This document shows, piece by piece, positions 1-64,000 of a stretch of DNA of 64,000 bases; position 1 is the stretch's first letter, and every line of letters starts with the position of its first letter. Where the stretch lies: NCBI RefSeq assembly GCF_017114865.1, contig NZ_JADEYH010000025.1:1-64000 (forward strand). Direction: 5' to 3'. The stretch is from Streptomyces verrucosisporus (GTDB taxonomy: Bacteria; Actinomycetota; Actinomycetes; Streptomycetales; Streptomycetaceae). Under the pieces are notes generated by a model. The model was not told the origin of the DNA and did no database searches. It worked only from the letters and a program-made list of their open reading frames with translations. The translations under genes and the position numbers were made by a program.

Positions 1-966
1 AGGGGGGCGGGCTCCGGCGGTGCCGCGGGCTCACGTTCCGGCGACGGCGCGGGCCCCGGCGCCGAACCCGGCGGGGAGGAGAGCACGAGCCCTCCCCCGC
101 GGACCGGCCCGGGCCAGGGCCGCACCGGGCCCCCTGCCTCTGCCCCCGCCTCCGGCTCCGGCCCCGCCCCCGAGGCGACGGCGCCGGACCCCGTGATGCC
201 CGTACGCCCCGCGAAGCCGGTGGCCCCGCGCCCCGTCGTACGCCCCGCGGCGGTGCCGGAGGAGGCGGCGGGGGCGCCCTGCCCCGCCTGCGGTGCACCC
301 AACCCGCCGGGCCGCCGGTTCTGCAGGCGCTGCGCGACGGCGCTGGACCCCTCCGCCGAGCCCGTCCCACCACCGTGGTGGCGGACCGTGTGGCCGCCGC
401 GCCGCCGGGCGCGGGCGGGCTCGGGCCGGGCGGTGCGGTCACTGGTGACCCTGGCCGCGGTGGCGGCCGTGTGCGCGGGCGCTCTCCTGCTACTGCCCGC
501 CGGGCGCACCGTGTTCGAGGACGCCCGGGACAAGATGGGCAAGCCCAGGCCCGTGACCCCTGCGGCCATCGAGGCGAGCGCCGAGGTCCCCCGGCATCCG
601 GCGACGAACACCACGGACGGGCTGAGCAACCGCTACTGGGGCGCGCCCGCACCGGGCGCCTCGGTGACCTACACCTTCCGCGAGCCGTTCCGGCTGGTCG
701 ATCTGATCATCGTCAACGGTCCCTCCAAGTCTCCCGAGGACTACGCCCGTCAGGCACGCGCACTCCGTCTGGACCTGGAGGTGACGGGGCAGGACGGCAC
801 GATGCACCGCGAGGAACTCGCCCTCGGCGACAAGCCGGGTCCTCAGACGTTCCCCATGGGGATCAGCGACGTGAAGACGGTGCGTCTGGTCCTGCGCTCG
901 GCCGTCGATCTGACCGCGGACCGTCATCTGGCCCTGGCGGAGGTGGAGTTCTTCCAAAGGGGCTGA
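1..966 (+). CDS. Zinc-ribbon, single-pass membrane protein with discoidin-like C-terminal domain (5' end outside window)
   Basis: The frame is open from base 1, so the N-terminus lies outside the window; the ATG at 196 is probably internal. The visible N-terminal part is a low-complexity Gly/Pro/Ser/Ala stretch. A zinc ribbon follows (CPACG about 14 residues before CRRC), then a hydrophobic helix near bases 445-505 (LVTLAAVAAVCAGALLLL), then about 130 residues resembling a galactose-binding/discoidin fold (ATNTTDG and NRYWGAP at its start, LALAEVEFF at its end). Such proteins are common in Streptomyces and are thought to place a carbohydrate-binding domain outside the membrane. The substrate is unknown. 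It converges on the galactosidase operon. Confidence 0.75.
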   Translation, partial: RGAGSGGAAGSRSGDGAGPGAEPGGEESTSPPPRTGPGQGRTGPPASAPASGSGPAPEATAPDPVMPVRPAKPVAPRPVVRPAAVPEEAAGAPCPACGAPNPPGRRFCRRCATALDPSAEPVPPPWWRTVWPPRRRARAGSGRAVRSLVTLAAVAAVCAGALLLLPAGRTVFEDARDKMGKPRPVTPAAIEASAEVPRHPATNTTDGLSNRYWGAPAPGASVTYTFREPFRLVDLIIVNGPSKSPEDYARQARALRLDLEVTGQDGTMHREELALGDKPGPQTFPMGISDVKTVRLVLRSAVDLTADRHLALAEVEFFQRG

Positions 967-981
967 TCCCGCGCCGCACCG

Positions 982-1027
982 CCGCACCGCCACCGGACCC
1001 TGCGGCACGGCCTCCCCGGCGGTGCGG
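982..1027. terminator. Hairpin between convergent genes
   Basis: A 10-bp perfect inverted repeat (CCGCACCGCC at 982 and GGCGGTGCGG ending at 1027, loop 26 nt) lies between two converging coding regions. There is no U-tract, as is usual in Streptomyces. It probably terminates in both directions. Confidence 0.5.
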
Positions 1028-3188
1028 CTACCGCACCCGGCGCAGCCGTACCAGCCCGCTCGCGCAGTCGCCGCGCGGCAGATCGGGCACCGGCAGGCCG
1101 TAACCGGTCAGGGTCGCCCCGGACCACTGCGCCCCGGTGTCCTCGTCCCGGTAGCGGGCCCACGCCTCCAGGCCACGCAGTCTCAGCGGGGGGTGGGCGG
1201 GTCCGAAGGAGGTGCTCGGGCGCCACACGAGGACCACCGTCCGGTCGGCGTCGGCATCGGCGTCGGTGTACTGGACGGCCGTCAAAGGCCCCTCCTCCGG
1301 TGCGAGCAGCCGGTGGAGGCGGCCGTGCTGCACCACCGGGCGGATGTCCTTGTACAGCTCGATCAGACGTGCGGCCTCGGCGCTCTCCTCGGCGGTCCAG
1401 TCGGTCAGGTCACCTCCGATGCCCAGGACGCCGGCCATGGCCGAGTGGAACCGGAAGGCCATCGGGACCCTGCGGCCCGTCAGCGGGTTGGGGCTGTCGG
1501 TCACCCATGCGGACATCACCCCGGCCGGGTGGATCTGGCCGAAGCCGTGCTGGATGGTCAGCCGGTCCACCGCGTCGGTGTTGTCGGAGGTCCATACCTG
1601 ATCGCTCCGGGCGAGGACGCCCAGGTCGATCCGGCCTCCGCCGCCCGCGCACCCCTCGATGCGCAGGTGCGGGAGCGCCCCGCGCAGCCGGTCGAGCACC
1701 CGGTGCAAGCCCCGGGCGTGCTCGGTGTGGACCCTGCGCGCGTCCCGGCCGCCGGCGTGGACGCCCGCTTCAGTGAAGGACCGGTTGAAGTCCCACTTGA
1801 GGAAGTCGACGCCGCTGCCGTCGACCAGGTCGCGCAGCCACTCGTACGCCCAGTCCGCCACCTCGCGCCGGGAGAAGTCCAGGACGAGCTGATGGCGCAG
1901 CTCGGTGGCCCGGCGGTCGGGCAGGTGCAGCACCCACTCGGGGTGCCGCCGGTACAGGTCGCTGTCGGCACTGACCATCTCCGGTTCCACCCACACGCCG
2001 AACCCCATGCCCAGCCGGTGCACCTCGTCGGCCAGCGGGCCCAGCCCCCCGCGGGAAGCGGCGCCGGTGCGGCGTCCAGTCGCCCAGGCCCGCCCGGTCG
2101 TCGTCCCGGCCGCCGAACCAGCCGTCGTCGACCACGAACAGCTCCACCCCCAGGGCGGCGGCGCGCCGGGCCAGTGCGAGCTGGTTCTCCTCACTGACCT
2201 GGAAAGACGTCGCCTCCCAGGAGTTGTACAGCACCGGCCGCAGCTCGTCGGGGTGGGGCAGGACGTGCCGGCGCACATAGGTGTGGAAGGCGTGGCCGGC
2301 CCCGCCGAAACCGTCCGTGCCGTACACCGCCACGCTGACCGGGGTGATGTGGCGCGCGCCGGGAGCCAGGGCGATCTCGACTCCCTCGTGTCCCTCCGAG
2401 GCCACCACGCCCACATGTCCGGCGGCGGTGCGCTGGACCGTCAGGCGCCAGCTGCCGCTGGCGGCGAGCGCCGTGGCCCAGACCTCTCCGTGTTCCTCGT
2501 CGGCGCCGCCGGCGTCGAGCACGGCCCACGGACCGGCGTCGTGACCGGTGTGGCCGCGCCTGCTGGTCAGGGTCGTCTCCCCGGCGGCGAGCGCGGTCCG
2601 CTCCAGACGGTTCTCCGCGGACCAGCCGCCGTGGACGCAGGACAGCCGCCAGTGCGGCCGCCGGGGCAGCGGCCAGTGGGCGGAGGCGCACCGCAGGAGG
2701 AGCAGCGGCTGCGCGTCCGGTCCGGCGGTGTGGACGATCTCCGTCCAGCGCTCGAGCATGTCCGTGCCGGGCGGTATCCGGTAGTGCAGCTCCCACGCCA
2801 GCGGCCGCGACCGGTCCCGCAGCGAGACGGCGAGATGGCCCTCCCCGGCGATCCGGCAGCCCTCGATGCGGGGTTCGACCGGATCGCTGCCGTCGGCGAA
2901 GCGGACCTGGAGGGCCGGTACGCCGAACCGGGCGCCGCCCTCGACGGGGTACTCCTCCACCCCGTCCAGACGACCGGCGAAACTGTCGTCGTGGTCGGCC
3001 CACACCGGCAGCGCCGCCGCGTCGGCCAGGGGCACGGGCGCGCCCCAGTGGACGTGGCACACGGTGCCCGCCGCGGTGTCGACGCGCAGGACGTAGCAGG
3101 TTGCGGGGGTGCGCAGCACGACGGTACCGCTGGGCTCGTCGATCTCCACTCCTCCATGGGGCGGCTGTGAAGCACTCCGGGCAGGCAT
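1028..3188 (-). pseudogene. Alpha-galactosidase, glycoside hydrolase family 36, with a one-base frameshift
   Basis: Two overlapping frames together encode one GH36 enzyme of about 720 residues, the normal family length. Residues 1-381 are read from 3188 in one frame: N-terminal beta-sandwich, then LYNSWEATSF and VVDDGWFGGR at the start of the barrel. The rest follows one frame over: GVWVEPEM, the nucleophile motif KWDFNR (Asp about 466), and the acid/base motif GCAGGGGRID (Asp about 521). Removing one C from the C6 run at 2045-2050 restores the full frame. All catalytic residues are present, so this is either a very recent mutation or a homopolymer sequencing error. It is the last gene of the galactoside operon, 68 bp after the beta-galactosidase, and would release terminal alpha-galactose. 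Confidence 0.85.
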
Positions 3189-3256
3189 GGACGGGCTCCT
3201 CGAAGGGTGTGCGGGGCGGGGAAGCGGCGGAGTGCGGCGGAGTGCGGCCGCGCGGG

Positions 3257-5287
3257 TCAGGTCCGGTGCGCGGGCTCCTCGCGTACGACGACCACTCCCC
3301 CGGCCGGGATCTCCACGCGAGAGCCGTCGCCCGCGGCGTCCAGGAGTGCGGTGCCCCCGGCGGCGGCCCGGACACTGTCGCCGGTGTGATTGACGAGGAA
3401 GAGGTAGGAGCCGTCCGGGCCGGTGCGGCGCACCGCCTCGACCCCCTCGGGGACGACGGCGGCGGGACGCAGGCCGGCCTCCGCCGCGAGGCCCCGGACC
3501 AGTTCGCGCAGCGTCGCGGCGGACGCGCGGGTGGCCACGTACCGGGCCGTCCCCTCACCGTGGGCGTGCCGGGTGGCGGCGGGCCCGCCGCGGGCCGGGC
3601 CGCCGTCGGGGGTGTCGGCGAAGCGGAGCACCGGAGTGCAGCCGCGCGGCTCGACGCGTTCGGCCCACTGCCGGGCCGTCGAGCCGTCGCTCAGGCGGAC
3701 CGTCTCCTCGGGCCGCAGCGGCAGGTACTCGTCGACGCGCAGTCCGAGCACATCGCGCAGGGCGCCGGGGTAGCCGCCCGGGCGCACCCGGTCGCAGGAG
3801 TCCACCACGCCGCTGAAGCAGCCGACCGCGAGGTGTCCGCCCCGGTGCACGTACCGGGTGAGGTCGTCGGCGTGCTCGTCGGCGAGGAGGTAGAGGTTGG
3901 GCGCGACGACCGCCTTGTACGGCGCCAGGTCGGTCCCGGGCGGGACGACGTCGCAGGTGATGTTCGAGGTCCACAGTGCCTCGTACCAGTCGCGCACCGC
4001 GTCGAGGTAGCGCATCGGGCCGCAGGGGCGGGCCTCCAGTTCCAGCGCCCACCAGTTGTGCCAGTCGAACAACAGCGCGACGTCCGCCCGGACCCGTGTT
4101 CCGGTCACCTCGCCGAGCGCCGCCAGCTCCGCGCCCAGCGCGCGGACCTCGCCCCAGATCCGGGTGTCCGTGCCGCCGTGCGGGAGCATCGCGCTGTGCC
4201 ACTTCTCCGCGCCCGCCCGCGACTGCCGCCACTGGAAGAACATGATGCCGTCCGCACCGCGCGCCAGGTGCGTCAGGCTGTTGCGGCGCATCTCCCCCGG
4301 TGTCTTGGCCACGTTGACGGGCTGCCAGTTGACGGCGGAGGTGGAGTGCTCCATGAGCAGCCAGGGGCGGCCGGCGGCCATGCCGCGGGCGAGGTCCGCG
4401 TTCAGGGCCAGGTCGATGTGGCCGTCCGGGTCGGCGGCGGGCAGGTAGTGGTCCAGGGAGACCAGGTCGCACTCGCCGGCGAAGGCGTGGGCGTCGACCT
4501 TCTTCTCCAGCGTCCCCAGGTGGTTGGTGGTCAGGGGTGTGCCGGGTGCGATGCGGCGCAGCAGGGCCGCCTCGGCGCGGTGGCGGGCCAGGAGGGCCTC
4601 GGAGGAGAAGCGGCGGTAGTCCAGGTCCTGCCCCGGGTTGCGGAAGGCCGTGGTGTCGCGGGGCGGGTCGATCTCCTCCCAGTCGCCGTAGCGCTGGCCC
4701 CAGAAGTCGGTGCCCCACGCCTCGTTGAGGGTCTCCAGCGTGGTGTGGCGCGTCCTGAGCCACCGGCGGAACGCGGCGGCGCTGGTGTCGCAGTAGCACA
4801 GGGCGTTGTGGTTGCCCCACTCGTTGTGGACGTGCCACAGCGCGACCGCGGGGTGGGCGGCGTAGCGGGTGGCCAGTGCGGTGACGACGGCGTCGGCGGC
4901 CTCGGCGTAGGCGGGGTGGCTGGGGCAGAAGGCCTGCCGGCTGCCGTGGGCCAGCCGGGTGCCTGCGGCGGTGACCGGCCGGGCGTCGGGGTGCAGCCGG
5001 GTGAACCAGGGCGGCGGCGCGGCGGTGGGCGTGGCGAGGTCCACGGCGATGCCGTGCGCGTGGAGCAGGTCGAGCACCTCGTCCAGCAGGCTCCAGTCGT
5101 AGGTGTCCGGGCGCGGCTGGATCCGGGACCAGGAGAACACTCCGACGGTGACGAGGTTGACGCCCGCTTCGCGCATCAGGCGGACGTCCTCCCGCCACAC
5201 CTCCCGCGGCCACTGCTCGGGGTTGTAGTCGCCGCCGTAGGCGATGCCGCCGAGCCGGCGGTTCAGGGCGGTCATGGCGTGGGTCAT
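3257..5287 (-). CDS. Beta-galactosidase, glycoside hydrolase family 42
   Basis: A 676-residue retaining GH42 enzyme hydrolysing terminal beta-galactosides. It opens with the family signature GGDYNPEQWP. The acid/base is Glu156 in HNEWGNHNALCYC, where several Cys near the site may bind zinc; the nucleophile is Glu313 in LMEHSTSAVNW. A glutamine-amidotransferase-like trimerisation domain and a short beta C-terminal domain follow. There is no signal peptide, so it acts in the cytoplasm on imported oligosaccharide. The ATG at 5287 overlaps the stop of the upstream permease as ATGA; a second ATG at 5275 is an alternative start. Translational coupling to the transporter makes galacto-oligosaccharide the likely transported substrate. 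Confidence 0.93.
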   Translation of the reverse strand: MTHAMTALNRRLGGIAYGGDYNPEQWPREVWREDVRLMREAGVNLVTVGVFSWSRIQPRPDTYDWSLLDEVLDLLHAHGIAVDLATPTAAPPPWFTRLHPDARPVTAAGTRLAHGSRQAFCPSHPAYAEAADAVVTALATRYAAHPAVALWHVHNEWGNHNALCYCDTSAAAFRRWLRTRHTTLETLNEAWGTDFWGQRYGDWEEIDPPRDTTAFRNPGQDLDYRRFSSEALLARHRAEAALLRRIAPGTPLTTNHLGTLEKKVDAHAFAGECDLVSLDHYLPAADPDGHIDLALNADLARGMAAGRPWLLMEHSTSAVNWQPVNVAKTPGEMRRNSLTHLARGADGIMFFQWRQSRAGAEKWHSAMLPHGGTDTRIWGEVRALGAELAALGEVTGTRVRADVALLFDWHNWWALELEARPCGPMRYLDAVRDWYEALWTSNITCDVVPPGTDLAPYKAVVAPNLYLLADEHADDLTRYVHRGGHLAVGCFSGVVDSCDRVRPGGYPGALRDVLGLRVDEYLPLRPEETVRLSDGSTARQWAERVEPRGCTPVLRFADTPDGGPARGGPAATRHAHGEGTARYVATRASAATLRELVRGLAAEAGLRPAAVVPEGVEAVRRTGPDGSYLFLVNHTGDSVRAAAGGTALLDAAGDGSRVEIPAGGVVVVREEPAHRT

Positions 5288-6177
5288 GACTTCACCGCCC
5301 CGGCGGTGAGCCCGGCGCGCCAGTAGCGCTGGAGCATGAGGAAGGTGAGCACGATGGGCACGACGGAGACCAGGGCTCCCACGATGGTGAGGGTCTGCAG
5401 CTCTGGCAGGCGGCTGGTCTGCGACTGCCAGGTGAACAGGCCGAGGGTGACGGGGTAGAGGGTGTCGTCCTGGAGCATGACCAGGGGCAGCAGGAAGTTG
5501 TTCCAGATGACGACGAACTGGAACAGGAAGACGGTCACCAGCGCCGGGGACATCATGCGCAGTGCGATGCCCCAGAAGATGCGCAGCTCCCCCGCGCCGT
5601 CCATCCGGGCGGCCTCGACCACCTCGTCGGGGACCGACGCCGCGGCGAAGACGCGCGAGAGGTAGACGCCGAAGGGGCTGACGACGCTGGGCAGGAAGAC
5701 CGACCAGAACGTGTTGGTCGCGTCCACCTCGGCGAAGAGCAGGAACAGGGGCAGGGCCAGGGCGGTCGCCGGCACCAGGACGCCGCCGAGGATGACGGAG
5801 AACAGCGCTTCGCGCCCGGTGAAGGTGTACTTGGCCAGGGCGTATCCGGCGGCCGCGGCCAGGAGGGTGGCGATGGCCGCGCCCACCCCGGCGTAGAGGA
5901 GGCTGTTGAGCAGCCACCGGCCGAAGACGCCGCCTTGCTGCTCGAAGAGGGCGGTGAGGTTGTCGCCGAGGTGCCATCGGGCGGGCAGCAGCCCGGGCGT
6001 GGAGACCAGGTCGCTCTGGCTCTTGGTTGCGGAGACGAGCAGCCAGTAGACCGGCAGCAGCATGTAGCAGGCGGCCAGCGTCATGAAGGCCACGGCGGCG
6101 GCCACGGAGAGCCGTCCGGGCCCGCGCCGCCCCGGGGCTGTGGCGTGGGCGCCTTCGGTACGGGTGAGGAAGCTCAT
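5284..6177 (-). CDS. ABC sugar transporter permease (MalG type)
   Basis: A 297-residue inner-membrane permease with about six transmembrane helices. The EAA loop that docks the ATPase is visible as EAARMDGAGELRIFWGIALRMM, at about residues 190-211. The ATG at 6177 overlaps the stop of the other permease (ATGA), and its own stop overlaps the beta-galactosidase start. No ATPase gene is in the operon; in Streptomyces such CUT1 systems usually share the MsiK ATPase encoded elsewhere, which I assume here. Confidence 0.92.
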   Translation of the reverse strand: MSFLTRTEGAHATAPGRRGPGRLSVAAAVAFMTLAACYMLLPVYWLLVSATKSQSDLVSTPGLLPARWHLGDNLTALFEQQGGVFGRWLLNSLLYAGVGAAIATLLAAAAGYALAKYTFTGREALFSVILGGVLVPATALALPLFLLFAEVDATNTFWSVFLPSVVSPFGVYLSRVFAAASVPDEVVEAARMDGAGELRIFWGIALRMMSPALVTVFLFQFVVIWNNFLLPLVMLQDDTLYPVTLGLFTWQSQTSRLPELQTLTIVGALVSVVPIVLTFLMLQRYWRAGLTAGAVKS

Positions 6178-7088
6178 CCCTGCCTCCTGGAGGTGAAGTG
6201 CAGAAAGGCGAACGACAGCAGGAACGTCACGGCGGCCAGCAGGACCGACAGGGCCGCCGCCTCGCTGTAGTTGTCGCCGGAGGCCAGGGAGTACGCCGCC
6301 AGGTTGGGCGTGTACGTGCTGGTCACGCTGGTGGAGATGGACCGGAAGACCTGCGGTTCGGTGAACAGCTGGAAGGTGCCGATGATGGAGAAGACCCCGG
6401 TGAGGACGAGCGCCGGGCGGATCAGCGGCAGCTTGATCCGCAGCGCGATGGTCCAGTCGCCGGCCCCGTCGACGCGCGCCGCCTCCCCGATGTCGGCCGG
6501 GACGGCCTGCAGGGCGGCGTAGAGGATCAGCATGTTGTAGCCGGTGTACGTCCAGGTGACGACGTTGCCGATGGAGAACAGGATGGCGTCCGCGCCCAGC
6601 AGGTCGGCCTGGACTCCGGCCGATCCGAGCAGCTCCACGACCGGTGAGAGCCGGGGGTCGTACAGGAAGGCCCACATCAGCGCCGCGACCACGCCCGGGA
6701 TGCCGTACGGAACGAAGTACACCAGGCGGAAGAAGCGCTTGAGTCTGGCCACGGCGGAGTCCAGCAGCAGGGCGAGCGCCAGGGCGAACAGGAGCATCAC
6801 CGGGATCTGCACCAGGGCGAACAGGCCGACGCGTACGACGCTGTCGGCGAAGAACGGCTCGCGTACGACGCCGGCGTACTGCTCGAATCCGGCGAACACC
6901 GAGTGGGTGCTCCCGAAGGTGCCTCCCACCCGCTCGGTCCTGTGCAGGCTCTGCCAGAAGGCGTAGCCGACCGGGACGAGAGTGAACAGGACGAAGGGTA
7001 TGAGGAAGGGGGCGAGGAACGCGTAGGGGGCGAGGGCCCGGCGGGGGTACCTGCGGCGTGTGCCGGGCGGGGCGGCGGTGGATGTCAC
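6174..7088 (-). CDS. ABC sugar transporter permease (MalF type)
   Basis: A 304-residue permease. A short basic N-terminus precedes the first helix (YAFLAPFLIPFVLFTLVPVG) and further hydrophobic segments follow. The EAA loop reads EAARVDGAGDWTIALRIKLPLI, near residue 200. It follows the solute-binding protein gene by about 70 bp and overlaps the second permease by 4 bp. It forms the heterodimeric channel with that permease. Confidence 0.92.
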   Translation of the reverse strand: MTSTAAPPGTRRRYPRRALAPYAFLAPFLIPFVLFTLVPVGYAFWQSLHRTERVGGTFGSTHSVFAGFEQYAGVVREPFFADSVVRVGLFALVQIPVMLLFALALALLLDSAVARLKRFFRLVYFVPYGIPGVVAALMWAFLYDPRLSPVVELLGSAGVQADLLGADAILFSIGNVVTWTYTGYNMLILYAALQAVPADIGEAARVDGAGDWTIALRIKLPLIRPALVLTGVFSIIGTFQLFTEPQVFRSISTSVTSTYTPNLAAYSLASGDNYSEAAALSVLLAAVTFLLSFAFLHFTSRRQG

Positions 7089-7157
7089 GGGAAGGCCTTC
7101 GGCGGGGTGCGGTCCCCGCCGCCGGTGCGGCGGGGACGCGGGGCGAGGGGTGATCGG

Positions 7158-8513
7158 TCAGTCGGCCACGTCGAGGGACTGCTTGCGCAGCGAGTCCGCG
7201 CTCTGGGACTGGGTCTGCTCCAGGACGTCGCCGAGCGTTCCCTCGCCGCCGACGGCGCCGGCCGTTCCGTCGCCGAGGAAGCGGTAGGTGTCGGTCATGG
7301 TCGGCCCCCAGGTGAAATCGGTGTCCACGTCGGCGGAGGCCTGCGCGAAGACGTCGAAGATCCTCTGCCCGCCGTAGAAGTCCACCGGCTGCTTCAGGGC
7401 CGGCAGGTCCAGGCCCGCCGTGGCCGCCGGGTAGAGGCCGCCCTCGCGGTTGAGGATCTCCAGCGCCTCGGGGTCGGTGTTGAGCCACAGCGCGAACTCG
7501 GCTGCCTCGGCGGGGTGTTCGGTGCCGGAGAGCACCGCCGTGGTGGAACCGCCCCAGTTCCCGGCCCGCTGGTCGCCGGCGTTCCACTGCGGCATGGGGG
7601 CCACCGCCCACTTGCCGTCCGTCGACTTGGCGTTGTCCCGGATGGTGCTGTAGCCCCAGGCGGCGCTGATCCAGGTGACGACCTCGCCGGAGTTCCAGGC
7701 CTTGTAGAGGGCGGGTGAGAAGCCCTGGAGGTCCGTGGCGACGAGCTCGTCGTCGATCAGCTTCTGCCAGTAGTCGGCTACCTGGCGGCTCTCCGGCCGG
7801 TCGACGGTGACCTTCCAGGCCTCGCCGTCCCGTTCGAACATGGTGGCCCGGTTCTGCCACAGCAGGCCGGTGAACCAGTTCGGGTCGGTCTGCGAGAAGT
7901 GGGTGATGTACTTGCCGTCCTGCTTGATCTCGCGGGCGGCGGCGGCGTACTCCTCCCAGGTGGTGGGGGCCTTGAGGCCGAGTTCGTCGAAGACGTCCTT
8001 GCGGTAGAACATGGCCATGGGGCCGGTGTCCTGCGGGACGGCCCAGATGCCGTCCTCTCCCCCGGCGCCGAAGTCCACCTGGGACCGGGTCCAGTCGACG
8101 AACTTCTCCTGGGCCTCGCTCACGCCGGGGCACTCGGCTATGTCGCGCAGGCCCCCCTTGAGACGGAAGCTGGCCAGGGAGTCGTACTCGATCTGGCCGA
8201 GGTCGGGCGCCTTGTCGGCCTTCAGGGCGTTGGACATGTTCTGGTAGGTGCCCGCGTTGCCGGCGGGGGTCGTCTTCAACTTCACCTGGACGTCGGGGTT
8301 CTGCCCGTTCCACAGGTCCACCGCCTCCTGCATCCCCGGCACCCAGGACCAGTACTGCAGCGTGACCTTGCCCGAGGACGGCTCGCAGGAGACGTCGGCC
8401 GCGGCGTCGTCCTTGCCACCGCCGCCGCATCCGGTGGCCGCCGTGAGGGCCACGACCGCAGCGCCGATCATGCAGCGTCTGGCCATGGGTGAGAGGTGAG
8501 CGCGCATCGCCAT
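7158..8513 (-). CDS. Extracellular sugar-binding lipoprotein of the galactoside ABC transporter
   Basis: A 451-residue family 1 solute-binding protein. The signal peptide has a basic start (MAMRAHLSPMARR), a hydrophobic core and a lipobox ending ATGC, then a GGGGKDD linker, so it is anchored outside the membrane. Conserved-looking segments include LQYWSWVPGM and the Trp-rich sugar-site stretches. I chose the ATG at 8513 because AAGGAG lies 7 bases upstream; a start at 8570 would add an unlikely 19-residue extension. It is the first gene of the transport/hydrolase operon. Confidence 0.92.
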   Translation of the reverse strand: MAMRAHLSPMARRCMIGAAVVALTAATGCGGGGKDDAAADVSCEPSSGKVTLQYWSWVPGMQEAVDLWNGQNPDVQVKLKTTPAGNAGTYQNMSNALKADKAPDLGQIEYDSLASFRLKGGLRDIAECPGVSEAQEKFVDWTRSQVDFGAGGEDGIWAVPQDTGPMAMFYRKDVFDELGLKAPTTWEEYAAAAREIKQDGKYITHFSQTDPNWFTGLLWQNRATMFERDGEAWKVTVDRPESRQVADYWQKLIDDELVATDLQGFSPALYKAWNSGEVVTWISAAWGYSTIRDNAKSTDGKWAVAPMPQWNAGDQRAGNWGGSTTAVLSGTEHPAEAAEFALWLNTDPEALEILNREGGLYPAATAGLDLPALKQPVDFYGGQRIFDVFAQASADVDTDFTWGPTMTDTYRFLGDGTAGAVGGEGTLGDVLEQTQSQSADSLRKQSLDVAD

Positions 8514-8726
8514 GAGGTTGCTCCTTGGGCTGAGAGTCCGCTCCGACGAAGCGGTGGGCGCAACCTTCACGACAGGAAGCGGAAGAAGTCAATAGACTGG
8601 AGGAATTCAAGCAACTCCGAGTTCACTCCGTGACCACACCGGACGGCGGTCAGCCTCTCTCCACACCCATCTTGAACTGCTGTTTCCTTTCCCGTACCAA
8701 CTCCTCACCGGTCAGGGCCTCGTCAT

Positions 8727-8742
8727 GCGGAATCGATTACGC
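8727..8742. promoter_or_regulatory. LacI-family operator in the 8514-8828 intergenic region
   Basis: GCGGAATCGATTACGC is a near-perfect palindrome centred on ATCGAT, the CG-centred form typical of LacI/GalR operators. It lies between the LacI gene and the solute-binding gene it probably controls, 214 bp upstream of that start. A candidate -35 TTGACT is at 8592-8587 on the minus strand with no convincing -10. The rest of this 315-bp gap shows nothing else. Confidence 0.6.
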
Positions 8743-8828
8743 TACGGTGTCCAGCAGGCCATGGCGACGCCGTCCGAGGGGTCCCCGAAGGGGTTCCGAG
8801 AGGAGGGGCCGGCGGGGAGGGAGACCGG

Positions 8829-9821
8829 TCAGGCCGAGGCGCGCGCGACGAACTCCGCCCTCACCCGGATGGTCCGGTGCACGCTGCGTCCGTCGAGCCT
8901 CCCCCTGAGCAGCCGGGCGGCGGCCCGGCCGACGTCCTCGGCCGGATAGCGGATCGTCGTCAGCCGCGGACGCACCAGGGAGGCGAAGGAGGCGTCGTCG
9001 TGGCCCACCAGCGCCACATCGCCCGGTATGTCGACGCCCAGTTCGCAGGCCTTGTCCATGGCGCCGACCGCGATGACGTCGTTGGCGCAGAACACCGCGT
9101 CCGGCCGGTAGCGCCGGCGCATCAGCTCGGCGAATCCCTCGGCCCCTGCCTCACGCGTGTGCTCGCCCCTGATCACCAGCTCCCGCGGCAGGGAGGTGCC
9201 GAACTGCCGGGCGAGCCCTCTGAGGAGTTCCAGACGCGGATCGCCCCCCGTCGCGTCCCGCGGCCCCGCGATCATCGCGATGCGGCGCCGCTGCGCCGCG
9301 GTCACCCTCTCCAGTGCCTGCCGGGTCGCGGTCCGCGCGTCGGGGGTCACCAGGTCGACGGGGCCGAAGGGGACGTCCGCGCTCACGACGGCGGGGATCC
9401 CGGCATCGGTGAGCGTCCGGATGTCCCGGGGCAGCAGCCGGAACGGTGTGATCACGACACCGGCGAAGCGCTGCTGCACCGCCTCGGCCAGCAGCGCGCG
9501 TTCCTCCTCACGCCGAGCGCGGGTGTCGCAGACGACCACATGGATGCCCAGGCCCCGCAGCTCCTCCTGGAGAATGGCCGCGAGCTGCGCGAAGAACGGG
9601 TTGGCGATGTCGGGCACGATCAGCGCAACGAGGCTGGACCGGCCCGTCCGCAGGCTGCGGGCCGCCGTGTTCACGGTGAACCCCAGCTCGTCGATGGCTT
9701 TCTCCACCGCCGCCCGGGTCGCGGGGGCGACGGGCCTCTTGCCGGACAGGACGTAGGAGACCGTGGCGGAGGAGACTCCCGCCACACGGGCGACGTCCGC
9801 CATGGTGACCCGTTCTCGCAC
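8829..9821 (-). CDS. LacI family sugar-responsive repressor
   Basis: A 330-residue regulator. The N-terminal HTH is TMADVARVAGVSSATVSYVL (residues 6-25) with a hinge helix ending AARSLRTGRS. A periplasmic-binding-like effector domain follows (LIVPDIANPFFAQLA, CANDVIAVGAM, VGHDDASFASL). The start is GTG at 9821 with GGGAG 8 bases upstream. It is co-oriented with and directly upstream of the galactoside operon, with a matching operator between them, so it is the obvious local repressor, presumably released by a galactoside or its product. Confidence 0.92.
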   Translation of the reverse strand: MRERVTMADVARVAGVSSATVSYVLSGKRPVAPATRAAVEKAIDELGFTVNTAARSLRTGRSSLVALIVPDIANPFFAQLAAILQEELRGLGIHVVVCDTRARREEERALLAEAVQQRFAGVVITPFRLLPRDIRTLTDAGIPAVVSADVPFGPVDLVTPDARTATRQALERVTAAQRRRIAMIAGPRDATGGDPRLELLRGLARQFGTSLPRELVIRGEHTREAGAEGFAELMRRRYRPDAVFCANDVIAVGAMDKACELGVDIPGDVALVGHDDASFASLVRPRLTTIRYPAEDVGRAAARLLRGRLDGRSVHRTIRVRAEFVARASA

Positions 9822-9970
9822 TGCTCACGCTCCCTTCGCGCCGTCACCCTACTTCAAGGGCGCCATTCGGACGGATCCGCTCTGACCTGGCGGTTTCCGC
9901 CGCCGCCCGGCGATGGGCGGTCACCGTACGACGTACGAGGCCATGCGCTCCCGCGGGAGCGGGGGGAGGC

Positions 9971-10145
9971 CTACGGCACCCGGCGCCCCGGGGCGGTGAC
10001 GGCGGTCCGGGGGGTCTGCGGCAGCAGGTCGTGGTGCAGGCGGGTACCGGCGAAGGCCGGGAGGCGCTCGGCCCCGCGCTCGCAGCGGCGGTGGGGCGGG
10101 TGGCGGTGGGCGAGCCGGGCGATGTGCGAGCCGGTGGCCCGGCGG
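9971..10145 (-). pseudogene. Possible C-terminal gene remnant in the 9822-10160 gap
   Basis: A minus-strand frame with strong G/C third-position bias ends at TAG 9971-9973. It reads roughly ATGSHIARLAHRHPPHRRCE and, further on, HDLLPQTPRTAVTAPGRRVP. It has no start codon or upstream domain, so it looks like the tail of a lost gene. I do not recognise the family. The remainder of the 339-bp gap should hold the LacI promoter; no clear boxes were seen. Confidence 0.3.
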
Positions 10146-10160
10146 CGCCGGCCCGGCCGG

Positions 10161-10661
10161 TCATGGGCATGGGTGTGCCTCTGCCTCCGGCGGCCTGCCC
10201 GACTGCTGCGGGCGGTCGGCCGGAGCGCGGGTGACGAGGGCGGCGATCGTGCCCAGGGCCAGGGTCAGGGGCGAGTACAGGACCAGATCCCAGAACCGGA
10301 ACGGCGCGGGGCCCTGGCCGAGCACGCCGGACAGGACCAGGCCCGCGGCGCCCCGCAGGAGCAGCACGGCGGCGAGGATCCAGGCCATGGCGTTCAGGAC
10401 CCGGTGCGGAAGGAGACCGCGCACGATCCCGGCCCGGGCCAGGACGAGCCACGCCGCCACCGCGAGCAGGCAGGCGACGGCCAGGGTCGCCCACGGAGGC
10501 GGGGCGGCCGAGGGGGCCGTCCGGCCGACGACGGTTTCGAGAAATCGTTCCCGGCCGGCCAGTGGCCAGGGCGACCTCAGCCAGAGGAGATGGAGGAACG
10601 AGAGGGCGGCGAGCGTGAGGGCGGCCACTGCGGCCGCGGGACGGTACGGGTTCTGGGGCAT
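10161..10661 (-). CDS. DUF3995-like small integral membrane protein
   Basis: A 166-residue protein with four predicted hydrophobic helices. The C-terminal half (MAWILAAVLLLRG, then LVLYSPLTLALG) resembles DUF3995 proteins, whose function is unknown. The ATG at 10661 has AGGAG 8 bases upstream. It lies 118 bp downstream of the FAD monooxygenase gene in the same direction and may be the last member of that TetR-controlled unit. Confidence 0.65.
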   Translation of the reverse strand: MPQNPYRPAAAVAALTLAALSFLHLLWLRSPWPLAGRERFLETVVGRTAPSAAPPPWATLAVACLLAVAAWLVLARAGIVRGLLPHRVLNAMAWILAAVLLLRGAAGLVLSGVLGQGPAPFRFWDLVLYSPLTLALGTIAALVTRAPADRPQQSGRPPEAEAHPCP

Positions 10662-10779
10662 GGAGCGTGCTCCTGTGGTGGGAATGGGTCGCTCGGTGGT
10701 GGCCGGAGGCGCCGAAGACCCCGTCCGCGTGCGAGGGCTTGACGGCTCCGGCGGCGCGGGGCGGGCGGCGCGCCCCGGC

Positions 10780-11919
10780 TCACGGCTCGCGGAGCAGGGC
10801 CAGCGCGGGTTCCACCAGTGCGCGGTACTGGTTCCGCGCGGCGGAGGGCGGCAGTCGGCGGAGCACCGTGTCACGCAGTACACGCGCCGGGCGGCTCCGC
10901 CAGTGCGAGATCTTTCCGATGCGCCGTGAGGTGAGCTGCATGCGGCGGACACGGCGGTGGCGCAGGGCCCGGTAGCGCTCGAGGGCACCGTCCGCGCCGG
11001 GGCCCAGGCAGAGGGCGAGGGCGTAGGCGTCCTCGATGGCCATGGCGGCTCCCTGCCCCTGGTTCGGTGTGATGGCGTGGGCGGCGTCGCCGAGGAGCAG
11101 GATCCTGCCACGGCCCCAGACGGGTGTGTCGAGCTCCTCGAGGTCGTGGTGGAGGGGCGGGGCCTCGGTCAGGACGTCCAGAAGCCGGGCCGGCTCGCCG
11201 CGGTGGTGGGCGAAGGCGCGGCGGAGGCCGTCGGGCCGGCCGGGCTCCGGGGCACGCCGGGGTGCGGTGGTGACGAGGTAGTAGTACAGCTTCCGGCCGG
11301 GCAGGGGCACAGCGCCGATGCGGGTGCCGGGGCCCCACGACTCCACGGCGTTCGTGAACCCGGCGTTGTCAGTGATCCCCCGCCAGCAGGTGGTGCCGCT
11401 GTAGCGCAGCGGGAGCGGTCCGGTGAGCCGTTCCCTGACAGTCGAGCGCAGGCCGTCGGCGCCGACCACGACGTCGTAGGAGTGCACCGCGCCGTCCCCG
11501 GCGAAGCCGACCTCGACGGATCGGCCGGTGTCCCGTAGGGAGTTGACGGCCCGCCCGGCCAGGAAGCGCACCTCGCCCGGCAGGTGGTCGTGGAGGACTG
11601 CATGGAGCGATGAGCGGGCGAGGGACCGGGAGGGTTCGCCGTGGCCGGCCGAATACCCGGGACGGATGCGCTGGAGCACGGCCCCGTCGGCGTCGACGAG
11701 GTCGAACGAGGGCAGCGGGTGGCTGTGCCCGGACAGGTCCACGTCCAGTGCGGCGAGGATGTGCAGCGCGTTGGGAGCCAGGACGATGCCGGCGCCGGTC
11801 GTGGAGCGGTGAGGGCTCCTTTCGGCGACGGTGACGTGGTGGCCCGCGCGCTGGAGGGCGCGGGCTGCGGTCAGTCCGCCTATGCCGCCGCCCGCCACGA
11901 GGATGTCGAGCGGCTTCAC
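10780..11919 (-). CDS. FAD-dependent aromatic-ring monooxygenase
   Basis: A 379-residue class A flavoprotein monooxygenase (PHBH fold). Its FAD-binding motifs are GGGIGGL near residue 10 with the ribose-binding acidic residue in VTVAERS, the DG motif VGADGLRSTVRE around residue 155, and the GD motif LLGDAAHAITPNQGQG around residue 280. Such enzymes hydroxylate phenolic or polyketide substrates with NAD(P)H and O2. Its ATG overlaps the stop of the TetR gene (ATGA), so the two are translationally coupled. The substrate cannot be read from the sequence. Confidence 0.88.
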   Translation of the reverse strand: MKPLDILVAGGGIGGLTAARALQRAGHHVTVAERSPHRSTTGAGIVLAPNALHILAALDVDLSGHSHPLPSFDLVDADGAVLQRIRPGYSAGHGEPSRSLARSSLHAVLHDHLPGEVRFLAGRAVNSLRDTGRSVEVGFAGDGAVHSYDVVVGADGLRSTVRERLTGPLPLRYSGTTCWRGITDNAGFTNAVESWGPGTRIGAVPLPGRKLYYYLVTTAPRRAPEPGRPDGLRRAFAHHRGEPARLLDVLTEAPPLHHDLEELDTPVWGRGRILLLGDAAHAITPNQGQGAAMAIEDAYALALCLGPGADGALERYRALRHRRVRRMQLTSRRIGKISHWRSRPARVLRDTVLRRLPPSAARNQYRALVEPALALLREP

Positions 11920-12560
11920 GCGTACTCCTGCCGGCGCTTCGCGGTGATGATCCGGGTGAGGGACGCCTCCAGCAGCCGCAGTTGGGCGGCACGGTCCATC
12001 TCCCCGCGCAGTCCGGCGACGAGGATGCCGAAGTAGAGGGAGAAGAAAGCCGTGAACAGCAGGTCCGGGTCCGGGAGGACGACCGCGTGTGCCGAGGCGG
12101 CCTCCTCCAGTTCACCCGTCACCCATCGGCGGAACTCGGCCATCCGCCGCTCCGTGGGGCCCTGGGGGTTGGTGTGGAAGAGCGAGGCGGACAGGTACTG
12201 CCGGGCGAGGTCGGGTTCGCGGTCATAGCTGGCGTAGAGCTCGCCGGCCACGTGGACCAGCCGGCCGACGAGGTCTCCGGCCGGGGGCAGGGTGCGCATC
12301 GCGGTCTCCAGGGCCCGGCCGACGTGCTCGTCGAGGAGGGTCTCGATCAAGGTGTTCAGATCGGGGAAGTGCACGAAGAACGTCCCGGCCGCGACCTCGG
12401 CCTCCGCGGCCACGTCCCGTGTCGTCAGCCCTGCGAGCCCGCGCTGCCGCAGCACTCGGCGTGCCGCTGCGAGCAGCGCCTGTCGGGTCTGCCGTTTGCG
12501 TTGCGCGCGTACGCCGCCGGAGGGCGGGCGCGCGGAGTTGCCGTCCATGTCAGTGAGCAT
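11916..12560 (-). CDS. TetR family transcriptional regulator
   Basis: A 214-residue regulator (210 if ATG 12548 is used). The HTH is GLTTRDVAAEAEVAAGTFFVHF, near residues 44-65; a C-terminal ligand domain ends in basic residues. It is encoded first in the operon and overlaps the monooxygenase by 4 bp. Two tandem 12-bp dyads cover its own start codon, which fits autorepression. The inducer is probably the monooxygenase substrate, by inference only. Confidence 0.9.
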   Translation of the reverse strand: MLTDMDGNSARPPSGGVRAQRKRQTRQALLAAARRVLRQRGLAGLTTRDVAAEAEVAAGTFFVHFPDLNTLIETLLDEHVGRALETAMRTLPPAGDLVGRLVHVAGELYASYDREPDLARQYLSASLFHTNPQGPTERRMAEFRRWVTGELEEAASAHAVVLPDPDLLFTAFFSLYFGILVAGLRGEMDRAAQLRLLEASLTRIITAKRRQEYA

Positions 12561-12578
12561 ACTCAGTGAGCGCGCTCA
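12554..12578. promoter_or_regulatory. Tandem TetR-type operators over the regulator start
   Basis: TGAGCATACTCA (12554-12565) and the perfect palindrome TGAGCGCGCTCA (12567-12578) sit 13 bp apart, and the first includes the TetR ATG at 12560. Two half-turn-spaced boxes on one DNA face fit binding by two TetR dimers and tight autoregulation. Confidence 0.55.
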
Positions 12579-12851
12579 GCGAAAGTTGCGGGTGCCCCGC
12601 ACCGGCCGGAGCCGCGCGGACACGCCCGAGGCGGCCGTCCGGCCGCAGCCGGTCGCCTGCTGTTGCAACCCTTCTCCCGGCAGAGTGCGAGACCGCCCTC
12701 CAGCACCGCTCCGCGGAGCCGGACCGGCCCCCGGGATCTCACATGTCCGTCGAACAGAGCACGCAAGGAACGCCGATTGAACAGGCCGGGCGGGGTCTCA
12801 CGGGCGCGGGACGTGGCCGGCGGGCAGGCGCGACCGGCGCGGTGCGCCGTC

Positions 12852-12920
12852 CCGCGGCCTGTTCCGTACCACGGCGGCACACGGACACGCCCTGCCTTGA
12901 GTCGACCCCCGCCGGGACCC
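12852..12920 (+). pseudogene. Decayed 5' end resembling the sirtuin gene at 26391 (in the 12561-13095 gap)
   Basis: By hand alignment, 12854-12901 matches the promoter and first codons of the sirtuin gene (about 26365-26412) at about 38 of 48 positions. The shared core is GTTCCGTACC, followed by GGCGGCA and CCTTGAG. In the sirtuin frame the encoded peptide (RTRPALSRPPPG) parallels its N-terminus (MRVRPTLSWTPTG), but the ATG is lost. No further sirtuin sequence follows. The rest of this 535-bp gap shows no gene I can support. Confidence 0.4.
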
Positions 12921-13095
12921 GCCACCGGACACCGTCTCCTCGCCGGCCTCGCCACCGGCCCGCACCCATACGGGCTCGCCGTTCCGGCCGTCGGCGACGC
13001 GAAGCCCTCCCCCGGGACCGATCGGTCGATCACGACGGAAGCAGCCCGTCGGCCGAGGCCGGTCGCAGGGCTTCGCCGTCGGCGGGACGATCCCT

Positions 13096-13773
13096 TCAGT
13101 GACCGACGTCGTGGTCACCGGCTTCGACGAGTCCGCTCTCGTAGGCGAAGATCACTATCTGGATCCGGTCGCGCAGACCGAGCTTGGCCAGGATGCTCGA
13201 CACGTGCGACTTGACGGTCGCGGCGCCGATGAGGAACCGCTCGGCGATCTCCGAGTTGCTCGCTCCCCGGGCGACGGCGACGGCGATCTCCCGCTCGCGC
13301 TCGGTCAGACGCCCCACGCGGCCCGCGGCGGCTGTGCCGGCGACGCGCCGCTGCGCGAACCGGTCGATGAGCCGCCGGGTAATCGACGGCGCCAGCATCG
13401 CTCCCCCCTCGGCCACGGTGCGCACGGCGGTGGCGAGTTGCTCCGGCGGGATGTCCTTGAGGACGAAGGCGCTGGCACCGGCGCGCAGCGCCTCGTAGAC
13501 GTATTCGTCCGGGTCGAACGTGGTCAGGATCAGCACGCGCACGCCCCAGTCGGCCTCCCGCAGGATCCGGGAGGTCGCCTCCAGGCCGTCCATACCGGGC
13601 ATGCGGATGTCCATGAGGATCACGTCGGGACGGTGCAGGCGTGCCGCCTCGATCGCCTCGTGTCCGGTGCCGGCCTCGGCCACGACCTCTATGGCGTCGT
13701 CGACCCGCAGGATCATGGCGAAGCCACGGCGGACCAGTGCCTGGTCGTCGGCGACGACGACACGGACGGTCAT
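13096..13773 (-). CDS. NarL/FixJ-type response regulator
   Basis: A 225-residue regulator. The receiver domain has the acidic pair VADDQ, the phosphoacceptor Asp in VILMDIRMPGMDG (near residue 54) and the conserved Lys in FVLKDIPPEQ. The LuxR-type HTH is LTEREREIAVAVARG and EIAERFLIGAATVKSHVSS. Its start overlaps the histidine kinase stop (ATGA), so the two are co-translated. The pair is divergent from the MMPL gene, its probable target. Confidence 0.93.
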   Translation of the reverse strand: MTVRVVVADDQALVRRGFAMILRVDDAIEVVAEAGTGHEAIEAARLHRPDVILMDIRMPGMDGLEATSRILREADWGVRVLILTTFDPDEYVYEALRAGASAFVLKDIPPEQLATAVRTVAEGGAMLAPSITRRLIDRFAQRRVAGTAAAGRVGRLTEREREIAVAVARGASNSEIAERFLIGAATVKSHVSSILAKLGLRDRIQIVIFAYESGLVEAGDHDVGH

Positions 13774-14984
13774 GCGCGCTCCCCCTGGACAGGCAGATGT
13801 GCGGTCAGCCGGAATCCGCCACCGGGCCGCGGTCCCGCGTCGAGACTACCGCCGAGCAGCAGGGCCCTCTCCCGCATGCCGACGATCCCGTGGCCGCCCG
13901 CGCCCGCCCGCGCGGTGTCCGAAGCGGACCGGGCGGCGCCCCGGCCGTCGTCCAGCACTTCGACGGTGACACCGCGACCGCCCTCGTCGTACCGGAGGCG
14001 CACCTCGGTGCGTGTGCCCGGTCCACTGTGCTTGAGCACGTTGGTCAGCGCCTCCTGGACGATGCGGTACACCGAGAGCTCCACGCGGACCGGCAGAGGG
14101 TCGCGGAGGCCTCCGGTGACCGAGACGCGCAGCCCCGCGTCACGCACCTGCGCGACGAGCCTGGGCAGATCGGCCGGGCCGGGCTGGGGGCCGAGCGCGT
14201 CGCGTCCGGTCTCCGGGCGCAGCACTCCCAGCAGGTGCCGCAGCTCGTCCAGCGCCTGGCGGCCCGCTTCCTCGACCGCGGTCATCGCCTCGAGCGCACT
14301 CCGGGGGTCCTCGGCGGCCACCATCCGGGCGGCGCCGGCCTGCACGGTCATCATGCTCACCCGGTGAGCCACCACGTCGTGCGACTCCCGGGCGATGTGG
14401 GTCCGCTCCTCGGCGACGATCCGCCGCGTCTCGGCCGCCTGTTCCAGACGGAGCCTGGCACCGTGCTCGGCACGCAGCCGCAGGCGCCGGCCGGCGTACC
14501 AGGCCCCGGACATGACCAGGCAGCCGAAACCGATCTCCTCCCGGGGGGCAAGGCGGAGCAGGCCGTCGACCGTGACCGCGGTGACCACCGCGACGGCGCC
14601 GAGGGGACTCCACCGTTCGTCGCCGCTGTACCGCCCGACGCCGTACAGCGCGATGGCCACGGCCCCGCCCAGGGTCGAGTAGCTGCCGCCCAGGGTCGGA
14701 GCCCACGCCGCGAGCACCACGCACAGGACCGCGACCGGCCTGCGCCGACGCCGGCAGAGCGCCGCCCCGGCCACCGCGTAGAGCAGGAGGAACGGCAGGG
14801 GGACGTCGGTGACCGGACGGACGGTCACGGCGCCCCCCGGGCCGCCCTCCAGGAACGTCGCCGACAGGAACGCGGCGGCCGCGAGGGTGGCGTCCGCGGC
14901 CCGCGGCCAGCGGGCGAAGGGGCCCCGGAACCTGGCCGGCATGCTGCGGACCGGTGTCCCGGCAGGCTGCGCCATGCGGTTCAT
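13770..14984 (-). CDS. Two-component sensor histidine kinase (HisKA_3 type)
   Basis: About 404 residues. There are several membrane helices in the first 150 residues, then the dimerisation/H-box ARESHDVVAHR, where the phospho-His is usually preceded by Leu rather than Ser. The N-box is ALTNVLKHSG and the G-boxes are VLDDGRGA and GIVGMRERALLLGG. I prefer ATG 14984 (GGAG 5 bases upstream); 14987 is adjacent, and 15047 would add a poor N-terminus. It overlaps the response regulator by 4 bp. The stimulus is unknown; a linked MMPL exporter suggests an envelope or drug signal. Confidence 0.88.
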   Translation of the reverse strand: MNRMAQPAGTPVRSMPARFRGPFARWPRAADATLAAAAFLSATFLEGGPGGAVTVRPVTDVPLPFLLLYAVAGAALCRRRRRPVAVLCVVLAAWAPTLGGSYSTLGGAVAIALYGVGRYSGDERWSPLGAVAVVTAVTVDGLLRLAPREEIGFGCLVMSGAWYAGRRLRLRAEHGARLRLEQAAETRRIVAEERTHIARESHDVVAHRVSMMTVQAGAARMVAAEDPRSALEAMTAVEEAGRQALDELRHLLGVLRPETGRDALGPQPGPADLPRLVAQVRDAGLRVSVTGGLRDPLPVRVELSVYRIVQEALTNVLKHSGPGTRTEVRLRYDEGGRGVTVEVLDDGRGAARSASDTARAGAGGHGIVGMRERALLLGGSLDAGPRPGGGFRLTAHLPVQGERA

Positions 14985-15092
14985 CATCGCTCCATCAACA
15001 GACGTCCGGTGCTTTGGCCTCGATCCTCGGCGCACTGGGCAGGCCATCGTAATAGCAGGTCAAGAGCGCGGTAACCCGTCGGCAGGCGGATC

Positions 15093-15153
15093 CGGTCCTC
15101 CCCCGGCGGGGGGAGGTGCCGCGCCGGTCCCACCGCCCCGGGCGGGAGGACCG
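15093..15153 (+). promoter_or_regulatory. Competing hairpins upstream of the MMPL gene
   Basis: The arm CCTCCC at 15097-15102 can pair with GGGAGG at 15111-15116 (8-bp stem with flanks, 4-nt loop). It can also pair, as CGGTCCTCCC, with GGGAGGACCG at 15144-15153 (10-bp perfect arms). Only one can form at a time, which is attenuator-like. No leader ORF was recognised. Confidence 0.3.
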
Positions 15154-15276
15154 AACCCCTCCGGCGGCCGGGGACAGCGACGGCCGCGGCGCCCACCATG
15201 AAACCTCTCCCGTTTTCCGGCGTCGGCGCTGCGCGAAGACGCCGGCGGCAGCCCTCTGACAGGAGCTCACGTATCC

Positions 15277-17431
15277 ATGAACCGATTCACCCGTCTCATC
15301 GGCGAGGCGAGTGCCCGCCGGCCGTGGGCCACGGTCGCCGCCTGGGCGGTCGCCCTGCTTCTCGTGCTACCCCTGGCCGGTGTGGCCGGCGGTTCGTTCG
15401 CCGACGACCTGACCGCTCCCGGCAGCCAGAGCGAAGAGGCGATGGAGTTGCTCGGCGACCGCTTCCCGGAAGCGTCCGGAGGCAGCGCCATGGCGGTCTT
15501 CGCCGTACCGGAAGGGCAACGGCTCGAACACCACCGGCCCGCCATCGAAACGGCGGCCGCACGGATCGCCGAAGTCGATCACGTCATCGCGGTGGCCACC
15601 CCCTTCACGGCCGGCACGGTCTCGTCCGACGGGCGGATCGGCTTCGCCCGGATCGCCTTCGACGTACCTCCGACGGACGTCGGCCCCGCGCAGATCGATG
15701 CCCTGGTCGATGCGATCGAACCCGTGCGGGAGGAGGGAGTCGTAGCCGAACTGGGCGGTGACACGGTCTTCATCAACGCCGAAACACCGACATCGGGCGC
15801 GGAGGCGGCCGGCCTGCTGGCCGCGCTGATCACCCTGGTGGTCGTGTTCGGTACGGTCGTGGCCGCGCTGGTGCCCATCACGCTCGCCCTGGTGGCGGTG
15901 GCCGCGGGCCTGGGCGGGGTCACGCTGCTGGCCAACACCATGAACGTCTCCACCGCTGCCCCCACGATCGGCGCCATGATCGGCCTGGGTGTCGGCATCG
16001 ACTACGCCCTGTTCATCATGGCCCGCTACCGCGAGAACCACGCCGCCGGCCAGGACAGCCCCACGGCTCTGTCCAACGCCATGGGATCCGCGGGCGCGGC
16101 CGTCGTCTTCGCCGGCGGCACCGTCATCGTGGCGATGGCCGCACTCGCGCTGACCGGCCTGGGCTTTCTGACCTCCATCGGTCTGAGCACCTCGCTGGTG
16201 GTCCTCTTCGCCGCGGCGACCGCTCTCACCCTCCTGCCGGCCCTGCTGACGCTCCTGGGCGACCGGGTCCTCAAGGGGCGCACTCCGCGCACACGCCGCG
16301 CGGACAAGTCCGGGGGCACGGTGTGGTGGCGTTTCGCCCACCACGTCTCCGGCCGGCCCTGGCCGTACCTGATCGTCGCCTCAGCGGCGCTCCTCGCACT
16401 GGCGGCCCCCGCGCTGCGCATGGAGACGGGCTTCCCCGACGCGGGCGACGACGCGTCCACCACCACCCACCGCCGCGCCTACGACCTGCTGGCGGAGGGG
16501 TTCGGTCCCGGCTTCAACGCCCCCCTGCTGGTCGTCGCCGATCTGCGAAGCCCCGGCGCGGACGCCGGAGAGATCCCGGCGCTGTCCGAGCGCATCGCCG
16601 CCGATCCCGGAATCGCATCGGTCGGCGAGGCCCGCACATCCGCGGACGGGGGGGACGGTGGTGCTGCCCACACTCCCCACCACCGCGCCCTCGGACGCTC
16701 AGACGTCCGCGACGCTCGAGCGCGTCCGTGACCTCGTGCCGGACAACGTCCTCGTGTCCGGTGTCACCGCCATGACCGACGACCTCACCCGGCAACTCGC
16801 CGACACCCTGCCGATGTTCGTCGGCACGGTGCTGGTGGCGTCGTTCCTGCTGCTGATGCTGGTGTTCCGGTCCATCGCGATACCGGTGAAAGCCACCGTG
16901 ACGAACCTGCTGTCCATCGGTGCCGCCTACGGTGTGGTGGTCGCCGTCTTCCAGTGGGGCTGACTCGCGGACCTGTTCAACCTCGACGGGACCATCCCGA
17001 TCGCCTCGCCCCTGCCGACGATCTTCTTCGCGGTCCTTTTCGGCCTGTCCATGGACTACGAGGTGTTCCTGCTCTCGCGCATCCGCGAGGAACACGAGAT
17101 CTCGGGCGACGACACCGAGTCGGTGGCGCGCGGTATCGCGGCCACGGGCCGCGTGATCACCTCTGCCGCGCTGATCATGACGGTGGTCTTCCTGAGCTTC
17201 GTCGCCAACCCCTCGCCGCTCGTGAAGATGATGGGCCTGGGCCTGGCGACCGCGATCGTACTCGACGCGACGGTAGTCCGAATGGTGCTCGTTCCGGCAG
17301 CCATGGCGCTGATGGGACGCGCCACCTGGTGGCTGCCCCGCCGGCTCGACCGCCGGCTGCCCCGCATCGGCGTGGAGGGCGCCGCTCCCCGGCCCGAGCC
17401 GGTGGCCGCTCCCGCCCCCGGGAGCAACTGA
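15277..17431 (+). pseudogene. MMPL/RND-family exporter broken by a frameshift and an in-frame stop
   Basis: The sequence would encode a 718-residue MMPL protein with two six-helix halves: the first TM after residue 20, the GVGIDYALFIMARYRE motif near residue 245, and its second-half counterpart GLSMDYEVFLLSRIREEH. Two lesions break it. An extra G in the G7 run at 16648-16654 shifts the frame (without it the protein continues GGTVVLPTLPTTAPSD), and TGA at 16961-16963 stands where Trp is expected (QWG-stop-LADLF). The first half alone is 484 residues. The start is ATG 15277 with GGAG upstream. It is divergent from a two-component system and was probably regulated by it. Family members export lipids or drugs with proton motive force. 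Confidence 0.88.
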
Positions 17432-17540
17432 CGCCGCGGTCGCCTCGCTGGAGCGGTGGTCGGGGGGCCGGTCCACTCCGTCCGGCCGGCCGGCCTTCCC
17501 GGGACAGGCCGAGGCCCAGCGGCTCGTCCGGACGCCCCGG

Positions 17541-18935
17541 TCACCGCCGCGCGGCCTCGTCCAGGCCGCAGCGGCGCTGGAAGGCGGCGGCGACGGCCAT
17601 CAGCGCGGCGGGGAGGACGGTGAAGCCCAGCAGCAGCGCCGTGAGCGCGGAGTCCGGCTGCGTCACGGTGTGCCCCTCCGTGGTGGCGACGAAGCCGCCG
17701 ACGGCGAGGGCCGCGGAGTACACATAGGGTCCGAGAGCCGTCCCCGTCGCCTCGGTGGCCGTCCAGACGCCGGTGTACGCGCCGGCGCGGGCCGTGCCCC
17801 GGGTCTCCGCGGCGGCCACCGCGTCCGGCACCATCGAGAAGGCCAGCAGCTGCAGCCCGGCGAAGGCGGTGCCGAGGGCCACCACCACCACGACCGTGAA
17901 GGCCACGCCGGCCGGTCCGCCCAGCAGCAGTGCCAGCGAGCCGGTGATGAACGCCCCCTGCGCCAGCAGCAGTCCACGCTGCTTGCCCGCCCGCCGCGAC
18001 AGCCACAGCCAGCCGGGCCCGGCGATCACGGCCGGGGCCAGGAAGGCGCCCATGAAGACGGTGGTGAGGCCGCCGTCCCCGAAGACGTACCGGGTGTAGA
18101 AGGGCAGCGCCGCGAGGAAGAGGTGCGTGGTGGTCCCGGTGAAGAGGTAGGAGAGCACCAGCGCCCGGAAGTCGCGGTCCCGGCCGGCCAGACGCAGGTC
18201 CGCCAGGGCGGAGTGCGCTTGCCCGTCGGGCGGGCGGGAGCCGCAGCGGCCGGTGAGCCGCCGGACTCCGGCGAGGCCGATCACCCCGGAGGCGGCCATG
18301 CCCACCGCCAGCAGCGCCGCCATCCGGGAGTAGTCCCCGCGGCCCCCCGAGGCGACCAGGGCCGGTGCGGCGACCCCGGAGGCGAGCAGTCCCAGGGTCA
18401 GGAAGAGCATCCGGAACATGAAGACCCGGGTGCGCTCGTGGTAGCCGATCCGCAGGTCGGAGGGCGTCGTCAGATACGGCACCTGGAAGCACGCGAAGAG
18501 CAGGTTGCCGGCGATGAACCAGCCGCCGACCCACAGCGCGGCTCCCGGCCCGGTGAGACCGGCGGGCACGGTGAACAGGGCCGCCAGTGACAGCGGCAGC
18601 AGCAGTCCCCAGCGGAGCATGCCCCGCCGGTGCCCGGCGCGGCGGGCCTGCCGGTCGGAGAGCGTGCCCAGCAGCGGGTGTACCACCGCGTCGACGATCT
18701 TCGGCACCAGGAGCGTCAGCCCGGCCAGGAACGGCGAGACGCCCAGCGTGTGGGTGAGGAAGTACAGCAGGAGCAGGCCGGGGACGGTGACCCACACGCC
18801 CATGCCGACCGAGCCGGTGGCGTACGCCACGAGGTCTCCGGCCCGCGCCCGCCGCGGCGGCCCGGCCCGCTCGGCGGCCTGCCGCGTCGGAGGGCCGGGG
18901 ACGGCGGGTCCGGGGACTGCGGGGACGGCGGTCAC
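17541..18935 (-). CDS. GPH/MFS_2-type transporter
   Basis: A 464-residue polytopic protein with about 12 hydrophobic helices. The segments VPKIVDAVVHPLLGTLSDR and GYHERTRVFMFRM resemble the sodium/melibiose (MFS_2) group. GTG at 18935 overlaps the SDR stop as GTGA, and the extra N-terminal Pro/Ala-rich 25 residues precede helix 1. It is the last gene of the flavin monooxygenase operon and may move that enzyme's substrate or product. Confidence 0.82.
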   Translation of the reverse strand: MTAVPAVPGPAVPGPPTRQAAERAGPPRRARAGDLVAYATGSVGMGVWVTVPGLLLLYFLTHTLGVSPFLAGLTLLVPKIVDAVVHPLLGTLSDRQARRAGHRRGMLRWGLLLPLSLAALFTVPAGLTGPGAALWVGGWFIAGNLLFACFQVPYLTTPSDLRIGYHERTRVFMFRMLFLTLGLLASGVAAPALVASGGRGDYSRMAALLAVGMAASGVIGLAGVRRLTGRCGSRPPDGQAHSALADLRLAGRDRDFRALVLSYLFTGTTTHLFLAALPFYTRYVFGDGGLTTVFMGAFLAPAVIAGPGWLWLSRRAGKQRGLLLAQGAFITGSLALLLGGPAGVAFTVVVVVALGTAFAGLQLLAFSMVPDAVAAAETRGTARAGAYTGVWTATEATGTALGPYVYSAALAVGGFVATTEGHTVTQPDSALTALLLGFTVLPAALMAVAAAFQRRCGLDEAARR

Positions 18936-19474
18936 GGCCGGCCCCCGTGGCGCCGGACGACACCGGCTGCCGGCTCCGCGCCGTCGAAGGCGCCGGACCG
19001 GACGCGGCCGGCCAGGGTGCGGGCGACGATCCGGTCGGTCAGCCACGGCAGATGGCGGGCCAGGAGGATCTCCACCGCTCCCCGCCGGGTGGTGGCCAGG
19101 TCGCGGCGGACCTCGGGGCCGGGCGGGAGTTCGGCGGGAGCGGGCCCGCCGATTCCCGCGTTGTTGATCAGCAGGTCCAGGCCGCCGAGCCGGGCAAGGG
19201 CGCCGGCCACCGCGTCGGACACGGCGTCGTCGTCGGTGATGTCGCAGGTCAGGACCTCGACCGGGTCGTCCGGCCCGGGGGCGAGATCCAGGCCGACGAC
19301 GTGTGCGCCGAGCTCCGTGAGCCGGGCGGAGAGCGCCCGGCCGAAGGTGCCGGAGGCGCCCGTGACGAGAACGCGCAGGCCGCGCGCGTCGCGTCGGCCG
19401 CCGCCCAGCAGGGCGGCGAGAGCGGCTCCGGGAGAGGTGCGGGCAGTCGCGGCGGCGTGGGGGCCGGTGTTCAT
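18932..19474 (-). pseudogene. Short-chain dehydrogenase with an in-frame internal deletion
   Basis: Only 180 codons remain against about 280 for the family. The Rossmann half is intact (VTGASGTFGRA, CDITDDDAVSDAV, LINNAGIGG). Directly after VRRDL the sequence jumps to an SDR-like tail (RGAVEILLARHLPWLTDRIV), skipping the region that should hold the catalytic Ser and the YxxxK pair. The frame is kept and both flanking 4-bp gene overlaps survive, so it may be translated, but it should have no reductase activity. It lies between the flavin monooxygenase and the transporter. Confidence 0.75.
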
Positions 19475-20892
19475 ACGGTGCTCTCCTCGGTGTTCTCCGC
19501 ACGGGGGGCGGTGGCGGCCCGGCGGCCGGCGGCGCGGCGTGCGCGGGCGCGTCCGGCCCTCGTCTCCCGGGAAAGGTCGGCGAGGTAGCGGTCGAAGTCG
19601 ATCCGCATCCGCGGCCTGCGGTCGCTCCCCCAGCGGGCGGTGGCGTCGCGCAGATCGAGGTCGGTGGAGCGCCGCTGCTCCGCCGCCGGGGGGAGGGCGT
19701 AGGCGCCGGACAGGCGGGCGGCCGCGAGTTTGGCCTGCGCCTCGACGACGGGGAGGGCGGCGCCGGTCGACTGCATCAGCCCGACGAAGGCGAGATCGGG
19801 GTCGTCCAGGTGGAACACCCTTTTGTACAGGGGCAACTGCTCGGGTGCCCCGCCCGTCCAGCGGGCGGAGAGGAAGGGGACGGTGACGCGGTATCCGGTG
19901 GCCCAGACGATGACGTCGACCGGGTCGGAACGGCCGTCGGTGAAGACGACCCGGTCTCCTTCGAAGCGGTCGATGCCGGGCCGTGCGGCCACCTCTCCGT
20001 GGGTGAGGCGGTGCAGGATGGTGTCGCTGACGGTGGGGTGGTTCTGGAAGAGGCCGCCGGCGGGGGCGGGGAGCCCGTAGCGCTGCGGGGGGCCCACGGC
20101 CAGCCCGAGGAGGGCCTCGGCGATCCGCTGGCGGATCCGCCAGGGCAGGACGGACAGGGCGCCGCCGGTCGCGTCGGCCGGACGGCCGAACAGGTACTTG
20201 GGGACGATGTGCACCCCGCGGCGGGCCGAGAGGAGCACCGGGCCGCGGGCGGTGTACGAGGCGTCGACGGCGATGTCCATGGCGGAGTTGCCCATGCCGA
20301 CGACGAGCACCCGGCGGTCCCGGAAGATCTCGGCGGTGCGGTACTCGTGCGCGTGGATGCGGGTGCCCGAGAAGCTGCCGGGGTAGCCCGGTTCGGGCAG
20401 CCGGGGGTCCCAGTTGTGGCCGTTGGCGACCACGACCGCGTCGTAGCGGGCGGTGTCGCCGGTGTCGGTGGTGACGCGCCAGGCGTGTCCGGTGTCCGGC
20501 GCGTACCCGGGTCGCCGATGCCCCGGAGCGGCTCCCGTACCGTCCTCGCGCTCGACGCGGGCGACCGTGGTGTCGTAGCGGATGTGCGGGACGAGACCGA
20601 AGGTCTGCGCGTAGTTGGCGAGGTAGCCGGCCACGAGATCGGCCGACGGGTAGTCCGGCCACGAGGCCGGCATGGGGAAGTCCGCGAACTGGGTGCGGCC
20701 CTTGCTGGTGTTGAGGTGGAGCGAGGCGTAGGCCGGCGACAGACCGCTGCTGTTGTCGCGGGCCCACAGCCCTCCGGGCCGGTCGCCCTTCTCGTAGGTG
20801 ACGGTGTCGAGGCCGGCGTCGAGGAGTGCCTTGGTGGCGGCGAGGCCGGCCGCTCCGGCGCCGATCACGGCGACACGGCGGGGAGGGGGCAT
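19471..20892 (-). CDS. Flavin-containing monooxygenase (FMO/Baeyer-Villiger class)
   Basis: A 473-residue NADPH-dependent flavoprotein. It has an FAD-binding GAGAAGL near residue 10, the FMO fingerprint FSGTRIHAHEY, a second dinucleotide-binding GMGNSAMD near residue 190, and the ATGY motif (VIVWATGYRV). It oxygenates N, S or carbonyl groups; the substrate is unknown. ATG 20892 has AGGAG 8 bases upstream. It is first of three overlapping genes and divergent from a PucR-type regulator. Confidence 0.9.
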   Translation of the reverse strand: MPPPRRVAVIGAGAAGLAATKALLDAGLDTVTYEKGDRPGGLWARDNSSGLSPAYASLHLNTSKGRTQFADFPMPASWPDYPSADLVAGYLANYAQTFGLVPHIRYDTTVARVEREDGTGAAPGHRRPGYAPDTGHAWRVTTDTGDTARYDAVVVANGHNWDPRLPEPGYPGSFSGTRIHAHEYRTAEIFRDRRVLVVGMGNSAMDIAVDASYTARGPVLLSARRGVHIVPKYLFGRPADATGGALSVLPWRIRQRIAEALLGLAVGPPQRYGLPAPAGGLFQNHPTVSDTILHRLTHGEVAARPGIDRFEGDRVVFTDGRSDPVDVIVWATGYRVTVPFLSARWTGGAPEQLPLYKRVFHLDDPDLAFVGLMQSTGAALPVVEAQAKLAAARLSGAYALPPAAEQRRSTDLDLRDATARWGSDRRPRMRIDFDRYLADLSRETRAGRARARRAAGRRAATAPRAENTEESTV

Positions 20893-21125
20893 GGTGGCGT
20901 CTCCTGGGGCGGTACGGGAGGGCGGCGGGGCGATCACCGGTCGCCGCGCGCGGACGGGGCGCCGGAGGAACCGGAGGCGTGCCCCGGGGGCCGCTGGGGC
21001 GTTGGCGGCGGTCGGCCTGTGGTGGGACCCAACCGTAGGTGCGGCCCACCGGCCGGGACATGGCGCGCGTCACCCGTTTCGGCCCCCGCGTTGTTCCCTG
21101 TCACAAGGGCGGGCAGGATGACGGG

Positions 21126-22274
21126 ATGCACGCGCACGACGACTGGCCCCCGGTGGTCGATCTCATCGAGCGGGTCGTCGGCGAGGACGACCTGCTGCCC
21201 TCCGTCGTGGCCGCCGTCCGCACGATGGTGCAGGAGATCGCGGCCCTGCCCGCCTCCGACATCGCCGGGCACACCCGTGCGCTGCTGGCCGCGGCCACCC
21301 GGGCGCTGGCGGCCCGGCGGGGGCCGACGGAGGCGGAACTGTCGTTCGTGGAGGAACTGGCGGTGACGCGCGCCCGCCAGGGGGTGTCCATCGAGGCCGT
21401 GCTCGCGGCCGTGCACGTGGCCGAGCGGGCGATCTGGTCCCGCGCCCGGGAGCTGGCGGGACCGGCGGGGGTGGCGCCCGAGCGGCTGCTGGACGCACGG
21501 GAGCTGTACGACGACTGGGCCGAGGCCGTACGGGTCCGGCTGATCACCGCCCATCGCGCCACCGGGGCCGGTCAGGGGCCGCCGAGCGGTGAGCGGGACG
21601 CGGCGCTGCTGCGGCGGCTGTTCGCCGGCGGTTCGGCGGCGGCGCTGGCGGCCGCCGAGGCGGGTCTGCCGGCGGCGGGCGGACTGTGGGTGCTGGTCGC
21701 CCGGCCGGAGGACGCCCAGGTCGCGGCCGTCCCGGACCGCGCCCCCCGTGACCCGGGTGCCCGGTCGCTGTCCGCGCTGGTGGACGGCCTGCTGGTCGCC
21801 GTGCACGCCCGGCGGCCCCCGGACCGCACCGCCCGCACCGTGGTCCGGCCGGGAGCGGCGGCCGGGCTCGCCGGCCCCGGCGACCCGGAAGGGCTGGCCC
21901 TCGTACGGCGTCTCGCGGTGGACGCCCTCACGGCGGCCGAGTCGGCGGGGCGGTCCGGTGTGGTGCACGTCGCCGAGGTGGCGGCGCTGGCCGCGGTGGT
22001 GGACCGGGCCGATCTGGCGGCGGTGCTCCTGGACCGCCACGGGGCGGCGCTGGCCGGGCTGGGCGCGAACGCCGAGCCGGTCGCCCTCGCCGTCCGCGCC
22101 TGGCTGGAGGCCGACCGGGATGTGCCGGCGGCGGCCGGGCGGCTGTTCGTCCATCCCAACACGGTGCGCAACCGGATCCAGCGTTTCCACGGCGTCACCG
22201 GGATCGACCCCGCCGGGACCTTCGGGGCCGTAGACGCCTGGTGGCTGTGCCGGGCCTGGCTCGACCGGTCCTGA
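21126..22274 (+). CDS. PucR family transcriptional regulator
   Basis: A 382-residue protein with an N-terminal RsbRD-like helical domain (DLIERVVGEDDLLPSVV), a central GGDEF-like degenerate region and a C-terminal PucR HTH (VPAAAGRLFVHPNTVRNRI, near residue 345). ATG 21126 has AGGA 8 bases upstream. It is transcribed away from the flavin monooxygenase operon with about 230 bp between starts, and so is its likely activator. Confidence 0.88.
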   Translation: MHAHDDWPPVVDLIERVVGEDDLLPSVVAAVRTMVQEIAALPASDIAGHTRALLAAATRALAARRGPTEAELSFVEELAVTRARQGVSIEAVLAAVHVAERAIWSRARELAGPAGVAPERLLDARELYDDWAEAVRVRLITAHRATGAGQGPPSGERDAALLRRLFAGGSAAALAAAEAGLPAAGGLWVLVARPEDAQVAAVPDRAPRDPGARSLSALVDGLLVAVHARRPPDRTARTVVRPGAAAGLAGPGDPEGLALVRRLAVDALTAAESAGRSGVVHVAEVAALAAVVDRADLAAVLLDRHGAALAGLGANAEPVALAVRAWLEADRDVPAAAGRLFVHPNTVRNRIQRFHGVTGIDPAGTFGAVDAWWLCRAWLDRS

Positions 22275-22315
22275 CGGCCGCCGGCCCGCCGGACCACCCG
22301 GGCCGGGCCGGCAAC

Positions 22316-22345
22316 GGCGCCGTCCGGTTCGCTCCGGGCGGCGCC
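22316..22345 (+). terminator. Terminator hairpin after the PucR gene
   Basis: A 12-bp stem (GGCGCCGTCCGG with CCGGGCGGCGCC, one G-T pair) around a 6-nt loop lies 42 bp after the stop codon. Confidence 0.55.
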
Positions 22346-22442
22346 CCTGCCCGGCGGGCCCGCTGCACGTGGCCGATGGCGGCGGTGAGGGTGATGCGGC
22401 CGAGGGGAGGAAGCCTTCAGGGGGGCGGTGCGTCGTGGGCCT

Positions 22443-22884
22443 TCAGGGGTCGTCGCCGGACCGGTCTTCGGGGGGCCGCTCGTCGAGGACTCGGAAGAGG
22501 GCCGAGGCGACGAGGGCGACGACGCGGTCGTCGTCGTGGGCCAGTCGGCGCAGGACCTCCCGCGCGGTGGTGCCCGTGAGTTCGACCAGTGCCTGGGTGA
22601 TGCGGATCCGGGTCGCGGAGTCAGCGGTGGGCGCGGCGAGTTCACCGGCCAGGGCGGCCGTGATCCGGTCCGCGCACCACCGCGTCCGGATCCCCGAGGG
22701 CATCCGTGAGCACCTCGATGGCGCCCGGAGTCTTGGGTGTCTCGGCGATCGCCGGCACCGCACGCCGCCGGATGACGGCGTCCTCCGCGTGCGCGCCGGC
22801 GGTCGGGGCCGCCTGGAGCCGGACCGACGAGTCCTCGGCGCTCAGGGCATCGGCCACACAGGTGTCCTGCGGGGTCGTGTCGAT
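22443..22884 (-). pseudogene. HEAT-repeat protein remnant, start codon lost and frameshifted
   Basis: Read from about 22884, the frame gives HEAT-type helices (VADALSAEDSSVRLQAA, GAIEVLTDALGDPDAVVR). At about 22680-22690 the sense moves one frame to ITAALAGELAAPT and AREVLRRLAHDDDRVVALV, ending at 22443. A strong AGGAGG (22898-22893) is followed 8 bases later by ATC, not ATG, so the start codon appears mutated. HEAT repeats bind other proteins; Streptomyces has many small stand-alone ones. A MerR-type dyad lies just upstream, so this was probably part of a MerR-regulated unit. Confidence 0.55.
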
Positions 22885-22913
22885 CGGGACCACCTCCTGG
22901 GCCCCAAGTGGAA

Positions 22914-22934
22914 ACCTTGTCACCGTGTCAAGGT
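22914..22934 (-). promoter_or_regulatory. MerR-family-type operator/promoter
   Basis: A 21-bp dyad has arms ACCTTGTCAC and GTGTCAAGGT around one base, with one mismatch. On the minus strand CTTGAC (-35, 22938-22933) overlaps the dyad, and the spacer to a weak -10 (TCCACT, 22912-22907) is about 19 bp. The long spacer spanning a dyad is the hallmark of MerR/SoxR/CueR promoters. It points at the broken HEAT gene. No MerR gene is in the window. Confidence 0.5.
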
Positions 22935-23144
22935 CAAGCATGTGACCGGCGAATCGGGAGACCCCCAGGTCAGGGGCGTCCTCCTGAGCGTACCGAGGTG
23001 GTGACCGTCCCGGTCGGGAGGCCGGGTGCACGGGCGCCCGGGACATGTTGGACGGACCGGTACCGCACCGGACCTGGCAGACCTCGGCGGCCTGCTGCCC
23101 CGACCCGCTCCGGGGCAGCAGACGTGAGAGGCCCCACGAGAAAC

Positions 23145-23161
23145 CGAGTCCAAAGGACTCG
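23145..23161 (+). promoter_or_regulatory. Hairpin that hides a ribosome binding site
   Basis: CGAGTCCAAAGGACTCG forms a perfect 7-bp stem with an AAA loop. The only Shine-Dalgarno (AAAGGA, 23152-23157) for the ATG at 23163 lies inside it. Such an arrangement can repress translation until the hairpin is opened. Confidence 0.5.
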
Positions 23162-23162
23162 C

Positions 23163-23852
23163 ATGCGTGACGGAATCGCCTGGATAGGCGCACACAGCAC
23201 CACGGCCAGTTCAGCCGCCCTGCCTGGCATGCTCGGCGGCATCTCGCTGCCCCTCGCCCGGGGTGTCGAGGCGGACGGGTTCCTCATCAACCCGGGCGCC
23301 GACCTCGACCAGATCGCCGACCGCACCCTCGGCAAGGACCTCGCCGTGCCGGCGGGGCGACGGGACGACCGGTCGCCTCACATCAATCGCGCGATGTACG
23401 GGACGTGCGGTGACTGGGTGTACGTGCTGGAGGACTGGGGCATGGCGACGTGGGCCACCGGCTACCGAACGGTGGAGTCGATGCGGCCCGCACCAGGCGA
23501 GGAGATCCTCTGCGTGACGCTGGACCCGTGGAACCCGCCGCGGAAGATCATTCATGCGCCGGGGGACGGGCGTGCCCGTGAGGCCGGATTCGGGGAGGAC
23601 ACCGGGGAGGGATCGTCCCTGGACGCGGCACTCCACGCAGCCGGCGCGGTGTTCCCGTCCATAGCGGAGGTGGGCGAAGCCGCCGTGGCGGCCTACTACG
23701 AGGAGCACGGGCCCCGGCTGCCCGCGGCGGTGTTCACCGCCGTCGGCGACTACTGCGGCCTGTCCATCGACCAGGAAACCGTTCAGGCCGGCGACCTTCC
23801 CGCGGTCATGATCGGATGGCGGATCTCCTCGCCGTCACCGCGGTGGGCGTGA
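23163..23852 (+). CDS. Uncharacterised 229-residue protein (DUF6461-like layout)
   Basis: I do not recognise it with certainty. There is no signal peptide or membrane helix. A central segment (CGDWVYVLEDWGMATWATGY) and the C-terminal AVGDYCGLSIDQETVQAGDL resemble the general layout of actinobacterial DUF6461 proteins. Codon use is typical of the genome, so the gene looks real. ATG 23163 is chosen for AAGGA five bases upstream, although that site is buried in a hairpin. Confidence 0.6.
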   Translation: MRDGIAWIGAHSTTASSAALPGMLGGISLPLARGVEADGFLINPGADLDQIADRTLGKDLAVPAGRRDDRSPHINRAMYGTCGDWVYVLEDWGMATWATGYRTVESMRPAPGEEILCVTLDPWNPPRKIIHAPGDGRAREAGFGEDTGEGSSLDAALHAAGAVFPSIAEVGEAAVAAYYEEHGPRLPAAVFTAVGDYCGLSIDQETVQAGDLPAVMIGWRISSPSPRWA

Positions 23853-24212
23853 AGGGGCGTCGGCCAGCCGTACGAGGGTGGCGAAGTCGGGGTCGCCCCG
23901 AGCCCTCCCCGGCCCGACCAGGGCGCCCCACGGCGTTCGCTCGGCCGGGCGGTGGTGTGGCCGGCGAACACCGAGGGTGGCCGGAGCAGGTCGGCGCGCG
24001 GTCGGCGGGCTGATGACGACGGAGCACGGCCACCGGTAGGCCCCTGGTCGGCCGGGCGCCCCGAGCGCAGCGGTCATCGCGCGAACCGCATGCCGCGAGC
24101 GCCGGCTCGGAGACCCGCGGCCGTCCTCTGCCGGTGGGCTCCGCGACGGGACGCCCGCTCACACGTGCCGGGGAACCCGTTCCGCCGGGCCGTGTGTCCG
24201 CGCGGGAGCGGC
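23853..24212. other. Gap between convergent genes, no supported gene
   Basis: These 360 bp lie between a plus-strand gene and the minus-strand quinone-reductase-like gene. A minus-strand frame around 23870-23960 (ALVGPGRARGDPDF, FATLVRLADA) looks faintly protein-like, but it has no start or homologous context. I see no terminator that stands out. Confidence 0.3.
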
Positions 24213-25118
24213 TCAGACGACCATGACCCGGCGCCCGCGCGTGTGACCGGCCCGGCTGTCGATGTGCGCCGCCGCGGCCTCGGCGAGTGTGTACGACTTC
24301 TCGACCGGGATGTGGAGCCTCCCCCGCGAGATGAGGCCGACGGTCTCGGCGAGCGCTTCGGGCATGCTCCCGGCCACGCCGGAGAACCGGGCACCGAACT
24401 CCGGGGCGGCGAGATCGGCGATGGAGACCACTTTCCGCGGGTCCCCGGTCAGCTCGACGAGTTCGCGGATCACGCCCGATCCGGCCAGATCGAGCGCCGC
24501 GTCGACACGGCCGAGCGACCGCACCCGCTCGACCCAGCCCTCACCGTACGTCGTGGCGAGGGCGCCCAGGCTGCGCAGGTAGTCCTGGTTGGCGGCCCCG
24601 GCCGTGCCGATCACCGTGACGCCGCGCTCACGGGCGATCTGCAGCACCGCCGATCCGACTCCCCCTGACGCGCCGCTGACCAGCAGCGTCTGCCCGGGCT
24701 CCACACCGGCCTCGCCGATGATGCGCAGCGCGGTCTCCATCACGGAGGGGTATCCGGCCGCCTCTTCGAACGTCAGGCCCTCGGGTATCCGGGCCCAGGC
24801 AGACAGCACGGCGAACTCGGCATAGGTGCTCGCGCCTTCGCCGAACACGCGGTCGCCGGCCTCGATGCCTTCGACGCCCTCGCCGATCTCGTCCACCACC
24901 CCGGAGGCGTCCTGCCCGACCCCGGCGGGCAGCTCGATCGGACGGATCTTCTGGAGCTGTCCTTCCCGGATCCTCCAGTCCACGGGGTTCACTCCCGCCG
25001 CCCGCACGGCGATTCGTATCTGGCCGGGGCCCGCGTGGGGCTCCTCGGCGTCCGTGAGTTGCAGAACGTCCGGACCGCCGAACTCGGCGAAGCTCACCTT
25101 CTTCATACGATCGACCAT
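24213..25118 (-). CDS. NADP-dependent quinone reductase-like medium-chain oxidoreductase
   Basis: A 301-residue zinc-independent MDR (quinone oxidoreductase group). The GroES-like half is residues 1-120 (AGVNPVDWRIREG, GQDASGVVDEIG). The Rossmann half carries SGASGGVGSAVLQIA near residue 150. The start is ATG 25118 or 25106; neither has a good Shine-Dalgarno, so a leaderless start is possible. It is divergent from a TetR gene, with a dyad directly before its start, making it a probable TetR target in electrophile or quinone detoxification. Confidence 0.88.
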   Translation of the reverse strand: MVDRMKKVSFAEFGGPDVLQLTDAEEPHAGPGQIRIAVRAAGVNPVDWRIREGQLQKIRPIELPAGVGQDASGVVDEIGEGVEGIEAGDRVFGEGASTYAEFAVLSAWARIPEGLTFEEAAGYPSVMETALRIIGEAGVEPGQTLLVSGASGGVGSAVLQIARERGVTVIGTAGAANQDYLRSLGALATTYGEGWVERVRSLGRVDAALDLAGSGVIRELVELTGDPRKVVSIADLAAPEFGARFSGVAGSMPEALAETVGLISRGRLHIPVEKSYTLAEAAAAHIDSRAGHTRGRRVMVV

Positions 25119-25121
25119 AAC

Positions 25122-25134
25122 ACTAACCGTTAGT
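25122..25134. promoter_or_regulatory. TetR-type operator
   Basis: ACTAACCGTTAGT is a perfect 6-bp inverted repeat around one base. It lies 4 bp upstream of the oxidoreductase start and 43 bp upstream of the divergent TetR start. AT-rich sequence around it makes it stand out in this GC-rich DNA. Confidence 0.6.
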
Positions 25135-25176
25135 TTTAAAAAACTGTTCTACTTTCACACCTGGTAGTGTCAAGCC

Positions 25177-25764
25177 ATGACCGCGCCACCCGGACGCCGT
25201 GAACGCAAGAAGGCCGCGACCCGCCGGAAGATCGCCGACACCGCCCTGCGGCTCTTCCTGGACCGCGGATACGACGCGGTGGGCATTCGTGACGTGGCCG
25301 CCGAGGCCGACGTGGCCGTCACCACAGTCTTCTCCCACTTCGCCTCGAAAGAGGCCCTGGTGTTCGAGCAGGACGAGGACTTCGAGCAACGTCTCGTTCA
25401 GGCGGTCACCGGCCGGGCGCCGCACGAGCCGCTCATCCCCGCACTGTGCCGCGAGATCCAGGCCCTGGTGCGCCACTGCGCGGCGGACAGCGCCGCCCCG
25501 GTCTGGCGCATGGTCGACGAAACGCCTGCGCTGCGGAAGTACGAGGAGTCGATGATGCTGCGCCACGCGGAGTCGCTGGCGACGGCCATCGCCGACGATC
25601 CCGGCCTGCCGCAGACCACGACCGCCTGCCGGACGATCGCGAGGTTCGCGGTCGACGCCTATTCACTGGCCCGTGAGGCGGCCGACCCGGAGGCCGCGGT
25701 GGACGAGATCTTCCGGATGATCGAGGCGGCCTGGGAGGCCGCCCGCCCCGCGCGGGACACGTAA
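25177..25764 (+). CDS. TetR family transcriptional regulator
   Basis: A 195-residue regulator with HTH GIRDVAAEADVAVTTVFSHF (residues 35-54) and a C-terminal domain of the MftR-like kind. A -10-like TAGTGT (25165-25170) ends 6 bases before the ATG, so the mRNA is probably leaderless. It is divergent from the quinone-reductase-like gene and shares its operator region. Confidence 0.9.
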   Translation: MTAPPGRRERKKAATRRKIADTALRLFLDRGYDAVGIRDVAAEADVAVTTVFSHFASKEALVFEQDEDFEQRLVQAVTGRAPHEPLIPALCREIQALVRHCAADSAAPVWRMVDETPALRKYEESMMLRHAESLATAIADDPGLPQTTTACRTIARFAVDAYSLAREAADPEAAVDEIFRMIEAAWEAARPARDT

Positions 25765-26390
25765 CCGTTCCTCCGGGCAGACCAGGGTCAGGTCGGGAAC
25801 GAGGAGCTCCGGCCCGCGCGTCGGGACGGTCCCGGCACGCTCGACCGTGGACCGGGGCCCCGGTGGCGAAGGGATCGCTCTTCTCGTCGCCGACCAGGAG
25901 CGTGAACTCGCCGGTGGACAAGGCATCGCCGAAGCCGACCGTGTGGGTCGGAGGGAGCCACCGGCACCGCCAGGTTCGCCGTGGTGCTGGTGCGCGCCCG
26001 GAAGCGCGGCGTGCAGGAGCCACCGCCCGCCGGGGCCTGGCGCCCGGTCCCGGCGGGCGGCCCACCACGTCACCGTCCTCCGGCTACGCCCCCGTCTCAG
26101 CAGGCAGCCGCTCGCCGACTCCGTCGGGGTCGTGGACTACTGGACCGAGGACCGCGAGAACTCGGTCATCGCGGTGGCTGTGGCCCCTGAGTCATGAGAA
26201 GAAGGCCCGCGGGCGGCCAAAGGCGTGCACCCGCCACCGGCCCGCGGACAAGCCGCCCCTCTCGCTGAGCAACCGGTGTGGGCATTGGCACGGGGGGATT
26301 CTCCCCCGGGTACCACAGATGACGTTCGGCCGATTCGCCGGCGGCACCCGTGGGAGCGACCGGGCGCGGCCCGTTCCGTACCCTGGCGGC
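25765..26390. other. 626-bp gap with scattered gene fragments
   Basis: On the plus strand, bases about 26105-26197 read LADSVGVVDYWTEDREN then IAVAVAPES-stop with strict G/C third positions, which looks like the tail of a lost gene. On the minus strand, about 25945-25860 reads GFGDALSTGEFTLLVGDEKS, another coding-like scrap. Neither has a start, and I recognise neither. The sirtuin promoter (TACCCT, 26379-26384) is at the right end. Confidence 0.35.
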
Positions 26391-27320
26391 ATGCGCGTAC
26401 GCCCCACCTTGAGCTGGACACCCACCGGGGAGCTGCCGCCGGGCACCACGGACCTGGCACCGGTCGCCGATGCGCTGAGCGCCGGCGGCGTACTGGTGCT
26501 CAGCGGGGCGGGCATCTCCACGGAGTCGGGGATCCCCGACTACCGGGGCGTGGACGGAAGCCTGAACAGGCACACCCCGATGACCTACCAGGACTTCACC
26601 GCCAGTGCCCGGGCCCGGCGCCGGTACTGGGCGCGCAGCCATCTCGGCTGGCGCACCTTCGGCCGCGCCCGCCCCAACGCCGGACACCGGGCCGTGGCCG
26701 CCCTGGGGCGGCACGGGCTGCTCTCGGGTGTGATCACCCAGAACGTCGACGGTCTGCACCAGTCCGCCGGCAGTGAGGGCGTCGTGGAGCTCCACGGAAG
26801 CCTGGCCCGGGTCGTCTGCCTGTCCTGCGGCGCCCTCAGCCCGCGCCGCGAACTCGCCCGGCGGCTGGAGGAGGCCAACGCCGGCTTCCAGCCGGTGGCC
26901 GCGGGGATCAACCCCGACGGCGACGCCGACCTCACCGACGAGCAGGTCGGGGACTTCTCCGTGGTGCCCTGCGCGCTCTGCGGCGGCGTACTCAAACCGG
27001 ATGTGGTGTTCTTCGGCGAGACCGTTCCGCCGCCGCGGGTCGAGCACTGCCGCGGGCTGGTCCGCAAGGCGTCCTCGCTGCTGGTTCTGGGCTCCTCGCT
27101 GACGGTGATGTCCGGGCTCCGGTTCGTCCGCCAGGCGGCCAAGGAAGGGAAGCCGGTGCTGATCGTCAACCGGGATCCGACCCGGGGCGACCGGCACGCC
27201 CTCACCCGGGTCGCGCTCCCGCTGGGAGCGGCCCTCGCCACCGTGGCCGGCCGGCTGGGCGTCCCCGTCGATGGACAGGTGCCGGCCGCGGATGAGACTG
27301 CGACGGGCTGCGGGCGGTGA
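26391..27320 (+). CDS. Sir2 family NAD-dependent protein deacylase (sirtuin)
   Basis: A 309-residue sirtuin. NAD-binding motifs are GAGISTESGIPDYRG (near residue 41) and TQNVDGLHQSAG. The catalytic His is in VELHGSLARV, and the zinc site is CLSCG with CALCG further on. It removes acyl groups from protein lysines, making O-acyl-ADP-ribose. ATG 26391 lies 6 bases after a -10-like TACCCT with no Shine-Dalgarno, so it is probably leaderless. The target cannot be told from context. Confidence 0.93.
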   Translation: MRVRPTLSWTPTGELPPGTTDLAPVADALSAGGVLVLSGAGISTESGIPDYRGVDGSLNRHTPMTYQDFTASARARRRYWARSHLGWRTFGRARPNAGHRAVAALGRHGLLSGVITQNVDGLHQSAGSEGVVELHGSLARVVCLSCGALSPRRELARRLEEANAGFQPVAAGINPDGDADLTDEQVGDFSVVPCALCGGVLKPDVVFFGETVPPPRVEHCRGLVRKASSLLVLGSSLTVMSGLRFVRQAAKEGKPVLIVNRDPTRGDRHALTRVALPLGAALATVAGRLGVPVDGQVPAADETATGCGR

Positions 27321-27365
27321 CCGAACGGCTGCCGTCGAAGGGGGCGCGAGGGGCGGGGGCCTGCC

Positions 27366-27537
27366 TCAGACCGGCTTGCGCCACACGGGGACGTGTTTCG
27401 TGGAGTCCTGGGTGAACGGCGTCCCGTCCCAGCCCGCGACGCGCTGTTCCAGCTCGAGTCCGGCGATCCGTGCCATCGGTCTCCTCGGCGTCGTAGCGTT
27501 CGGCGTTCGCACGGTTCCACAGCTCACTGCTCGTCAC
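27366..27537 (-). pseudogene. SAM-dependent methyltransferase collapsed to its two ends
   Basis: The GTG at 27537 begins a typical class I methyltransferase N-terminus (TSSELWNRANAERYDAEE). About 19 codons later the sequence jumps to the family C-terminus, read one frame over (RIAGLELEQRVAGWDGTPFT, then HVPVWRKPV-stop at 27366). Some 200 codons, including the whole SAM-binding Rossmann core, are missing. The remnant is 172 bp and cannot be active. Confidence 0.7.
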
Positions 27538-27607
27538 AGGTGACCACTCTGCCGGGCGCAAAGGGGCACAGTCGACGCGTTCACCCTCCGCCGGGCCCTG
27601 TACGGGC

Positions 27608-28405
27608 TCAGCCCGGGTTCGGGGCGAGCACCACGAAGTCCGCGTTAGACGGATCGAGGCAGACGGCCATCCGGCCGACGCCCTCCGCGTCCTCCGGTCC
27701 CATCTGCACGCTCCCGCCGTTCCCGGTGACCGCGGCGACCGCGGCGTCGCAGTCGGTGACCTGGAAGACCGGATGCCAGTAGGGCCGGCCGTCCGCCAGG
27801 GCGAGGTCCTCGGTACGCAGTCCCATGACGCCGCCGTGCGCACGTTCCCGGGGAAGCCCGGCGGCCATGATGACGGAGTACGTGCCCGCACCGCCCGGCA
27901 GCTTCGTGTCGCTGAACCGCCAGCCGAGGACGTCCCCGTAGAACTCCTTCGCCGCCGCGGTGTCGCTGGTGTACAGCTCCGTCCACATCAGTGAGCCCGG
28001 CCGGCCCATCAGCTCGACACCGGCGCTCTTGCCCGGTTGCCAGACTGCGAACTGGCCGCCCAGCTGATCGCTGTACTGCGCCATCCGGCCCCACTCCCCC
28101 AGGTCCGTCGGCGCCACGCGCACGGTGCCGCCCGCCCGCTCGACGGCCCGGGTCGTGGCGTCCGCGTCGGCGACGCGGTAGTAGACCATCCACGCCGGGC
28201 GCGCGCCCTCCTCGGTCAGCCTGCCGAGCCCGGCCACGGTCCTGCCGTCCTTCCGGAGCATTCCGCCCTCGGGGTCCTCCCCCTCCCCCATGGGCTCGTA
28301 CTCCCAGCCGAACACCGCGCCGTAGAAGGCCGCGGCGGCCCGGACGTCGGGGGCGCCCAGATCGAGCATGCAGGGGGACCCGGGGACGAAGTCGGTGGTG
28401 GTCAC
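27608..28405 (-). CDS. Two-domain VOC (glyoxalase/bleomycin-resistance fold) protein
   Basis: 265 residues forming two VOC modules (residues about 10-125, starting MLDLGAPDVRAAAAFYGAVFGW, and about 140-260, starting WTELYTSDTAAAKEFYGDVLGW). VOC proteins bind metals and small molecules or act as lyases/dioxygenases; this pair is of the hydrolase-like CFP30/27kDa-antigen type. GTG 28405 is chosen for the AAGGG upstream. Confidence 0.85.
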   Translation of the reverse strand: MTTTDFVPGSPCMLDLGAPDVRAAAAFYGAVFGWEYEPMGEGEDPEGGMLRKDGRTVAGLGRLTEEGARPAWMVYYRVADADATTRAVERAGGTVRVAPTDLGEWGRMAQYSDQLGGQFAVWQPGKSAGVELMGRPGSLMWTELYTSDTAAAKEFYGDVLGWRFSDTKLPGGAGTYSVIMAAGLPRERAHGGVMGLRTEDLALADGRPYWHPVFQVTDCDAAVAAVTGNGGSVQMGPEDAEGVGRMAVCLDPSNADFVVLAPNPG

Positions 28406-28556
28406 GGCGTTTCCCTTCCACGAGTCCTGTATGACCTCAGCGTGACACCCGGCACTGACACTCGCCCGCCGGCCCGGTCGTTCGGGTGCCGGTGACGGCG
28501 GCACCGTGGCGGTCTGCCGAACACCGCGGCTGCTGTGTGTCCGTCACGGGGTGCAC

Positions 28557-28592
28557 CGGGGTGTCGACCGCTCCGGGGCGGTCGACACCCCG
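28557..28592 (-). terminator. Terminator hairpin after the reductase gene
   Basis: A perfect 15-bp stem (CGGGGTGTCGACCGC with its complement) around a 6-nt loop lies 12 bp past the stop of the dihydrofolate-reductase-like gene. Confidence 0.7.
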
Positions 28593-28604
28593 CCCCGGAA
28601 CCCG

Positions 28605-29249
28605 TCACTTCCGCCAGAACAGGTGGTGCGTCACCCCGCTCGGGCTGGGGACGACGTCCAGGTGGAACCGGTCGAGCAGTTCGTCGGGCGACTCCCACAG
28701 CCGCAGACCGGACCCGAACTTCACCGGCGAGACCGCCACGTGCATGGTGTCGACGAGGTCGGCGGCGAGGAACTGCCGGATGGTGGTGACCCCGCCGCCG
28801 AGCCGGACGTCTCCACCCTGCGCCGCCTCCCGCGCCTGTTCGAGGACCTCGGCCGGGGAGCCGTCGACGAAGTGGAACGTGGTGTCGGAGAGCGTGAACG
28901 AAGGCCGCCGGTGGTGGGTCATGACGAACACCGGGGTGTGGAACGGGGGCTCCTCGCCCCACCAGCCGCGCCACTGATGGTCCTGCCAGGGCCCGCGCTG
29001 GGGGCCGAACTTGTTGCGGCCCATGATCTCGGCACCGATGTTGTGGGCGTAGTCCCGCGTGAGGTAGTCGTCCAGGCCCCGGCTCCCTCCGGGGTCGGTG
29101 CGCCTGGGCCAGCTCGCCGTGGCGCCGGCCCAGGCGAACAGCCTCTCGGCGCCGGCGAGCCCGAACGGGCTGTCGAAGCTCTGGTCCTCCCCGGCGGCGA
29201 CGCCGTCGCTGGAGACGTTGAAGTTCTGGACCCTCAGCAGCTGGGTCAT
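28605..29249 (-). CDS. Dihydrofolate reductase family protein (RibD C-terminal-like)
   Basis: A 214-residue protein of the RibD-C/DHFR fold. It starts VQNFNVSSDGVAAGEDQSF, has GAEIMGRNKFGP (NADPH-binding loop), PVFVMTHHRRP, and the GGGVTTIRQFL helix near residue 150. Family members reduce pteridine- or pyrimidine-like substrates; the true substrate of this stand-alone group is mostly unknown. GGAGG lies five bases before ATG 29249. Confidence 0.88.
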   Translation of the reverse strand: MTQLLRVQNFNVSSDGVAAGEDQSFDSPFGLAGAERLFAWAGATASWPRRTDPGGSRGLDDYLTRDYAHNIGAEIMGRNKFGPQRGPWQDHQWRGWWGEEPPFHTPVFVMTHHRRPSFTLSDTTFHFVDGSPAEVLEQAREAAQGGDVRLGGGVTTIRQFLAADLVDTMHVAVSPVKFGSGLRLWESPDELLDRFHLDVVPSPSGVTHHLFWRK

Positions 29250-29371
29250 GCGTTCCTCCCGTGTTGTCGGACGTTGGTGAGACTCTCCGGGCCGGAGAAA
29301 CTCATCGCCGCCCCCGTCGGCTGCCGCGTCGGCGGTCCCGGAAGCGAGCGGCCGTCCCGGTTCCGGTGGAG

Positions 29372-29408
29372 GCGGGTGGCGAGTGACGAGTGCGGGTGGC
29401 GAGTGACG
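29372..29408 (+). repeat. 17-bp tandem direct repeat
   Basis: GCGGGTGGCGAGTGACG occurs at 29372-29388 and again at 29392-29408 (20-bp period) in the space between divergent genes. It could be a slippage duplication or a pair of regulator sites. Confidence 0.5.
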
Positions 29409-29521
29409 GCGCCGAGGAAACCTGACAGAAGATGTCGGGTTTCGGGTCGATCATGGCTTCGCCGGCCGGCGTCGACGGTGGACGCGGGCCCAAGAAGTCA
29501 CACCGGCAGACAAGGACCCCC

Positions 29522-30052
29522 ATGCGCGAAACACCGGAGGAGCTCGCAGAGCTCCAGAGCCTTCTCGACTCCTCGCTCTCCCACTCCACCCCGCACTTGC
29601 GCTCGATCATCAACGCAGAGCGCACCCTGACCGCGAAGCGGCTCACCCAGGTCCTCACCGGTATGTGCACCCTCTCCCTGGCCACCGTGACGGCGAGGAG
29701 CGAACCGCGCATCAGCGGCGCGGACGGCCACTTCCTGCACGGGAAGTGGCACTTCGGCACGGCACGCGGCGCCGCCAAGGCCCGCCACCTCGCCGCGCGG
29801 CCCGCCGTCAGCGCCGCGCACATGCGGGGCGAGGACCTGGGGGTGTTCACCCACGGCACGGTGGAGGTCCTCAACCCCCGCGGCGGCGAACCGGCCGCGG
29901 ACTGGCCGGACCTGCTCTCGTACTTCAAGGACTTCTACGGCGAGGACGCCTTCGACTGGGACGAAGAGGTGGTCTACTACCGGATCCGTCCGCACTGGAT
30001 GACCGTATACGCGCCCGACGACTCCAAGCTCGCCCCGGCGGTTCCGTCCTGA
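29522..30052 (+). CDS. Pyridoxamine 5'-phosphate oxidase family (split-barrel flavin) protein
   Basis: 176 residues. A helical N-terminus (ELAELQSLLDSSLSHS) precedes a split barrel starting MCTLSLATVTARSEPRISG, with HFGTARGAAKARHLAARP in the cofactor-binding region. The group binds FMN, F420 or haem and reduces or oxidises small molecules. AAGGA lies about five bases before ATG 29522. It is divergent from the reductase gene at 28605. Confidence 0.83.
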   Translation: MRETPEELAELQSLLDSSLSHSTPHLRSIINAERTLTAKRLTQVLTGMCTLSLATVTARSEPRISGADGHFLHGKWHFGTARGAAKARHLAARPAVSAAHMRGEDLGVFTHGTVEVLNPRGGEPAADWPDLLSYFKDFYGEDAFDWDEEVVYYRIRPHWMTVYAPDDSKLAPAVPS

Positions 30053-30108
30053 CCGGGGGCACGGGCCGCACCCGGCCTTTCGGGGGGTGAGGTCCCGTAC
30101 CGGGAGGC

Positions 30109-30142
30109 GGAGCGGGCGCCCCGTATCGCGGGAGCCCGCTCC
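30109..30142. terminator. Hairpin between convergent genes
   Basis: GGAGCGGGC (30109-30117) pairs with GCCCGCTCC (30134-30142) across a 16-nt loop, just beyond both stop codons. Confidence 0.45.
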
Positions 30143-30152
30143 ACCGTCCCGG

Positions 30153-31364
30153 TCAGGCCGACGCCCGGGCGGACGGGCCCGTCCGGGCCGCCTCCCGTAC
30201 GACACGGCGACGGCGGACCGGAAGGCCGAGGGTCGGGTTGGCGACGGCCCAGGCCGCGCCCTTGCAGATCAGTTCCTTGCCGACGGCGGCGAGCCGGCCG
30301 GTCAGAGCCGCTTCGATGGGCCGGTCGTCGGCGGTGACACGCTGGATCAGGCCTTCCCGGCGGCCCAGCGAGACGCACTGGTTGAAGTAGCGGACCGGAA
30401 TCCTCGGGAGCTTCCCGCCGGTCAGGCGCGCGGCGACGGCGTCGGCGGCCTGCCACGCGGTGGGGGTGCCCGAGGCGCACGACATCCGCAGCGGCTTCTC
30501 CCCGGGGCCCGTCGCCATGGCGGCGTCACCGACGGCGTACACCTCGGGGTGCGAGACCGAGCGCATGGTCGCGTCGACCACGATCTGGCCCGTTCCGGTG
30601 GTCTCCAGGGTGGTGGCCCGTGCGACGGGGTGTACCGCGAAGCCGGTGGCCCACACGGTGACCGCGGCCGGGATGGCCCCGCCGCCGGCGGTGGTGACGC
30701 GGTCGGCCTCGACTCCTGTGACGGCCGTGTGCTCGTGCACGGTGATGCCGAGCCCGCCGAAGACCTTCCGCAGATGGCCGCGCCCCTTGTCCGAGAGGTG
30801 GTCGCCGAGGCCGCCGCGGACGGCGAGGGCGACCGCGAGGTCCGGGCGGGCCTCGGCGATCTCGGTCGCGGCCTCCAGACCGGTGAGGCCGCCGCCGACG
30901 ACGACCACGGGCTGCCCGGCGGCCAGGCCGGCCAGGCGCTCGCGCAACCGGAGCGCTCCGGGCCGGCTCGCGACCTCGTGGGCGTGCTCGGCGGCGCCGG
31001 GGACGTCCTGGTCGTTCCAGCCGCTGCCGAGGGCGTACACCAGGGTGTCGTACTCCAGCTCCCGGACGTCCGTGCCGGTGCCGGCGCTGGTTCCGACGAC
31101 GGTCACGGCCTTGCGGTCGGCGTCGACGCCGGTGACCTTGGCGGTCATCAGCTCGACGCCGGTGCCCGCGAACATCTCGTCGAGCGGCCGGTACCCGATG
31201 TCCTGGCCGGCCGCGAGCTGGTGCAACCGGACGCGTTCGACGAAGTCGGGGTCGGCGTTGACGAGGGTGATGGCGACGTCGTCACGGTGCAGCCGCCTGG
31301 CGAGGCGGCCGGCCGCGGCGGCTCCGGTGTATCCGGCTCCGAGGACGATGATGCGGTGCTTCAT
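30153..31364 (-). CDS. FAD-dependent NAD(P)H oxidoreductase (NDH-2-like)
   Basis: 403 residues with an FAD-binding GAGYTGAAAAGRL at the N-terminus, an NAD(P)-binding VVVVGGGLTGLEAATEIAE near residue 155 and VYAVGDAAM near residue 290. The layout is that of type II NADH dehydrogenases and related quinone reductases, acting at the inner membrane face. AGGAG lies upstream of ATG 31364. It follows the SigJ-type sigma factor gene, a pairing seen repeatedly in actinobacteria, so it is probably transcribed with or by that sigma factor. Confidence 0.87.
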   Translation of the reverse strand: MKHRIIVLGAGYTGAAAAGRLARRLHRDDVAITLVNADPDFVERVRLHQLAAGQDIGYRPLDEMFAGTGVELMTAKVTGVDADRKAVTVVGTSAGTGTDVRELEYDTLVYALGSGWNDQDVPGAAEHAHEVASRPGALRLRERLAGLAAGQPVVVVGGGLTGLEAATEIAEARPDLAVALAVRGGLGDHLSDKGRGHLRKVFGGLGITVHEHTAVTGVEADRVTTAGGGAIPAAVTVWATGFAVHPVARATTLETTGTGQIVVDATMRSVSHPEVYAVGDAAMATGPGEKPLRMSCASGTPTAWQAADAVAARLTGGKLPRIPVRYFNQCVSLGRREGLIQRVTADDRPIEAALTGRLAAVGKELICKGAAWAVANPTLGLPVRRRRVVREAARTGPSARASA

Positions 31365-31515
31365 TTCCCTGGCTCCTGTCTGCGCGGTTCCGTCTCCTGC
31401 GCGGTTTCGCCCCCTGAACCGGGGAGCGAGCCGTTTCCTGACGGGAACGGGGAGTGAGACAGGTCACACCCGCACCGGAGGCCCCCGGCTCCGGCGCCGG
31501 GGCCCCGCCTCACGG

Positions 31516-32460
31516 TCAGAAGGCGTGGAACAGGGGCTCTCCGTGATCGGTGGCCGCCCACACCTCGGTCGCACGCCCGAGCTTGTCGGGGTTGGCCTGG
31601 CTGCGGATCGCGTTGATGCCCTCGGCGGTGACCTCCAGGCACACGACGCCGACGACCCGGCCGTCCACGACCGCCACGACGGCGGGTCCGCCGTTGGCGG
31701 TCGTGATGTGGAGTCCGGGAGAGCCGCCGACCAGGGCGCGCTTGGCCCGTGCGGGCTTGAACAGCCCCCGCATGAACTTCGCGACCGCGAGAGCGCCCTC
31801 GACCGGCCTGGGGCGGGCCGGGACCTTTCCGCCGCCGTCGCCGACCGAGACGGCGTCGGCGGTGAGCAGCCGCACCAGCGGCTCGGTCCTCCCGTCGGCG
31901 GCGGCCGCCAGGAACTCCTCGACGATCCGCCGGGCGGCGGCCTCGTCGACCTCGGTGCGGGCCCTGCCGTCCGCGATGTGCTTCCTGGCGCGGTGGAGGA
32001 TCTGCTGGCTGGCCGCCTCGGTGACGCCGAGGATCCCGGCGATCTCCCGGTGCGGGTAGTCGAAGGCCTCCCGCAGCACGTACACGGCCCGCTCGTGGGG
32101 GGACAGCCGCTCCATGAGGGCGAGCACCGCGTACGAGACCGACTCCCGCTGCTCGGCGGTGTCGGCCGGGCCGAGCATCGGATCGCCCTCGAGCAGCGGC
32201 TCGGGGAGCCACTGGCCCACGTAGGTCTCGCGCCGCGCGCGGGCCGAGGTGAGCTGGTTGAGGCACAGGTTGGTGAGCACCCTCGTCAGCCAGGCCTCGG
32301 GGACCTCGATGCGCCCGACGTCGGCGGCCTGCCAGCGCAGAAAGGTCTCCTGCACGGCGTCCTCGGCCTCGCTCGCGGAACCGAGGAGACGGTAGGCGAT
32401 GGCCTCCAGACGGGGCCTGGCGGCCTCGAAGCGGTTCACGTCCTTCACGGTCAGCGGCAT
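31516..32460 (-). CDS. sigJ: ECF sigma factor of the SigJ group (SnoaL-like C-terminal domain)
   Basis: 314 residues. Region 2 is residues about 10-80 (AYRLLGSASEAEDAVQETFL, AWLTRVLTNLCLNQL). Region 4 is about 110-165 (LSPHERAVYVLREAF, EIAGILGVTEAASQQILHRA). A SnoaL/NTF2-like domain (about 190-314) replaces an anti-sigma partner in this group (ECF41/SigJ). A -10-like TAGGAT (32473-32468) ends 7 bases before the ATG with no Shine-Dalgarno, so it is likely leaderless. The FAD oxidoreductase downstream is the probable co-regulated gene. Confidence 0.88.
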   Translation of the reverse strand: MPLTVKDVNRFEAARPRLEAIAYRLLGSASEAEDAVQETFLRWQAADVGRIEVPEAWLTRVLTNLCLNQLTSARARRETYVGQWLPEPLLEGDPMLGPADTAEQRESVSYAVLALMERLSPHERAVYVLREAFDYPHREIAGILGVTEAASQQILHRARKHIADGRARTEVDEAAARRIVEEFLAAAADGRTEPLVRLLTADAVSVGDGGGKVPARPRPVEGALAVAKFMRGLFKPARAKRALVGGSPGLHITTANGGPAVVAVVDGRVVGVVCLEVTAEGINAIRSQANPDKLGRATEVWAATDHGEPLFHAF

Positions 32461-32519
32461 GGCCCGGATCCTAGTGCCGGGCCGGGCCGGGCGGCCGCCC
32501 GGCGCGGCCCGCGGAGGCG

Positions 32520-32790
32520 TCAGGCGCGGTTGCGGCGGGCACGCAGGACGGCCGCGGCTCCGAGCGCGACGAGTGCGGCGCCGCCGGCGGCGAGCGGCAG
32601 CGTCGTGGAGTCGCCGCCGGTGTCGGCCAGGTTCTCCCCGTCCTGCGCGGCGGCCCCGGCGGCTCGGGTTCCGTCGCCGTCACCGTTCCCGCCGCCGGAG
32701 TCGGCGGGGGCGCCGGCGGGGGCGCCGCCGTCGGTGCCGTCCTCCGAGACCGGCTCGCCCTCTCCGGAGCGCTGCTGCGGGGCCGGGGTC
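32520..32790 (-). pseudogene. C-terminal stub of a sortase-anchored surface protein
   Basis: What remains is a Gly/Ala/Asp-rich linker and the sorting signal: LADTG (LAxTG class, recognised by Streptomyces class E sortases), the hydrophobic segment TTLPLAAGGAALVALGAAAV and the basic tail RARRNRA. No signal peptide or domain lies upstream; within a few bases of 32790 the sequence becomes the sense strand of a truncated lyase gene. One deletion seems to have removed the 5' ends of both. Confidence 0.65.
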
Positions 32791-32793
32791 GGG

Positions 32794-33633
32794 GTGCACG
32801 GCCTGTTCGCCCTCGGCTCCAGCAGCGAGGTCGCCTTCCTCACCGACCGGCAGCGGGCGGTGGCCCTGGAGACGGTCGTCGAGGCCGTCGCCGGACGCGT
32901 CCCCGTGCTCGCCGGTGTCATCGACATGACCACCCCCCGTGTCCTCGCCCACGCGGAGACCGCCCGCGCGGCCGGCGCCGACGCACTGGTGGCGACCGCC
33001 CCCTTCTACGCCCGGACCCACCCCGCCGAGATCGCCCGTCACTTCCGCGCCGTCCGCTCCCGTTCCGGTCTGCCCCTGTACGCCTACGACCTCCCGGTCT
33101 CCGTGCACAGCAAGCTCTCCGTGCCCCTGGTGCGCGAACTGGCCGAGGACGGCACACTCGCCGGCCTCAAGGACAGCAGCGGCGACGAGGGCTCCCTGCG
33201 CAGGCTCATCGTCGAACTCGGCGGGCGCCACGGCCGGGCCGAGGGCACGGCGCCCTCCTTCAGCATCCTCACCGGATCCGAACTGACCGTGGACGCCGCC
33301 GTGCTGGCCGGCGCCGACGGCGTCGTACCCGGCCTCGGCAACGTCGACCCCGCCGGATACGTGCGCCTCTACCAGGCCGCGCGGGACGGCGACCTCGATC
33401 GCTCCGTCGAGGAGCAGGAGCGGCTGGTGAAGCTGTTCGGCATGGTCGACGCGGGCCCCGAGGCGGAGATGGGCCGCAACTCCTCCGCCATCGGCGCGTT
33501 CAAACACGCGCTGCGGCTGCTCGGGGTGTTCGCCCACGGCACCACCGCCGCCCCGCAGATCCAGCTGAGCGACGCGTCGGTCGCCCTCGTCGAGCAGCGG
33601 CTGCGCGAGGCCGGGCTGCTCCCGGTCCGATGA
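32794..33633 (+). pseudogene. N-acetylneuraminate lyase / DHDPS family protein lacking its N-terminus
   Basis: The frame enters the fold at VHGLFALGSSSEVAFL, where a full protein would already be about 25-30 residues in. The rest is complete: APFYARTHPAEIARHF, the YDLPVS strand, the Schiff-base Lys in AGLKDSSGDEG, and GADGVVPGLGNV. The GTG at 32794 has no Shine-Dalgarno. The kinase start overlaps its stop (ATGA). It would have cleaved sialic acid or a related keto-acid to a sugar plus pyruvate, judging from the kinase and epimerase that follow. Without its own start and promoter it is probably inactive. Confidence 0.75.
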
Positions 33634-34586
33634 CGGCACCGCACCCCGGCGCCCCGGTGATCGGCCTCGACCTGGGCGGCACGAAGATCGCCGCCGCCCT
33701 CGTCGCGGGCGGCGGCGCCGTCCTGGCCCGGCACACCCTGCCCACCCCGGCGGCCCGGGGCCCCGAGGCGGTGCTGGACGCGCTGGCCGAGGCCTCCCGC
33801 GCCGTCCGCGCCCAGGAGGCCGCCGCGATCGGTGTCGCCGCGGCCGGAGTGATCGACCCCGCCTCCGGGACCGTCGTCAGCGCCACGGACACCCTGCGCG
33901 GCTGGGCAGGCACCGCCCTGGCCGACGGCCTCGCGGCCCGCACCGGGCTCCCCGTGGCCTGCGACAACGACGTACGTGCCGCCGCCGCCGCGGAACTCGC
34001 CGCCATGGACGGCGGCGGTGAGGGAACCACGCTGGTCTACGCGGCCGTCGGCACCGGCGTCGGCGGCGCCGTCGCGGCCTCGGGACGGCTGCTGCACGGC
34101 GCCGCCGGAACAGCCGGACACCTCGGCCATCTGCCGAGCCCCGAGGCGGACGGCCTGCCCTGCACCTGCGGAGCCACCGGCCACCTGGAGGCGATCGCCT
34201 CCGGACCGGGCATCACCGCCCACTACACACGGCTGAGCGGGAAGCCGGCCGATCGCCTGGAGACCGTGACGGGCCGCGCGGCCCGCCAGGACCCGCACGC
34301 GCTCTCGGCCATCGTCACGGGCGCCCGGGCGGCCGGCCGCGTCCTGGGCGGCCTCGCCAACGCGCTGGGGCCGCACCGCGTCGTCGTCGGCGGCGGAGTG
34401 CCCCGTATCGGGGCGCTGTACCGGGACGCCCTGTACGCGGCCTTCGCCGCCGAACTCATGCCCCCGCTGCGCACCTTGCGCCCGGTCCCGCCGGGCGCCG
34501 GGGACGACGCGGCGGTCCTCGGGGCCGCCGCGCTGACCCGCACGCTGCCCCTACACCCTCCCCGCACCTCTGGAGTCACGCCATGA
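33630..34586 (+). CDS. ROK family sugar kinase, probably N-acetylmannosamine kinase
   Basis: 318 residues. The phosphate-binding start is IGLDLGGTKIAAALV, the catalytic Asp is in CDNDVRAAA (near residue 112), and GTGVGGAVAASGRLL follows. The ROK zinc signature normally reads CxCGxxGCxE; here it is CTCGATGHLE, with the third Cys replaced by His. Both neighbours overlap by 4 bp (lyase upstream, epimerase downstream), fitting ManNAc phosphorylation in sialic-acid catabolism. Its original promoter may have been lost with the deletion upstream of the lyase. Confidence 0.85.
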   Translation: MTAPHPGAPVIGLDLGGTKIAAALVAGGGAVLARHTLPTPAARGPEAVLDALAEASRAVRAQEAAAIGVAAAGVIDPASGTVVSATDTLRGWAGTALADGLAARTGLPVACDNDVRAAAAAELAAMDGGGEGTTLVYAAVGTGVGGAVAASGRLLHGAAGTAGHLGHLPSPEADGLPCTCGATGHLEAIASGPGITAHYTRLSGKPADRLETVTGRAARQDPHALSAIVTGARAAGRVLGGLANALGPHRVVVGGGVPRIGALYRDALYAAFAAELMPPLRTLRPVPPGAGDDAAVLGAAALTRTLPLHPPRTSGVTP

Positions 34587-35293
34587 CCTCGCCCGAGACC
34601 GAGCCCGGTCCCCGGTCCCGGCCCCACGACCTGATCGCCTCCCTCGAGGGCCGCCTGATCGTGTCGTGCCAGGCGCCGCCCGGCGACCCGATGTGCCACA
34701 CCGGCACCCTCGTGCGCATGGCCCGCGCGGCGCGGGCCGGCGGCGCCGCGGCCGTACGCGTCAACGGACCGGAGGTCGTCGCGGCCACCGTCGCGGCCGT
34801 CGACCTGCCGGTGATCGGCCTGTGGAAGGACGGCGACGCCGGTGTCTACATCACCCCGGGCGTGCGCCACGCGCTCGCCGTCGCCGAAGCGGGGGCCGCG
34901 ATCGTCGCGGCCGACGCCACCGCCCGGCCGCGCCCCGACGGCAGCACCTTCGCCGAACTCGTCGCGGCCGTCCACGGTGCGGGCGCCCTGGTCATGGCCG
35001 ATGTCTCGCCCCTGGACGAGGGGCGGGAAGCGGCCGCGCGGGGAGCCGACCTGGTGTCGACCACCCTGTCGGGCTACGTGGCGGGACCACCCCGGCAGAC
35101 CGCGCCGGACCTGCGGCTCGTCGCCGAACTCGCCGCCGCGGTTCACACCCCGGTGGTCGCCGAAGGGCGTATCGCCACCCCGGAACAGGCCGCCGAGGCG
35201 CTCGCGGCGGGCGCGCTGAGCGTCGTCGTGGGCACCGCCATCACGGCGCCGACCGCGCTGACCAGGCGCTTCGCGGACGGGCTCGCGGACTGA
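34583..35293 (+). CDS. nanE: N-acetylmannosamine-6-phosphate 2-epimerase (NanE-like)
   Basis: 236 residues of a TIM barrel. NanE landmarks are GRLIVSCQAPPGDPM near residue 25, AAVRVNGPEVV, DLPVIGLWKDGDAGVYITPG, ADVSPLDEG and VVAEGRIATPEQAAEAL. It converts ManNAc-6-P to GlcNAc-6-P, which feeds NagA and NagB. ATG 34583 overlaps the kinase stop. It converges with nagB across a large palindrome. Confidence 0.85.
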   Translation: MTSPETEPGPRSRPHDLIASLEGRLIVSCQAPPGDPMCHTGTLVRMARAARAGGAAAVRVNGPEVVAATVAAVDLPVIGLWKDGDAGVYITPGVRHALAVAEAGAAIVAADATARPRPDGSTFAELVAAVHGAGALVMADVSPLDEGREAAARGADLVSTTLSGYVAGPPRQTAPDLRLVAELAAAVHTPVVAEGRIATPEQAAEALAAGALSVVVGTAITAPTALTRRFADGLAD

Positions 35294-35392
35294 CCGGAAG
35301 TTCCGGGCGCGGACCTTCGGCGGTCCTTCACAGGCTCCGGCCGGACCCTCCCCTCCGGCCGGGGCCGCACGGCGTGCGGCTTCCGGGACGCG

Positions 35393-35434
35393 CCGCGCCC
35401 CCGGTGCGTCCGCGCGGACGCACCGGGGGCGCGG
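35393..35434. terminator. 42-bp perfect palindrome between nanE and nagB
   Basis: Two 21-bp arms (35393-35413 and 35414-35434) are exact complements with no spacer, centred on CGTCCGCGCGGACG. It lies between convergent stops and is a bidirectional terminator. Confidence 0.75.
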
Positions 35435-35449
35435 AACCGGTCACGGCCG

Positions 35450-36235
35450 TCAGAGTCCCTGCCAGTGCGGCTTGGCCTCGTAGGTGGCGCGGAAGTAGTC
35501 CGCGAGCTTCAGCCCGGACGCGGCCGCCTCGTCCACCACGACCGTGGCATGGGGATGCGTCTGCAGCGCGGAGGCCGGCACCATCGCGGACAGCGGCCCC
35601 TCGACGGTCTGGGCCACGGCCTCCGCCTTGTTCTCACCGGTGGCGAGCAGCACCAGATGACGGGCTTCCAGGATGGTGCCGATGCCCTGGGTGATGACGT
35701 GGTGCGGCACCTGGTCGATGTCACCGCCGAAGAAGCGGGCGTTGTCGGCCCGGGTCTGCCGGGTGAGCGTCTTGATACGGGTGCGGGAGGCCAGCGAGGA
35801 GCACGGCTCGTTGAAGCCTATGTGCCCGTCGGTGCCGATACCGAGCAGCTGGAGGTCCACACCGCCGGCCTCGGCCAGCTCCCTCTCGTACTTCTCGCAG
35901 GCCGCCGGGATGTCCCCCGCCGAGCCGTCGGGCCCCATGAAGGACGCCTCGTCCAGCCCGAGCGGCCCCACCACCTCGCGCAGTACCACCGAGCGGTAGG
36001 ACTCGGGGTGCCCGGAGGGCAGGCCGACGTACTCGTCGAGCTGGCAGATCCGGGCGCGCGAGACGTCCACATCACCCGCGGCGGCCCTGGCGGCCAGCGC
36101 CCGGTAGACAGGCAGCGGTGTCGAGCCCGTGGCCACACCGAGCAGCGCGTCGGGCTTGCGCCGCAGGAGGCCGGCCATGGCCTCGGCGATGATCTCCCCG
36201 CCTGCGTCGGCGTCCGGAACGATGACAACTTCCAC
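35450..36235 (-). CDS. nagB: Glucosamine-6-phosphate deaminase
   Basis: 261 residues, the usual NagB length. Motifs are GVATGSTPLPVY (phosphate loop), LDEYVGLPSGHPESY with the catalytic acidic residues, and GIGTDGHIGFNEPCSS. It converts GlcN-6-P to fructose-6-P and ammonia, the last step of amino-sugar breakdown. The start is GTG 36235. A DasR-type site lies 31 bp upstream, as known for nagB in S. coelicolor. It completes the route begun by the nan genes on the other strand. Confidence 0.93.
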   Translation of the reverse strand: MEVVIVPDADAGGEIIAEAMAGLLRRKPDALLGVATGSTPLPVYRALAARAAAGDVDVSRARICQLDEYVGLPSGHPESYRSVVLREVVGPLGLDEASFMGPDGSAGDIPAACEKYERELAEAGGVDLQLLGIGTDGHIGFNEPCSSLASRTRIKTLTRQTRADNARFFGGDIDQVPHHVITQGIGTILEARHLVLLATGENKAEAVAQTVEGPLSAMVPASALQTHPHATVVVDEAAASGLKLADYFRATYEAKPHWQGL

Positions 36236-36265
36236 GCTGGGCCTGCCGATCCAAGAGTGAACACC

Positions 36266-36281
36266 AGTGGTATAGACCACC
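36266..36281. promoter_or_regulatory. DasR-responsive element (dre)
   Basis: On the minus strand the site reads GGTGGTCTATACCACT, matching 14 of 16 positions of the DasR consensus AGTGGTCTAGACCACT. DasR is the GntR regulator of GlcNAc use in Streptomyces. Placed 31 bp before nagB, it should repress the gene until GlcN-6-P rises. Confidence 0.75.
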
Positions 36282-36513
36282 ATAGCAGGGAGGTGACCCC
36301 GCACCGCACCCCGTAGCACCGCGGAACCGGGCGGTGGACGCACGGCATCACCGTCCGCGGCGGGCGGGCCACCGTCCCCGGCTGGACCGCCCTGGTCTCC
36401 GGCCGGACACGGCGGTCCGGAAGGGCGCGGACGCGGCCCGGCCACCATGCGTAGAGTGGCCGTCGCGAAATCGAGACCGGCGGCCGGCGCCGGGCGCCCG
36501 GACGGAGGCAGCG

Positions 36514-37659
36514 GTGGAGCACCCCGACATGTCACGCGGTGCGCGGTCGGCCGCCCACGGCGCCGTCTCCACGGCCCTGGCCCGGCTCGGGGACCGTGAA
36601 CTGCGCCGACTGGTGGAGGCGGCCGTGCCGCTCGGTTCCGGCATCGGCGGAGAGTCGTCCCTGCTGGAGGTCTCCGGAATCCCGGTGTTCGTCAAGCGGG
36701 TGCCCCTCACCGACCTGGAGAGGGAACCCGCGCACATCCGCTCCACGGCGAACCTGTTCGACCTGCCCGTCTTCTGCCAGTACGGCATCGGTGCCATCGG
36801 CGGGCCGGGGTTCGGAGCCTGGCGGGAGCTCGCCGTGCACACCATGACGACCGGCTGGGTGCTCACCGGGGAGTACGAGGGCTTTCCCCTGATGTACCAC
36901 TGGAGGGTGCTGCCGGGCTCGACGCCGCTGCCCGCGGAACTGGCCGACGTGGAACGGGCCGTGGCCTACTGGGGCGGCCGACCGCAGGTGCGCCGCCGGA
37001 TCGAGGCCCTCCGGCGGTCCTCGGCGAGCGTCGTGGCGTTCCTGGAGTACATCCCGCGGAACCTGCACCAATGGCTGGGCGAGCGGGTGGCCGCCGGGGA
37101 CGAGGCCGCGAACCGGGCCTGCGCCATGGTCGAGAGGGAACTGGCGGACGGCACCTCCTTCATGGCCGGTCGCGAGCTCGTCCACTTCGACGCGCACTTC
37201 GAGAACATCCTGACCGACGGCCGGCGTCTCTACTTCGCGGACTACGGCCTCGCACTCTCCTCCCGGTTCGAACTGTCGCGGGAGGAGGCCGACTTCTTCG
37301 AACTGCATCAGACCTACGACCGCTGCTACACCGCCACATATCTGGTGAACTGGCTGGTCACCGCTTTGCTCGGATACCGCATCGAGGACCGCGACGGCCG
37401 CCGGGCGCTGGTGCGCGCCTACGCCGGGGGCAGGCGCCCCACGGGAATCCCGGAGAAGGCCGCGGCGGCCATCGCCCGGCACGCGCCGGTCGCCGCCGTG
37501 ATGTCGGATTTCAACCGCGAGTTCCGGTACGGCAGCAGGCAGACCCCGTACCCGCTGGAGGAGCTCCGGCGGGCCGGGCATCCCGTCCGCCGGACGACGG
37601 CACGCGCCGGGCGGCGGCCGGCGGTAATCGGGATGCGCCGGAGCCCGGCGGGGGTCTAG
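36514..37659 (+). CDS. Protein-kinase-like phosphotransferase
   Basis: A 381-residue protein of the kinase/aminoglycoside-phosphotransferase superfamily. The catalytic loop is LVHFDAHFENIL (H-x-D-x4-N, near residue 225) and the metal-binding DFG counterpart is YFADYGLALSS. The N-lobe Lys is probably in VPVFVKRVPL near residue 65. The substrate is unknown. GTG 36514 is chosen for GGAGG five bases upstream. Its TAG stop doubles as part of a possible promoter for the next unit. Confidence 0.75.
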   Translation: MEHPDMSRGARSAAHGAVSTALARLGDRELRRLVEAAVPLGSGIGGESSLLEVSGIPVFVKRVPLTDLEREPAHIRSTANLFDLPVFCQYGIGAIGGPGFGAWRELAVHTMTTGWVLTGEYEGFPLMYHWRVLPGSTPLPAELADVERAVAYWGGRPQVRRRIEALRRSSASVVAFLEYIPRNLHQWLGERVAAGDEAANRACAMVERELADGTSFMAGRELVHFDAHFENILTDGRRLYFADYGLALSSRFELSREEADFFELHQTYDRCYTATYLVNWLVTALLGYRIEDRDGRRALVRAYAGGRRPTGIPEKAAAAIARHAPVAAVMSDFNREFRYGSRQTPYPLEELRRAGHPVRRTTARAGRRPAVIGMRRSPAGV

Positions 37660-37669
37660 GGTCACGGGC

Positions 37670-37699
37670 GTGTTCTCCTTCCTTCAGATCTACGGCTGA
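37670..37699 (+). CDS. Possible 9-residue leader peptide
   Basis: GTG-TTC-TCC-TTC-CTT-CAG-ATC-TAC-GGC-TGA encodes VFSFLQIYG. A -10-like TAGGGT (37657-37662) ends 7 bases before the GTG, so translation would start at the very 5' end of the mRNA. Short hydrophobic leaders before macrolide-resistance genes work by drug-dependent ribosome stalling; the next gene is a macrolide-type glycosyltransferase and stem-loops fill the space between. The peptide resembles no leader I can name, so its role is inferred. Confidence 0.4.
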   Translation: MFSFLQIYG

Positions 37700-37705
37700 C
37701 ACGGC

Positions 37706-37786
37706 CGGGGCAGCGCCCCGCCTCCCCGCCCGCATGCCCGCGTGCGCACCGGTGTCCGAGGTTCCCGGACAGGCCGGCGTGCGGGC
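37706..37786 (+). promoter_or_regulatory. Stem-loop array (possible attenuator) before the glycosyltransferase
   Basis: Hairpin 1: CGGGGC-AGC-GCCCCG (37706-37720). Long stem: GCCCGCATGCC (37728-37738) with GGCGTGCGGGC (37776-37786), 11 pairs including one wobble. Inner stem: TGTCCG (37753-37758) with CGGACA (37766-37771). An alternative CCGG extension (37749-37752 with 37774-37777) competes with the long stem. The gene after it has only a weak ribosome binding site. Confidence 0.45.
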
Positions 37787-37831
37787 CTGCTGTGTCCCTG
37801 TTCGCCGTAGACCCGAAGTGAGTGATCACCC

Positions 37832-39007
37832 ATGTCCCGTCGCCGTGCCCATGTCGCGATGGTCGGCATCCCTGCCGTCAGCCATGTCCTGCCCAGCCTG
37901 GCGATCATCAGCGAGCTGGTGGCCCGCGGCCACCGCGTGACCTACGCCAACGATCCGGCGGTGGCCGACCTGATCGAGCCCACCGACGCCGAACTCCTCC
38001 CCTGCGCGTCCGGGCTGCCGGTCGCCGACAACGACTGGCCCGAGGACCCCATCGCCGCGATGGGCCTCTTCCTCGACGACGCCGTACAGGCGCTCCCCCG
38101 GTTGCGCGCCGCCTACGACCGCGACCCGGCGGATCTGTACCTGTACGACATCGGCGCCTACGCCGCGCGCGCCCTCGCCGAATCGCAGGGCCGGCCCCTC
38201 ATGCAGCTCTCCCCGACGTTCGTGGCCTGGGAGGGCTACAGCCAGGAGGTCGCGGCGCACCTGTGGCGGCTGCCGGGCGCCGACGCCTACCGGGCCAGGT
38301 TCGCGCAGTGGCTCGCCGGCTGCGGGGCGTCCACCACCGACGTGGACGCCTTCACCGGCCGTCCTGCGCACACCCTGGCGCTGATCCCGCGGGCGATGCA
38401 GCCGCACGCCGACAGGGTCGACACCACCACGGTGACCTTCGTCGGGCCCTGTTTCGAGATGTCCGCGGGCACGGGCGGCTGGGCCCGTCCCGCGGACGCG
38501 GAGAAGGTGCTGCTGGTCTCCCTGGGCTCGGCGTACACCCGCCGGGCGGAGTTCTACCGCCGGTGCGTCGCCGCCTTCGGCGACCTGCCCGGCTGGCACG
38601 TCGTCCTCCAGATCGGCGGGTACACCGACCCGCGGGAACTCGGCACCGTCCCGTCGAACATCGAGGTGCGCCCCTGGGTTCCGCAGCGGGCGATCCTGGG
38701 GCAGGCGGACGCCTTCGTCACCCACGCCGGCATGGGCGGCTGCAATGAGGGTCTGCTGGCAGGGGTTCCGATGATCGCCGTGCCGCAGGCCGTCGACCAG
38801 TTCGCGAACGCCGACCGGCTCGTGGAACTGGGCGTGGCCCGCCGCATCGACACCGCGGAGGCCACCGCCGAGGCCTTGCGGGCGGCTTTGGAGGAGCTGG
38901 TCGCCGACGCGGTCGTCGCCCGCCGCTCGGCTCTGCTGCGCGACGCCGCACGGGCCGAGGGCGGCACCCGGCGCGCCGTCGGCCTCATCGAGGACATGCT
39001 GGCCTGA
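37832..39007 (+). CDS. Macrolide-type UDP-glycosyltransferase (OleD/Mgt-like)
   Basis: A 391-residue GT1 (GT-B fold) enzyme. The acceptor domain starts HVAMVGIPAVSHVLPSL, with the His serving as catalytic base. The donor signature near residue 280 reads VRPWVPQRAILGQADAFVTH then AGMGGCNEGLLAGVPM and VPQAVDQ. OleD and Mgt relatives glucosylate macrolides and inactivate them; flavonoids and other phenols are alternative acceptors. No clear Shine-Dalgarno precedes ATG 37832, which fits control through the upstream leader and hairpins. Confidence 0.88.
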   Translation: MSRRRAHVAMVGIPAVSHVLPSLAIISELVARGHRVTYANDPAVADLIEPTDAELLPCASGLPVADNDWPEDPIAAMGLFLDDAVQALPRLRAAYDRDPADLYLYDIGAYAARALAESQGRPLMQLSPTFVAWEGYSQEVAAHLWRLPGADAYRARFAQWLAGCGASTTDVDAFTGRPAHTLALIPRAMQPHADRVDTTTVTFVGPCFEMSAGTGGWARPADAEKVLLVSLGSAYTRRAEFYRRCVAAFGDLPGWHVVLQIGGYTDPRELGTVPSNIEVRPWVPQRAILGQADAFVTHAGMGGCNEGLLAGVPMIAVPQAVDQFANADRLVELGVARRIDTAEATAEALRAALEELVADAVVARRSALLRDAARAEGGTRRAVGLIEDMLA

Positions 39008-39165
39008 CCTGCGCGTACAACGGCAGGGGTGACGGCGCGGAACCTCACCGCCCGTCATCCCTGCCGCCCCGCCCGCACCCGGCCGGACCCGCTCGTCGGC
39101 ACCGTTGTCAGCGCCCTGCCCTACAGTTCCCGTCACTTGATCACTGCGGGTGCGGGGAGGCACGT

Positions 39166-39998
39166 ATGGGGTGGGTGTCGGCCGGCGGCTACGAGGTCGC
39201 CCTCGACGACGGAAAGGTGGTGTGCCGCAACGCGGCCGGACGGCGGCTGAAGTCCGTACCGCCGAAGATCGCCGACGATCCGGCGGTGGTGGAACTGCGT
39301 CAGCTCGCCGAGTGGCTGGAGCGGCACGAGCGGCAGTGCCTGGCCGATGTGGAGCGGTGGATGGTGCGCTCGCTGCCGGTGCCGTTCGCGGTCCTGGCGC
39401 GGGTGCGACCGGATCCGGCCTGGCAGGCCGCCGGGCGGACGGGGAGGTGGCCGGGTTCCTGCGGGACGCCGATCCCGGGCGCGGCCTCGGGGTGGTCGAC
39501 CTCGACGGCGACACCGTCCGCCTCACCCCCGGCCTGGTCCGCCTGCCGCATCCGGTGCTGCTGGATGAGCTGGAGGAGTTGCGCGAGTTCGCCGTCGAGC
39601 TGGGCGTCGAGCAGCGTGCCCAGCAGCTCTTCCGGTAGGTGTGGCGCCGGCCCGCGGCGCTGGACGCCAGGGCGACTTCCGTCGAGGACTACGCGGGCGG
39701 GGTCTTCAAGGAGCTGAGGTTCCTGCACGGGCGGGCCGCCCAGCTGGGCTACCGCGTGCGCGGCGGCCATGCGGTGTGCTCCGTGCTGGAGGGCGGCCGC
39801 GGTGTCGAGGCCCGGCTGTGGGTCGGCGACTACGACGGCTACGAGGAGACGGAGACCGGCCCGCTGGTCTTCACCGACCCGGCCGGCCGGGTCCTGAAGC
39901 TCGGTCAGGTCGGTCCGGTGGCCTGGTCGGAGGGCATGCGCATGGCGGCCGCGCTGTACGCCGGACGCGACATCGAGGACGAGGAGCGTGCGGCGTGA
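39166..39998 (+). pseudogene. DUF4132 protein broken by a small deletion and a stop codon
   Basis: The N-terminus GWVSAGGYEVALDDG, then RRLKSVPPKIADDPAV, matches the DUF4132 (MolR-like) module. At about 39430-39440, after AWQAA, the frame shifts and resumes as ADGEVAGFLRDADPGRGLGV; the missing residues suggest a deletion of roughly 20 bp. A TAG at 39636-39638 (LFR-stop-VWRRP) then interrupts what continues as VEDYAGGVFKELRFLHGR and ends GPVAWSEGMRMAAALYAGR. GGGGAGG lies five bases before ATG 39166. In Streptomyces such genes precede MoxR AAA/vWA operons, as here. Confidence 0.7.
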
Positions 39999-42900
39999 CG
40001 ACGTACGACAACTACGACGACACCGCATACGACGGCATCGCGTACGACGAGGCCACCTGCGCCGCGCTGCTGGAGGCCGGCGCCGTGCTGCCGGTGGGCA
40101 CCACCGACCGGGAGGACGCCGACGTCCTCACCGTCCGCGTCTACACCCACCCCGCACTGGACGAGCGCAGGATCGCCAGGCTGGTGCCGGGCACGCTCGG
40201 CGAGGCCGAGGACCTCGCCCTGGACTTCCTCGGGCTGGTCCGGGAACCGGAGACCCCCGAGGTCGGACAGGTACGCAGGGAGACCCTGGGCTTCCCCGCG
40301 TGGGCACTGGTCAACGACCCGGCGAACGGCCATCACGCACTGGCACTGGTCAGGGACGTCGAGCGGCTCGCCCGGCAGGCCAGGTCCCGTCCCGCCACGG
40401 CGAGGGAGGGCTTCGAGGAGCTCGGCGAGCGGCTCGGCCGGGCCGTGCCGCACTTCCTGCCCACCTTCTACGAGCAGGCCGCCCGAGTCTTCCTCCGGCA
40501 CGAGAACACCACCTACGCGGCGGTCTTCTTCGGCAAGGCCCGCGAGGCGGAGCGGGTGCACGCGCTGCCCGTGGACAAGGAGCGGCAGCGGGCGGTCTTC
40601 CTGGAGTTCGCCTTCGCCGGCGCGCTGACGGTCAAGGCGCTCAAGGAGCATGTGAAGGCCCTAACGGCGCGGCTGGCCCCGGCCGAGGCGTGGGCGCAGT
40701 TCCGGCAGCTGACCGTGGAGCGCTGCGCGGCGGGCATGCCGCCGTACGCCTCCCTGCCGCAGGACGCGCGCCGTCTGATCAGGGCGGCGGGGCTGGACCA
40801 GGTCGCCGAGGAGTGCGCCCTGGTGGGGGATCTGCTCGCGTCACCCGCGGCGGTACGGGCCCCTGCCTCCTTCTGGAACGCCTACCGGGCCACGCTGGTC
40901 ACCCTGGCCGGGCAGCGGCCCGCCGTGCGGGTCCGGCTGCTGGAGATCATGCCGGCCGGGCTGGGCCGCTCCACCGAGGACGACGAGTTCTGGCTGGCGC
41001 TGCTCGCCGAGACCGGTGCCGACCGGCTGCTGACGGGCGAGGCCGGGGCGGACGGAGCGGAGGCCGGCACGGGCGGGGTCGACGCGGGCGGGGTCGACGC
41101 GGCGGACTGGCTCAGCCGCTGGGCGCTGCACCTCAAGCGCGGCTCGTCCGCCGGCGGCCGCTCACCGGCCACCCTCGACCTCGTGGAGCGCATGGCACCG
41201 CGCCTGCGCGCCCGGGGCCGCCCCGTGGACCTCTTCACGGGCCGCTGGAACGTCGCCGCCGACCTCGACCTGCTGGACCTGTGCGTGGCGCGGGACGTAC
41301 CGCTGACGCTGCCGGAGGCCCGCAAGGGCGTCCTCCTTCCGGTCGACCGGTGGCTGCGGGAGCCCCGGACCGGGCGGCGGGACCTGACGGCCGTCGCGGC
41401 CGATCCGCGCTGCCGGCGCCTGCTGTACCACTCCGTGGGGAATCTGAGCGGCCACCGCCTCGGCGCCGGGCTGCTGGAAGATCTGGCCGGGCACCCCGTA
41501 CTCGCCGACGTGCTGCGCGAGTGGCTGGACGACGCGGCCGGGGAGCTGGCCACCGCGGCCGGCCTGCCCGCCGCACGCGCGGCGCTGGAACGGCTGCGCC
41601 CGTTCCAGGCGGTCGCCCGCCCGAGTCGGCCCGCGGGCCGCCGCCGGGGCCGCCGCGTTCGACGCCGCCCCGCTGCTGGGCCGCACCCTGCGCGCCGGCA
41701 TCCTGGACGAACTGGGCTGACCCGCCCTGGAGGAGGCGCTGCGGCGCCTGGACGAGCAGACACGGACCGGGCGCGACCGCGACGACACGCTCACCGTCCA
41801 CGAGGCCTGGCCGGCGCTGGTCCTCTCCCGCCGGCACAAGGCCATCGTCGTGGGCCCCGAGGACATCCTGCTGGAGCACGATCTGCGGCTGCCGGTGGAG
41901 CCCGACCGCTGGAGCCGCCCGTCGTTCCGCTACACCGACGGCGAACTGCTGGTGATATGGCGGCAGGACGGCAAACAGCACGGCTACTGGTCGGCCCGCC
42001 CCACCGAGGTGTTCCCGCTCGGCGGCGAGAAGCTCCCGCACTGGTACGACGACGACACGGGCGAGACCTCCATCCCCCTGCCGGGCGGCGGCCGCGCCAC
42101 CGGCGGGCGCGCCCTGCACGCCGGCGACACGGTCCTGCCGCCCGGCCACCCCGTACTGGGCGACGGCACCTCGTACTGGCGCCAGGGGCGGCAGGGACGG
42201 CAGCAGGTGTGGCTCGAGTACGACCCGGCCACCGGCACCCACGGGCGTGCCTCGCTGCCCGCCTTCCTCCGGTCCGGCATCCACGACGGAGCCGCCCTGC
42301 CCAGCGGCACTGCGCCGTGCTGCCCCTCCAGCCCGGCCTGGAGCACAGTCCGCTGGGCACCGACGGCACGGTCCTGGGCCGCTGGGTGCGCACCGAGGGC
42401 GAGGGCGAGCGGGCCCGCACCACCGCCGGTACGCCGGACGGCCGGACCGTCACCCTGCCGGCGGCGGACGGCCGGACGCCGGGTGTTCCGCTCGGCGCGC
42501 TGCGGTTGCCCGGCGGCGCCGAGCCCGTCGTCGTCGCCCAGTACCGCCGCATAGCCCTGTACGCCGACGGTGACAACGGCGGCGTGTGGGAGTCGGGCCG
42601 GGTGACGCCGCTGGAACGGGGCGGCGAGTTCGCCGCCGGTACGCGGCTGGTCCCGCCGGCCGATTTCTGGCACGCGCTGCGGCCACGCGACGAGGGCTCC
42701 TCGGCGGTCCTGCGGGCGCTGAGCGACGAGCAGGCCGGTGAGCTGCTGCGCGCCGGGGCCCGGGCTCTGGCGGAGCGGGATGCGGAGATCAAGGCGGCGT
42801 TCAGGGCGACGGCCGTACCGGCGAAGGCGGCCGGCGGCCTGCGGGCCGGGCCGCGGAGCACCGCGGGGGCCGGTGCGGGCGAACCCGCCGGTCCGACCTC

Positions 42901-44230
42901 CGACGAGGTGCTGCGGAAGGTCGTCTTTCGCCTTCTGCCCTCCCTCGCCGAGCCCCGTCTGCTCGCCGGCGTCGCCGGCCACGTACACGCGGCGCTGCGC
43001 CTGGCGGGGGTCGTCGCCGCCTTCGTGTCGCCCCAGGCTGAGCCGACCGGGGCGGAGCGCAAACACGCCGAGGGCATGTTCGCCGACTACAGCCCCGCGG
43101 ACGGCGACGACCGGACGCTGCGCGAGGCGGTCACGGGTCTCGTCACGCTGTACGGCTGGTGGGGCGGCGAGCGGTCCTGGAGCGCGCTGCGCCAGATACG
43201 CGCCGTGAACCGCGTCCTGTCCGGCGAGCCCGCCGGCGGCAGGCCCCTGCCCGAGTCCGCCCGGCTCGCCGGGTCCGCCGACGGGTGGCGCAGCGAGGAC
43301 CGCACCGTCCCGGGAGACGGCGTGGTATGGCTGCCCGTGCTGGACATGCTGCGTGCGCTCGCCTACCGCGCCGCCTCCCCGGCCCTGTCCGAGGCGCACC
43401 GCCGGGCGCTGCTGCTGTTCGAGGCGGTCGCGGAGGGACCGATGGCCGCACCCGGGGGCGCGCTGCGCGAGATCGTGCTGAGCGAACCGCACGACGGGCA
43501 GAGGCGCACCGGCCAGGTGCTGCGCCGGGACGGCCGCACCGTCGTCATTCTGCGCTGCCAGAGCGTCGACCACCACCGCGACGGGCATATCAACTGGCTG
43601 GCTCTGGACCATGACCCGGCCGGTTCGTCCGGCGCGGTCGCGCACTTCACGCTGAAGGAGGAGAGTGCTCACCCGCCGGTCTTCCCCGCGGAAGCACTGA
43701 CCGCGGTGACCGGGCTGATCCGGGACAAGGGCTCCGCGCCCTGGCGGCCGGAGGCGCCCACCGCCCTGACCGCCGCGACGCGGGGCGGTCTGGGCCCCGT
43801 GCAGGCGACCCTCCTGCTCGCCGGGAAGCCGTCGCGGCTCACCGACGAGGCGGCCGCCGTCACCGCGCTGAAGCCGCGGCGGAAGAGCCTCGGCGACACG
43901 CTGCTGGAGTCGCTGGAGCCCGGCGACCTGGCGGCGCTCGCCGGCGCGCTGCTGCCAAAGGACCCCGGCGACCTGTGGACGTCCGGGCCGGACACGGACA
44001 CGGCGGGCCGGGTGTGGGCCGAGCGCCTGGTCGGGTTCGTCCGCCTGCCCGAGGACACAGCCGAGGAGTTCCTCCTGTCGTGTCTGCCCGCCGGCTCCGC
44101 CGAGGAGGTGCTCAACCCGCGCCGCACCCCCTGGATCAGCCGCACCACCGTGCAGCGGCCCGACAAGGACGTCGGTCTGGTGGCGGAGGACCCGGCGGCG
44201 CTGCCCGGGCGGTACGACCTGGCACGCGCG
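39995..44230 (+). pseudogene. Large (about 1400-residue) protein of the DUF4132/MoxR cluster, multiply broken
   Basis: GTG 39995 overlaps the previous stop. The frame is good to about 41615 (TLGEAEDLALDFLGLVREPE, then FYEQAARVFLRHENTTYAAVFFGKA). A one-base gain at about 41615-41640 moves it to AAAFDAAPLLGRTLRAGILD. TGA 41718-41720 stands for an expected Trp (DELG-stop-PALEEALRR). At about 42303-42310 the frame moves back, to HCAVLPLQPGLEHSPLG, and stays open. The 3' part ends abruptly at ALPGRYDLARA, where it is joined to an AAA ATPase tail. I know no function for the protein; family position suggests a partner of the MoxR ATPase. Confidence 0.6.
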
Positions 44231-44700
44231 GCGCCCGGCTTCACCCTCATAGCCACCGCCAACCTCCGCGACAAGGGCGTCTCCGAGATGTCCGCGGCCC
44301 TCAAGCGCCGCTTCAACTTCGAGACGGTCGGCCCCATCGGGGACCTGGAGGCGGAGACGGCGCTGGTGCGCGGCCAGGCGCGGGCGTCCGTGGAGCGGGC
44401 CGGGGCGCCGTTCCGGGTCGACGACGCCGTGCTGGAGGCCCTGGTCACCGCCTTCCGGGACCTGCGCGAGGGTCGTTCGGCGGAGGGCTGGGAGGTGGAG
44501 CGGCCCTCCACGGTGATGTCCACCGCGGAGGCGGTGTCCGTGGCCGGGGCGCTGGCTCTGGCGGCGGCGTACTTCCCCGGCGACCGGGACGTGCTCTCGC
44601 TGCTGCCGGGCCATCTGCTCGGCGTCGTCCGCAAGGACGATCACGCCGACGCCGCCCGGCTGCGCGGCTACTGGGACGGCCCGGTGCGCCGCCGCGCGGC
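44231..44700 (+). pseudogene. C-terminal half of a MoxR-type AAA ATPase, fused in frame to the upstream gene
   Basis: From 44231 the frame reads APGFTLIATANLRDKGVSEM then SAALKRRFNFETVGPI, the sensor-1/arginine-finger region of MoxR AAA proteins, and continues through the lid domain (RPSTVMSTAEAVSVAGALAL) to GYWDGPVRRR. The Walker A and B half is absent. After about 44700 the frame runs into the antisense of the MFS gene, so the C-terminus is lost too. Nucleotide hydrolysis is impossible. Confidence 0.7.
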
Positions 44701-44711
44701 GGCCGGGCCGG

Positions 44712-45992
44712 TCACCGGACCGGGCGCTCGGCGATCCAGCGGGCGGCCAGCAGGCCGGAGGCGGCGGTGAGCACCGCGGCGGCGACGACGGTGGCCTCCA
44801 GCCCGAGGGCGTCGGCGAGGACGCCTGCCACCAGCGCGCCGGCGGCGTAGCCGATGTCCCTCCAGAAGCGGTAGGTACCCAGGGCGTTGGCACGCCAGGC
44901 GGGATGGGCGTGGTCGGAGACGGAGGCGATCAGGGCCGGGTAGACCATGGCGGTGCCGATCCCGAGCGCGACCGCGGACAGGACGCCTGCCAGGAGCGGG
45001 CGGTCCAGCAGGACGAGGGCGAGGACGAAGCCCGCGGCCTGGACGAGCATCCCGGAGACGATCAGGGGCTTGCGGCCGACGCGGTCGGCGAGGTGGCCGG
45101 TGGGGATCTGGCCGATGCCCCACAGGATCGGGTAGAGCCCCTTGATCAGTCCGACGGCGGCCAGCCCCAGGCCGCGGTCGGTGAACAGCAGGGGGAAGAC
45201 GCCCCAGGTCAGGCCGTCGTTGAGGTTGTTGACCAGGCCCGCCTGGCTCGCGCCGCGCAGGGAGCGGTCGCGCCAGGAGGTGCGGGCGAAGGTGGCGGCC
45301 AAGGCGATGTCCTCGCCGTCGGGCAGGGGCCTGGAGTGCCGGGCGAGTTCGAGTGCGACGTGGGCGGCCGTGTCGCGGACGACCAGGGCCAGTGCGAGGC
45401 CGGCCGCGACGAAGACGACGCCGATGAGTTCGGGGACCGGGCGCAGGCCGTAGGCGGTGGCGAGGTAGCCGGTGAGCAGGGCGGTGACGCCGACGGCGGT
45501 GTAGCCGGCGGCCTCGTTGAGACCAGTGGCCAGACCCCGGCGGGAGGGACCGACGAGGTCGATCTTCATGTTGACGGTCATCGACCAGGTCAGGCCCTGG
45601 TTGAGACCGAGCAGGACGTTGGCCGCGACGATCCAGCCCCATGAGGGCGCCCAGGCCAGGGCGAAGGGGACGGGTACGCCGATCAGCCAGCCGGCGACCA
45701 GCAGCTGCTTGCGGCTGAAACGGGCGGTGAGCGCACCGGCGGCGAGGTTGGTCATCGCCTTGGTGGAGCCGAAGGCGATGATGAAGGAGAACACCGCCAG
45801 GTCGCTGGTCAGCCCGAAGACGTCGGTGCCGATCAGCGGGACGGTGGTGCGTTCCAGGCCGACCAGGCCGCCGACGCAGACGTTGACGACGACCAGCAGG
45901 GTGAACTGGAGCCAGTTCTCCCTCAGGCCCAGCCGGACGGGCCGTCCGGCGGAGTCGACCGGCGCTGCCGGGAGGTCGTCGGAGAACCTCAC
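44712..45992 (-). CDS. Major facilitator superfamily exporter
   Basis: 426 residues with 12 hydrophobic helices. Motif-A-like loops are AGALTARFSRKQLLVAGWLI after helix 2 and TGHLADRVGRKPLIVSGMLV in the second half. GTG 45992 has GGAGG six bases upstream. It is divergent from an ArsR-rhodanese regulator with a palindrome between them, so it is probably a metal, metalloid or small-molecule efflux pump under that regulator. Confidence 0.88.
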   Translation of the reverse strand: MRFSDDLPAAPVDSAGRPVRLGLRENWLQFTLLVVVNVCVGGLVGLERTTVPLIGTDVFGLTSDLAVFSFIIAFGSTKAMTNLAAGALTARFSRKQLLVAGWLIGVPVPFALAWAPSWGWIVAANVLLGLNQGLTWSMTVNMKIDLVGPSRRGLATGLNEAAGYTAVGVTALLTGYLATAYGLRPVPELIGVVFVAAGLALALVVRDTAAHVALELARHSRPLPDGEDIALAATFARTSWRDRSLRGASQAGLVNNLNDGLTWGVFPLLFTDRGLGLAAVGLIKGLYPILWGIGQIPTGHLADRVGRKPLIVSGMLVQAAGFVLALVLLDRPLLAGVLSAVALGIGTAMVYPALIASVSDHAHPAWRANALGTYRFWRDIGYAAGALVAGVLADALGLEATVVAAAVLTAASGLLAARWIAERPVR

Positions 45993-46052
45993 GGTGCTCC
46001 TCCAGGTCTCGGTACGGAAGGGTGGGCCGGCACGCCCATCCTCGTCTACAAT

Positions 46053-46064
46053 ATTCCATGGAAT
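46053..46064. promoter_or_regulatory. ArsR-type operator
   Basis: ATTCCATGGAAT is a perfect palindrome in an AT-rich pocket, 13 bp upstream of the ArsR-rhodanese ATG and about 60 bp upstream of the divergent exporter start. Its form suits an ArsR/SmtB dimer controlling both genes. Confidence 0.6.
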
Positions 46065-46077
46065 TATGGAGGATGTC

Positions 46078-46755
46078 ATGGAGGGGACTCCGGAAGTCCG
46101 GGCCAAAGCCCGGCTCTACGACGCGTTCGCGGCCACCGGCAAGGCCCTGGCCAGCGGAAAACGTCTGGAACTGCTCGACCTGCTCGCCCAGGGGGAACGC
46201 ACCGTCGACGCGCTCGCCAAGGCGGCCGGACTGAACCTGACCACCGCGTCCGCGCATCTCCAGACCCTCAAGCAGGCCGGTCTGGTCTCCACCCGGCGCG
46301 AGGGGGTGCGCGTCCACTACCGGCTCGCCGGCGAGGACGTGGCCCGTCTGTTCGCGCTGCTGCGCGAGGTCGCCCAGGCGCACCAGGCCGCCGTCGAACC
46401 GGCCCGCGCCGCCTACCTCGGCCCGGAGGCGGGCCGGGAGGTCACCCGGGAGGAGCTCCTGGCCCGGGTCGAGTCCGGCGATGTCGTCGTGCTGGACGTG
46501 CGCCCCGCGCAGGAGTACGCGGCCGGACATATCCCCGGCGCGATATCCGTCCCCGTCGGCGAGCTCGCCGAGCGCGTCGGCGAGCTGCCCGACGGAGTCG
46601 AGGTCGTCGCCTACTGCCGCGGCGAGTACTGCGTGATGGCCCATGAGGCCGTACGCCTGCTGGCCGGGCGGGGTCGCAGGGCGATCCGCCTGAGCGACGG
46701 CATGCTCGAGTGGCGCCTGGCCGGCCTGCCCGTCGCCACCGGAACCGGTGCCTGA
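46078..46755 (+). CDS. ArsR-family regulator fused to a rhodanese domain
   Basis: 225 residues. The winged-helix part is residues about 10-95 (KRLELLDLLAQGERTVDALA, LTTASAHLQTLKQAGLVSTR). The rhodanese part is about 120-220 (VVLDVRPAQEYAAGHIPGAI), with the active-site loop YCRGEYCVMAHEAV giving a Cys-rich CRGEYC pocket. Such fusions sense sulfur or redox state or metals through thiols. ATG 46078 is chosen for GGAGG five bases upstream. It is divergent from the MFS exporter. Confidence 0.88.
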   Translation: MEGTPEVRAKARLYDAFAATGKALASGKRLELLDLLAQGERTVDALAKAAGLNLTTASAHLQTLKQAGLVSTRREGVRVHYRLAGEDVARLFALLREVAQAHQAAVEPARAAYLGPEAGREVTREELLARVESGDVVVLDVRPAQEYAAGHIPGAISVPVGELAERVGELPDGVEVVAYCRGEYCVMAHEAVRLLAGRGRRAIRLSDGMLEWRLAGLPVATGTGA

Positions 46756-46832
46756 CCCCCCCCTCCCCGGCCACCGCCCCCACCACCTCGCCGGTCCCCC
46801 GGACACCGTCGGCGTGGCCCTGCCGGTGGCGC

Positions 46833-47013
46833 TCGGAACGCGGACTCGTCGCCGTCGGCGTCCCCGTGCGCGATGCCGACGGCACCGCGCCGGCCGGTCT
46901 GCCGGTGTCCATGCCCGGCGTGCGCCACGACCCGCACGGCCTCCAGTCGCCGGTGGCGGCCGCCGGGCGCCGCGGCGCGGGCGCTGGAGGCGGATCCGGC
47001 CGGGCGCTCCTGA
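46833..47013 (+). pseudogene. C-terminal remnant of an IclR-type regulator
   Basis: The sequence reads ERGLVAVGVPVRDADGTAPA, then GLPVSMPGVRHDP, like the effector-domain end of IclR proteins (VAVPVRDADG, then LSVS). One frame over it finishes AAARALEADPAGRS-stop at 47011-47013. No HTH half is present. A one-base gain near 46960-46980 explains the shift. Confidence 0.4.
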
Positions 47014-47056
47014 CCGCTGTCCCCGATGCCCGGTGGGCGACCGCCGGCGCCGTCCG

Positions 47057-47692
47057 CTACCGCCGGATGAGACCGAGCTCGGCGGCGGCCGCGACGGCGG
47101 CGGTGCGGGACTCGACGCCGAGCTTGGCGTAGACACGGACCAGATGGGACTTGACGGTCCCCTCGGTGAGGTGGAGCCGGGCACCGACGGCCTGGTTGGA
47201 CAGGCCCTCGGCGACCAGTGCGAGCACCTCGGTCTCCCGCCGGGTCAGGGCGGTGCCGGGGGCGCGAAGCCGGTTCATCAGCCGGTCCGCGACGGCCGGG
47301 GCCAGCGTGGTGCGCCCCGCGGCGGCGGTGCGTACGGCGGCGGCCAGCTCCTGGGGCGGAGCGTCCTTGAGGAGGTAGCCGGTGGCGCCGGCCTCGATGG
47401 CGGGGAGGGTGTCGGCGTCGGTGTCGTAGGTGGTGACGATCACCACCCTGGGCGCCGGCGGGCGGGCGGTGATCGCGGCGGTGGCCTCGGCCCCGTTCAT
47501 CCCCCCGCCGAACTGGAGGTCCATGAGGACGACGTCGATGTCGCCCCCGGCGGCGCGGGCGACGGCGGCCTCGGCGGTGGCGGCCTCGGCCACCACCTCG
47601 ATGCCGGGTTCGGTCTCCAGTACGGCGCGCAGCCCGGCCCGCACCACGGGGTGGTCGTCGGCCAGGAGCAGGCGGATGGCGGGATCGGTCAC
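47057..47692 (-). CDS. NarL/FixJ-type response regulator
   Basis: 211 residues: a receiver domain (LLLADDHPVVRAGL, phospho-Asp in DVVLMDLQFGGGMNGAEAT, Lys in YLLKDAPPQE) and a LuxR HTH (LTRRETEVLALVAEG, AVGARLHLTEGTVKSHL). GTG 47692 overlaps the kinase stop (GTGA). The pair is divergent from an ABC exporter, the likely target. Confidence 0.93.
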   Translation of the reverse strand: MTDPAIRLLLADDHPVVRAGLRAVLETEPGIEVVAEAATAEAAVARAAGGDIDVVLMDLQFGGGMNGAEATAAITARPPAPRVVIVTTYDTDADTLPAIEAGATGYLLKDAPPQELAAAVRTAAAGRTTLAPAVADRLMNRLRAPGTALTRRETEVLALVAEGLSNQAVGARLHLTEGTVKSHLVRVYAKLGVESRTAAVAAAAELGLIRR

Positions 47693-48969
47693 GGGCGCGC
47701 CTCGGGTGAGGGATCGGGTACGGGATCGGGGTCGAGACCGGGCGGTGGTCCGAGGCCGGGATCGGGCGAGGTGCCACCGGACCGCCCCAGGGGCAGCCGG
47801 GCGGTCAGGGCGGTGCCGCGGCCGGGGGCGGAGTCGACGGTGAACTCCCCGCCCAGGGCGTGCGCGCGGGCGCGCATGGCGGCCAGCCCGAACCCGCCGG
47901 TCCCAGGATCGGGTGCGGGCAGGCGGTCGGGGTCGAAGCCGCGCCCGTCGTCGGCGATCTCCACGGTGACATGGTCGCCGAGGAGGCCGAGGGTGACCTC
48001 GGCGGTGGCGGCCCCGGCGTGGCGGACGGTGTTGGACAGCGCCGACTGGGCGATCCTCAGCAGCGCGACCTCGTGCGCGGTCGGCAGCGGTACGAGGTCG
48101 CCGGTGACGCGGAGGCGTACGGCGATCCGGTGGTGGGCACCGGTGGTGACGCACAGGCGTTCCAGGGCTCCGGCCAGGGTGGTGCCCTCCAGCGCCGGCG
48201 GGGCGAGGGCGGCGACGAAGCGGCGGGCCTCGGCGAGGTTGTCGACGGCGCTCCGGCGGGCCTGGCCGACATGGCGGGCGGCGGCCTCCGGCGCGCCGGG
48301 CAGGGCCCGCTCCGCGGCCCGCAGCAGCAACTGGATGCTGGTCAGCCCCTGGGCGAGGGTGTCGTGGATCTCGCGGGCCAGGCGTTCGCGCTCGGCCAGC
48401 ACACCGGCGGTGTGCTGGGCCGCGGCCAGATCGGCACGGGTGGCGGTGAGCTCCTCGATCAGCTGCCTGCGCCGTTCACTCTCCCGGTACAGGGCCTGGT
48501 ACCCCCACGCCACCGCCACCGCCACCGCCGCGCCCAGGGACGGCCCGATCGCCATCGCCGCGCCGAAGGAGCCCTGATGGGCGGCGAAACCGCCGGTGGC
48601 GGCCGCCGCGGTGGCGGCCACCGCGGCCGGGCCGGCGCGGCGGGGCAGCAGATGGAGCTGGAGGAAGTACAGCGGGAACGCCACCCACACCCCGTCCGCG
48701 GAGAGCGCCAGCAGCACCAGCCAGGCGGTGCTCACGGCGGCCAGCCACAGCACGGCGGCCCGCCGCGAGCGGCTCGCCCGGGGCAGCAGCGGGCCGGCCG
48801 CGTACACCAGGCCGCACGCCGCCGCCGCGGCGACGACCGCGGCGGCGTGCGGGTGGCCGCCGGCGACGGCCCGCCCGGCGGCGAGCGCGAGCAGCCCGAC
48901 GACCAGCAGATGCAGGCACCAGGCCAGTGCCCGGGTGGTGGGGGTCGGGGCGGGGGCGGCGGTGTTCAC
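47689..48969 (-). CDS. Two-component sensor histidine kinase (HisKA_3 type)
   Basis: 426 residues. Five or six membrane helices occupy residues about 15-150, followed by a short coiled linker, the H-box LAREIHDTLAQGLTSIQ, the N-box ALSNTVRHAG, and the G-boxes ADDGRGFDPD and GFGLAAMRARAHALGG. The C-terminal Pro/Asp-rich tail is of no known role. The start is ATG 48969. This layout (DesK/YvfT-like kinase, regulator and adjacent ABC exporter) is typical of peptide or envelope-stress sensing. Confidence 0.91.
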   Translation of the reverse strand: MNTAAPAPTPTTRALAWCLHLLVVGLLALAAGRAVAGGHPHAAAVVAAAAACGLVYAAGPLLPRASRSRRAAVLWLAAVSTAWLVLLALSADGVWVAFPLYFLQLHLLPRRAGPAAVAATAAAATGGFAAHQGSFGAAMAIGPSLGAAVAVAVAWGYQALYRESERRRQLIEELTATRADLAAAQHTAGVLAERERLAREIHDTLAQGLTSIQLLLRAAERALPGAPEAAARHVGQARRSAVDNLAEARRFVAALAPPALEGTTLAGALERLCVTTGAHHRIAVRLRVTGDLVPLPTAHEVALLRIAQSALSNTVRHAGAATAEVTLGLLGDHVTVEIADDGRGFDPDRLPAPDPGTGGFGLAAMRARAHALGGEFTVDSAPGRGTALTARLPLGRSGGTSPDPGLGPPPGLDPDPVPDPSPEARP

Positions 48970-49145
48970 AGTCCTTCCATCCTAAGGAGACGCCCCCGGC
49001 CCGGCCTCTGTCGAAAGTTGGAACCGGCACGCCGCCTTTCGTCTCGCCGATTGCCGCCCTGGGCCGGATGCCCGCCCCGGGGGCGGCGGCCGAGAGTGGG
49101 GGCACACCGCTTTCCCCGGTGTCCTCTGAAAGGGCGGGCAGCACC

Positions 49146-50252
49146 GTGTTCGTAGCGTGGAGAGACCTGAAGTTCGCCAAGGGGCGCTTCGCCCTGATGG
49201 GCGCCGTCATCGTGCTGATGACCCTGCTGGTCGGGCTGCTGTCCGGCCTGACCGCCGGCCTGGGCCGGCAGAACGTCTCCGCGATCACCTCCCTGCCCGC
49301 CGACGCGATCGCCTTCGCGGCGACGGACGAGGGCGTGGAGCTGTCGTACGCGGACTCCACCGTCACCGAGCGGCAGTGGCTGCGGTGGGCCCGGACGCCC
49401 GGCGTGAGCGGCGCCGAGCCGCTGGGCATCACCACCACGAAGGCGGCCGCCGGGGGGAGGAGCGCCGGGGTGTCCGTCTTCGGCGTCCGGCCCGGCTCCG
49501 CGCTCGTTCCCGGTGGCGGGCCCGGTGGCGGGCTGAACGGCGGGCCCGAGGACGCGGTGGTCCTGTCCGCCACCGCAGCGCACGATCTCGGCCTCGCGGT
49601 GGGCGACGCGTTCACCCTCGCCGGGCGGCGGGCGACCGTCGCCGCCGTGAGCGGTGACGCCTTCTTCAGCCACACCCCGGTCGTCTGGACCGGCCTGGAC
49701 TTCTGGCGGGAGATCACACCCCCCACGGGCGGGGCCGACGGGCCGACGGCCACCGTCATAGCCCTGAACACCACCTCCGCCGCCGATGTCGCGGCCGCCG
49801 ACCGGGCGGCGGGCACCAGGACGGTCGCCAGGGACGACTCCCTGTCCGCGATCGGCTCCTACGCCTCCGAGAACGGCTCCCTGCAGCTGATGCGCGGCTT
49901 CCTGTTCGTGATCTCCGCCCTGGTCGTCGGCGCCTTCTTCACCGTGTGGACCATCCAGCGCAGCGGTGACATCGCCGTCCTGAAGGCCCTGGGCGCCTCC
50001 ACCGCCACGCTGCTGGGGGACGCTCTCGGCCAGGCCGTCGTCCTGCTGGCCGGCGGCACCCTGATCGGCACCGGCACGGCCGCGGCCGTCGGTTCCCTCG
50101 TCTCCGGCATGGACGTGCCCTTCCTGCTCACGCCCGCCACCGTCCTCGTCCCGGCCGCCGTGATGACCGCGCTCGGGGCGCTCGGGGCCGCCCTGTCCAT
50201 CCGCCGCATCACCTCCGTCGACCCGCTGACCGCCCTGGGGAGCGCCCGATGA
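49146..50252 (+). CDS. ABC transporter permease (FtsX/MacB type)
   Basis: 368 residues. Helix 1 (LMGAVIVLMTLLVGLLSGL) is followed by a large extracellular MacB-like domain, then three C-terminal helices (FLFVISALVVGAFFTVW and two more) with the coupling segment DIAVLKALGAS. GTG 49146 is the start. It overlaps the ATPase gene by 4 bp. Likely an exporter or mechanotransmission system induced by the divergent two-component pair. Confidence 0.9.
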   Translation: MFVAWRDLKFAKGRFALMGAVIVLMTLLVGLLSGLTAGLGRQNVSAITSLPADAIAFAATDEGVELSYADSTVTERQWLRWARTPGVSGAEPLGITTTKAAAGGRSAGVSVFGVRPGSALVPGGGPGGGLNGGPEDAVVLSATAAHDLGLAVGDAFTLAGRRATVAAVSGDAFFSHTPVVWTGLDFWREITPPTGGADGPTATVIALNTTSAADVAAADRAAGTRTVARDDSLSAIGSYASENGSLQLMRGFLFVISALVVGAFFTVWTIQRSGDIAVLKALGASTATLLGDALGQAVVLLAGGTLIGTGTAAAVGSLVSGMDVPFLLTPATVLVPAAVMTALGALGAALSIRRITSVDPLTALGSAR

Positions 50253-50932
50253 GCCTGCACCTGACCGACGTCACCCTGACCTACCCCGACGGCGACTCCC
50301 GTCTGACCGCCCTCGACGGTGTCACCCTGGACGTCCCCGGGGGCAGCATCACCGCGGTCGTCGGCCCGTCGGGCTCGGGCAAGTCCAGCCTGCTGGCGGT
50401 CGCCGCCACCCTCATCGCCCCCGACCGCGGCACCGTCGCCGTCGACGGCACCACGACCACCGGCATGACCCGCGCCGACCTCGCCGGGCTCCGCCGCCGG
50501 AAGATCGGCATCGTCTTCCAGCAGCCCAACCTGCTGCCCTCCCTCACCGCCGCCGAACAGCTCCAGGTCATGGCGCGGATCGACGGACGGTCCCCGTCCG
50601 GGGCCCGCGCGCGGGCCATGGAACTGCTCGACGCCGTCGGTCTGGCCGACCGGGCCGGCCGGCGCCCCCATCAGCTCTCCGGCGGCCAGCGCCAGCGCGT
50701 CAACATCGCCCGCGCCCTGATGAACGACCCCACCGTGCTCCTGGTCGACGAGCCCACCAGCGCCCTGGACCACGAACGCGGCGCCGCCGTGGTCGACCTG
50801 ATCACCCGTCTCACCCACCGGCAGGCCACCGCGACCGTCCTGGTCACCCACGACCGCACCCACCTCACCGCTGTCGACCGGGTCGCCGAGATGCACGACG
50901 GACGCCTGCGCCCGCTCTCCGCGGCCCGGTAG
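50249..50932 (+). CDS. ABC transporter ATP-binding protein (MacB/LolD type)
   Basis: 227 residues: Walker A GPSGSGKSSLL, Q-loop VFQQPNLLPSLT, signature QLSGGQRQRVNIARAL, Walker B VLLVDEPTSALD, H-loop TVLVTHDRT. It powers the permease encoded just upstream. Confidence 0.95.
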   Translation: MSLHLTDVTLTYPDGDSRLTALDGVTLDVPGGSITAVVGPSGSGKSSLLAVAATLIAPDRGTVAVDGTTTTGMTRADLAGLRRRKIGIVFQQPNLLPSLTAAEQLQVMARIDGRSPSGARARAMELLDAVGLADRAGRRPHQLSGGQRQRVNIARALMNDPTVLLVDEPTSALDHERGAAVVDLITRLTHRQATATVLVTHDRTHLTAVDRVAEMHDGRLRPLSAAR

Positions 50933-50939
50933 GCGCACG

Positions 50940-50990
50940 CCCCCGCACGGCGTGGTGCGGGGGGCGATTACCCGGCGGGTAATCGCCCCC
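50940..50990 (+). terminator. Two mutually exclusive hairpins after the ABC operon
   Basis: Hairpin A: a 9-bp stem, 50940-50948 with 50955-50963. Hairpin B: a 14-bp perfect stem, 50960-50973 with 50977-50990 (core CGATTACCC-GGC-GGGTAATCG). They share the G run 50960-50963, so only one forms. B's AT-containing dyad, upstream of the next gene, could also be an operator. Confidence 0.55.
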
Positions 50991-51050
50991 GGCGCGTCCG
51001 GCTGCCAGGATCGTCCGCGTAGGGAAAACCCGACCGACCGGAAGGACCCC

Positions 51051-51398
51051 ATGCCCGCCTACGCCATAGCCCATCTGAGAGAAGCGGCCCCGCACCCGGA
51101 GATCGCCGAGTACATCGAGCGCGTCCCCGCCACCTTCGAGCCGTACGGCGGCCGCTTCCTCGTGCACGGCACCCGGCACGAGGTGAAGGAGGGGGACTGG
51201 CCCGGGCACGTCGTGGTGATCGGCTTCCCCGGGATCGACGAGGCGCGGGCCTGGTGGGACTCGCCGGCCTACCGGGAGATCGCACCACTGCGCTCCCGGC
51301 ACATCGCCGGCGACATCATCCTGGTGGAGGGTGTCGCCGAGGGATACGACCCGGCCGCCACCGCACGGGCGATGCGGGAGGTCCTGCCCGCCGGGTGA
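51051..51398 (+). CDS. DUF1330 family protein
   Basis: 115 residues of a dimeric alpha-beta barrel. Family landmarks are YAIAHLREAAPHPEIAEYIE, the GGRFLVHG strand, VVIGFPGIDEARAWWDSPAY and a C-terminal ILVEG. The function is unknown; relatives resemble NIPSNAP and heme-barrel monooxygenases. AAGGA precedes ATG 51051. Confidence 0.88.
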   Translation: MPAYAIAHLREAAPHPEIAEYIERVPATFEPYGGRFLVHGTRHEVKEGDWPGHVVVIGFPGIDEARAWWDSPAYREIAPLRSRHIAGDIILVEGVAEGYDPAATARAMREVLPAG

Positions 51399-51476
51399 GC
51401 CGGACGGGCCCGGGTGATCGGCAGCCGGTCAGGATTCGAGAAGCGCGGGCCGCACGGCCGTGCCTAGCCTGGTCAC

Positions 51477-51887
51477 ATGGACATCACCATTCACACCGTC
51501 TTCCTTCCGCACGAGGACCCGGAGGCGTCCCTGGCCTTCTACCGCGACGTCCTCGGCTTCGAGGTCCGCACCGATGTCGGAGAGGGCCGGATGCGCTGGA
51601 TCACCGTCGGCCCCGCCGGCCAGGCCGGCACCTCCGTCCTCCTGGCACCGCCGGCCGCCGACCCCGGGATCACCGAGGACGAGCGCCGCACCATCACCGA
51701 GATGATGGCCAAGGGCACCTACGGCTGGATCCAGCTGGCCACCCCGGACCTCGACGGCACCTTCGAGAAGGTGCGGGCCGAGGGCGCCGAGGTCGTACAG
51801 GAACCGGTCGAGCAGCCGTACGGCGTCCGCGACTGCGCCTTCCGCGACCCCGCGGGCAACCTGGTCCGCGTCCAGGAACTGCGCTGA
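51477..51887 (+). CDS. VOC family protein (first of a pair)
   Basis: 136 residues, one VOC module pair (VFLPHEDPEASLAFYRDVLGF near the start, YGVRDCAFRDPAGNLV near the end). The glyoxalase/bleomycin-binding fold suggests drug sequestration or small-molecule metabolism. A -10-like TAGCCT ends 6 bases before the ATG, so it is probably leaderless. A 48-bp block is identical to the second VOC gene. Confidence 0.88.
   Translation: MDITIHTVFLPHEDPEASLAFYRDVLGFEVRTDVGEGRMRWITVGPAGQAGTSVLLAPPAADPGITEDERRTITEMMAKGTYGWIQLATPDLDGTFEKVRAEGAEVVQEPVEQPYGVRDCAFRDPAGNLVRVQELR
51813..51860 (+). repeat. 48-bp exact repeat shared by the two VOC genes (other copy 53122-53169)
   Basis: The segment encoding QPYGVRDCAFRDPAGN is identical at DNA level in both VOC genes, 1309 bp apart in direct orientation, although the rest of the genes differ widely. 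This suggests gene conversion or strong constraint on the metal/ligand loop. Recombination here would delete both AraC genes. Confidence 0.8.
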
Positions 51888-51930
51888 CCCGGCCGTCCGC
51901 CGACGGGAACCGGCCGAAAGGAGTTCCACC

Positions 51931-52359
51931 ATGTGCCGCCCCGCCTGGAGACGCGCGCTCGTCCGGGCGCAGCGCCTGAGCGAGTTCACGCGAATACGCC
52001 GCGTCCGCGACCGGATCGACCGGGAGTACGCGCGGCCGCTGGACGTCGAGGCGCTCGCCCGCGAGGCGGGCATGCCCGTCGCACACCTCGGCCGCTGGTT
52101 CCGGCTGGCCTACGGCAGATCACCGCATGACTACCTGACGGCACGCCGGGCCGAGCACGCGGCGGCAGCGCGGCTGCGCGGCGGTCCCGGCGTCGCCGGG
52201 ACCGCCGGGGTCCGCCTTGCGGCCGGCCGTCCGCCGCCGGGCGTCCCCGCCGCCCTTCCCGCCGGGCCGGCCGGTGGGAGCCAGGGCGCGCACCGGGCCC
52301 GTCGTGCGCCGGAGACAGTGCCGGGGGGCGTCCGGCGCTGTGGGATGGTGGACATGTGA
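51931..52359 (+). CDS. AraC-type regulator paralogue with an eroded second HTH
   Basis: The first HTH is intact (DREYARPLDVEALAREAGMP, HLGRWFRLAYGRSPHDYL) and parallels the next gene. After that the protein stays in register with its paralogue but has turned Ala/Gly/Pro-rich: the aromatic and polar positions of the second helix-turn-helix are replaced while scattered G, A and R positions still match (TAGVRLAAGRPPPGVPAALP against the paralogue's TEVCFAVGCTSLGSF region). AAAGGAG lies seven bases before ATG 51931. It can probably no longer bind DNA normally. Confidence 0.6.
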   Translation: MCRPAWRRALVRAQRLSEFTRIRRVRDRIDREYARPLDVEALAREAGMPVAHLGRWFRLAYGRSPHDYLTARRAEHAAAARLRGGPGVAGTAGVRLAAGRPPPGVPAALPAGPAGGSQGAHRARRAPETVPGGVRRCGMVDM

Positions 52360-52775
52360 CGCTGGAGGATCTCGTCCGGCTGCGCCGGGCCCGTGACCTG
52401 ATGGACCGCGACTACGCGGAGCCGCTCGACGTCCCGGCGCTGGCACGCGTGGCCCTCATGTCACCGGGCCACTTCTCCCGCAGCTTCCGCGCCGCCTTCG
52501 GCGAGACGCCGTACAGCTATCTGATGACGCGCCGGATCGAGCGGGCCAAGGCGCTGCTGCGGCGCGGCGACCTGTCGGTGACGGAGGTCTGCTTCGCGGT
52601 CGGCTGCACGTCGCTGGGGTCGTTCAGCTCGCGGTTCACCGAGCTGGTCGGCGAGAGCCCGAGCGCGTACCGGGCCCGTCCGCACGACGAGGGCGCCGCC
52701 GTCCCGGCCTGCATCGCGAAGATCCACACACGGCCGGTCAGAAACGGAGAAGCGAAACCCTCTTCCCCTCCGTAG
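52356..52775 (+). CDS. AraC family transcriptional regulator (HTH-only)
   Basis: 139 residues, essentially the two-HTH AraC DNA-binding domain (LDVPALARVALMSPGHFSRS with FGETPYSYL; VTEVCFAVGCTSLGSFSSRF). GTG 52356 overlaps the paralogue's stop (GTGA). There is no ligand-binding domain, so its activity must be set by expression or by a partner. It sits between two VOC genes and upstream of a UvrA-like ATPase. Confidence 0.88.
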   Translation: MTLEDLVRLRRARDLMDRDYAEPLDVPALARVALMSPGHFSRSFRAAFGETPYSYLMTRRIERAKALLRRGDLSVTEVCFAVGCTSLGSFSSRFTELVGESPSAYRARPHDEGAAVPACIAKIHTRPVRNGEAKPSSPP

Positions 52776-52785
52776 CGTGAACCCC

Positions 52786-53202
52786 ATGGACATCAACCTG
52801 GCACAGTGCTTCATCGCCGTCGACGACCACGACGAGGCGCTCGCCTTCTACCGGGACGCCCTCGGCCTGGAGGTCCGCGACGACGTCAGGTTCGAGGGGA
52901 TGCGCTGGGTGACCGTCGGCGCGCCGTCGCAGCCCGATGTGGACATCGTCCTGGAACCTCCCGTCGCGGACCCCAACGCCTCTCCGTCCGACCGGCGGGC
53001 CATGGCGGAACTGCTGGCCAAGGGCATGCTGCGCGGCGTGATCTTCTCGACCGAAGACTGCGACGCCACCTTCGAGCGCATCAGCGCCGCGGGCGGCGAG
53101 GTGCTGCAGGAGCCGGTCGACCAGCCGTACGGCGTCCGCGACTGCGCCTTCCGCGACCCCGCGGGCAACATGCTGCGCTTCGTCCAGCCCCGTACGCGGT
53201 GA
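52786..53202 (+). CDS. VOC family protein (second of a pair)
   Basis: 138 residues of the VOC fold (CFIAVDDHDEALAFYRDALG, PYGVRDCAFRDPAGNML). A -10-like TAGCGT (52773-52778), overlapping the AraC stop, ends 7 bases before ATG 52786, so it is likely leaderless; GTG 52777 is possible but poorer. Next is the UvrA-like gene, 85 bp on. Together they look like a drug-binding plus DNA-protection module, by inference. Confidence 0.88.
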   Translation: MDINLAQCFIAVDDHDEALAFYRDALGLEVRDDVRFEGMRWVTVGAPSQPDVDIVLEPPVADPNASPSDRRAMAELLAKGMLRGVIFSTEDCDATFERISAAGGEVLQEPVDQPYGVRDCAFRDPAGNMLRFVQPRTR

Positions 53203-53287
53203 GCTGCGGGCCCTCACCGGCGAACGGAAGAAAACACCACACACTCGGATCCGGCCGGGACGAGCCGGCCGGCAGATGGGGGAGACC

Positions 53288-55696
<2,409 letters not shown>

Positions 55697-55771
55697 GGCG
55701 AGGACCTCTCCGTGGCCTCTCGCCCGAGCCCCTCTCCGGGGCGGCCGGGAGGAGCCGCCCCACCGCTCCCG

Positions 55772-55803
55772 GTCCGGCCCGCCGCGGCCGCGGCGGGCCG
55801 GAC
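55772..55803. terminator. 32-bp perfect palindrome between the UvrA-like gene and tpg
   Basis: Two exact 16-bp arms (GTCCGGCCCGCCGCGG and its complement) with no spacer lie between convergent stop codons. It is a bidirectional terminator. Confidence 0.7.
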
Positions 55804-55809
55804 GGCCGT

Positions 55810-56364
55810 TCAGAAGGACACGTCGATGTAGTCGATGTCGGTGAAGGCGACGTCGAGGTGTTCGGCGCGGCGGCCGCCGTCGCGGAAGTACTCCTCCCGC
55901 AGGCCCTCGGCGACGATGTCGCGCAGCTGCCGGTCGTCGGCCCCCTGCTGCCGGGCGGCGAAGAGGCGGTCGGCGTAGGCCGGGGGAAGGTGGACGGTCA
56001 GGCGGCGCAGGCGGGGGTCGTCGGTGGAACCGATGGGGGCCGAGTAGCCGAAGCGGGCACGGGTCTCGATGGTGATGCCGCCGGTGGTCGCGGCCTCGCG
56101 GCGGCGGCGCCTGCGCACAAGGGGCTGCCAGCGGGCGCGGACGGCGGCGTCGATGCGGTCGGCGATGTGCCGGGGCGGGTTCTTCCGGTCGCCTCTGCGG
56201 TAGCGCTCCACCGAGCGCTGGCTCACCCCGAGTTCGGCGGCCACGGCGCGGGTGGTCCTGAGCTTGCCCAGCAGGAAGTTGATCCGGGCCTGGAGGGACT
56301 TGGGCGGGTTGCGGGTGAACGTCTCCGCCTCGGCACGCTCGATGGCGTCGTCGATCTCCCCCAC
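55810..56364 (-). CDS. tpg: Telomere terminal protein of linear Streptomyces replicons
   Basis: 184 residues, the standard Tpg length. It starts GEIDDAIERAEAETFTRNPP, has an HTH (TRAVAAELGVSQRSVERYRR), a strongly basic patch (LVRRRRRREA) and the conserved block ARFGYSAPIGSTDDPRLRRL. Thr114 in GSTDD aligns with the residue reported to be deoxynucleotidylated in S. coelicolor Tpg. It primes end-patching synthesis and stays covalently bound to the 5' DNA ends. GTG 56364 has AAGGAG eight bases upstream. It lies 3 bp after tap. Confidence 0.95.
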   Translation of the reverse strand: MGEIDDAIERAEAETFTRNPPKSLQARINFLLGKLRTTRAVAAELGVSQRSVERYRRGDRKNPPRHIADRIDAAVRARWQPLVRRRRRREAATTGGITIETRARFGYSAPIGSTDDPRLRRLTVHLPPAYADRLFAARQQGADDRQLRDIVAEGLREEYFRDGGRRAEHLDVAFTDIDYIDVSF

Positions 56365-56367
56365 GGG

Positions 56368-58506
56368 TCACTCTCCTTCGTCCAGGACGGCGTCGACGCC
56401 GTCCTTGATGTGGCGGGCGGGGTTGTAGCCCTGCTCCATCAGGTCGACCGCCCAGGCCAGCTGCGCCACGCCCTCGACCTTGCACAGGCCCGGGCTGGGG
56501 CCGAGCCGGAAGGAGCCGGGCAGGGGCTTGCCGGAGGCGGTGCGGGGCAGGAAGTCCAGCGGCGAGTCGCCGGGGCTGGGGTAGACCACGCAGTCGGACA
56601 GCACGGCCAGGGGGTACAGGCCGGTCGCCTCGGCGGTCCTGAGCATCTTGCGGTGCATGTTCACCCGGGCCCTGGAGATGACGGCCGCGCGGATGTCGGG
56701 GCGCCAGGTCGGGCGCTGAAGGGCGGGCCAGCGCTCCCCGTCCCGGTGGTGGCGTCCCTGGGGGCGCTCGCGGAGCTTGCCGATGCCGCCCTTGACGGTG
56801 GCCTTGATCGCGGCCAGGACCATGACCAGGGCGGGATCGGTGTGCTTGTGTCGCTCCATCGCGGCGAGATAGGCGGTGTCGGTGAGGTCCCGGGTGACGC
56901 CGAGGTCGGCGAGGGTGTCGAGGTAGGCGGCCTTGAGCCGGTCGTGCCATGGGTCGAGGTACGCGCCGCTGTCCCTGCGCAGGTACGCCTCGGCCGGCCG
57001 GACGTCGTACCCCAGCTCCTGGGCGTAGGCGACGGTGGGGGTGGCGTACCAGGCGGGTCCTTCGGGGCGCTCGCCGGTGGGGGTGAAGGGCGAGGGCAGG
57101 CGAGGGTCCAGGTCGACGTGGGACAGGTCCACCAGCCAGCAGCCGGGGACCTTCTTGTCGAACACCGGGCGGGTGACGTGCTCGGGGCCGGACAGGCCGA
57201 CGGCGAGACGGGCGGCGGCGGCCAGGAACGCGGTGTTGATGTCCAGGCCGACGGCGAACGGCAGCAGGCATTCGGCGTCCGACAGCAGGTCGACGTCGCG
57301 GACCCACTGGTAGACCTCCTCGTCCAGGAACCCTCCTTCCCAGCCCCGGGCGACGGGGTGCCCGGTGGGCGCCTCGGGCGGGGCGGGGTCGACCGGTTCG
57401 GTGCCCAGCGACCCGGGGCTGCGGCCGGAGACCCAGGCGCCGCTGCCGGCGTCCCGCACGGCACGGGTGGGCGGGCGCAGGGCGGTCATCAGCTCCAGGC
57501 CGGTCACGGCCGTGGAGCCGCGCGGGGTGATGACCCGGGCGGCGTAACGGCCCAGCGCGTCGGCGAGCCGGGCCGGTTCCAGGTCGGCTGCACCCGGCCA
57601 GGCCCTTGGGTCGAGCGCGTCCCAGGACAGGATCGCCAGCTGTACGCACTGCCGGCGGCCTTCGGTTGCGGGTCGGTACACGCGGGCCCAGGGACCGAAG
57701 CCGCGCTTGGTGAGTTTCCACCGCGCCTTCGTCAGCTGTTTGACCACCGGGTGGTCGTCGGGCAGGCGCAGGGTGCGGCGGGCCTCGTGCCCTTCCAGGC
57801 GCTCGGGCAGGCCGAGCGCGACCGCCGCGGAGGCGGTGAGCACGATCAGCGGATCGGAGTCCCGGCCCGCGCGGTGCAGACGGGGCGCTCCCAGGCCGGA
57901 TTCGGCCAGTGTCCACTCCACCAGCCCGGCGATGGTCGTGGCCGGGCACTCCAGGACGATGCCCTGTGCGCCGTAGGCGAGACCGTCGCCGTCCAGCACG
58001 GCCAGCGGGCCGTGCCGGTAGGAGGTGACGGCGGCGGGGGCGGCGGTGTCCGGCACCATCGGCCGCTCACGCGCCGGGCGGGGCGGCCGCGCGGGCCGGG
58101 ACGCGGACTCGGGGAGCCGCTTCGCGTCCGGTGCGGCGGCGGACTTCGGCCCGGCCGGAGGCTCGGGGGGTGCGGCGGGGACGGCGGGCCGCCCGGGGGT
58201 GGGCGCCGCGGTCGGTTCCTGCGGTGCCGGCGCGGACGGGGGTGAGGCGGCTTCGGTTTCCGGGTACTTCGCGGCCCAGCCCTCCAGCAGCCGCTGGTAA
58301 GCCTGCAGCCGCGGCGGCCTCGGCTCCGCGCGCCCGTTCTCCCAGTTCTTCACCGTCTGCAGCGTGGACTTCATCGCCTGGGCCAGACGGGCCTGGGTGA
58401 TTCCGGCGGCCTCCCTCAGCCGGGCCCGCTCCGCCGGGGGCGGCAGTTGCGGCTCCTCCTCCAGCAACGCGTCCACGGACGCGAACAGCTCTTCCTCGGT
58501 GGGCAC
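56368..58506 (-). CDS. tap: Telomere-associated protein
   Basis: About 712 residues (731 if ATG 58563 is used; S. coelicolor Tap is about 740). An N-terminal Xre-like HTH (AGITQARLAQAMKSTLQTVK) is followed by a Pro/Ala-rich linker (about residues 80-170) and the large Tap domain (DGDGLAYGAQGIVLECPATT; RKMLRTAEATGLYPLAVLSD). Tap binds the folded 3' overhang of the telomere and recruits Tpg. I prefer GTG 58506, with GGAGG eight bases upstream. It forms an operon with tpg and is divergent from the ribbon-helix-helix gene. Confidence 0.94.
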   Translation of the reverse strand: MPTEEELFASVDALLEEEPQLPPPAERARLREAAGITQARLAQAMKSTLQTVKNWENGRAEPRPPRLQAYQRLLEGWAAKYPETEAASPPSAPAPQEPTAAPTPGRPAVPAAPPEPPAGPKSAAAPDAKRLPESASRPARPPRPARERPMVPDTAAPAAVTSYRHGPLAVLDGDGLAYGAQGIVLECPATTIAGLVEWTLAESGLGAPRLHRAGRDSDPLIVLTASAAVALGLPERLEGHEARRTLRLPDDHPVVKQLTKARWKLTKRGFGPWARVYRPATEGRRQCVQLAILSWDALDPRAWPGAADLEPARLADALGRYAARVITPRGSTAVTGLELMTALRPPTRAVRDAGSGAWVSGRSPGSLGTEPVDPAPPEAPTGHPVARGWEGGFLDEEVYQWVRDVDLLSDAECLLPFAVGLDINTAFLAAAARLAVGLSGPEHVTRPVFDKKVPGCWLVDLSHVDLDPRLPSPFTPTGERPEGPAWYATPTVAYAQELGYDVRPAEAYLRRDSGAYLDPWHDRLKAAYLDTLADLGVTRDLTDTAYLAAMERHKHTDPALVMVLAAIKATVKGGIGKLRERPQGRHHRDGERWPALQRPTWRPDIRAAVISRARVNMHRKMLRTAEATGLYPLAVLSDCVVYPSPGDSPLDFLPRTASGKPLPGSFRLGPSPGLCKVEGVAQLAWAVDLMEQGYNPARHIKDGVDAVLDEGE

Positions 58507-58697
58507 GCCTTTCACCTCCGCCGGGAAGTTATCAGATCCGTCCCATTCCGATGTCGCCTCCAACCAGCGCTTTCAACCCTCTCCACGTTCCCGTCGAGGG
58601 GGCGCGGGACGCCTGCGGCCGCCCGGCGCCCCGCGTCACCCGGCCCGGGCGCGTGCTCCACCGATCCCGGCGAGGGCGGATCCGCGGCGGCGCCCGA

Positions 58698-58907
58698 TGG
58701 CACCTGATGACATCAAGTGGCGCCACTGGGAGCCATCCGGCGCCACCGAACACCCAAAAGACCTCGCGCACGCGCATGGCGCCACCGTCGCACAGGCCAC
58801 CGGGTCCGCGTTTCCGCAGTTCAAGGCAGCCAATCTCGGGCCCTTCACACACAGGACGCCATCCGGGCTTGCACTTGGCACCACATGGTGCCACCATGGC
58901 GCCATGG
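58698..58907. repeat. Cluster of GGCGCC-type palindromes between tap and the RHH gene
   Basis: The gap 58507-58903 holds repeated TGG(C/T)(G/A)CCA boxes: TGGCACC (58698), the palindrome AGTGGCGCCACT (58716-58727), GGCGCCA (58739), ATGGCGCCAC (58776), TGGCACCA and TGGTGCCA as an inverted pair (58876-58893), and CCATGGCGCCATGG (58894-58907), which contains the ATG at 58904. TGATGACATCA (58705-58715) is a further dyad. This suits cooperative binding by a ribbon-helix-helix protein, or a centromere-like array. Confidence 0.6.
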
Positions 58908-59416
58908 ACCTCACTCCGTATGTCGACACCCTCCGCCGCGAACTCGCGGTGGCCGCCGAGGCCGGCGGTGGTGAAGCCCGCGAGCTGGCCGAGAGGCTCA
59001 CCACCCCTCTGGAGTCGGCGGCCCGGCTGATCATGCTCAACGTGCTCTCCGCCGCGATGGACGAGATCACTCGCGAACTCGCCCCCGGTTCGGTCGACGT
59101 ACGGCTGCGCGGGCTCGACCCCGAATTCGTGGTGATGCCGCCCGCCGAGGGCGCCCCCGTGGAGGCCTCCGCACCCGTCGAACCGCTCACGCCCCCGGCC
59201 CCGGCCGACGGCGAGGAAGGCGGCACCGCCCGCGTCAACCTGCGCCTGCCGGCCCACCTCAAGGCCCGGGCCGAGGAGGCCGCGAGCCGCGAGGGCCTGT
59301 CGGTCAACGCCTGGCTGGTGCGCGCCGTGTCGGCCGCGGTCGACGGCGGCCACCACCACCGCCCGGCGGAGAGGACCCGGACCATCGGGCAGAGCTACAC
59401 GGGCTGGGTGCGCTAG
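58904..59416 (+). CDS. HicB-like protein with C-terminal ribbon-helix-helix domain
   Basis: 170 residues. The N-terminal helical part begins DLTPYVDTLRRELAVAAEAG; an acidic/Pro linker follows; the RHH fold (ARVNLRLPAHLKARAEEAAS, then LSVNAWLVRAVSAAV) is at residues about 110-145. RHH domains bind DNA palindromes as dimers. No HicA toxin gene is adjacent; instead a DUF4097 gene and an ABC exporter follow, so it is probably their regulator rather than an antitoxin. The start ATG is embedded in a 14-bp palindrome, and no Shine-Dalgarno is seen. Confidence 0.82.
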   Translation: MDLTPYVDTLRRELAVAAEAGGGEARELAERLTTPLESAARLIMLNVLSAAMDEITRELAPGSVDVRLRGLDPEFVVMPPAEGAPVEASAPVEPLTPPAPADGEEGGTARVNLRLPAHLKARAEEAASREGLSVNAWLVRAVSAAVDGGHHHRPAERTRTIGQSYTGWVR

Positions 59417-59501
59417 CCCGCGCCCGGCGACCGCACCACTCACACCCACATCACGTCCCACCAGCGGGGACGTCACCAAGACCCAGGAGGACGGGACAGC
59501 C

Positions 59502-60347
59502 ATGCCTTCTTTCGACACTCCCGAACCGATCTCGGCCACGGCACACGTGGAGGCCGGCTCCATCCGGTTCACGGCGGGCGACCGCCTCGACACCGTCGTC
59601 GAGGTGCTGGCCCGCGACCCGAAGCGTGAACAGGACGTACGGGCGGCCGAGCAGACCGAGGTCACGTACTCCGGCGGCACCCTGACCGTCAGGACGCCCA
59701 GGCGGCGCCACCTCGTCGGGCGCACCGGCATCGTGGACGTGACGGTCGAACTGCCCGCGGACTCGCACGTCGACATGACCGGCGCCTGGGCCCAGGTGCT
59801 CGGCGAGGGCCGGCTCGGCGAGGTCCGGGTGAAGACCTCCTCCGGTGACGTCCGCCTCGATGTGACCGGCCCACTGAAGCTGACGGCCTCCCACGGCTCG
59901 GTCACCGTCGACCGGGTCGAGGGATCGGCCGAGATCACCACCAGTTCCGGAAGCCTGCGCGTCGGTGCCGTCCGCGGTCCCGCCGTCCTGAAGAACTCGC
60001 ACGGCACAACGACCGTCGGCACCGCGGCGGACGAACTGCGGGTGCACGGCGCCAACGGCGACATCGACGTCGCGCGCGCCGAGGGCCCGGTCGTCGCCAC
60101 CACCGCCCACGGCACCTTGCGCATCGCTGAAGTCGCTCGCGGGACAGTCCAGTTGGAGACCTCCTACGGAGCCATCGAGGTCGGCGTCCGCGAAGGGACA
60201 GCCGCCTGGCTCGACGTCAGCTCCGGCCGGGGGCAGGTGCGCAACACCCTCGCCGCCTCCGAGGCCCCGGAGAAGACCGAGGACACCGTCGAGGTACGCG
60301 CCCGGACCCGCTACGGCAACATCGACATCCGCCGCGCCCGGGCCTGA
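59502..60347 (+). CDS. DUF4097 beta-strand repeat protein
   Basis: 281 residues of short repeated beta strands (VRVKTSSGDVRLDVTGPL, SAEITTSSGSLRVGAV, VATTAHGTLRIAEV), the usual adhesin-like beta-helix of DUF4097. There is no signal peptide or membrane helix, so it is probably cytoplasmic. AGGAGG lies 11 bases before the ATG. It is encoded between the RHH regulator and the DrrAB-like exporter, a recurrent order in Streptomyces; its role is unknown. Confidence 0.85.
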   Translation: MPSFDTPEPISATAHVEAGSIRFTAGDRLDTVVEVLARDPKREQDVRAAEQTEVTYSGGTLTVRTPRRRHLVGRTGIVDVTVELPADSHVDMTGAWAQVLGEGRLGEVRVKTSSGDVRLDVTGPLKLTASHGSVTVDRVEGSAEITTSSGSLRVGAVRGPAVLKNSHGTTTVGTAADELRVHGANGDIDVARAEGPVVATTAHGTLRIAEVARGTVQLETSYGAIEVGVREGTAAWLDVSSGRGQVRNTLAASEAPEKTEDTVEVRARTRYGNIDIRRARA

Positions 60348-60416
60348 ACACCGGACTCCTGGGCTCGCCCGCTCCCCCACCACTTCACCGCTTCGGCCTC
60401 CGAGAGGGAGGACTCC

Positions 60417-61412
60417 ATGCCTTCATCTATCATGTCCACATCCAAAGGGAAGGGCTGTCCGCAGCCGCCCGCCGCCGTCTCCGCCGCCGGGCTGCGCAAG
60501 TCCTACGGCGACAAAACCGTCCTCGACGGCATCGACCTGCACGTCCCGGCCGGATCCGTGTTCGCGCTGCTCGGGCCCAACGGCGCCGGCAAGACCACCA
60601 CAGTCAGGATCCTCTCCACCCTCATCGGCGCCGACGACGGCCGGGCCCTGGTCGCGGGTCACGACATCGCCACGTCACCGCAGGCCGCACGCGCCGCGAT
60701 CGGCGTCACCGGGCAGTTCTCCGCCGTCGACGGCCTGATCACCGGCGAGGAGAACATGCTCCTCATGGCCGACCTGCACCACCTCTCCCGCCGCGAGGGG
60801 CGGCGGGTCACCGCCGAACTGCTGGAGCGCTTCGGCCTCGCCGACGCCGCCGGGAAACCCGCCTCCACCTACTCCGGCGGCATGAAGCGGCGCCTGGACA
60901 TCGCCATGACACTCGTCGGCGACCCGCGCGTCATCTTCCTCGACGAGCCGACGACCGGACTCGACCCGCGCGCCCGCCACAACATGTGGGGAGTCGTCCG
61001 TGAACTCGTCACGGGCGGCACCACGGTCCTGCTCACCACCCAGTACCTGGAGGAGGCCGACGAGCTCGCCGACCGCGTCGCCGTGCTCGCGGGCGGCAGG
61101 ATCGCCGCCGAGGGCACCCCCGACGAGCTGAAGCGGCTGGTCTCCGGCGGCCATGTCCGCCTCCGCTTCACCGACCCGGCCGCATACCGGTCCGCCGCCC
61201 TCGCGCTGCGCGGGGCCGCCCGCGACGACGACTCCCTCGTACTGCGGATCCCCAGTGACGGCAGCCAGCGCGAACTGCGCTCCATCCTCGACCGGCTGGA
61301 CTCCGCCGGTATCGAGGCGGACGAGCTTACCGTGCGCACCCCCGACCTCGACGACGTCTTCTTCGCCCTGACCGGCGGCACCGACCAGCCCTCCGAGGAG
61401 ATCTCCCGATGA
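60417..61412 (+). CDS. ABC transporter ATP-binding protein (DrrA type)
   Basis: 331 residues: Walker A GPNGAGKTTTV (near residue 60), signature YSGGMKRRLDIAMTL, Walker B VIFLDEPTTGLDP, H-loop TTQYLEEADEL, and the DrrA-type C-terminal segment ending DLDDVFFALTG. This class exports anthracyclines and similar drugs with a DrrB partner, whose gene overlaps by 4 bp. Confidence 0.93.
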   Translation: MPSSIMSTSKGKGCPQPPAAVSAAGLRKSYGDKTVLDGIDLHVPAGSVFALLGPNGAGKTTTVRILSTLIGADDGRALVAGHDIATSPQAARAAIGVTGQFSAVDGLITGEENMLLMADLHHLSRREGRRVTAELLERFGLADAAGKPASTYSGGMKRRLDIAMTLVGDPRVIFLDEPTTGLDPRARHNMWGVVRELVTGGTTVLLTTQYLEEADELADRVAVLAGGRIAAEGTPDELKRLVSGGHVRLRFTDPAAYRSAALALRGAARDDDSLVLRIPSDGSQRELRSILDRLDSAGIEADELTVRTPDLDDVFFALTGGTDQPSEEISR

Positions 61413-62194
61413 GTTCCCTGTCCCTCGTCGTCCGCGACTCGTCCACGATGGTGCGCCGCAGTCTCCTGCATGTGCGGCGCTACCCCTCCCTGACACTGAA
61501 CCTCCTGCTCACTCCGGTCGTTCTGCTGCTGCTGTTCGTCTACGTCTTCGGCGAGGTGATGAGCGCGGGCATCGGCGACGCCGGCCGCTCCGCCTACCTC
61601 GCCTACCTGCTGCCGGGCCTGCTGCTGATGACCATCGGCAGCACCGTGGTGGGCACCGCGGTGTCGGTGTCCACGGACATGACCGAGGGCATCGTCGCCC
61701 GTTTCCGCACGATGGCGATCCACCGCGGCTCCGTGCTCATCGGGCACGTCGTCGGCAGCGTGCTGCGGTCGGTCGCCAGCGTGGTCCTCGTCGGCGCCGT
61801 CGCCGTGGCCGTCGGCTTCCGGTCCGCGGACGCGACCGCCCTGGAGTGGCTGGCGGCTTTCGGGCTGGTGACACTGGTCGCCCTGGCGCTGACCTGGATC
61901 GCCGTCGGGATGGGCATGGTCAGCCCGAACGCCGAGGCGGCGAGCAACAACGCGCTGCCGCTGATCGTCCTGCCACTGGTCTCCAGCGCCTTCGTCCCCC
62001 TGGAGGCGATGCCGGGCTGGTTCCGGCCGATCGCCGAGTACCAGCCCTTCACCCCGGCCATCGAGACACTGCGCGGCCTGCTGCTCGGCACCGAAATAGG
62101 CCACAACGGCCCGCTCGCCGTCACCTGGTGCCTGGGCCTGGCCATACTCGGACACCTCTGGTCCAGGTACCTGTTCAACCGCGACCCGAAGTAG
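61409..62194 (+). CDS. ABC-2 type transporter permease (DrrB type)
   Basis: 261 residues with six hydrophobic helices. ABC-2 features include the polar N-terminus, LLLTPVVLLLLFVYVFGEVM, LPGLLLMTIGSTVVGTAVSV and the loop PLEAMPGWFRPIAEYQPFTP before the last helix. It pairs with the upstream ATPase, probably for drug or lipid export. Confidence 0.92.
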   Translation: MSSLSLVVRDSSTMVRRSLLHVRRYPSLTLNLLLTPVVLLLLFVYVFGEVMSAGIGDAGRSAYLAYLLPGLLLMTIGSTVVGTAVSVSTDMTEGIVARFRTMAIHRGSVLIGHVVGSVLRSVASVVLVGAVAVAVGFRSADATALEWLAAFGLVTLVALALTWIAVGMGMVSPNAEAASNNALPLIVLPLVSSAFVPLEAMPGWFRPIAEYQPFTPAIETLRGLLLGTEIGHNGPLAVTWCLGLAILGHLWSRYLFNRDPK

Positions 62195-62226
62195 CGCGAC
62201 GACCGCGCGGGCCGTCCGCCGGGGGC

Positions 62227-63276
62227 TCACTCCCCCGCCGGGCGGGCCAGCGCGTCGACGGCGGCGGAGAACAGCCACGGCAGCCGCTGCGCCGCGGGGA
62301 CCAGCGCCGCCCGGACGGGAGGCGGCCCGGTCGCCGCGAGCAGTGCGCGGGTCAGCAGGCGGTAGCGCCGGGTGAGCCGCCGCCAGTCCCGCTCATAGGC
62401 TCCGGGATCGCCTCCGGTGACCGCGCGTACAGCCGCCTGCGCCTGCGCCAGTGCCAGCGCGACTCCCTCACCGGTCAGCGCGTCGACGTAGCCGGCCGCG
62501 TCGCCGACGAGCAGCACCCGGCCGGCCGTGCGCGCTCTCGCGCTGCGGCGCAGTGGCCCGGCCCCGCGCACCGGTCCGGCCGACCGGGCCCCGGACAGCC
62601 GCTCACGCAGGCCGGGGAAGGCGGCGAGGTGGTCGTCGTAGGGGCCGCGGCCGGCGGTGAGCACCGCCACACCCACCAGTCCGTCGGCCACCGGGGTCAC
62701 ATAAGCCTCCGCGCCTCGGGCCCAGTGCACCTCGACATGGTCGCTCCAGGGGGCCAGTTCGAAGTGACGCCGCAGTCCGTGGCGCGGGCGCGCCCGGTGC
62801 GGCCGGTCCAGACCCAGTGCCCGGCGGATCGGCGAGTGCAGGCCGTCGGCCGCGACGAGGTGGGCGGCCCGCAGACCGCCGGCCACCACGCCCCGCCCGT
62901 CCTGCTCGACACCGCGCACGGCGCGGTGCTCGATCAGTACCCCCGCGGCCAGCGCCGCCTCGCGCAGCGCCGTGTGCAGCACGGTGCGGCGCACCCCGCG
63001 GCCCGGCCCCGTCCGGAAGGCGGCGGCGGCCCGGCGAGTCCCGGCGACGTACCGGATACCCCGCAGTTCGTGTCCGGCCGGGTGCACGCCGAGCGCGGCC
63101 AGGGCGGCGACGGCCCCCGGCATCAATCCCTCGCCGCACGCCTTGTCGACGGTGCCGGCGCGCTGTTCGAGGACGGTGACCTCGAGTCCTGCCCGGGCCG
63201 CGTGCAGGGCGGTGGCGAGTCCCGCCGGGCCGCCGCCGACGACGAGCAGGTCCACGGTGGCCCTTCCCCCGGGCAT
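62227..63276 (-). CDS. FAD-dependent oxidoreductase (geranylgeranyl-reductase-like)
   Basis: 349 residues. FAD binding is VVGGGPAGLATALHAARAG at the N-terminus with CGEGLMPGAVAAL near residue 45, ADGLHSPIRRALG and LLVGDAAGYVDALTGEGVAL near residue 270. It is the last gene after a type III polyketide synthase and a methyltransferase-like membrane protein, a common Streptomyces trio, so it probably oxidises the polyketide product. ATG 63276 is chosen, one base after the previous stop; a start at 63318 would overlap it. Confidence 0.87.
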   Translation of the reverse strand: MPGGRATVDLLVVGGGPAGLATALHAARAGLEVTVLEQRAGTVDKACGEGLMPGAVAALAALGVHPAGHELRGIRYVAGTRRAAAAFRTGPGRGVRRTVLHTALREAALAAGVLIEHRAVRGVEQDGRGVVAGGLRAAHLVAADGLHSPIRRALGLDRPHRARPRHGLRRHFELAPWSDHVEVHWARGAEAYVTPVADGLVGVAVLTAGRGPYDDHLAAFPGLRERLSGARSAGPVRGAGPLRRSARARTAGRVLLVGDAAGYVDALTGEGVALALAQAQAAVRAVTGGDPGAYERDWRRLTRRYRLLTRALLAATGPPPVRAALVPAAQRLPWLFSAAVDALARPAGE

Positions 63277-63277
63277 C

Positions 63278-63796
63278 TCAGGCCAGTCGCGCCAGCGCGG
63301 CGTCCTCGGTGCGGACACGGGCGGCCAGCAGCAGGACGTTCAGCACGGTGAAGACGGTCGCCGTGATCCAGGCCGAGTGGGCCAGCGGCAGCGCGATCCC
63401 CTCGACGACGACGGCGAGGTAGTTCGGGTGCGGCAGGCGGCGGTAGGGGCCGCCTGTCACCCGCGCGGCGCCGGGCACGACGATCACCCGGGTGTTCCAC
63501 TGCCGGCCCAGGGTGGCGATGCACCACCAGCGCAGCGCCTGCGAGGCCGCGACGAGGGCGAGCATGCTCCAGGCGAGCGGCGGTACGGCGTCAGGCCCGC
63601 GCGTCCACACCTCCACGAGCGCGCCGGCGAGCAGGCCCGTGTGCAGCGCCACCATGAACGGGTAGTGCCCCCGCCCGAACTCCACACCGCCGCGCGCGAA
63701 GCTCCAGGCGGCGTTGCGGCGGGACACGGCCAGTTCCGCGGCCCGTTCCAGGCCGACGGCCACGACCAGGGCGGTGAACAGCAGCTCGCTGCTCAT
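63278..63796 (-). CDS. Isoprenylcysteine carboxyl methyltransferase-like membrane protein
   Basis: 172 residues with four or five helices. The family C-terminal pattern is visible: [47 protein letters not shown]-type enzymes methylate at the membrane using SAM; with a type III PKS the substrate is presumably an alkyl-phenolic or pyrone product. Its ATG overlaps the PKS stop (ATGA). Confidence 0.87.
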
Positions 63797-64000
63797 TCAG
63801 CACCGCCCGGGGCACGCAGGAGGACGAGTTCGGAGCAGAAGCCCGGGCCCATGGCGAGCATCAGCCCGTAGGAGCCGGGCCGGGGCGGGTGGCCGGCGAG
63901 CGTGTCCGCCATGACATGCAGCACCGAGGCGGAGGACAGGTTGCCGATCCGGCGCAGCGATTCCCAGGTCACGCCCAGGGCGTCCCGCCCGACCCCGAGC
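63793..64000 (-). CDS. Type III polyketide synthase, C-terminal end (5' part beyond window)
   Basis: The visible 68 residues contain the conserved end of the chalcone-synthase fold: [19 protein letters not shown], where Asn is the third catalytic residue, and [20 protein letters not shown]. The catalytic Cys and His lie outside the window. The stop overlaps the methyltransferase start. It makes a polyketide from malonyl-CoA and leads the three-gene unit. Confidence 0.88.

Follow-up and report, generated by a model that had tools for sequence, protein, structure and literature searches.

What is the function of the palindrome array that lies upstream of a gene encoding a ribbon-helix-helix (RHH) protein, and close to the telomere genes tap and tpg, in Streptomyces verrucosisporus? 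The locus is part of a 64-kb stretch of DNA, which we refer to as the window (64,000 nucleotides). The relevant features are listed in Table 1. Positions with a minus or plus sign are relative to the RHH start codon.

Table 1. Features at and around the palindrome array.
Feature	Coordinates	Strand	Remarks
tap-tpg pair	55810-58506		Divergent from RHH operon; likely tap start at 58506
Distal operator lattice, five 8-bp sites at exact 10-bp steps	58698-58745	.	58698 TGGCACCT, 58708 TGACATCA, 58718 TGGCGCCA, 58728 GGGAGCCA, 58738 CGGCGCCA
Lone perfect box at -127, 39 bp from lattice	58777-58784	.	Exact TGGCGCCA
Second conserved element, not an RHH box	58811-58826	+	TTTCCGCAGTTCAAGG; fixed at -93/-94
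Weak box at -50	58854-58861	.	GGACGCCA; box at -51 in other loci
-35-like hexamer TTGCAC	58869-58874	+	Position predicted from conservation; TTGCGC/TTGACA in relatives
-10-like hexamer CACCAT (NANNNT)	58892-58897	+	Between core boxes 2 and 3; predicted from conservation
Core operator, three perfect boxes (TGGYRCCA)	58876-58904	.	58876 TGGCACCA, 58886 TGGTGCCA, 58897 TGGCGCCA
RHH regulator, 170 aa	58904-59416	+	C-terminal Arc/CopG-like RHH domain (about 107-151), N-terminal helical domain and two strands, flexible linker
DUF4097 (Toastrack) protein, same operon as RHH	59502-60347	+	Adjoins RHH gene in 80/80 loci
DrrA-like ABC transporter ATPase	60417-61412	+	Match in 74/80 loci, several cut by contig ends
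ABC-2 type permease	61409-62194	+	Match in 64/80 loci, several cut by contig ends

The initial annotation of this DNA had counted at least six boxes in 210 bp. This was correct, and the array is larger. In the window, it comprises about ten boxes, eight of which have no more than one mismatch to TGGYRCCA. Two boxes had been described as perfect palindromes; we find three perfect copies of TGGCGCCA, at 58718, 58777, and 58897. One-base variants of this sequence are TGGCACCA (58876), TGGTGCCA (58886), and CGGCGCCA (58738), and the extra boxes of the array lattice are TGGCACCT, TGACATCA, GGGAGCCA, and GGACGCCA. As had also been noted, one box covers the RHH start codon; the box at 58897-58904 ends on the A of the ATG (58904). 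The boxes form two groups: distal, from -206 to -166 together with -127, and proximal, at -50 (weak), -28, -18, and -7. Two properties were not part of the initial annotation: box spacings are strictly 10 or 11 bp, and a promoter is embedded among the proximal boxes. Between -330 and +8, there are 8 words with at most one mismatch to TGGYRCCA, where a mean of 0.93 is expected, and none of 5000 dinucleotide shuffles of the upstream region reached 8 boxes. Over the whole 64-kb window, motifs of this type are not enriched (36 found, 59 expected). Hence, the box density results from local clustering.

Lack of the boxes in related strains had been named as an outcome that would refute the initial interpretation. 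We looked for them there, and they are conserved. Each of 80 named loci, nearly all from Streptomycetaceae, has the array, with 8.4 boxes per locus on average (range 4-15) compared to 0.98 in shuffles. Distances between pairs of distal boxes pile up at 10, 20, 30, and 40 bp (179, 140, 94, and 70 pairs) and those between proximal boxes at 11 and 22 bp (139 and 90 pairs). The core box steps are 10 and 11 bp in the window, and 11 bp in most relatives. About half of the Streptomyces RHH loci have a box at -127/-128. In 230 loci, which represent at least 20 families of the bacterial class, the core is at exactly -29/-18/-7 in 193 cases and within 1-2 bp of this in the rest. Furthermore, the promoter core is the best three-box match over -400 to +450 in 208 of the 230. 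Orthologues from across the class retain this core even when identity is as low as about 32-40%, as do Streptomyces paralogues. The long 10-bp lattice is a Streptomycetaceae feature (5.6 upstream boxes, against 1-3.4 elsewhere). Since the lattice is absent or short outside this family, it is dispensable for the basic function.

The core operator covers the promoter spacer, the -10 element, and the start codon of the RHH gene. A -35-like TTGC(G/A)C sequence, TTGACA-like elsewhere, sits before the core boxes. Every sequence of the aligned sets has A at -11 and T at -7 in the -10-like NANNNT element. Note that a generic sigma-70 scan of the RHH upstream region found no promoter, because TTGCAC and CACCAT deviate from the E. 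coli consensus; the promoter call comes from conservation. The end of the -10-like hexamer is 6 bases from the RHH ATG and, because of the -35/-10 geometry, the transcription start site is predicted at the ATG. A Shine-Dalgarno-like 4-mer lies upstream of the RHH start in 4 of the 230 loci. The equivalent figure for DUF4097 starts is 106/106, among those locatable within the same loci. Such near-absence at RHH starts is as expected for a leaderless first gene. We infer that the mRNA of the RHH operon is leaderless and begins at the RHH start codon. The operator thus overlaps the promoter of the RHH gene and is conserved with that gene, as in autorepressor systems.

The RHH protein itself has a match to the Pfam HicB (RHH) family at residues 111-141, narrowly over the cut-off (22.4 versus 21 bits). 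A structure model made from 92 diverse sequences had a pLDDT of 82.2, whereas a shallow alignment gave a poor model (63.5). Residues 107-151 of the AlphaFold model align with CopG, PutA, Arc, and AmrZ (rmsd 1.6-2.8 over 43-47 residues), with a structural Z of only about 5 because the RHH domain is short. The segment has the attributes of the RHH superfamily, a ribbon and two helices with conserved polar ribbon residues. The single-chain model lacks the ribbon strand itself, which is unsurprising because the dimer partner is missing. In an ungapped structural alignment, Arc residues 7-49 lie on residues 108-150, so Arc residues 9, 11, and 13 fall on R110, N112, and R114. The three Arc residues are those that contact bases. 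Of 230 loci, 228 conserve R110 and R114 and, with three exceptions, the ribbon reads R-x-[N/T/S]-x-R throughout. A PDB sequence search with the first family alignment returned TAL-effector repeats only, the best single stretch having an E of about 8; these matches are an artefact, because repeats were summed. The same search with the RHH segment alone gave nothing useful.

In the window, the operon has the order RHH-DUF4097-ABC-ABC, with small gaps. The RHH protein is matched in 129 of 199 genomes of the genus (a few at E of about 1e-4 only). Orthologous operons occur on 43 plasmid records, with the RHH product annotated as a HicB family antitoxin or as hypothetical. An actinobacterial operon encoding Toastrack, ABC ATPase, and permease proteins, with an RHH transcription factor, has been reported (PMC11237479). 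Judging from the relevant passages of that paper, the operon in the window appears to be the same. Those passages describe gene neighbourhoods only, without an operator, promoter, or mechanism. In the literature covered by our search, which lay outside subscription journals, we found no paper on the RHH operator.

Box sequence varies with the RHH ribbon. The boxes read TGGYRCCA where ribbon residue 112 is Asn and TGACRTCA where it is Thr or Ser. Across the 230 loci, base 3 of the half-site is G in 764 of 948 cases with Asn, and A in 302 of 414 cases with Thr or Ser. Exceptions to the Thr/Ser rule exist, for example at locus L129. A tally by locus, on the set used for a protein tree, gave 48 Asn loci with G-rich boxes, 57 Thr/Ser loci with A-rich boxes, 2 against the rule, and 11 ties. 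In a family-stratified permutation, within the four families holding both residues, covariation this strong arose in 0 of 20,000 trials. Residue 112 changes at least 7 times on the best tree, which is poorly resolved, and well-supported branches carry one independent pair of switches only. Hence, the covariation may reflect few events. Because residue 112 and box sequence covary, the sequences indicate that the RHH protein itself binds the boxes.

We considered whether the boxes could instead be sites for some other widespread actinobacterial regulator, with the RHH gene merely a target. This reading draws on the fact that binding by the RHH protein is deduced from sequence. Against it, box sequence follows the RHH ribbon residue, and double boxes are hardly ever found away from RHH loci. 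Closely spaced double boxes occur only at the RHH locus in the genome of S. verrucosisporus and, in 101 genomes of the genus, 61 of 74 are just upstream of the RHH gene; the other 13 are not above the reversed-pattern control (21). We consider such a regulator highly improbable. The initial annotation also raised the possibility of a partition-like site. Certain RHH proteins, ParG and omega among them, use tandem repeats as binding sites for partition as well as for autoregulation, and this precedent, like the plasmid records mentioned above, would suit a centromere bound by the RHH protein. Such a role is barely credible, given that the operon has no ParA-like gene, the ATPase being a DrrA-like subunit of an ABC exporter. 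In addition, the core is locked to the promoter and start codon in 230 loci, double boxes are at this one locus in the S. verrucosisporus genome, and the gene is in only about two thirds of the Streptomyces genomes sampled. We therefore rejected a par site, for want of an adjacent ParA-type ATPase and with the array at a single locus. A HicAB type II toxin-antitoxin system was also rejected; there is no adjacent hicA toxin gene and DUF4097 is next in all 80 loci. Similarly, an RNA element was discarded, as Rfam gave only two miRNA families, both sub-threshold, consistent with chance.

The array had further been described as shared with the promoter of the telomere operon, so linking RHH autoregulation to expression of tap-tpg. 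Of this proposal, autoregulation is strongly supported by the core at 230 RHH promoters and by the covariation between residue and box. The other part, that the RHH protein or a further factor acts from a shared regulatory region to control tap-tpg, is very unlikely. In its favour, tap is divergent in the window. Sharing of the tap promoter was not seen, and roughly 190 bp separate the first box (58698) from the likely tap start (58506). Neither tap nor tpg is beside the orthologous RHH operons at the 80 named loci, though all carry the array. DNA searches of 41 relatives locate the boundary. Homology to the RHH unit begins at 58698-58701, which is the first box, while homology to tap (58301-58500) ends near 58500. 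The tap and RHH halves match separate places in the genomes of these relatives. Among the matches listed in 199 genomes, no other tap adjoins an RHH gene, and the shortest distance between the two elsewhere is about 28 kb (genome G170). By a crude GC-frame rule, the upstream neighbour of the RHH gene usually runs in the same direction (49 cases, versus 19 divergent). A tap-tpg linkage was thus rejected from the 80 named loci, the matches listed in 199 genomes, and the 41 relatives. Because tap is absent from the 80 loci, the halves are separate, and the neighbour is usually codirectional, the telomere link is best viewed as a local accident of the strain. Among the strains examined, this is the only one where tap-tpg adjoins the RHH operon. 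The neighbourhood may be a recent join, which is possible because the operon is often plasmid-borne.

We conclude that the array is very probably an operator for cooperative autorepression of the RHH-DUF4097-ABC exporter operon. In the proposed mechanism, one RHH dimer would bind each 8-bp palindromic box, with the antiparallel ribbon (R110-V-N112-L-R114) inserted in the major groove. The boxes at -28, -18, and -7 would each hold one of three adjacent dimers, stacked with an offset of about one helical turn. DNA covered in this way would run from the promoter spacer through the -10 element to the first base of the leaderless mRNA. Occupancy of the core would then block RNA polymerase and repress the operon. 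Repression is most likely strengthened by additional dimers on the distal lattice (-206 to -166, with -127). These could contact promoter-bound dimers, over 75-100 bp, or raise the local protein concentration. The inducing signal is perhaps sensed via the N-terminal domain or the Toastrack protein. We infer repression, rather than activation, from one feature, the overlap between core operator and promoter. Note that RHH proteins can also activate, as do AmrZ and NikR (PMC3325190).

The distal lattice could have a different purpose. Conceivably, it is an activating or looping module, where lattice and core dimers form one higher-order complex, its geometry determined by the constant spacing together with a protein on the -93 element. 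In favour of this, steps are exactly 10 bp in the lattice but 11 bp in the core, and across the 80 loci there is little variation in the position of the -93 element or of the gap that separates lattice from core. Conversely, loci differ greatly in how many distal boxes they carry (with a total of 4-15 boxes per locus), families other than Streptomycetaceae lack the lattice, and the case for looping is drawn from box positions rather than from direct evidence. We regard this as possible but somewhat doubtful. An evolutionary version of the idea is more tentative still. In Streptomycetaceae, an ancestral three-box autorepressor might have expanded into a two-register nucleoprotein switch, with a 10-bp filament site and an 11-bp core held at a fixed distance around a third element bound by another factor. 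Dimers would bridge or loop the arrays, and so generate an all-or-none response of the leaderless operon. Cooperative autorepression remains our preferred reading.

The element at -93 is distinct from the boxes. The sequence RTTTYCGCAGNTCARRG is at -93/-94 in most Streptomyces loci. Patterns matching it were found in 41 of 41 Streptomyces genomes, while reversed-pattern controls gave zero. In the form TTTYYGCAGSTCARRG, there are about 3-4 copies per Streptomyces genome (window positions 58811-58826; L116; L251-L279). The genes downstream of some copies, judged by eye from protein starts, we take to be carD and panD. Copies also occur in hairpins near a tRNA gene or tRNA-like sequence, and near a cation-efflux-like gene. 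Our search for a known name for TTTYYGCAGSTCARRG found none. The presence of this conserved element may mean that another regulator acts at the RHH upstream region.

Several known systems resemble the one described here. MetJ met boxes and the heptads of plasmid omega proteins are tandem short sites, each for one RHH dimer, that permit cooperative repression. The window system also has tandem arrays of short sites. However, its 8-bp boxes are spaced by 10 or 11 bp, rather than being contiguous, and no link to SAM or partition was seen. The RHH fold is common to the Arc, Mnt, and AmrZ repressors, the last of which is an autorepressor that binds DNA as a dimer of dimers (PMC3325190). In contrast to these systems, there are three to ten boxes, not two to four half-sites, and the DNA-binding domain is C-terminal, behind a long N-terminal domain. 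Furthermore, the predicted leaderless promoter is built into the boxes and controls an ABC exporter operon. HicB-family antitoxins share the narrow Pfam match but, in the window, the RHH gene has no adjacent toxin gene. RelB, of relBE, places RHH dimers side by side on one helix face at its own promoter, with a spacing essential for cooperativity (PMC2812701). RelB uses a toxin co-repressor and hexad repeats, whereas the window has many spaced 8-bp palindromes.

Related proteins occur in other settings. Three RHH paralogues (L118, L119, and L124) keep the core geometry with altered boxes (TCGCGCCA, CAGCGTGA, and TGNCGCCA), and at least two of them adjoin carrier-protein-like genes of NRPS type. 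Since paralogues beside NRPS-type genes keep the core operator geometry, this suggests use of RHH paralogues in biosynthetic gene clusters. The lunaemycin cluster encodes a DUF4097 protein preceded by a 177-aa protein of unknown function (PMC9866976). The pair resembles RHH-DUF4097, making the 177-aa protein a candidate RHH protein only. Separately, two genes with the same three-box operator (L130 and L131) are near RHH paralogues of the same genomes. Each encodes a product without the RHH domain, in which the N-terminal domain of the RHH protein is joined to a C-terminal stretch resembling DrrA.

Together, these observations turn a gene with an antitoxin-like annotation, beside a telomere gene, into one for a regulator found throughout the class, with an operator positioned to base-pair precision. 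The predicted leaderless promoter, inside the operator, would be a compact natural repressor-promoter pair for actinobacteria. Because base 3 of the box follows ribbon residue 112, the specificity rule (Asn with TGGYRCCA, of the TGGCGCCA type, and Thr or Ser with TGACRTCA, of the TGACGTCA type) offers a natural switch for DNA recognition by a beta-ribbon. Finally, antibiotic gene clusters may harbour related RHH-DUF4097 pairs, so export of, or protection from, an antibiotic-like compound is a possible role for the operon.
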